IMG/VR virus record: IMGVR_UViG_3300020450_000095
Location: 1-23,225 of that record
Reading direction: 5' to 3' (one strand)
Length of the DNA: 23,225 nt
Origin: a virus
The position numbers were made by a program, and so were the translations under genes. Numbering within the stretch: position 1 is the stretch's first letter; the number at the start of each line of letters is the position of its first letter. Below the pieces are notes generated by a model. It was not told the origin of the DNA and ran no database searches. It saw only the letters and a list, made by a program, of their open reading frames with translations. Of the stretch, positions 1-23,225 are shown piece after piece.

Positions 1-1
1 T

Positions 2-742
2 ACTGATAAAAAACCCTTTGCGTCTGGCAAAGATGAACCTATTGAGTGGATTGAATTACGAGAGGCAGTTAGAAGTACAGCAGATGACCATACTTTAGGT
101 ATATCATTGAAAAAAGTTGGTAGTGGTAGTGCTACTATAACACCATTTAATACAAGAAAAAGAATACATAATAATAATACAAAATTTTCTGGTTTTACTT
201 TTGGTATGACAGGAGATTTTTTTGCTTCAACAGATATTTACTTACATTTTAATGATGGTGGTTCAATGCAATGTAGAGCTAGTAATGTAACCTCTCAATG
301 GCAAGGTAATATGACAGGTAAATATGCTTATGCAGGTAAAATAGGTGGTGGTAATATTAATCACTATGTAGAAAAGATATTTAAAAAATCTATTGGTAAA
401 GTGAATATTTTAGGAAAAAATTGGAAAGAAACTAGTTATATGAATGGTAACTTTGAAAAAATGTATAGACTATATGCAAAGTTTATTAACAAACAAAAAC
501 CAGGTATTGAAAGACAAAAAGTATTTTCTAAAGAAGAATTTAAAAAGGCAGCTGATAATTATACAAATAAAGGTAGGAATAGAAGTCAGTCATTTTACTT
601 TGCAAAATATATGAGTTTATTATTTTTAGAAACAATTGATGCTCAAACTAAAGGTGCCAAACTTGATGAACTATCAAGGGTCATAGTCAGATATGCTATG
701 TCAAATACTGATATTTCTACCTTTTTCATAAAGGTTTCATAG
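2..742 (+). CDS. Phage protein of unknown function, 5'-truncated
   Basis: This reading frame is open from the first complete codon of the window, so the gene starts upstream and only its last 246 residues are visible. I do not recognise a definite family. The visible part begins with a charged stretch, then G-I-S-L-K-K-V, which looks like the second half of a PD-(D/E)xK nuclease core (beta strand with a hydrophobic-x-K); the matching acidic half would lie outside the window, so a nuclease assignment is only a possibility. A conserved-looking C-R-A-S-N...W-Q-G...G-G-K-I-G-G-G segment follows, then a lysine-rich helical C-terminus. An internal TTG at 107 could serve as a start, but the continuous frame upstream argues against it. 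The stop codon directly abuts the late promoter of the next operon. Confidence 0.75.
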   Translation, partial: TDKKPFASGKDEPIEWIELREAVRSTADDHTLGISLKKVGSGSATITPFNTRKRIHNNNTKFSGFTFGMTGDFFASTDIYLHFNDGGSMQCRASNVTSQWQGNMTGKYAYAGKIGGGNINHYVEKIFKKSIGKVNILGKNWKETSYMNGNFEKMYRLYAKFINKQKPGIERQKVFSKEEFKKAADNYTNKGRNRSQSFYFAKYMSLLFLETIDAQTKGAKLDELSRVIVRYAMSNTDISTFFIKVS

Positions 743-750
743 TATAAATA
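743..750 (+). promoter_or_regulatory. T4-type late promoter box TATAAATA
   Basis: A perfect TATAAATA begins one base after the preceding stop codon and lies about 60 bases upstream of the next start codon. In T4 this octamer alone, read by the phage sigma factor gp55 with its coactivators, defines late promoters. It would drive the chain of coupled genes from 810 to 10546, marking these enzymes as late-expressed. The same octamer recurs upstream of 11161, 11565 and 16825, each time in an intergenic gap. Confidence 0.75.
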
Positions 751-809
751 GTTGTATGATTTGTTAATGGGTAAGTGATTATTATATAAATGGATAAATT
801 GGAGAACAA

Positions 810-2027
810 ATGTTTAGTTTTAAAGGATTCTTTACACAAGATAAGAACACACACCTTGAACACCTAGAAGATGATATAATTAATAACGGTGCCAAGGGAG
901 GCGATAACGCAATCAACTTTTTAAAATCGGTCAGAAATATGTTGGCCGGTAATAGTAAGGGTGCAGTTAATATGACCGTTAAATGGGACGGAGCACCTGC
1001 TATAGTTTGTGGTATCAATCCAGAAAATGATAAATTCTTTGTTGGGACTAAATCAGTATTCAATAAAACTCCTAAAATCAATTACACATTAAGAGACATC
1101 AAAAAAAATCATTCAGGTCCAGTTGCAGATAAATTAGCAGTTTGTTTAAGGTTTCTATCTAAACTTCCTATCAAAGGCATATTACAAGGCGACCTATTAT
1201 TTACAGATGATGATAAAAAAGGTGTTAATATTGATGGAGAAAAAATGATTTCATTTACACCTAATACTATTACATATGCAGTACCGGTAGATAGTAGCAT
1301 TGGTAGACAAATTGCCAGAGCCAAGATGGGGATTGTATTTCACACGGCATATTCTGGTAAAAATATGCAAAGTTTATCAGCAGGTTTTGGAACTATCAGA
1401 GGTAGTGGTGGTTCAAATATATTTTTAGCGTCTGCTCAATATAATGATAAATCAGGTTCAGTTATGTTTAATGCTAGTGAATTAAAAATGTTTGACGCAC
1501 AAATAAGAATGGCAGAGGGCTCTCTATCAAGAGCGGCGCCTATGTTAAACGAAATGTCATCTTCAGCAAGAGACCAATTTTCTGTTGGTTTTAGATTAAA
1601 AACTTTCTTCAATCACTTTATTAAAACTACGCAAGGTAGTATGGGTAAAGTAAGAGATATGCAAAAAAGATTTGAAACGTATTACGAGAACGTATTAGAT
1701 AACGAGATTGCTAGTAAAAAAACTGATAGAGGTAAAGCACCTTATATCAAAGCAAAAAAAGATGGTGTCGCATTTATTAAAAGAAATAGAACGGCTTTAT
1801 ATTTTGCAATCGCAAGTCATATAACTTTAGGTAATTGTAAGAATACATTATTAAGAAAGATGAATCAAATACAAAGTATAGGTCATTTTGTTAGAACATC
1901 AAAAGGTTATAGAGTTACCGCTCCTGAAGGATATGTGGCAGTTGATAGAGTTGCAGGTGCAGTTAAACTAGTTGATAGATTAGAATTTAGTAGAACAAAC
2001 TTTACATTACCAAAGGGTTGGAATTAA
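810..2027 (+). CDS. Ligase-like covalent nucleotidyltransferase-fold protein (KxDG)
   Basis: This 405-aa protein carries K-W-D-G at residues 58-61, matching motif I (KxDG) of the ATP-dependent DNA/RNA ligase and capping-enzyme superfamily, in which the lysine takes the nucleotide. Further matches in order are F-V-G-T-K near 77-81, Q-G-D-L-L-F at 126-131 (resembling the acidic motif III), F-T-P-N-T at 149-153 (IIIa-like) and G-I-V-F-H-T at 174-179 (IV-like). I see no clear motif V lysine pair, so ligase activity is not certain. Related proteins occur, from memory, in marine T4-like phages. GGAG at 801-804 is a good ribosome binding site for this ATG. It is first in the late operon and its TAA overlaps the next ATG by one base. 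The N-terminus (M-F-S-F-K-G-F-F) faintly resembles the capsid-targeting-like peptides found downstream. Confidence 0.75.
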   Translation: MFSFKGFFTQDKNTHLEHLEDDIINNGAKGGDNAINFLKSVRNMLAGNSKGAVNMTVKWDGAPAIVCGINPENDKFFVGTKSVFNKTPKINYTLRDIKKNHSGPVADKLAVCLRFLSKLPIKGILQGDLLFTDDDKKGVNIDGEKMISFTPNTITYAVPVDSSIGRQIARAKMGIVFHTAYSGKNMQSLSAGFGTIRGSGGSNIFLASAQYNDKSGSVMFNASELKMFDAQIRMAEGSLSRAAPMLNEMSSSARDQFSVGFRLKTFFNHFIKTTQGSMGKVRDMQKRFETYYENVLDNEIASKKTDRGKAPYIKAKKDGVAFIKRNRTALYFAIASHITLGNCKNTLLRKMNQIQSIGHFVRTSKGYRVTAPEGYVAVDRVAGAVKLVDRLEFSRTNFTLPKGWN

Positions 2028-2203
2028 TGAGAACTATACCAGACACAATTGATTTAATTAAAAAGAAATTAAGACCATTCAGACCAATAGCTATATTAGA
2101 TGGATATTATAATATTATTGAAACTATTGGTAGTAAGATGAGTGTTTATGCTTGGCAAAAAAGATGGTGCAATAGACAGAAAGGCACAGGTTATAGAAAG
2201 TGA
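2027..2203 (+). CDS. Small conserved-looking phage protein (58 aa)
   Basis: The start is the ATG at 2027, which shares one base with the preceding TAA (TAATG). An in-frame TTG at 2018 would add three residues but has no comparable coupling. The 58-aa product is basic, rich in Arg, Lys and aromatic residues (K-L-R-P-F-R-P near the N-terminus, Y-A-W-Q-K-R-W near the C-terminus), with no signal peptide or membrane segment. I do not recognise a function. It ends in a GTGA overlap with the adenylate kinase gene, so it is translationally coupled on both sides. Its basic character would allow nucleic-acid binding, but nothing shows this directly. Confidence 0.7.
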   Translation: MRTIPDTIDLIKKKLRPFRPIAILDGYYNIIETIGSKMSVYAWQKRWCNRQKGTGYRK

Positions 2204-2781
2204 AATTTGTTGAGAGATTTTTAAGAGAAGTAAAAGGTGGACCTTGGCAGATTATAATGATAGGTGGACCAGGTTCAGGTAAATCAACTTACTCTAAATT
2301 TATAACAAAGCACTTTAATATACCACACATTTATACTGGTGATATGATGAGAGATTTATCAAAGAAAGATACACCAGACGGAAGAAGAGTAAAAAGATTA
2401 TTAAACCAAGGTAAATTTGCGCCAACAGAAATTGTTATGCGTGAGGTTATGAATAGATTAAAAAAACCAGACGCAAGAAACGGATATGTATTTGATGGTT
2501 TTCCTAGAAGTATGGAACAAGTAAGAGCAATGGATAAGAACAATATAGAACATAACTATATTATCAATTTACAAGTTTCTGAACAAGAAGTAATTAAAAG
2601 ATTGACGGCCAGAGGCAGAGCTGATGATAAACCAGAAACAATTAAACAAAGATTAAAAGAACACGAAAGACAAGTAGGTCCTGTTATCAAACATTATGAA
2701 GACCAATTAATAAATATTAAAGCTGAGGGTGCAGAACCAGAAGTTATAGCAAATAAAATTATAAAAAGAATAGAAAGATGA
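2200..2781 (+). CDS. Adenylate kinase family nucleoside monophosphate kinase
   Basis: This 193-aa protein would transfer phosphate from ATP to AMP or another NMP. The Walker A loop G-G-P-G-S-G-K-S-T is at residues 22-30, the NMP-binding T-G-D-M-M-R at 46-51, D-G-F-P-R at 99-103 (the adenylate kinase signature) and R-G-R-A-D-D with a following R near 138-151, the short-LID form. The start is a GTG at 2200 overlapping the previous TGA. Before the P-loop there is an unusual 20-residue extension, K-F-V-E-R-F-L-R-E|V, which ends in an L-x-E site like those cut by T4-type prohead proteases. An adenylate kinase in a late operon is unexpected if it only feeds replication; it may instead be virion cargo. 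The family call is firm, the cargo role is inference. Confidence 0.88.
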   Translation: MKFVERFLREVKGGPWQIIMIGGPGSGKSTYSKFITKHFNIPHIYTGDMMRDLSKKDTPDGRRVKRLLNQGKFAPTEIVMREVMNRLKKPDARNGYVFDGFPRSMEQVRAMDKNNIEHNYIINLQVSEQEVIKRLTARGRADDKPETIKQRLKEHERQVGPVIKHYEDQLINIKAEGAEPEVIANKIIKRIER

Positions 2782-3470
2782 AATCATTTAACGATATAAA
2801 ATATACAGAATTGAATGAGGGTTTATATGACCCTAATATATTCAAGGCATTTTTTCTTGCAGGTGGTCCAGGTTCTGGTAAAACATTTGTAACCAGAAGT
2901 GCTTTTGGTGGTACAGGTTTAAGAATGATTAACTCTGATAATGCTTTTGAAAATGCATTAAAGAAAAATAATCTATCTCTTAAAATGCCAGATAGTGAGG
3001 CAGAGGCTAGAGATATGATAAGAGCAAGAGCAAAGGCAACAACAGGTAATATTATGGATTTATCAATCAAAGGTAGATTAGGTATGATAGTTGATGGCAC
3101 AGGTAGAGATTATGATAAGATTAAAAGTCAAGTTGCAGAGTTAAGACAATTAGGTTATGATTGTTATATGATATTTGTTAACACTAGTTTAGATGTTGCG
3201 TTAGAAAGAAATTCTAAAAGAGAGAGAAGTGTACCAGAATATATTACAAGAAAATCTTGGGAAGCTGTACAAACAAATATAGGAAGATTTCAACATCTAT
3301 TTGGTATAGGTAATATGGTTGTTGTAGATAATAGTAAAGATGATAGAGAACTTACAACAATTGTTATGAGTAAAGTTGGTAAAGAAGTAAGAAGATTATT
3401 AGGAAATAAAATTAGGTCATACACAGCAAAAAGATGGATGGCTACAGAAAGAAAATTAAGAAGAAGATGA
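2778..3470 (+). CDS. P-loop kinase (polynucleotide kinase / zeta-toxin-like)
   Basis: This 230-aa protein has a Walker A motif G-G-P-G-S-G-K-T at residues 29-36, I-N-S-D-N at 51-55, a second strand ending V-D-G-T-G at 105-109, and an Arg-rich lid-like segment (R-N-S-K-R-E-R, 144-150). This pattern fits the PNK / zeta-toxin / chloramphenicol phosphotransferase group of kinases; the substrate cannot be read from sequence. The ATG overlaps the previous TGA by four bases. The first residues, M-K-S-F-N-D, resemble the T4 capsid-targeting peptide, and L-N-E|G at 12-15 is a good prohead-protease-type site; cutting there would release the kinase domain just before its first strand. The C-terminus is Arg/Lys-rich. 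It sits between adenylate kinase and the phosphatase/nucleotidyltransferase fusion. Confidence 0.82.
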   Translation: MKSFNDIKYTELNEGLYDPNIFKAFFLAGGPGSGKTFVTRSAFGGTGLRMINSDNAFENALKKNNLSLKMPDSEAEARDMIRARAKATTGNIMDLSIKGRLGMIVDGTGRDYDKIKSQVAELRQLGYDCYMIFVNTSLDVALERNSKRERSVPEYITRKSWEAVQTNIGRFQHLFGIGNMVVVDNSKDDRELTTIVMSKVGKEVRRLLGNKIRSYTAKRWMATERKLRRR

Positions 3471-6373
3471 GATTTAAAGACTTCATAGATATAGACGGTT
3501 TAAGACACGCAAAGATAGATGAGAAACCTGTTAAGAATTATAAAGGTGATTATAAAAAACTATCTATTGCAAAACCACCTTCTAATGGCAGTAATGCTAC
3601 TTATGATGAATTAAAAGAATTACAAAGTCTATTTAAAAAAAGAACACCTAAAATAGAGCAGAGTGTAAAAGACCACGATAGTAAAGTTGGTTTTGCAATA
3701 AAAGAATATCTAAAAGAAAATAAATTAGACTTTAAAGAGTCAGATGTTGATAAGATTGCAGATGTAGGTTCTGCTATTGTTAGACACTACAAAAATAAAT
3801 TTGAGAGACCAAGACCTTATCAATTAGCAGAAGCTATGAATATGAAATTTGATATTATGCCTTTAGAGAGTGATAGTATGAAGTCGCCAGCATATCCTTC
3901 AGGTCATAGTTTACAATCAAGATTAATCGCAGAGTATTATGCCGAACAATATCCTGAACATAAAAAAGGTATTATAGAGGCGGCTGATGAGTGTGGTATG
4001 GGTAGAGTATATGCAGGTTGGCATTATAAGTCAGACCATAACGCAAGTGTAAAATTAGCAAAAGAGATTTATCCTAATATTAATATGAAAAAAACATTTA
4101 AAGAAAGTATCATTGATATACCAAGACGTACATATGCGCCAGGTATATTTGATAATGCAGATACAGATAATCCTAGATTAAAACAAAGTATCATAGACAT
4201 TATAAAAAGTGATATGGAAAAACATATAGAAAAATATGGTAGTGTTGAAAGACTTACAATTATTGGTTCTGTATTAACAAAGACATATAGAAATGACGCA
4301 GATTTAGATGTAGATATTTTAATAAAACCAAACGCAATTGGTGAAGAAGATATAGAAAAAGTAAGAAAAGATTTAGTAGGTAAATTAATGGGTCAAGTAA
4401 ATGGTAAAAATATTCCTGGAACTACACACCCTATCAATTACTATTTACAAGTTGATAAACAAATTAGTGATGACCATTTAGCAAAAGCAGATGGCCATTT
4501 TGATATATTAAGTAATACATTTACAAGAGTACCTAATATTCCTAAATTTAATATTGATTTATACATAGAAGACTTTAGCAAAAAAATACAAGAGATAGAT
4601 ATTGTAAAAGGTGAATTAAAAAGAGACATTATAGATTATGATGAATTAAAAGGTTTGAGTGTTAATGATGTATTAAATTTACAAGAAAAAATTAAAGATA
4701 AGTTAGAAGAAATAGAAGATAGTATTAAGCTGATAAAAGATATTGGTGATGACTTATCTGATAAAAGAAAAGAAGTATTTTTAAAAGATATGACACCAGA
4801 ACAAATTAAAAAGTTTGGTGTTGCAAACAATATGCCTTCTAATGTTATCTATAAACTATTAGAAAAATATCACTACATAACTTTCTATAAAAAATGTAAA
4901 GAGATATTAGATGATGGCGTGGTTACAGACGCAGAGATTGATAGTTTAAAAGAGGCGAGAGGTAAATCTATTGCATTTAGTTTTGGTAGATTTAATCCAC
5001 CTACTATTGGTCACGAAAAACTAATTAACAAAGTTGCTAGTATTAGAACAGATGACTACAAAATATTTTTAAGTAGAAGTCAGGACCCTAGAAAAAATCC
5101 ATTATCGCCTAGAGATAAACTAGACATAATGAAAAAGATGTTTCCTAGACACGCAAGAAATATAGAAATAAACACTACAAATATGATACTAGATATTTGT
5201 ACAATGTTATATAAAAAAGGCTATAGCAACATAGTAATGGTTGTAGGTAGCGATAGAGTAAGAGAATTTGATACAATAATTAAAAAGTATAATGATGTAA
5301 AATCAAGACACGGATATTATAACTTTGAAAATATATCAGTTGTCTCTGCTGGTGAAAGAGACCCGGATGCTGACGGCGCTACAGGAATGTCAGCAAGTAA
5401 AATGAGAGCAGCCGCTTCAAATAAAGATATAGCGTCATTTAGAAGAGGTTTACCTAGAGGTGTTGACGCTGTTTCTATTATGAAAGCAGTCAGACAAGGT
5501 ATGAATCTAGCCGCTCAATACACAGGTGAGACTAGAGAAGTTGTAGCATTTAAAGACTTTGAACACCAACAAATAAGAGATTTATATATTAGAGAAATGA
5601 TATTTAATGTAGGTGAAAAAGTCAATTATGTTAAAGAAGATATTACTGGTAAAGTAGTTAGAAAAGGAACTAACTATGTTGTACTAGAAGATAATAAAAA
5701 CAATTTACACAAAGCTTGGATATGGGATTGTGTTCCTATATCAGCAGACAGAGAGGTAGAAGTGCGAGAATACGATACAGATGTTGACTATGGTTTCACA
5801 GCCGTATCAACGATAGAAGAAGATTTAGACGCTCAGCCACAGGATAAAGACGTTAAGAAAAAGAAAGGTACTCAACCTAAAAAATATTACAAAGATATGG
5901 ATAAGGGTACTAAAAACAAAAGAGCAGACTATTTCGCAAAAAAAGATACAACAAAAAATGATAACAAACCAGCACCAGGCGATAAAGGTGCTAAAACTAA
6001 ACCAAGTATTCATACTCAAAAGTATAAGAAGATGTTTGGTGAATTTAAGAATGAATTAATTAATAGGGTAAAAGAAAGTACAGATATTGGTAATGACTAC
6101 TACAAACACACGTCAACCATAACGCCAGGTGAACCAGATTATCCAGGTTTTGAAAACCCTACTTACAAACCATCACAACCAGGAAGTGGTGAAAACCCTA
6201 AAGTTAAGAGAGTTAAAGGTTTCTTGGAAAGAGAGACAGATAAACCCTCTGAAAAAGATATAAAAGAGTGGGCGGCTACAGAGTCCACAATGAATAAATA
6301 TAGGGAACGTTATAAAGAACAATGGGAAGCAAAGCTGAAAGAGGCTGTTGCTAAAATGATAGAGAAACTATAA
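3467..6373 (+). CDS. Multi-enzyme fusion: PAP2-type phosphatase, pol-beta NTase, TIGH nucleotidylyltransferase
   Basis: I chose the ATG at 3467 (ATGA overlap with the kinase stop) over 3434; this gives 968 aa starting M-R-F-K-D-F-I. Domain 1 (about 20-205) has all three PAP2 phosphatase motifs: K109-x6-R116-P117, P-S-G-H at 144-147, and R180-x5-H186-x3-D190. Domain 2 (about 220-480) has a pol-beta-type G-S at 267-268 followed by alternating Asp at 277-283, with a later D364. Domain 3 (about 497-690) is a nucleotidylyltransferase of the NMNAT/cytidylyltransferase type: G-R-F-N-P-P-T-I-G-H at 507-516 and M-S-A-S-K-M-R at 641-647. A small beta domain (about 710-760) and a Lys-rich disordered tail follow. 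Junctions carry a second M-K-K-T-F-K-E (207-213) and an L-K-E|A site at 494-497, consistent with proteolytic separation. Another L-K-E|A lies at 957-960. Confidence 0.85.
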   Translation: MRFKDFIDIDGLRHAKIDEKPVKNYKGDYKKLSIAKPPSNGSNATYDELKELQSLFKKRTPKIEQSVKDHDSKVGFAIKEYLKENKLDFKESDVDKIADVGSAIVRHYKNKFERPRPYQLAEAMNMKFDIMPLESDSMKSPAYPSGHSLQSRLIAEYYAEQYPEHKKGIIEAADECGMGRVYAGWHYKSDHNASVKLAKEIYPNINMKKTFKESIIDIPRRTYAPGIFDNADTDNPRLKQSIIDIIKSDMEKHIEKYGSVERLTIIGSVLTKTYRNDADLDVDILIKPNAIGEEDIEKVRKDLVGKLMGQVNGKNIPGTTHPINYYLQVDKQISDDHLAKADGHFDILSNTFTRVPNIPKFNIDLYIEDFSKKIQEIDIVKGELKRDIIDYDELKGLSVNDVLNLQEKIKDKLEEIEDSIKLIKDIGDDLSDKRKEVFLKDMTPEQIKKFGVANNMPSNVIYKLLEKYHYITFYKKCKEILDDGVVTDAEIDSLKEARGKSIAFSFGRFNPPTIGHEKLINKVASIRTDDYKIFLSRSQDPRKNPLSPRDKLDIMKKMFPRHARNIEINTTNMILDICTMLYKKGYSNIVMVVGSDRVREFDTIIKKYNDVKSRHGYYNFENISVVSAGERDPDADGATGMSASKMRAAASNKDIASFRRGLPRGVDAVSIMKAVRQGMNLAAQYTGETREVVAFKDFEHQQIRDLYIREMIFNVGEKVNYVKEDITGKVVRKGTNYVVLEDNKNNLHKAWIWDCVPISADREVEVREYDTDVDYGFTAVSTIEEDLDAQPQDKDVKKKKGTQPKKYYKDMDKGTKNKRADYFAKKDTTKNDNKPAPGDKGAKTKPSIHTQKYKKMFGEFKNELINRVKESTDIGNDYYKHTSTITPGEPDYPGFENPTYKPSQPGSGENPKVKRVKGFLERETDKPSEKDIKEWAATESTMNKYRERYKEQWEAKLKEAVAKMIEKL

Positions 6374-6720
6374 TGAAAACTTTTAAAGAATTTGAGAGCT
6401 ATGATAAAGAGTGTGATGAGTGTATATTTGAACACGAATCAGAGCCATTACAAGAGGCAGAATATCAAGGCAAGAAAGTCAAATTGAACGACCCGGTAAG
6501 AGGTGGTAGTAAAAAGTTTTATGTATATGTAAAGAACGAAAAAGGCAATGTTGTCAAAGTATCGTTTGGTGATACAACAGGTTTAAGTATTAAAAGAGAC
6601 GACCCGGCTAGACGTAAATCGTTTAGAGCGAGGCACAATTGTGATAATCCAGGACCAAAATGGAAAGCAAGATATTGGTCTTGTTACCAATGGAGAGCGG
6701 GAGCAAAGGTAAATAACTAA
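6373..6720 (+). CDS. Small basic Cys-containing protein with capsid-targeting-like leader
   Basis: The 115-aa product begins M-K-T-F-K-E-F, very close to the T4 internal-protein leader, followed by an acidic segment with C14 and C17 and then L-Q-E|A at 26-29, a near-ideal site for a T4-type prohead protease. The predicted mature part (29-115) is basic and holds R-A-R-H-N-C (85-90) and K-A-R-Y-W-S-C (98-104), a small domain I recall from marine T4-like phages and large DNA viruses; its function is unknown to me. The His/Cys spacing could bind a metal, but this is untested. Its ATG shares a base with the previous TAA and its TAA shares a base with the next ATG. Confidence 0.82.
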   Translation: MKTFKEFESYDKECDECIFEHESEPLQEAEYQGKKVKLNDPVRGGSKKFYVYVKNEKGNVVKVSFGDTTGLSIKRDDPARRKSFRARHNCDNPGPKWKARYWSCYQWRAGAKVNN

Positions 6721-9700
6721 TGACTAGTAGATACAGAAAATTAATGTCAGAGGCAATGGCAGAGGTAGAACTTAATGAAGTTGGCTACCTACAATCTAAA
6801 TTAAACGACAAACAAATTCAAAACATCAAAAAGATTTGGCAATTCAAAACTAAAAATGATGTGACCCCCGCTGTTATTAAAATGATTAAGAATATGGATA
6901 CTATTACTCAAGGTGCAATCAAAGACGCAGGTATAAAATACTTATCAGATATTGCTGAAAATAGTATTGTTGAGGGTAGAATGTCAGAGATAGACGCAAT
7001 GAGAAAAGCAGGTGCGTCAGCGGCTAAGATTGCAAAAGAATTAGGCATCGCTGTAAAAACGGTAAAAGCAATACTTGGCGAACAAGAAGTTGACTCTGCT
7101 CAAGATATGCAAGACATTAAACCTGCTAAAGAAAAAATAAAAGAAGATGAAGATAAAGATTTAGAAGAGTTTATTGATGATGTAAAAAACAATACACCTA
7201 ACTCTGAACAATTTGATGAAGAAAAGAAAAAGAAAAAAGATGATGTAGCACCAGATAATGATGTGCCTATTGAAGTAAAAGAACAAGAAGACCAATCTTC
7301 AGAAATAGATAAACTTAAAAAAGAATTAGAAAAAAGTAGAGAGCAAACGGTTGCTGTAAAACAAAAAGCACAAACAGACGCACAGAAACAAGCACAAAGA
7401 GCTAGAACAGCGCAAGATAAGATGGTTAATCCTGAAACAGGAGAACCATTATTACAAGTTGGTATTGCTTATAAACATCTAAAGCAAAAGATGGAAAAAG
7501 AAGCTGAAGCACAAAAGAAAAAAGAAGAATCAGGTAAGATTAAAGACCTTGCAAGTGATAAAAAAGATTTAGAAGAGTCAGCTGCTTCTGACAAAGCAAA
7601 AGCAATGGGTCTGAACTATATGAAATTTGGTCGTTATGGTAAAGATGGTAAGGTAACTCACAAAACTTCAGGTGATAATCTAGTAAAAGTAGGTAAAAAT
7701 GATGAACCAACAGATGACAAACCTGCCAAAAAACCTGACGAACCTAAAAAAGATACAGGTGGAGATAAAGAGTCCGATACAAAAATTAAATCTAGGAACT
7801 TTTTAAAAGACCTTGAAGACGGTAAACTAGAAACAAAAGACGGAGATACTATTGAGTTAGACTTTGATGATGAGTTTTCTTTTCAGGCTGCTATGGATAA
7901 AGCAAATGAAATGGGACTTTCTGACCTTGCAGATGACATTGAAAGTGTAGGTAGTTATGTTGCTGAAATGGAACCAGAAAAAGCACAAGCAGACTACCAA
8001 GATATGATAGCAAAATATTCTGGTAAAAAAGTTAAAGCATTAGAGTTTGCAAAAAAGGCAGATGAAGCTATTGATATGTTTAGTGATAGCGCTAGTGCTG
8101 ATGATAATTGGGGTGTATCACCAGGTAATGAGAGTCTTCATAGTGAAAATTTAAAAACCTTTAGGCAAGATTTAGCAAATACAATGAAAATTGTACAAAA
8201 AATGGTAGACTCTGATAAAACAGAGGGTAATCCTGGTTCAGGTATGTCAAATCCTTCTAAAGGTTTTAGACCTGAAGTTATAGAAACTATACAATCTTTA
8301 GAAAAAGTTTCATCACAACTTGATGAAATAAGAGATAACTTGGATGATAACTTGTCTGGTACAAATGTTGAAGAAGTAAAAGATATTATATCAGAAATAC
8401 AAGGTGAAATAGAATTTTGTACAGATGAAAATGCTGACCACGATGGTTATACTAAATCTTATAAAGTAAATAGCTCAATAGAATCTATACAATCATTAGT
8501 AAAAAAACTTAATCTAAAAAAGGTTAAACCTCCAAAAACAACAAAACTTCCTTCTGGAGAAACAATACAAAAAAATTTAGCAGACAAGATAACTGGGAAC
8601 GGTTATGTTGATGTTGACTTTGACGGTGAAGAACTTAAAATGTCCAAGGAATATGATTCTTCACAAGAGAAACAAGCTGAACAAGATATGAAAACAATTA
8701 GTGATTATCTAACAAAAAAAGGTGTTAAGTTAAATAAAGATGATATGGAGATTGAAAAAACTGATGATTACATAAAGATTACGGTAAATAAAAATGTTCA
8801 AAAAATGGATGAAAGTAGATTAGATTACGTAGGCAGGTTAATAATGGAAAAGAAATATAAAAATTTTAAAGAAGATTTAAACGAGGCAAAATATACTATT
8901 AATTACGAAGTAGATTCAGATAGTGGTGCTGATAATAGATATGTCGGCAATAGTGAAATGGACGTCAATGCTTCTAGTCCTAAGGATGCTGTTAAAAAGT
9001 TTGGTAATGAATTAAATAAAACGGTCAAACAAGCACAAGCAAGAGGGTCTAAATCTATTTTATCTGTATATATGAATTATATAGAGAAAGATGGCTCAAT
9101 GATTTCTGATAGAGAAGTTGATAAACTTAATGACTATGCAAGTGATTTGATTTACAAAGGAGTTTACGATTCATATATGAAAGACGATTTAGATAAGAAA
9201 GATGAACCTAAAGTTAAAGATGTAATTAAAGGTTTAAAAAAGGCAAGTGATTTACACAAACAACAACATCAAAAATTAACTAAAGCATTGAAAACAGAAA
9301 TGAAAAAAGATGACGCTTACGCAATAGGTATGGCGCAGGCTAAAAAAGTAATGAATGACGAACCACCTTTACAAAAGAAAACAATTAAAAAAGGTCACGA
9401 AATTGCAGATAAGATTTTAAAGAAAGAAGATGTTGATTTACAAGAGGCAGGTATCTCACCTCAAATGATTGCAACTCTTAAAAAAGAATACGAACCTTTT
9501 AGAGGTAAAAAGATTTCAGCTGCCAGAGCAAGACAACTTATGAATATTTTAAATAAGTTTAAAGACTCTGACTTACAAAAATTAGGTAAAGAAAACATAC
9601 CTTTTATTTCAAGTGGTTCAAGAAGTAAACTTGCAGTAAGAAATATGAAATTTACGGTAAAAAATATTCAATTCGGCGAAGAACTAGACGAAGAAATGTT

Positions 9701-10259
9701 TGAAGCTTGTTGGACAGGATATAAAAGAGTAGGTATGAAAAAGAAAAATGGTAAGATGGTTCCTAATTGTGTACCTGAAGCAATAGACCCTTTTATGATT
9801 TCTTATAGTAGATACGGTAAACACGCAGGCTTTGAAGGTGGTAAAACTTTACAAGACATACAAAAGAAAGCTCAAGAGTTGAGAAAGAAAGGTTTTACAA
9901 TTGATAAAATGGGTAGAAATAATCCACCTGTTAAAAAAGAAAATGCACCTAGCGAAGCTGATATAGAGAGGTTAAAAAAACAAGGTATGAAACCAAGAAA
10001 AGAACAAAAAGACCACCCAGCGGCTGCTGTATATGAAAGCATATCTGCTGTTAAAAAGAAGGCAGAAAAATCTGGTATGCCTTATGGTGTATTGAAAAAA
10101 GTATATGATAGAGGTATGGCAGCTTGGAGAGGTGGCCATAGACCAGGCGCAACGCAAGTACAATGGGCTTTAGCTCGTGTTAATTCTTTTGTAACCAAGT
10201 CAAGTGGAACTTGGGGTGGTGCTGATAAAGATTTAGCAAAACAAGTAAAAGGAAAATAA
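6720..10259 (+). CDS. Giant modular protein, candidate prohead-protease polyprotein
   Basis: This 1179-aa protein is acidic and Lys/Glu-rich in the middle and made of small modules. Residues 95-118 look like a helix-turn-helix (A-A-K-I-A-K-E-L-G-I). Residues 190-275 are coiled coil. Residues 290-325 hold an M-K-F-G-R-Y-G-K-D-G-K-V-T-H module. Residues 996-1020 form a 25-residue A-C-W-T-G-Y-K...C-V-P-E peptide, and the C-terminal about 75 residues (V-Y-D-R-G-M-A-A-W...G-H-R-P-G) match a phage domain I recall as DUF5824 (number uncertain). Candidate [LIM]-x-E cuts follow residues 11, 20, 85, 286, 722, 909 and 995, with V-P-E|A at 1020. A leader-like M-E-K-K-Y-K-N-F-K-E precedes the L-N-E|A at 720-723. 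The whole-protein function is unknown. It is coupled by TAATG to both neighbours. Confidence 0.8.
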   Translation: MTSRYRKLMSEAMAEVELNEVGYLQSKLNDKQIQNIKKIWQFKTKNDVTPAVIKMIKNMDTITQGAIKDAGIKYLSDIAENSIVEGRMSEIDAMRKAGASAAKIAKELGIAVKTVKAILGEQEVDSAQDMQDIKPAKEKIKEDEDKDLEEFIDDVKNNTPNSEQFDEEKKKKKDDVAPDNDVPIEVKEQEDQSSEIDKLKKELEKSREQTVAVKQKAQTDAQKQAQRARTAQDKMVNPETGEPLLQVGIAYKHLKQKMEKEAEAQKKKEESGKIKDLASDKKDLEESAASDKAKAMGLNYMKFGRYGKDGKVTHKTSGDNLVKVGKNDEPTDDKPAKKPDEPKKDTGGDKESDTKIKSRNFLKDLEDGKLETKDGDTIELDFDDEFSFQAAMDKANEMGLSDLADDIESVGSYVAEMEPEKAQADYQDMIAKYSGKKVKALEFAKKADEAIDMFSDSASADDNWGVSPGNESLHSENLKTFRQDLANTMKIVQKMVDSDKTEGNPGSGMSNPSKGFRPEVIETIQSLEKVSSQLDEIRDNLDDNLSGTNVEEVKDIISEIQGEIEFCTDENADHDGYTKSYKVNSSIESIQSLVKKLNLKKVKPPKTTKLPSGETIQKNLADKITGNGYVDVDFDGEELKMSKEYDSSQEKQAEQDMKTISDYLTKKGVKLNKDDMEIEKTDDYIKITVNKNVQKMDESRLDYVGRLIMEKKYKNFKEDLNEAKYTINYEVDSDSGADNRYVGNSEMDVNASSPKDAVKKFGNELNKTVKQAQARGSKSILSVYMNYIEKDGSMISDREVDKLNDYASDLIYKGVYDSYMKDDLDKKDEPKVKDVIKGLKKASDLHKQQHQKLTKALKTEMKKDDAYAIGMAQAKKVMNDEPPLQKKTIKKGHEIADKILKKEDVDLQEAGISPQMIATLKKEYEPFRGKKISAARARQLMNILNKFKDSDLQKLGKENIPFISSGSRSKLAVRNMKFTVKNIQFGEELDEEMFEACWTGYKRVGMKKKNGKMVPNCVPEAIDPFMISYSRYGKHAGFEGGKTLQDIQKKAQELRKKGFTIDKMGRNNPPVKKENAPSEADIERLKKQGMKPRKEQKDHPAAAVYESISAVKKKAEKSGMPYGVLKKVYDRGMAAWRGGHRPGATQVQWALARVNSFVTKSSGTWGGADKDLAKQVKGK

Positions 10260-10546
10260 TGTCATATTTTAAATCAAAAGAAGGCAGTTTAGAGTCATCT
10301 ATTAATGAAGTATCTAAGCATTTAAAAGATAACGCCTATTCACAATTCTTTAAAAAAGAACTTGAAAAAACTGGCAAAGGTATTGCTTCAATGTCTGACC
10401 AAGAAAAAAAAGATTTCTTTAACAAAGTAGATAAAGGATATAAAGCAAAAGCAGAATCAATGGCGAAAGAAAAGTCTAAAGAGACAATGACTGGACTAAA
10501 GAAAACTCCTGTTGAAACTGAACCAGAAATCAAGTACGAAAAATAA
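10259..10546 (+). CDS. Small Lys-rich phage protein
   Basis: This 95-aa, mostly helical, Lys/Glu-rich protein starts at an ATG sharing one base with the preceding TAA and is the last gene of the late operon. Its central segment (S-M-S-D-Q-E-K-K-D-F-F-N-K-V-D-K, residues 44-59) resembles a short module I recall in other marine T4-like phage proteins, often as a C-terminal domain. I-N-E|V at residues 15-18 could be a prohead-protease-type site, though the first residues (M-S-Y-F-K-S-K) match the targeting peptide only loosely. No membrane segment or signal peptide is visible and the function is unknown. Confidence 0.72.
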   Translation: MSYFKSKEGSLESSINEVSKHLKDNAYSQFFKKELEKTGKGIASMSDQEKKDFFNKVDKGYKAKAESMAKEKSKETMTGLKKTPVETEPEIKYEK

Positions 10547-10559
10547 GAAAAATAATCGC

Positions 10560-10587
10560 TTGCCATATTATCCAGATATGATATAGT
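10560..10587 (+). promoter_or_regulatory. Sigma70-like promoter for the HAD gene
   Basis: TTGCCA (10560-10565) and TATAGT (10582-10587) are separated by 16 bases, close to a bacterial sigma70 promoter. A second -10-like TATGAT at 10577 is too close to the -35 hexamer. The gap between the late operon and the HAD gene is only 60 bases and holds no TATAAATA box, so this gene may be transcribed early by host polymerase as well as by read-through from upstream. Confidence 0.5.
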
Positions 10588-10606
10588 AATAGTATAAAGG
10601 ACAACT

Positions 10607-11083
10607 ATGAAAAAAATATATTGTGATATGGACGGTGTTTTATGCGACTTTGTAAAAGGTGCTGAAAGACAAACAGGAATGTCTATTACAAAGTGGGCTA
10701 AAGGCACAAAATCTGAAAAGTGGAGTAAGATTAAAGCAAACCCTAATTTCTGGAGAGAACTGCCTTGGTTGTCAGGCGGTAAACAACTCTGGAACTTCTT
10801 AAAAGATAAAGACGTAGAAATATTATCAGCGTATGTAGAAGATACATATGATAAGAATTGTATACCAGGTAAAAAGTTTTGGGCAACTAGAAATCTAGGC
10901 GTAGCTTCTAACAAAATAAATCTAGTAAGAAGAGTACAAAAACAACAATTCGCAGACAAGAATTCAATTTTAATTGACGACTATCCTAAAAACGTCAATG
11001 ACTTCAGAGCCAGAGGTGGTCAAGGTATTGTCCATAATGGTGACACTTCAAGAACTTTAAGACTTCTCAAAAACCTCCTATAA
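10607..11083 (+). CDS. HAD-superfamily hydrolase, 5'(3')-deoxyribonucleotidase-like
   Basis: This 158-aa protein has the HAD signature D7-M-D9-G-V-L with C-D-F following, a Ser at 74 after a beta strand (motif II), a Lys around 112 (motif III) and I-L-I-D-D at 121-125 (motif IV), all in order. The length and the C-D-F-V-K-G-A motif suit the small nucleotidase group that dephosphorylates deoxynucleoside monophosphates and is common in phages; a general phosphatase is the alternative. AGG at 10598-10600 is the ribosome binding site. Unlike the flanking genes it has a host-like promoter, suggesting an early role in nucleotide pool control. It ends 13 bases before the next late promoter. Confidence 0.85.
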   Translation: MKKIYCDMDGVLCDFVKGAERQTGMSITKWAKGTKSEKWSKIKANPNFWRELPWLSGGKQLWNFLKDKDVEILSAYVEDTYDKNCIPGKKFWATRNLGVASNKINLVRRVQKQQFADKNSILIDDYPKNVNDFRARGGQGIVHNGDTSRTLRLLKNLL

Positions 11084-11096
11084 AATAGTATTTTCT

Positions 11097-11104
11097 TATA
11101 AATA
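11097..11104 (+). promoter_or_regulatory. T4-type late promoter box TATAAATA
   Basis: A perfect TATAAATA lies 57 bases upstream of the ATG at 11161, in the gap after the HAD gene. It is followed directly by an inverted repeat that would lie at the 5' end of the transcript. The downstream gene looks like a virion protein, which fits late expression. Confidence 0.75.
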
Positions 11105-11105
11105 G

Positions 11106-11131
11106 TGGTACATATTAAGAATTGAGTACCA
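11106..11131 (+). repeat. Inverted repeat in the 5' leader of the structural gene
   Basis: TGGTAC (11106-11111) pairs perfectly with GTACCA (11126-11131) across a 14-base AT-rich loop. It lies just downstream of the late promoter box, so it would be within or at the start of the mRNA leader. A 5'-end stabilising hairpin or a protein-binding site is possible; six pairs could also occur by chance. Confidence 0.35.
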
Positions 11132-11160
11132 TTAACAAACATTAATAGGGAGAGAATACT

Positions 11161-11451
11161 ATGTCATCTTGGACAAATAAAGATGAGGCCGCTGGAGCAC
11201 CTTTATGGGCTGTGGCTTACATCAAAAAAACACCAAGCTCAGCAAATAGAACTGATTTATTCGGTGATACAACTGCTAACAACTTTATATCAGGGGTTAC
11301 TATGGGTCTTTTTAATTTTAAAGACACAGAAACACAATCTGGTAAAATTGCACACGCAGGTTGGAACCTAAAAACAACTGGTTCTGGCGGTAGAGCAGGA
11401 AGAATCCAGTTTGAGACATTGGTCGCATTGACTAACTCAGCTGACGCTTAA
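11161..11451 (+). CDS. Virion structural protein of marine T4-like phages (small)
   Basis: This 96-aa protein is rich in Gly, Ala, Thr and Ser with no charged tails, signal peptide or membrane segment, typical of a small beta-rich virion protein. The start M-S-S-W-T-N-K-D and the H-A-G-W-N-L-K-T-T-G-S-G-G motif near the C-terminus match, from memory, an abundant small structural protein of marine T4-like phages whose place in the particle I cannot state. It has a strong ribosome binding site (AGGGAGAG, 11147-11154), its own late promoter and a following hairpin, so it is probably a highly expressed single-gene unit. Confidence 0.75.
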   Translation: MSSWTNKDEAAGAPLWAVAYIKKTPSSANRTDLFGDTTANNFISGVTMGLFNFKDTETQSGKIAHAGWNLKTTGSGGRAGRIQFETLVALTNSADA

Positions 11452-11464
11452 TAATCAATAACAT

Positions 11465-11491
11465 AGGGGTAGGGACTATGTTCCTACCCTT
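11465..11491 (+). terminator. Hairpin terminator abutting a late promoter
   Basis: GGGTAGG (11467-11473) pairs with CCTACCC (11483-11489). With flanking A-U and G-U pairs the stem reaches about 11 pairs around a CTATG loop. It sits just after the stop of the structural gene, where a terminator is expected, but is followed by TATAAATATATT rather than a U-tract. It may therefore terminate weakly or mainly protect the 3' end of the mRNA. The last stem base is also the first base of the next late promoter. Confidence 0.6.
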
Positions 11492-11498
11492 ATAAATA
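11491..11498 (+). promoter_or_regulatory. T4-type late promoter box TATAAATA
   Basis: A perfect TATAAATA begins at the foot of the preceding hairpin, 74 bases upstream of the ATG at 11565. It would drive the second structural gene and probably the coupled small genes through 14609. Confidence 0.72.
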
Positions 11499-11537
11499 TA
11501 TTAACAAAGTGATTGTATCAACTGGTACAAGTAGCAT

Positions 11538-11549
11538 ACCCATAAGGGT
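11538..11549 (+). repeat. Short hairpin next to the ribosome binding site
   Basis: ACCC and GGGT form a four-pair stem with an ATAA loop, followed by TTTT and then the AGGAG ribosome binding site at 11554-11558. It resembles a minimal terminator but is probably too weak to stop transcription; a role in mRNA stability or translation is a guess. Confidence 0.25.
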
Positions 11550-11564
11550 TTTTAGGAGAAAAAA

Positions 11565-12023
11565 ATGGCAGATAAGAAAATCACACAGCTTACCGATTTA
11601 GGTAACGCATTAGCATCCGTTGATTTATTCCACGTAGTGGATGACCCAAGCGGAACACCAATCAACAAAAAAGTAAGTGCAAGCTCTATATTCAATAACA
11701 TACCAACGTTTCTTGGATTAAAACAGGCTTCACAACAAATTACAACTGACGGTTCAACGGTCTCAGCGGCTGATGTAACCTCAGCGGTAACAGAAATAAA
11801 CGCAACAAACCAAGCAGGCTCTGTTTCATTAGCAAACGGTAGTGATGGTCAAATTAAAATCTTTTTGAATACATCAACGTCTGGTTCTTTTGCAGCTACA
11901 ATAACTCCAGCCAATTTAAGAGGACATACTAGTATCGTTTTATCTGGTGCAGGTAAGACAGCAATATGTTTCTTTAAAAATGGTTCTTGGAATATTTTAG
12001 CAAACACAGGCACAACTGCCTAA
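11565..12023 (+). CDS. Virion structural protein, beta-rich
   Basis: This 152-aa protein begins with a short polar head (M-A-D-K-K-I-T-Q-L-T-D-L, then V-D-L-F-H-V-V-D-D-P-S-G-T-P-I-N-K-K-V), a pattern I recall from marine T4-like phage structural proteins and from the shaft ends of fibre proteins. The remainder is Thr/Ser/Ala/Asn-rich beta-type sequence with few charges. No catalytic motif is visible. AGGAG at 11554-11558 is an excellent ribosome binding site. Head decoration or fibre attachment are both possible; virion location is well supported only by composition, late promoter and recalled similarity. Confidence 0.75.
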   Translation: MADKKITQLTDLGNALASVDLFHVVDDPSGTPINKKVSASSIFNNIPTFLGLKQASQQITTDGSTVSAADVTSAVTEINATNQAGSVSLANGSDGQIKIFLNTSTSGSFAATITPANLRGHTSIVLSGAGKTAICFFKNGSWNILANTGTTA

Positions 12024-12042
12024 TAATTGATTGGAGTAAATT

Positions 12043-12252
12043 ATGTCTATAACGATTGAAGAATTAGAATCTGAAAGAGTAAAGTTAAGAAAAGACTTTG
12101 ATGATTTGAAAGATAAGATAGGTAAAGTAGAGATTGATTTAGGAACTATGAAAGCAAACTTAAATGCTTTAAATGGTGCCTTACAATTTTCTACAAATTT
12201 AATAACGTTAGCTACAAATAAAGAAGTAGTTAAGGAAGAAAAGAAAAAATGA
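12043..12252 (+). CDS. Small coiled-coil protein
   Basis: This 69-aa protein is almost entirely a predicted coiled coil: heptad-like Leu/Ile spacing runs from residue 5 to about 50 in a Glu/Lys-rich background, followed by a Lys-rich tail. GGAG at 12033-12036 is the ribosome binding site. Its TGA overlaps the next ATG (ATGA), linking it to a gene with a capsid-targeting-like start. Such small coiled coils could be scaffolds or chaperones, but there is no specific evidence for either. Confidence 0.7.
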   Translation: MSITIEELESERVKLRKDFDDLKDKIGKVEIDLGTMKANLNALNGALQFSTNLITLATNKEVVKEEKKK

Positions 12253-12455
12253 AAAAATTTAAATCTTTTATAGAAGATGAGAATTTGAAAGACTTTGAGG
12301 AAGATGTTTTAGGTGAGAAAGCTCCTAATACTGCTGACGCAATGAGGCGTCATAAAGCAGGTAAGGCAGGTTTCACAGACAAGGCACACCTCAAGGCAAA
12401 AGGTCTGATTGCTCGTAGTGATGGTACTAAAAGAAAATCAGATAAGTATAAGTAG
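12249..12455 (+). CDS. Small basic candidate internal virion protein
   Basis: The 68-aa product starts M-K-K-F-K-S-F-I and has an acidic stretch up to L-G-E|K at residues 21-24. The rest is strongly basic and conserved-looking (A-M-R-R-H-K-A-G-K-A-G-F-T-D-K-A-H-L-K-A-K-G-L, then a K/R-rich end). The plan of targeting-like leader, acidic spacer, [LI]-x-E site and basic body matches T4 internal head proteins in design, not in sequence. I recall similar K-A-G-F-T-D-x-A-H-L-K-A-K-G-L stretches in cyanophage proteins. DNA binding inside the head is a reasonable inference. Confidence 0.72.
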   Translation: MKKFKSFIEDENLKDFEEDVLGEKAPNTADAMRRHKAGKAGFTDKAHLKAKGLIARSDGTKRKSDKYK

Positions 12456-12465
12456 GAAAGGTAAA

Positions 12466-12903
12466 ATGAAAACTTTTAAACAACACATAAACATAAAGGA
12501 AACACTTGACGGTGGTCACGTAGGAACTCCTGACGCTGCTTCATTTGAAGATGGCTCAATTGGTCCTCACAATGTACAAGACCCCGAAGTTTTAAAAAGA
12601 ATTAATGCGTTTCTTGGTGGAACAGCAATGAAAGAGTATATGACTGCTCAACACGCTGTTGAAGAAATCAGAAACAATTTAATGAAAATTGGTCTTTTTG
12701 TGCCGAACCAACAAGCGGACGGCGATAAAGGTAACTTTACAACCGAAGTAAAATTTGGTGGAGGAAGATTTGGCAAGGACGTAGATGGTTCTGATATTAA
12801 TGATGATGGTATTTCTCATAGAAAAGAAGGCGGTTTAAAACTTCAAGTAGAGTACGAAACGTTAAAAACAGGAATGTCTAAAGTTTACGCTAAATTAGTG
12901 TAA
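12466..12903 (+). CDS. Phage protein with capsid-targeting-like leader
   Basis: I chose the ATG at 12466, which has AGGAAAG just upstream and gives M-K-T-F-K-Q-H-I. An earlier in-frame ATG at 12409 would overlap the previous gene by 47 bases and lacks a binding site. The 145-aa product has I-K-E|T at residues 10-13, a candidate prohead-protease site, followed by a Gly/Asp-rich globular domain with helices around 35-70 and beta-like G-G-G-R-F-G-K-D-V-D-G-S-D. I do not recognise the family. The first 15 bases of the gene are identical to those of the gene at 6373. Confidence 0.75.
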   Translation: MKTFKQHINIKETLDGGHVGTPDAASFEDGSIGPHNVQDPEVLKRINAFLGGTAMKEYMTAQHAVEEIRNNLMKIGLFVPNQQADGDKGNFTTEVKFGGGRFGKDVDGSDINDDGISHRKEGGLKLQVEYETLKTGMSKVYAKLV

Positions 12904-13266
12904 ATGTTTGAACAGATAACCAAGCAAAACTGGTTGTTATATGCAATGCATAACTATGACAACCCTACTCTTGAAAAACAACAAGAGTTTGATGATGATA
13001 TAAAGAGATTTAAATATCTCAAAAGATTGTTTCGCAAGTATGAGACAATAGGTGAAATTAAAATAAGACTTATTTTAAATCATATTATATTATTAAATAA
13101 TGTTTTTGGTGCTGAGGCCTGTATGACTTTATTATTATTTAAGATTGATAAAAAATATTGGCCTATACTAAAATCGGTTTGTGGTTATCTAGGTTATCTT
13201 TACCCTCACGAATTAAAAGAGGTTGAAGAAGATAACAAAATAAAAGATATGTTAAAGGAACTATAA
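12904..13266 (+). CDS. Conserved-looking helical phage protein
   Basis: This 120-aa protein starts immediately after the previous stop (TAA then ATG, no gap). It is helical, with aromatic and hydrophobic residues, including an L-I-L-N-H-I-I-L-L-N-N-V-F-G-A-E-A stretch (57-73) and I-D-K-K-Y-W-P-I-L-K-S-V (81-92). The hydrophobic runs are broken by charges, so it is probably soluble rather than membrane-spanning. I recall similar small proteins next to structural genes in T4-like marine phages, without known function. Its TAA overlaps the next ATG. Confidence 0.72.
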   Translation: MFEQITKQNWLLYAMHNYDNPTLEKQQEFDDDIKRFKYLKRLFRKYETIGEIKIRLILNHIILLNNVFGAEACMTLLLFKIDKKYWPILKSVCGYLGYLYPHELKEVEEDNKIKDMLKEL

Positions 13267-13748
13267 TGAGTAGAGGTATTGACTTTTTAATAACTTATCG
13301 TGTTGTCAAAATGCTCATAACTCCGTTTGAAAAAACGCAGGCATTTAAGAGAGGCATTATTGACAAAGACGGAAATGTTTTAATTAAGTACAAGAAGATA
13401 AAAAAAGTTAGTGATAAGAAACACTATACTTTACTTCATAGATTTGTATTTAATTTAAAACGTATTCTAAAAAAGGTAGGTTTAGGTTCAAGACTAGGTT
13501 CCTTTGCAGTTGCATTAGCACTATTAATTAAAGAAGATAATAGTTTAGCTTTATATAAAGACGCCATAGAATCTGGTGTCATTATGTATTTAAAAGAACA
13601 AGGCGAATATGAAAACTTGTTGAAAGAAGAGGGCGAAGTGCCTTCTATGATTTTTGAACAAGAGCCATATATGACTTGTTTTGGTGTTGATGTTTATGAT
13701 TTAGGCGGAGAACTAATATCGGAGAAAGAATATGCCCAAACATTATAA
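13266..13748 (+). CDS. Conserved-looking phage protein of unknown function
   Basis: This 160-aa protein has a recognisable pattern: I-T-P-F-E-K-T-Q-A-F-K-R-G-I-I-D-K-D-G (18-36), then H-R-F-V-F-N-L-K-R-I-L (58-68) and an Ala/Leu helix (81-88). I recall this arrangement from many T4-like marine phages, where it is annotated only as hypothetical. The D-K-D-G turn and the H-R-F-V-F-N-L-K-R helix are the most constrained-looking parts. It is coupled by TAATG to the previous gene, and its 3' end overlaps the next gene by 17 bases in another frame. No catalytic motif could be assigned. Confidence 0.72.
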   Translation: MSRGIDFLITYRVVKMLITPFEKTQAFKRGIIDKDGNVLIKYKKIKKVSDKKHYTLLHRFVFNLKRILKKVGLGSRLGSFAVALALLIKEDNSLALYKDAIESGVIMYLKEQGEYENLLKEEGEVPSMIFEQEPYMTCFGVDVYDLGGELISEKEYAQTL

Positions 13749-14103
13749 AGATATGATGGATGAAATCATCAATAAGATGGATGAAGACGCACCAGCAAAT
13801 TCAGTTGCAGGTGGTGGAGTTGATATGGCTCCTAATGCGAAACACCCATTAACAAAATCTCATAACAAATATCAAAAGAAAAACAAAGACGCAGAAAATG
13901 TTTTAAGAGATTTGATTATGAAAAGAATGAGTGGTAATATAAAAGAACATAACGATAATAATAATGTAGTTTTAAAAGGTGTTTTAAATACACTAGATAA
14001 ACTTGATGAAAAAGTTGATAAGTTATCGGGTATAGTTAGAGAAGAAATTAAAATTGTTGAAGAAGAGGATAAAAAAACTTTAAGAGAAAAATCTAAAGTA
14101 TGA
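13732..14103 (+). CDS. Small phage protein with Ala/Gly-rich N-terminal segment
   Basis: The 123-aa product starts inside the end of the previous gene; GGAG precedes it at 13721-13724. The N-terminal part ends in M-D-E-D-A-P-A-N-S-V-A-G-G-G (17-30), a motif I recall in T4-like marine phages (E-D-A-P-x-N-S). A basic segment follows and then a C-terminal coiled coil (about 82-123, with V-L-N-T-L-D-K-L-D-E-K-V-D-K-L heptads). M-D-E|D could be a weak protease site. The function is unknown. Its TGA overlaps the next ATG by four bases. Confidence 0.72.
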   Translation: MPKHYKDMMDEIINKMDEDAPANSVAGGGVDMAPNAKHPLTKSHNKYQKKNKDAENVLRDLIMKRMSGNIKEHNDNNNVVLKGVLNTLDKLDEKVDKLSGIVREEIKIVEEEDKKTLREKSKV

Positions 14104-14609
14104 AAAGTTTTAAAGAATATATATCAGGTTTCAGCGTAGGTCCAACTTCACACTTGGCACCTATGGCTAGTTTAGGTGATTATCCACCTAGAGGTGCTCA
14201 ACATAGGTCAAAGAGAGCAGTAGGTATAAATGCCAATTACAGAAGCGGTAAAGGTATGGGAACTTATAAACCTATGGCTAGTTTGAAAAATGATACAAAC
14301 AGAGTACCGAGAAAAAAAGGTCAACCTGCTGGGTCAGATAAACACTCTGACTTATATACAGATGAAAATCCTAAAGGTACTATTCACGGATTAGGATTTA
14401 CAGATGGCGAAACTGCCAGAAAGTCTGTAAGTAAAATAAAAGGTTCTGGTAAAACACACGCTCACAAAATGCAGGCTGCAATTGCAATGTCGCAGAGAGC
14501 TAAAGTTGCAAGTGAAAGAGCAAAGGATCCTGAAAAGAAAAAGAATCTTGGTCAGGCACACAAAGTTTATCAGACATATATAGATACAAATAAAAAAAGT
14601 AAGGATTAA
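14100..14609 (+). CDS. Basic candidate internal virion protein (M-K-S-F-K-E-Y leader)
   Basis: This 169-aa, strongly basic protein opens M-K-S-F-K-E-Y-I, like the T4 internal-protein leader, but I see no clear [LI]-x-E site after it. Residues 18-64 include two P-M-A-S-L copies (P21 and P59). The C-terminal half (about 90-165) holds P-K-G-T-I-H-G-L-G-F and a helical K/A/R-rich domain (H-A-H-K-M-Q-A-A-I-A-M-S-Q-R-A-K-V-A) that I recall from other phages as a stand-alone or fused module. Packaging into the head is an inference from leader and charge. It is coupled to the previous gene by ATGA and is the last of the small-gene run. Confidence 0.75.
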   Translation: MKSFKEYISGFSVGPTSHLAPMASLGDYPPRGAQHRSKRAVGINANYRSGKGMGTYKPMASLKNDTNRVPRKKGQPAGSDKHSDLYTDENPKGTIHGLGFTDGETARKSVSKIKGSGKTHAHKMQAAIAMSQRAKVASERAKDPEKKKNLGQAHKVYQTYIDTNKKSKD

Positions 14610-14610
14610 T

Positions 14611-15195
14611 ATGGAGTTATTAGTTAGTTTAGCAATGAAATTTTGGCAATGGTCAATTGTCGTAGCAGTTATAATAATAGGTTTTATTATTAATATGTTT
14701 GACAAGAAGAGAGCAAAATGCCACACATTTGCTTACACGGCTATGCCAGAAATGAAACCTCTACCAATCAAAACAAAAGGTAAAGGTTTTTTCAAAGGTA
14801 TACTTTTATGGTTATTAGGAACTAGGCAATGGGAAATATCAAACGATTGGGAATATGTTTTAAACGGAAATAAATACGTTGTACCAGCAGGTTTTAAATT
14901 TGATGGTGCTAGCATACCTAAATTTTTGCATACGTTCTTATCGCCAGTTGGTGTTTTATTAATGGGTGGTCTTGTTCACGACTATGCATATAAATATGAA
15001 ACACTATTAAGAGCAAATAAAAGAGATACATTAGGAAAAATATCTCAAAAGAGAGCAGATGAAATCTTTAGAGATATTAATATAGAAGTAAATGGCTTTT
15101 ACGTTATGAATTGGTTAGCATACTGGTCATTAAGGTTGGGTGGTTTCGTGGCTTGGAATGGTCATAGAAAAAGAAACTCAAAAATAGGAGAGTAA
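14611..15195 (+). CDS. DUF1353 family membrane-anchored phage protein
   Basis: This 194-aa protein has one transmembrane segment (about 13-30, V-V-A-V-I-I-I-G-F-I-I) and a DUF1353 domain (about 72-150): W-E-Y-V-L-N-G-N-K-Y-V-V-P-A-G-F, then F-D-G-A-S-I-P and G-L-V-H-D-Y-A-Y, the family hallmark. DUF1353 has no firm biochemical role; the conserved Asp and His residues suggest a metal or catalytic site and it often lies near lysis genes. AAGGA at 14601-14605 is the ribosome binding site. An internal M9 could start a form without the first residues. It opens the membrane-directed block that includes the spanins. Confidence 0.8.
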   Translation: MELLVSLAMKFWQWSIVVAVIIIGFIINMFDKKRAKCHTFAYTAMPEMKPLPIKTKGKGFFKGILLWLLGTRQWEISNDWEYVLNGNKYVVPAGFKFDGASIPKFLHTFLSPVGVLLMGGLVHDYAYKYETLLRANKRDTLGKISQKRADEIFRDINIEVNGFYVMNWLAYWSLRLGGFVAWNGHRKRNSKIGE

Positions 15196-15196
15196 T

Positions 15197-15307
15197 ATGT
15201 TTACTACAATAGGTTTTATAGTAGGTTTTATTGCTGGTTGGTACGTCAATGAGAAGTTTGAAGACGTAGCTGCTATGGCAAAGAAACTAAAATTTTGGAA
15301 AAAATAA
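15197..15307 (+). CDS. Tiny single-span membrane protein (36 aa)
   Basis: The ATG at 15197 has GGAGAG at 15187-15192 and opens a 36-codon frame ending at 15307. The product has a Gly/aromatic hydrophobic helix at residues 3-17 (T-I-G-F-I-V-G-F-I-A-G-W-Y) and a basic Lys-rich C-terminus (K-K-L-K-F-W-K-K). It fits the gap between the DUF1353 and i-spanin genes exactly. A small holin-like or accessory lysis role is possible from context alone; it is shorter than known holins. No function can be assigned. Confidence 0.65.
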   Translation: MFTTIGFIVGFIAGWYVNEKFEDVAAMAKKLKFWKK

Positions 15308-15308
15308 T

Positions 15309-15785
15309 ATGTTTGGAAGTATGAGAATGATTATGATAGGTGTTATGGTTGCCGGCCTTGCCGGCGCCGGCGCCTATGTTTTTAAATTAAAAGCTGATAA
15401 TGCTATATTAAAAGCAAATCAAATCAAGTTAGAGTCTGCCATATCAGAGCAGAAACAACTAATAGAAAAACAACAAAAAGATTTTAAAGAGATTTTAGAA
15501 GCAAATAAAAAATTTAATGAATTGGTGAATGCTTTACAAAAAGATATAAATGATTTAGATAACAGGTTTAACAAAGACGGAAGAGACTTTGGTAAACTTG
15601 CATTAGAGAAAACAGAATCAATACAAAGAATAATTAATGGAGCAAGTGATAAAGTATTAAGGTGTGTTGAGATAGCAGGTGGGGCACCACTTACTGAAGA
15701 AGAAATCAACGCAACTAAAAAATCAGAAATTAACAGAGAGTGTCCCTCAATAGCGAACCCGAATTATGTACCGTATAATAATTAG
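15309..15785 (+). CDS. Inner-membrane spanin subunit (Rz-like)
   Basis: This 158-aa protein has an N-terminal transmembrane helix (about 7-25), a long coiled coil (about 30-85) and a periplasmic tail with C119 and C145 and the motif G-G-A-P-L-T-E-E-E (124-132). This is the plan of an i-spanin, which joins an outer-membrane lipoprotein to fuse the two membranes in the last step of lysis. The lipoprotein gene overlaps its 3' end by 20 bases in another frame, as expected for a spanin pair. The start follows the previous stop by one base with no strong binding site, suggesting coupling. The membrane helix is encoded by a GC-rich palindromic tract unlike its surroundings. Confidence 0.82.
   Translation: MFGSMRMIMIGVMVAGLAGAGAYVFKLKADNAILKANQIKLESAISEQKQLIEKQQKDFKEILEANKKFNELVNALQKDINDLDNRFNKDGRDFGKLALEKTESIQRIINGASDKVLRCVEIAGGAPLTEEEINATKKSEINRECPSIANPNYVPYNN
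15351..15374 (+). repeat. GC-rich palindromic tract in the i-spanin membrane helix
   Basis: Three GCCGGC hexamers (from 15351, 15360 and 15366) and a perfect 12-base palindrome GGCGCCGGCGCC (15363-15374) occur within 24 bases, in DNA that is otherwise about one third G+C. They encode A-G-L-A-G-A-G-A using GCC and GGC codons instead of the GCT/GCA and GGT used elsewhere. The tract could form a very stable RNA or DNA hairpin. Confidence 0.85.
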
Positions 15786-16128
15786 TATTTTAGTAATTTT
15801 ATTTTTAACTAGCTGTTCAGGCGTTAAAAAGTTAAGTATATTCAAAGAAGAAGTACCTAGGCAGAAACTAGATTTAGTCAAGCCTACTATGCCTGAACTA
15901 GAGAAGTTAAAATGGATTATAATTACTTCAGAAAATGCAGATGAAGTATTTAAAAAGATGGAAGAACAAGGTCTTGACCCGGTAATATTTGGGTTAAGTG
16001 ATAAAGACTTTCAAATGATTGCAAAAAACTTCGCTCAAATAAGAGCACATTTAAAACATACAAACGACTTGCTTGATAAGTATAAAGAATACTATGAGGG
16101 TGAGGGTGAAAAGGAGAATAATGAGTAA
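15766..16128 (+). CDS. Outer-membrane spanin lipoprotein (Rz1-like), enlarged
   Basis: The 120-aa product starts with a lipoprotein signal: M-Y-R, a hydrophobic run and L-T-S|C at residues 14-17, so C17 would be lipidated and the protein anchored in the outer membrane. It overlaps the i-spanin gene, giving the usual arrangement of a two-component spanin. It is longer than typical Rz1 proteins and not strongly Pro-rich; its body has K-L-K-W-I-I-I-T (46-53) and G-L-D-P-V-I-F-G-L-S-D-K-D (68-80), which I recall as a conserved domain in phage lipoproteins at this position. It may have a function besides spanin bridging. It overlaps the next gene by eight bases. Confidence 0.78.
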   Translation: MYRIIISILVILFLTSCSGVKKLSIFKEEVPRQKLDLVKPTMPELEKLKWIIITSENADEVFKKMEEQGLDPVIFGLSDKDFQMIAKNFAQIRAHLKHTNDLLDKYKEYYEGEGEKENNE

Positions 16129-16543
16129 AGATAGATTAGATATTTCAGATAACACCGCTATCTCTATGCCGGTCCGGAATATGCTGGCCATAATCGGAGC
16201 CGTGGCAATAGGAGTGTGGAGTTATTTTGGTATAACAGAGCAATTGAATAGACACTCAACAGAATTAGAATTAATGACAAGGGATTTAGAAGAGAATACT
16301 GAATTTAGAATCAAGTGGCCTCGTGGAGAAATGGGAAGTTTACCTGCCGACTCGGAGCAATTTATGTTGATAGAGGATTTATATAAGTCTGTGGAAAAGA
16401 TTGAGAAAAATCTTGAGCAGAATATGACCAACAAGGTGAATATAGAATTTTTACAAAAACAAGTAGAGAAAATGTCGCAGGACATTGAAAAATTAAAAGA
16501 CGCAAATAGGGAGATTGTGTACAAGAACGGTGGTACACATTAA
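16121..16543 (+). CDS. Membrane-anchored coiled-coil protein
   Basis: I chose the ATG at 16121, which has GGAG at 16112-16115; the longer frame from 16073 lies wholly within the lipoprotein gene. The 140-aa product has a short cytoplasmic-type N-terminus, one transmembrane helix (about 19-38, M-L-A-I-I-G-A-V-A-I-G-V-W), a spacer with F-R-I-K-W-P-R-G-E-M (62-71) and a C-terminal coiled coil (about 80-132). I recall related proteins in marine T4-like phages without an assigned role. The membrane helix is encoded by a locally GC-rich stretch. Its place after the spanins suggests a lysis or envelope role. Confidence 0.75.
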   Translation: MSKDRLDISDNTAISMPVRNMLAIIGAVAIGVWSYFGITEQLNRHSTELELMTRDLEENTEFRIKWPRGEMGSLPADSEQFMLIEDLYKSVEKIEKNLEQNMTNKVNIEFLQKQVEKMSQDIEKLKDANREIVYKNGGTH

Positions 16544-16548
16544 CAATT

Positions 16549-16764
16549 ATGGTAGAAACGGTAATAGCACTATTGATGTTCGTAAACCACGAGATAAAGG
16601 AGCATAGAATCCAACCATCTATGAGCGCCTGCTTGAAGGGAAAGCGGGTAGCTGAGAGGCAACTAAAAGAAAAAGGTTCTATACAATACAAATGTATCAG
16701 GTCAAAGGCGAACACGGAAATATATATGGGTGAGAAGAGTATAAAAAGTTTAATTTTAGAATAA
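16549..16764 (+). CDS. Small conserved-looking phage protein
   Basis: This 71-aa protein starts five bases after the previous stop. A short hydrophobic N-terminus (V-I-A-L-L-M-F-V) is followed by a basic body with C28 and C49 and an R-I-Q-P-S-M-S-A-C-L-K-G-K-R-V-A-E-R segment (20-37). The hydrophobic stretch is too short to be a confident membrane helix. I recall similar small proteins in marine phages, uncharacterised. It ends just before a late promoter, so it probably closes the transcript carrying the spanins. Confidence 0.68.
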   Translation: MVETVIALLMFVNHEIKEHRIQPSMSACLKGKRVAERQLKEKGSIQYKCIRSKANTEIYMGEKSIKSLILE

Positions 16765-16770
16765 AAGATT

Positions 16771-16778
16771 TATAAATA
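16771..16778 (+). promoter_or_regulatory. T4-type late promoter box TATAAATA
   Basis: A perfect TATAAATA lies 54 bases upstream of the ATG at 16825 in an otherwise empty gap. It would drive the two exported proteins and the following membrane proteins as a late transcript. Confidence 0.72.
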
Positions 16779-16824
16779 CTATTGAGTGAAAAGATAAATC
16801 ACTTGATAAAAGGACATAGAATAA

Positions 16825-17598
16825 ATGAAGAGACTATTAATTGGTCTTTTGTTATTCTTCACTATGGGACTTCAACAAGTCGCTTGGGCTGACACTACCT
16901 CTAGCGGGGCTACGACTAACTCACAAACTAATACATCAGGAAGTAATACCACTATATCAGGTGGGTATTCGCAAGAATCTACCACTACATATCAAAGCGG
17001 TTCATCTTCTAACACCACATCTACAACTAACAATAATTCATACTCTGGCGATACAAGAGTTACCTCTCAATCATCAGCACCTAGTATGTCAGCAATGTCG
17101 CAAGACCTTTGCGTAGTAGGTATGTCAGGTGGTATATCAACTTTTGGTGTAGGTGTATCAGCAGGTTCATATAGAACAGACGAGAATTGTGAACGTATCA
17201 AGTTATCTAAAGTCTTAAATGACCTTGGTATGAAAGTGGCTGCTGTATCAATTTTATGTCAAGACCCTAGAGTGTTCTTTGCAATGGAACAATCAGGTAC
17301 ACCTTGCCCATTTGAAGGTAAAATTGGTAAAGCTGCAACTGAACAATGGAAAAAATACGACAAGTTAAGACCAGATTATGACCAGTATGTCAAGAATTTA
17401 AAAGTAGTTGAGAAAGCAAATAAAGAAGAAGCAAAGAAACTAGAAAAAATTAGATTAAAAGAATTAGAAGAAGTACAAAAGAAATTAAAAAAACTAGAAG
17501 AAGAGAAAGCAAGCAATGAGTGGAATGAAGTTGATAAGGCAGTTGAGAAAGAGAACGCTCAAAAAAAAAGCCTTATGAAACAAAATCCACCGAAGTAA
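16825..17598 (+). CDS. Exported Ser/Thr-rich protein with four-Cys domain
   Basis: The 257-aa product has a classical signal peptide: M-K-R, a hydrophobic core (4-19) and A-W-A|D at 20-23. A Ser/Thr/Asn-rich disordered stretch (24-92) follows, then a compact domain (about 93-170) with four cysteines (C96, C122, C145, C161) and the pattern G-G-I-S-T-F-G-V-G, E-N-C-E-R-I-K-L-S-K and C-Q-D-P-R-V-F, and finally a Lys/Glu-rich coiled coil (about 195-240). Four Cys in an exported protein suggest two disulfides in the periplasm. I recall similar cysteine domains in marine phage proteins with no function. AGGA at 16811-16814 is the ribosome binding site. Confidence 0.8.
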   Translation: MKRLLIGLLLFFTMGLQQVAWADTTSSGATTNSQTNTSGSNTTISGGYSQESTTTYQSGSSSNTTSTTNNNSYSGDTRVTSQSSAPSMSAMSQDLCVVGMSGGISTFGVGVSAGSYRTDENCERIKLSKVLNDLGMKVAAVSILCQDPRVFFAMEQSGTPCPFEGKIGKAATEQWKKYDKLRPDYDQYVKNLKVVEKANKEEAKKLEKIRLKELEEVQKKLKKLEEEKASNEWNEVDKAVEKENAQKKSLMKQNPPK

Positions 17599-17608
17599 AG
17601 AATAACCG

Positions 17609-17737
17609 ATGGATCCTATTACCCTTAACCTTATTATTTGGATTGCCCTTTTAACATATGTGCCTTACAAATTATACAAAAAGATTGATAGCTTCGCTGA
17701 CGATATTAACCCTTACAACTTTAGTAAGCGTAAATAG
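17609..17737 (+). CDS. Candidate overlapping small membrane protein (42 aa)
   Basis: An ATG at 17609, eleven bases after the previous stop, opens 42 codons ending in TAG at 17735-17737. The product has a hydrophobic helix (about 5-18, T-L-N-L-I-I-W-I-A-L-L-T-Y-V) and a polar basic tail (K-L-Y-K-K-I-D-S-F-A-D-D-I-N-P-Y), typical of a small type I/II membrane protein. Its last 80 bases overlap, in a different frame, the region coding the signal peptide of the next gene. It fills the gap exactly and would explain how the next gene, which lacks a visible ribosome binding site, is translated. Real dual coding is plausible but unproven. Confidence 0.5.
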   Translation: MDPITLNLIIWIALLTYVPYKLYKKIDSFADDINPYNFSKRK

Positions 17738-19427
17738 TCTAGCAGAAACAGCTACATCTGGAAACCTGTTACCTAATGCAGGTGATGGTCAATCATCTTT
17801 TCAAAACACAACAGATAACTTAGCACCTGATAAAGTAGGTAGTGGTTCAGGTTTTACCATTGATAGTGGTATTCAAGCATTTGCAAAAGAACTAGAGGCA
17901 AAAGGTGAGGGTATTGTATCTGATACTGGTTCTCTAGTAGGTATTTCAACAACAACACAATCAGGCAATTCATTTACAACTACAACGGATAGTTTAGATG
18001 GTGGTGTTACCTTAAACTCTATAACAGAGGTACAGAATTGCGAATGGACTTCATCAAGTTATAGGTGTGGTCAGGCAAGTCAAGGTGGTGGTCAAAGAGA
18101 TACTTACACTAACACAATTAAGATAACAGATTCTAATGGTAATCTTCTTGCAGTAACCACGTTTACTAGAAACAATGACGCTGGTTATAATTCAAATACA
18201 CACACATATACAGACACGGTAACAAACACTTTACCAGGTAGCAGAAACTATGAATGGGAGTGGAAAGGTACAGATGGTGGTAATACAAACTCTACTGCCT
18301 CTATTGGTCCTAATTTATTAGGTGCTAGTTTAACTGCCACACTATTAGATATAAATTACTCAGCTATCTCTGAAGAAACAGAGGAAGAATTAGAATTTGC
18401 AAACGAACAATTAGAATTATCACAGGAAACTATTGAAGCTGCAATTGAAGAATTAGAAAATATTAATTTAACAGAATTAACAGAAATAGAAACGTTTGAA
18501 TTTGCACCACAATTAATAGAGATAGAAGAAATACAAGAATTAAAAATAGAAGAGATAGAATTTAAAGCATTATTTGAAGTTAATTTTAAAAGTATATTAA
18601 AAGAAGAGAACTTAATAGAAGAATTTGGAACTGCCTTAATAGAAGAGAACTTAACAGAGGAAGAATTCTTTGAAGAGGCAACTAATATGATAATAGAAGA
18701 GTTAAAACCAATGGGTATGATTAAGGAGGAAACTAATGTATCTACAATGACGGCACCAAAAGAGGAAATAATAGAAGAGACCCCAACTGAAGAACTTAAA
18801 GAAGCAAAAAAAGAAGAACTAAAGGAAGAGGAACCAAATGCTATTAATGAAAAACCTACAAATGAAACCGTTAAGACAGAGAAAACTATGGATACAAATG
18901 AAGAGGCAACAGAGCAGGAAGGACAAGAGAGCGAAGTTGTATCTAATGAATCAGAATTGGCTGAAGATAAGGAAACAGAAGGACAAGAGGAGACGGCGAG
19001 TGCTGGCGAAACTTTGGAAAATGAGACAGATGTATCTGTCAAGGACAGGAAGATTACCACTACCGACATTGACAGCATAGGTAAAAAAGTAGAAAAGATT
19101 ATAGAAAAGATAACTGCTAAATTAAAAAGAGTTGACCAGCAGTTAGCTGCGACCTCATTTATTCTATCAAAAGGAATGAATGAATTAGCACCAGACTTAA
19201 CAGCATATAAGAACAAAAAGTTAGATGGTGGTTCAATACCAGATGGTAACCTAGAGTTTTTACAAACAATAAATATTTTAGAACAGCAACAAATATACAA
19301 AGAGGCAAGTTTAAACGCCTATATATCAAATGACCCTATTGCTGTTCAAATGAATGCTCTAGCTAGGGTGTCAACACGAATAAATACTTTACAGGCAGAA
19401 ATAGCTGCCTTGAAATCATTACAATAA
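17658..19427 (+). CDS. Large exported acidic protein with C-terminal coiled coil
   Basis: The 589-aa product has a signal peptide (basic n-region to R9, hydrophobic core 10-25, S-L-A|E at 27-30). Residues 30-225 are Thr/Gly/Ser-rich, beta-like, with C128 and C137 as a possible disulfide. Residues about 235-460 are an extreme Glu-rich region with imperfect repeats such as E-E-N-L-I-E-E-F and E-E-N-L-T-E-E-E-F. Residues 475-589 form a helical C-terminal domain (I-G-K-K-V-E-K-I-I-E-K-I, later S-N-D-P-I-A-V-Q). The start has no Shine-Dalgarno; a TTG at 17685 is an alternative. I recall related C-terminal domains in marine phages. The function is unknown; the acidity and length suggest an extended periplasmic or surface protein. 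Confidence 0.78.
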   Translation: MCLTNYTKRLIASLTILTLTTLVSVNSLAETATSGNLLPNAGDGQSSFQNTTDNLAPDKVGSGSGFTIDSGIQAFAKELEAKGEGIVSDTGSLVGISTTTQSGNSFTTTTDSLDGGVTLNSITEVQNCEWTSSSYRCGQASQGGGQRDTYTNTIKITDSNGNLLAVTTFTRNNDAGYNSNTHTYTDTVTNTLPGSRNYEWEWKGTDGGNTNSTASIGPNLLGASLTATLLDINYSAISEETEEELEFANEQLELSQETIEAAIEELENINLTELTEIETFEFAPQLIEIEEIQELKIEEIEFKALFEVNFKSILKEENLIEEFGTALIEENLTEEEFFEEATNMIIEELKPMGMIKEETNVSTMTAPKEEIIEETPTEELKEAKKEELKEEEPNAINEKPTNETVKTEKTMDTNEEATEQEGQESEVVSNESELAEDKETEGQEETASAGETLENETDVSVKDRKITTTDIDSIGKKVEKIIEKITAKLKRVDQQLAATSFILSKGMNELAPDLTAYKNKKLDGGSIPDGNLEFLQTINILEQQQIYKEASLNAYISNDPIAVQMNALARVSTRINTLQAEIAALKSLQ

Positions 19428-19436
19428 AGAGGAATA

Positions 19437-19781
19437 ATGAAAATGAAAAACGGAATAGTTGATAAACTTTCAACATATGCAGCCCTTATAGGTGTGATTG
19501 CTACCATTGGCGGTGGTTTTTATGCGTGGGGAGAATTTAATACTAGACTATCAGCAATAGAAGGTTCTAGCATTGACGTATCAGGTATCTCTAAAAATAC
19601 AGCAGAGATAGCAAAGTCAAATGAAAGAATTTCTTTATTAGAAGCAGACAATAAAGACAATGATATTTCTGGTATTGGTAAAAACGAAAAACAAATTGCT
19701 ATAAATTCTAAAGAGGTTGAAGTTTTAAAATTACAGATACAAGAACTAAAACTTAAATCTCAAAATCCATTAGCAAACTAA
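19437..19781 (+). CDS. Membrane protein with coiled coil
   Basis: This 114-aa protein has a short basic N-terminus, a Gly-rich transmembrane helix (about 13-30, Y-A-A-L-I-G-V-I-A-T-I-G-G-G-F-Y) and a long heptad-rich tail containing I-S-K-N-T-A-E-I-A and I-G-K-N-E-K-Q-I-A-I, two similar units. AGAGGAA precedes the ATG at 19437; the ATG two codons later is also possible. It follows the large exported acidic protein by nine bases, so they are probably co-expressed. An envelope complex between them is a guess. I recall similar proteins in marine T4-like phages with no assigned function. Confidence 0.75.
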   Translation: MKMKNGIVDKLSTYAALIGVIATIGGGFYAWGEFNTRLSAIEGSSIDVSGISKNTAEIAKSNERISLLEADNKDNDISGIGKNEKQIAINSKEVEVLKLQIQELKLKSQNPLAN

Positions 19782-19797
19782 TAAATAAGAGAGTAAA

Positions 19798-20226
19798 ATG
19801 GCCGAGAACGGAACTAGAGAAATATTAGTAGATATAGCCGGCCTCAAGAAAGATGTGGAACAAGTAAATCAAATCCACAATAGACTTGACACGGCTATAG
19901 ATAAATTGACAGATGTATCTACATCTATCAAACAGATGTTGGCCGTTCACGAAGAGAAGATTGCCAGACAAGAGCAAACAGACGAAGTAATATTTACAAA
20001 ATTGAGAGAGCGTCAATTAGAGATAGATACCGTCTATAAAGAACTTCAAAAAGAGATACAACAGACAGAAAAACGACTATTGATTGAGATTAAGTCTCTC
20101 AAGCTTGACATTGGCGGGAGAGTTGGTACACTAGAGAAATATAAATGGTTAATATTAGGTGGTTCAATCGTTGTTGGTTGGATTCTGTCAAAAAACTTTA
20201 TGCAAATTGTCCATATGATGGCATAA
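19798..20226 (+). CDS. C-terminally membrane-anchored coiled-coil phage protein
   Basis: This 142-aa protein is a long amphipathic coiled coil (about 8-105) ending in a transmembrane helix (about 117-131, L-I-L-G-G-S-I-V-V-G-W-I-L) and a short tail. The pattern S-I-K-Q-M-L-A-V-H-E-E-K-I (43-55) followed by R-E-R-Q is one I recall from a widespread small family in marine and other tailed phages, of unknown function, often near lysis genes. AGAGAG precedes the ATG. It is the last gene of the envelope block; the next gene has its own promoter. Confidence 0.78.
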   Translation: MAENGTREILVDIAGLKKDVEQVNQIHNRLDTAIDKLTDVSTSIKQMLAVHEEKIARQEQTDEVIFTKLRERQLEIDTVYKELQKEIQQTEKRLLIEIKSLKLDIGGRVGTLEKYKWLILGGSIVVGWILSKNFMQIVHMMA

Positions 20227-20233
20227 TCCAGCA

Positions 20234-20262
20234 TTGACTTATTGCTGTGAATGATATATATT
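20234..20262 (+). promoter_or_regulatory. Sigma70-like promoter for the primase gene
   Basis: TTGACT (20234-20239) and TATATT (20257-20262) are separated by 17 bases, close to the ideal bacterial sigma70 promoter. Expected initiation about seven bases downstream would leave only a few bases before the ATG at 20273, so the transcript may be nearly leaderless; no Shine-Dalgarno is visible. This fits early or middle expression of replication genes by host polymerase, in contrast to the late boxes elsewhere. Confidence 0.6.
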
Positions 20263-20272
20263 ATGAGTTGCT

Positions 20273-21271
20273 ATGTCAAGTTATATTGATTTAAAATTTA
20301 TTAATGAAATCTCAGCCAGATTAGGCCAATTTAAAAAGAAAGGTGATTACCTTTTTAACTTTAGGTGTCCTCATTGTGGTGATTCTAAAAAGAGTAAAAC
20401 CAAGGCGAGAGCGTATCTATATCAAGTAAAAAATGATATGTTCTTTAAATGCCATAATTGTGGCGAAGGCCAAAGTCTTGGTAATTTTCTAAAGTTTTTA
20501 GACCCTAAAAAGTATGAACAATACTTATTAGAAAGATATAAAGGCTCGGCGCCCTCCACGCCAAAACCTAAATTTGATTTCAAACCTACAAAGTTTGAAC
20601 AAGTAGATTATTTTAGTAAACTAAAACTGATTAGTGAACTAGATGATAAACACCCAGCGAAAAGATATATTAATAATAGATTAATACCTGAAGATTATCT
20701 TGATAAACTATATCTATGTGATAAGTTTATGCAGTTAGTTAATGAGGTTAAACCAAATACTTTTCCTCATACAAAAGGTGAACACCCTAGATTAATTATA
20801 CCTTTCTATGGTGTTGATGGCAAACCTTTTGCTTTTCAAGGTCGTGCCTTTGGTAAAGAACAACCAAAGTATTTGACTATTAAGTTTGATGATAGTAAAC
20901 AAAAAGTATTTGGTCTTGATAGGATTAATTTACAAGAACACATTTATATTGTAGAGGGTCCTATTGATAGTATGTTTATAAAAAATTGTTTGGCGGCTGG
21001 CGGTGCTGATTTGACGCTACGTGTGCCACCTGAACAGGTTACATATATATTTGACAACGAACCGAGAAATAAAGAAATTATAAAACGTATGCAAAAAGTT
21101 ATTGATGATGGTTATAACGTAGTAATATGGCCAAATGACTTGCAACTAAAAGATGTAAACGAAATGATAATGTCAGGATTGACAAAAAGTGAAGTTGCTG
21201 ATATTATAAGTACCAATACTTATTCAAAATTAAGTGCGTTGACTCAATTAAACAATTATAAGAAATGTTAG
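20273..21271 (+). CDS. 61: DNA primase, T4 gp61-like
   Basis: This 332-aa protein would synthesise RNA primers for lagging-strand replication with the gp41-type helicase. The N-terminal zinc-binding domain has C32-x2-C35 and C60-x2-C63 with the family pattern C-G-D-S...S-K-x-K-A-R-A-Y and C-H-N-C-G. The TOPRIM catalytic core shows V-E-G-P-I-D at 227-232 (conserved Glu-Gly) and F-D-N-E at 260-263 (acidic pair). The length agrees with T4 gp61 (342 aa). It is preceded by a sigma70-like promoter with almost no leader and followed twelve bases later by nrdA, so it belongs to a replication/nucleotide-metabolism unit separate from the late genes upstream. Confidence 0.93.
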   Translation: MSSYIDLKFINEISARLGQFKKKGDYLFNFRCPHCGDSKKSKTKARAYLYQVKNDMFFKCHNCGEGQSLGNFLKFLDPKKYEQYLLERYKGSAPSTPKPKFDFKPTKFEQVDYFSKLKLISELDDKHPAKRYINNRLIPEDYLDKLYLCDKFMQLVNEVKPNTFPHTKGEHPRLIIPFYGVDGKPFAFQGRAFGKEQPKYLTIKFDDSKQKVFGLDRINLQEHIYIVEGPIDSMFIKNCLAAGGADLTLRVPPEQVTYIFDNEPRNKEIIKRMQKVIDDGYNVVIWPNDLQLKDVNEMIMSGLTKSEVADIISTNTYSKLSALTQLNNYKKC

Positions 21272-21283
21272 TAGGAGAATTTA

Positions 21284-23225
21284 ATGGTAAATGATAAGAT
21301 TATCTATGTGAAAAAAAGAAATGGTAGAGGCAACGAAGCTCTAAATATTGACAAGATACACGAAATGGTAGAATATGCTTGTGAAGATATAAGTCAAGTA
21401 TCATCATCACAGGTTGAAATGAATAGTGGTTTACAATTCTATGATGGTATTACAACAGATGAAATACAAAAAATTCTTATCAAGTCCGCTTCAGATTTAA
21501 TTTCACTAGACAATCCTAATTATCAGTTTGTCGCTTCAAGACTATTACTATTCTCATTAAGAAAACAAATTTTCAGAAAACTTTGGGACCACCCACACAT
21601 TTATGAACATACTAAAAAGTGTGTAGAGTTAGGTGTATATGATTCAGAAATCTTTAAAATGTATGATAAAAAAGATTTTGACAGAATGGAAAACTGGATA
21701 AACCACGAAAGAGACTATGACTTTACCTATGCAGGTTTAAGACAGGTCATTGACAAGTATTTGGTACAAGATAGAAGTACAAACCAGGTGTTTGAAACAC
21801 CTCAATTTATGTATATGCTTATATCAGCAACTCTATTTGCCAAATATCCAAAAGCAAAAAGGATGAGTTATGTTAGAAAATATTATGACGCAATTTCAAA
21901 ATTTAAAATCAATATTCCAACGCCAGTTATGGCCGGTGTTAGGACACCTATTCGCCAGTATGCTAGTTGTGTGTTGGTTGATGTTGATGATACTCTGCCT
22001 AGCATTTTCTCTAGTGATATGGCTATTGGCAATTATGTTGCACAAAGGGCTGGTATCGGTATTAACGCTGGGCGAATTAGAGGAATCAATTCCAGAATTA
22101 GAGGCGGTGAAGTCCAACACACAGGAGTTGTGCCGTTCCTCAAAAAGTTTGAGTCAACGGTTAAGTGCTGTACTCAAAACGGCGTTAGAGGCGGTAGTGC
22201 AACGGTTCACTTCCCTATTTGGCACCAAGAGATAGAAGATATTATTGTATTAAAAAACAATAAAGGCACAGAGGATAATAGAGTAAGAAAATTAGATTAC
22301 TCTATACAGATATCAAAACTATTTTACGAAAGATTTATCAATGACGAAGATATTACTTTATTTTCTCCTCACGAAGTACCCGAACTCTACGAAGCTTGGG
22401 GTACAAAAGAATTTGATGACGTATACCTTAAAGCTGAAAGAAAAACAAGTGTCAAAAAGAAAAAAGTAGGTGCTCAAGAATTATTTTTTGATATGTTAAA
22501 AGAAAGAGCAGAGACAGGTCGTATCTATATTATGAATATAGACCATTGCAATGACCACTCTTCTTTCAAAGATAGAATTTTAATGTCAAACTTATGTCAA
22601 GAGATTACTTTACCTACTGACCCTATACAACACATAGATGGCAAAGGTGAGATTGCATTATGTATTTTAAGTGCAATAAATGTAGGTAGAATTAGTTACC
22701 TAGAAGATTTAGAAAGTCTATGTGATTTAGCAGTAAGAGCTTTAGATGAAATTATAGACCATCAAAAATATCCTGTTAAGGCTGCCGAAGTATCAACAAA
22801 GGCAAGAAGAAGTTTAGGCATAGGTTATATTGGTCTTGCACATTATCTAGCAAAGAACAAAGTATCATATGAAGATAAGTCTGCTTGGAAAGAAGTAGAT
22901 GAGTTAACAGAATCGTTTCAGTATTATCTATTAAAAGCAAGTAATGAACTTGCAAAAGAAAAAGGTGCTTGTGAATACTTTAATAGAACAAAATATTCCG
23001 ACGGTATATTACCAATTGATACCTATAAGAAAGAGGTAGATGAGATTGTAAATCGTAAACTATCAATGAAATGGGAACAATTGAGAAAATCTATCAAAGA
23101 GAATGGGCTAAGACATAGCACCTTATCAGCCCAAATGCCGTCAGAATCTTCTAGTGTGGTCTCTAATGCGACAAATGGCATAGAGCCACCTAGAGACTAT
23201 TTGTCAGTAAAGAAATCTAAAAAAG
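21284..23225 (+). CDS. nrdA: Ribonucleoside-diphosphate reductase large subunit, 3' end beyond window
   Basis: The frame is open from the ATG at 21284 (TAGGAG at 21271-21276) to the window end, about 647 residues of a protein usually near 750. It reduces ribonucleotides to deoxyribonucleotides with the NrdB radical subunit. An N-terminal ATP-cone (about 1-90) suggests allosteric control by dATP/ATP. The active site is intact: redox Cys C229 (Y-A-S-C-V), the N-L-C-Q-E motif with thiyl-radical C438 and its Glu, and redox partner C460. P-S-E-S-S and N-A-T-N-G-I-E-P-P near the end also match. The C-terminal Cys pair lies beyond the window. A 300-base segment around C229 is distinctly GC-richer than the rest. 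It follows the primase gene. Confidence 0.95.
   Translation, partial: MVNDKIIYVKKRNGRGNEALNIDKIHEMVEYACEDISQVSSSQVEMNSGLQFYDGITTDEIQKILIKSASDLISLDNPNYQFVASRLLLFSLRKQIFRKLWDHPHIYEHTKKCVELGVYDSEIFKMYDKKDFDRMENWINHERDYDFTYAGLRQVIDKYLVQDRSTNQVFETPQFMYMLISATLFAKYPKAKRMSYVRKYYDAISKFKINIPTPVMAGVRTPIRQYASCVLVDVDDTLPSIFSSDMAIGNYVAQRAGIGINAGRIRGINSRIRGGEVQHTGVVPFLKKFESTVKCCTQNGVRGGSATVHFPIWHQEIEDIIVLKNNKGTEDNRVRKLDYSIQISKLFYERFINDEDITLFSPHEVPELYEAWGTKEFDDVYLKAERKTSVKKKKVGAQELFFDMLKERAETGRIYIMNIDHCNDHSSFKDRILMSNLCQEITLPTDPIQHIDGKGEIALCILSAINVGRISYLEDLESLCDLAVRALDEIIDHQKYPVKAAEVSTKARRSLGIGYIGLAHYLAKNKVSYEDKSAWKEVDELTESFQYYLLKASNELAKEKGACEYFNRTKYSDGILPIDTYKKEVDEIVNRKLSMKWEQLRKSIKENGLRHSTLSAQMPSESSSVVSNATNGIEPPRDYLSVKKSKK

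Follow-up and report, generated by a model that had tools for sequence, protein, structure and literature searches.

A leader-bearing three-enzyme phage protein as a candidate modular head cargo

In a DNA of 23,225 nucleotides from a marine phage (the whole stretch is referred to as the window), one 968-aa protein joins three predicted enzymes at junctions that, by sequence comparison, correspond to the leaders of shorter homologs. One of its modules appears to have been gained or lost recurrently, an E↓A pair (the arrow marks a putative cut) is conserved at one junction, and the junction motifs are located in predicted linkers. We lean, with modest confidence, towards the view that this protein is a modular head cargo, which grew stepwise at its leader and whose enzymes the prohead protease would free at the junctions. 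A T4-type capsid-targeting leader at the N-terminus would bring the whole chain into the prohead core, and the presumably active enzymes, once set free by cutting, would be ejected with the DNA. The joints probably carry sequences recognized by the phage head protease, and the data suggest that phages of this kind exchange their packaged enzymes as cassettes along a chain that can be cut. The features involved are as follows.

810-2027: DUF6267, a separate gene in the window
2778..3470, + strand: upstream P-loop kinase gene (profile match, gene neighborhood)
3467..6373, + strand: 968-aa fusion ORF composed of leader, PAP2, NTase, NMNAT-like domain and a poorly predicted C-terminal tail (ORF call, profile and fold matches)
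3467..3487, + strand: N-terminal leader MRFKDFI, T4-CTS-like (comparison with T4 ipI, ipII/ipIII)
3554..4081, + strand: PAP2/class A acid-phosphatase-like domain (Pfam, PDB, intact catalytic motif, fold match)
4085..4111, + strand: internal leader MKKTFKESI (residues 207-215), the N-terminus of PAP2-less relatives (sequence comparison)
4097..4108, + strand: junction 1 motif FKE↓S, non-canonical (P3 is F), in a predicted linker (model, site comparison)
4115..4912, + strand: putative pol-beta-type nucleotidyltransferase domain, NTase (motif, weak fold match)
4946..4957, + strand: junction 2 motif LKE↓A (residues 494-497), candidate prohead-protease site in a predicted linker (leader alignment, linker conservation, model)
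4961..5737, + strand: TIGH nucleotidylyltransferase, NMNAT/NadR-like, PHROG 3041/395 (PHROG and fold match)
6335..6346, + strand: C-terminal LKEA (residues 957-960), rejected as a site (unconserved, predicted helix)

The window is 80% identical to Pelagibacter myophage Mosig over the primase/nrdA end; the Mosig record matches only the right part of the window and ends nearby, and was unusable for comparison of the cassette. In HTVC008M, the cassette is located between the primase-helicase and primase/nrdA genes. The start codon of the 968-aa ORF (ATG at 3467) shares bases with the stop codon (TGA) of the preceding kinase gene. This kinase gene is the common neighbor of forms with PAP2, without PAP2 and with the NMNAT-like domain only (HTVC008M). 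An alternative upstream ATG at 3434 would yield 979 aa instead of 968 aa.

The three-enzyme fusion reported in the first-pass annotation is indeed present as a single ORF, and all three domains could be assigned, the second one tentatively. The first matched the PAP2 family in Pfam (E 1.3e-7) and class A acid phosphatases in PDB (E 4e-7). The membership motifs KX6RP, PSGH and SRX5HX3D are all present, the last with G in place of S, and all relatives covering this region retain the catalytic pattern KX6RP / PSGH / (G)RX5HX3D. In the NTase, the motif IGS...DADxD is conserved, and matches to pol-beta folds were weak (Z about 7 only). The third domain contains GRFNPPTIGH, in which PPTIGH agrees with the (H/T)xGH motif; it matched a PHROG cytidyltransferase (E 2.6e-67) and, in Foldseek searches, NaMN adenylyltransferases (E 5.6e-5; NaMN/NMN adenylyltransferase fold). 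Judged by sequence and predicted fold, this domain is adenylyl/cytidylyltransferase-like and resembles NMN adenylyltransferases. Each domain alone had been described as known in phages. This applies to the third domain but not to the other two, as tblastn analysis of 50,697 phage records detected no relatives of PAP2 or NTase, stand-alone ones included. Peptide patterns, a method that finds close relatives only, likewise revealed no PAP2 relatives in bacterial genomes. A sequence profile of the 968-aa family gave nothing useful against PDB, and a search for solved-structure relatives of DUF6267 found none. The AlphaFold2 model of the protein, which is based on 49 sequences, is of modest confidence (mean pLDDT 63).

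The same in-frame PAP2 fusion was observed in 40 open frames on many contigs. Although the window is a 23-kb viral contig and possibly a fragment, these independent contigs refute the idea that an assembly or sequencing artefact removed a stop codon, and we give it a negligible chance. It had also been proposed that two genes fused by losing a stop codon. The data do not show this: no separate gene pair was found, PAP2 was always fused in frame among complete PAP2-bearing cases, and the five non-fused PAP2 frames run off contig ends. By sequence comparison, PAP2 behaves as an in-frame insertion/deletion module. For example, relatives with and without PAP2 (L010 and L036, respectively) are 99.7% identical along 10.3 kb on the downstream side and 99.3% identical along 853 nt on the upstream side, and the difference between them is essentially one in-frame PAP2 module of ~0.6 kb. 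On the NTase/NMNAT tree, PAP2 presence changed ~12 times (at least 9 changes are forced by starred branches), with gain and loss being indistinguishable in this count.

Many of the 80 IMG/VR relatives match the protein only from residue about 205-213 onward. In these PAP2-less pelagimyophage contigs, the gene starts with MKTFKESIIDIPRR, exactly at the internal leader of the window, and it comes directly after a kinase gene and a ...KKIKKK stretch that are the same as in the window. Thus, the mid-protein MKKTFKESI, previously described as a copy of a leader-type peptide, is by this comparison a fossil N-terminal leader, as the L010/L036 pair also indicates. Since ATG 4085 is the start codon of PAP2-less relatives, separate products might arise by internal translation initiation there and not by proteolysis. 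However, some fused relatives have another residue in place of the internal Met (KLRKSFQES, NLRESFKES; Met is lost in L004, L010 and L194), and none of 14 distinct fused cases has a purine-rich tract ahead of this position (e.g., ATTTATCCTAATATTAAT); the N-terminal starts of fused cases are mostly preceded by AAGAAGAAG-like tracts. The internal Met is therefore not a maintained start site, and internal initiation, which also leaves junction 2 unexplained, was rejected as very improbable. The leader at junction 1 is also decayed in DKKLSES and VLKDS, the fused relative L024 having Asp at P1 (VLKD↓S). In addition, some PAP2-less relatives have hybrid leaders (e.g., MRFKDFINESIIDIPRR), as expected if leaders serve as recombination points.

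At junction 2, LKE↓A is located ten residues before GRFNPP. The stand-alone NMNAT of Melnitz starts with MKKFSEIIEARGDTAVFTFGRFNPP (MKKFSEIIE↓ARG), which aligns with SLKEARGKSIAFSFGRFNPP of the window, and in HTVC008M the kinase gene is immediately followed by a nucleotidylyltransferase that has a leader but neither NTase nor PAP2. By alignment, LKE↓A corresponds to the leader end of the stand-alone homologs, which agrees with its earlier designation as a protease-like site before the third enzyme. Moreover, [LIMV]xE↓A is kept in otherwise variable linkers, which range from 22 to 190 residues between NTase and NMNAT. The motif [LIVMF]xE[ASG] was present 6-16 residues before GRFNPP in 24 of 31 distinct linkers, versus a mean of 2.2 and a maximum of 7 in shuffles; because linkers are related by descent, this test overstates independence and motif counts are not independent events. 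Linkers without the motif include those of L024, L039, L174 and L197. In a set of 50 unique sites, picked as E followed by A, Q, D, S or G, P3 was L, I, M or V in 42 and P1' was Ala in 45, P2 took 12 residues, and the Glu codon was either GAA or GAG. In cyanophage homologs whose leader is distant, EA is missing from this position, so the fold seems not to need it. Extra modules at junction 2 have E↓A or E↓S at both ends in several relatives (L128, L176, L189, L196), as do the inserts in L160 and L183, with a weaker first motif. The two modules inserted here in relatives were not found in reference phages.

In the AlphaFold2 model, residues 208-220 (junction 1) and 480-497 (junction 2) form low-confidence linkers, so that L/I-x-E at junction 2 is predicted to be accessible and neither the LKE segment before the third enzyme nor the MKKTF segment is placed inside a folded domain. 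Since the NMNAT of Melnitz and HTVC008M stands alone with a leader, in HTVC008M after the kinase gene, it is plausible that the chain grew at the leader end from NMNAT alone (HTVC008M, Melnitz) to NTase+NMNAT and then to PAP2+NTase+NMNAT (window). Each new module would have been inserted in frame where the old gene had its leader or cut site; the traces of this would be the fossil leader of junction 1 and, at junction 2, the leader tail LKE↓A. A gp21-type prohead protease would probably cut junction 2 after residue 496 and perhaps also junction 1 after residue 213.

The N-terminal MRFKDFI fits the M-K-x-F/Y...F leader pattern, and relatives have MKTFKES, MRFKDFIKES and MKKFREIIES. The T4 leaders, as read from the record, are MKTFKEF for ipI (MKTFKEFTSTTTPVSTITEA) and MKTYQEFIAE↓A for ipII/ipIII. 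In T4, cleavage by gp21 occurs after L/I-X-E. The ten N-terminal residues of IPIII (CTS) are enough for packaging; within them, targeting depends on positions 4 and 7 and cutting on positions 8 and 10, and cutting is blocked if position 10 is Asp (PMC9026906). Mature T4 IPI has 76 residues (PMC3012670), which fits cutting after ITE. A prohead protease is encoded in both pelagiphages (Mosig, HTVC008M), and FLSE↓A is found at the gp23-like position of the major capsid protein in Mosig. Leader-type starts were detected in 6 of the 28 window ORFs (internal Met, 0 of 130); of the five such starts in HTVC008M, four are within the matching cassette. Packaging of the 968-aa protein in the head may be proposed by analogy with a homologous citidylyltransferase, T4-GC190, which was detected in S-SM1 virions (PMC3037559) and is placed in the third-domain family by its name and core status.

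A different view is that the protein is a cytoplasmic fusion of NAD or nucleotide metabolism that never enters heads, its leader-like N-terminus being coincidental or related to expression. The cassette also encodes adenylate kinase and deoxyribonucleotidase, and NadR/NadM enzymes of phages replenish NAD+ during infection (PMC9503650). However, the S-SM1 virion protein, the match of the leader to the T4 CTS and the concentration of leaders in this cassette make this explanation improbable.

A more serious competitor, although we still consider it unlikely, is an intact multi-enzyme fusion that is packaged via its N-terminal leader and stays whole, the junction motifs being unused leader fossils. 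It would account for the non-canonical and partly decayed junction 1 motif (RKSFQE, DKKLSE, VLKD) and for an N-terminal leader without a cut site: the fused form reads MRFKDFIDIDG, with no Glu and no L/I-x-E directly after the leader, and PAP2-less relatives have I-x-E↓S at the leader end. Delivery without cutting is also seen for polyvalent proteins such as the N4 virion RNA polymerase (PMC5512222). Such a fusion does not explain why E↓A at junction 2 is kept with synonymous codon variation while P2 drifts freely, why E↓A-type motifs mark the borders of inserted modules, or why EA is missing from the cyanophage homologs with a remote leader. We prefer modular cargo, against which the non-canonical junction 1, Asp in L024, the N-terminal leader without Glu, the junction 2 linkers without the motif and LxEA inside the PAP2 fold should be noted.

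The motif [LI]xEA occurs four times in the 968-aa protein versus 0.53 expected in shuffles (P 0.0015). Two of these, LAEA (120-123) and IIEA (169-172), are within the PAP2 fold, in helices of the model; motif presence alone therefore proves little, and it is the comparative evidence that carries weight. The C-terminal LKE↓A, also claimed as a cut site, had to be discarded: although present in the window, it is replaced by KLKEVV/KLSEVV (KL-x-E/D-V) in most relatives and lies in a predicted helix.

The closest known kind of proteins is the T4 internal proteins. IPI, IPII, IPIII and Alt have the leader M-K-x-F/Y-x-E-F and the cut motif L/I-x-E↓A and are ejected with DNA; however, each IP is one small protein and Alt is trimmed only close to its termini (PMC9026906), whereas the window protein has several enzymes per chain, leader-derived motifs at internal joints and exchanged modules. 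There is also conceptual overlap with polyvalent proteins, which combine unrelated catalytic domains, including pol-beta NTases, are predicted to be co-delivered with DNA and were compared by their authors with polyproteins (Iyer et al. 2017, PMC5512222). In its domain content, the 968-aa protein resembles them, with at least two unrelated effector domains in one chain. Polyvalent proteins often, but not universally, carry their own embedded zincin-like peptidase domain, whereas no peptidase family match was found in the 968-aa protein and its processing would occur in trans. The cyanophage core citidylyltransferase (T4-GC190; PHROG 3041, 395), a virion protein in S-SM1, is homologous to the third domain and has leaders such as MKRYTNFLSEA and MKKFSAFLTEA, but in the examples compared it is not fused to PAP2 or NTase and another module follows the leader. 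PHROG 455 contains the same nucleotidylyltransferase domain fused to a different partner, DUF6267, which is a separate gene in the window. Head proteins of phiKZ and SPN3US with long propeptides are processed C-terminal to Glu by gp21-like proteases (PMC5694885, PMC10052503), but the processed parts are propeptides rather than linked enzymes, and the SPN3US motif is A-x-E. No papers on modular prohead-protease polyproteins were found in the open literature searched.

SAR11 phages belong to the most abundant viruses. It is possible, at slightly less than an even chance, that pelagimyophage head enzymes are modular polyproteins of enzyme and binding modules, with gp21-type sites at the joints and in-frame exchange of modules, brought in by one leader and cut in the prohead before DNA packaging. 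With the head protease acting on them in trans, they would be the phage equivalent of the polyproteins of eukaryotic viruses. If head cargo is a cleavable chain of exchangeable modules, one leader could deliver many enzymes, innovation might generally proceed by module swapping at cut sites, and cargo boundaries could be read from sequence by means of the motif rule.

Two further ORFs follow the fusion gene.

6373..6720, + strand: 115-aa ORF whose leader MKTFKEF matches residues 1-7 of T4 IPI exactly (sequence comparison)
6720..10259, + strand: 1179-aa ORF, also modular (alignment of relatives)
9438..9449, + strand: LQE↓A motif of the 1179-aa ORF, the insertion point in L209 (comparison with L209)

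The 1179-aa ORF starts with MTSRYRKLMSE↓A and contains, besides this N-terminal MSE↓A, LNE↓A, VDLQE↓A, EEMFE↓A, CVPE↓A and AVYE↓S. Relatives of this ORF differ widely in length; modules may be absent, extra or in another order, and the motifs reappear at the module borders of this family (EEMFE↓ACWTGY...VPNCVPE↓A, AVYE↓S, VDLQE↓A). Thus, the border-motif pattern is not peculiar to the 968-aa gene. In L209, compared with L205, a 90-aa module is flanked by a duplicated KEEVDLQE↓A.

Relative to the related phage sequence L205, an extra 90-aa module is present in frame in L209 (L209 3755-4060), and on either side of this insert lies a copy of an exact direct repeat of 27 nt that codes for KEEVDLQEA. 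In the window, the 1179-aa ORF (6720-10259) that neighbors the fusion ORF looks like a second cargo polyprotein. This ORF and the related sequences L198-L218 are modular and strongly variable in length, with motifs bounding the modules. Because the C-terminus of the window's 1179-aa ORF is matched by the C-terminus (NSFVTKSSGTWGKADADLAKQVRG) of gp130 of the pelagiphage HTVC008M (L105 5971-7761), a DUF5824-type module seems, from the sequences, to have been transferred between two cargo genes.

At the N-termini of L183 and L189, the position of PAP2 is taken by a different short module (KVDGKYKLVSKKGKNLGTYDTKK...), which precedes ESIIDIPRR and has its own leader, MIKRFKE. The 115-aa ORF (6373-6720), a member of PHROG 7595, begins with MKTFKEF, and these seven residues are identical to the start of T4 IPI, an internal head protein.

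The DUF6267 protein (810-2027), for which no solved relative was found by sequence, contains VKWDGAP, which recalls the KxDG motif of nucleic-acid ligases/nucleotidyltransferases. Two proteins (16825-17598 and 17658-19427, the second Glu-rich), encoded where the window matches the Pelagibacter myophage Mosig, have hydrophobic, signal-like N-termini; secreted or envelope functions are possible.
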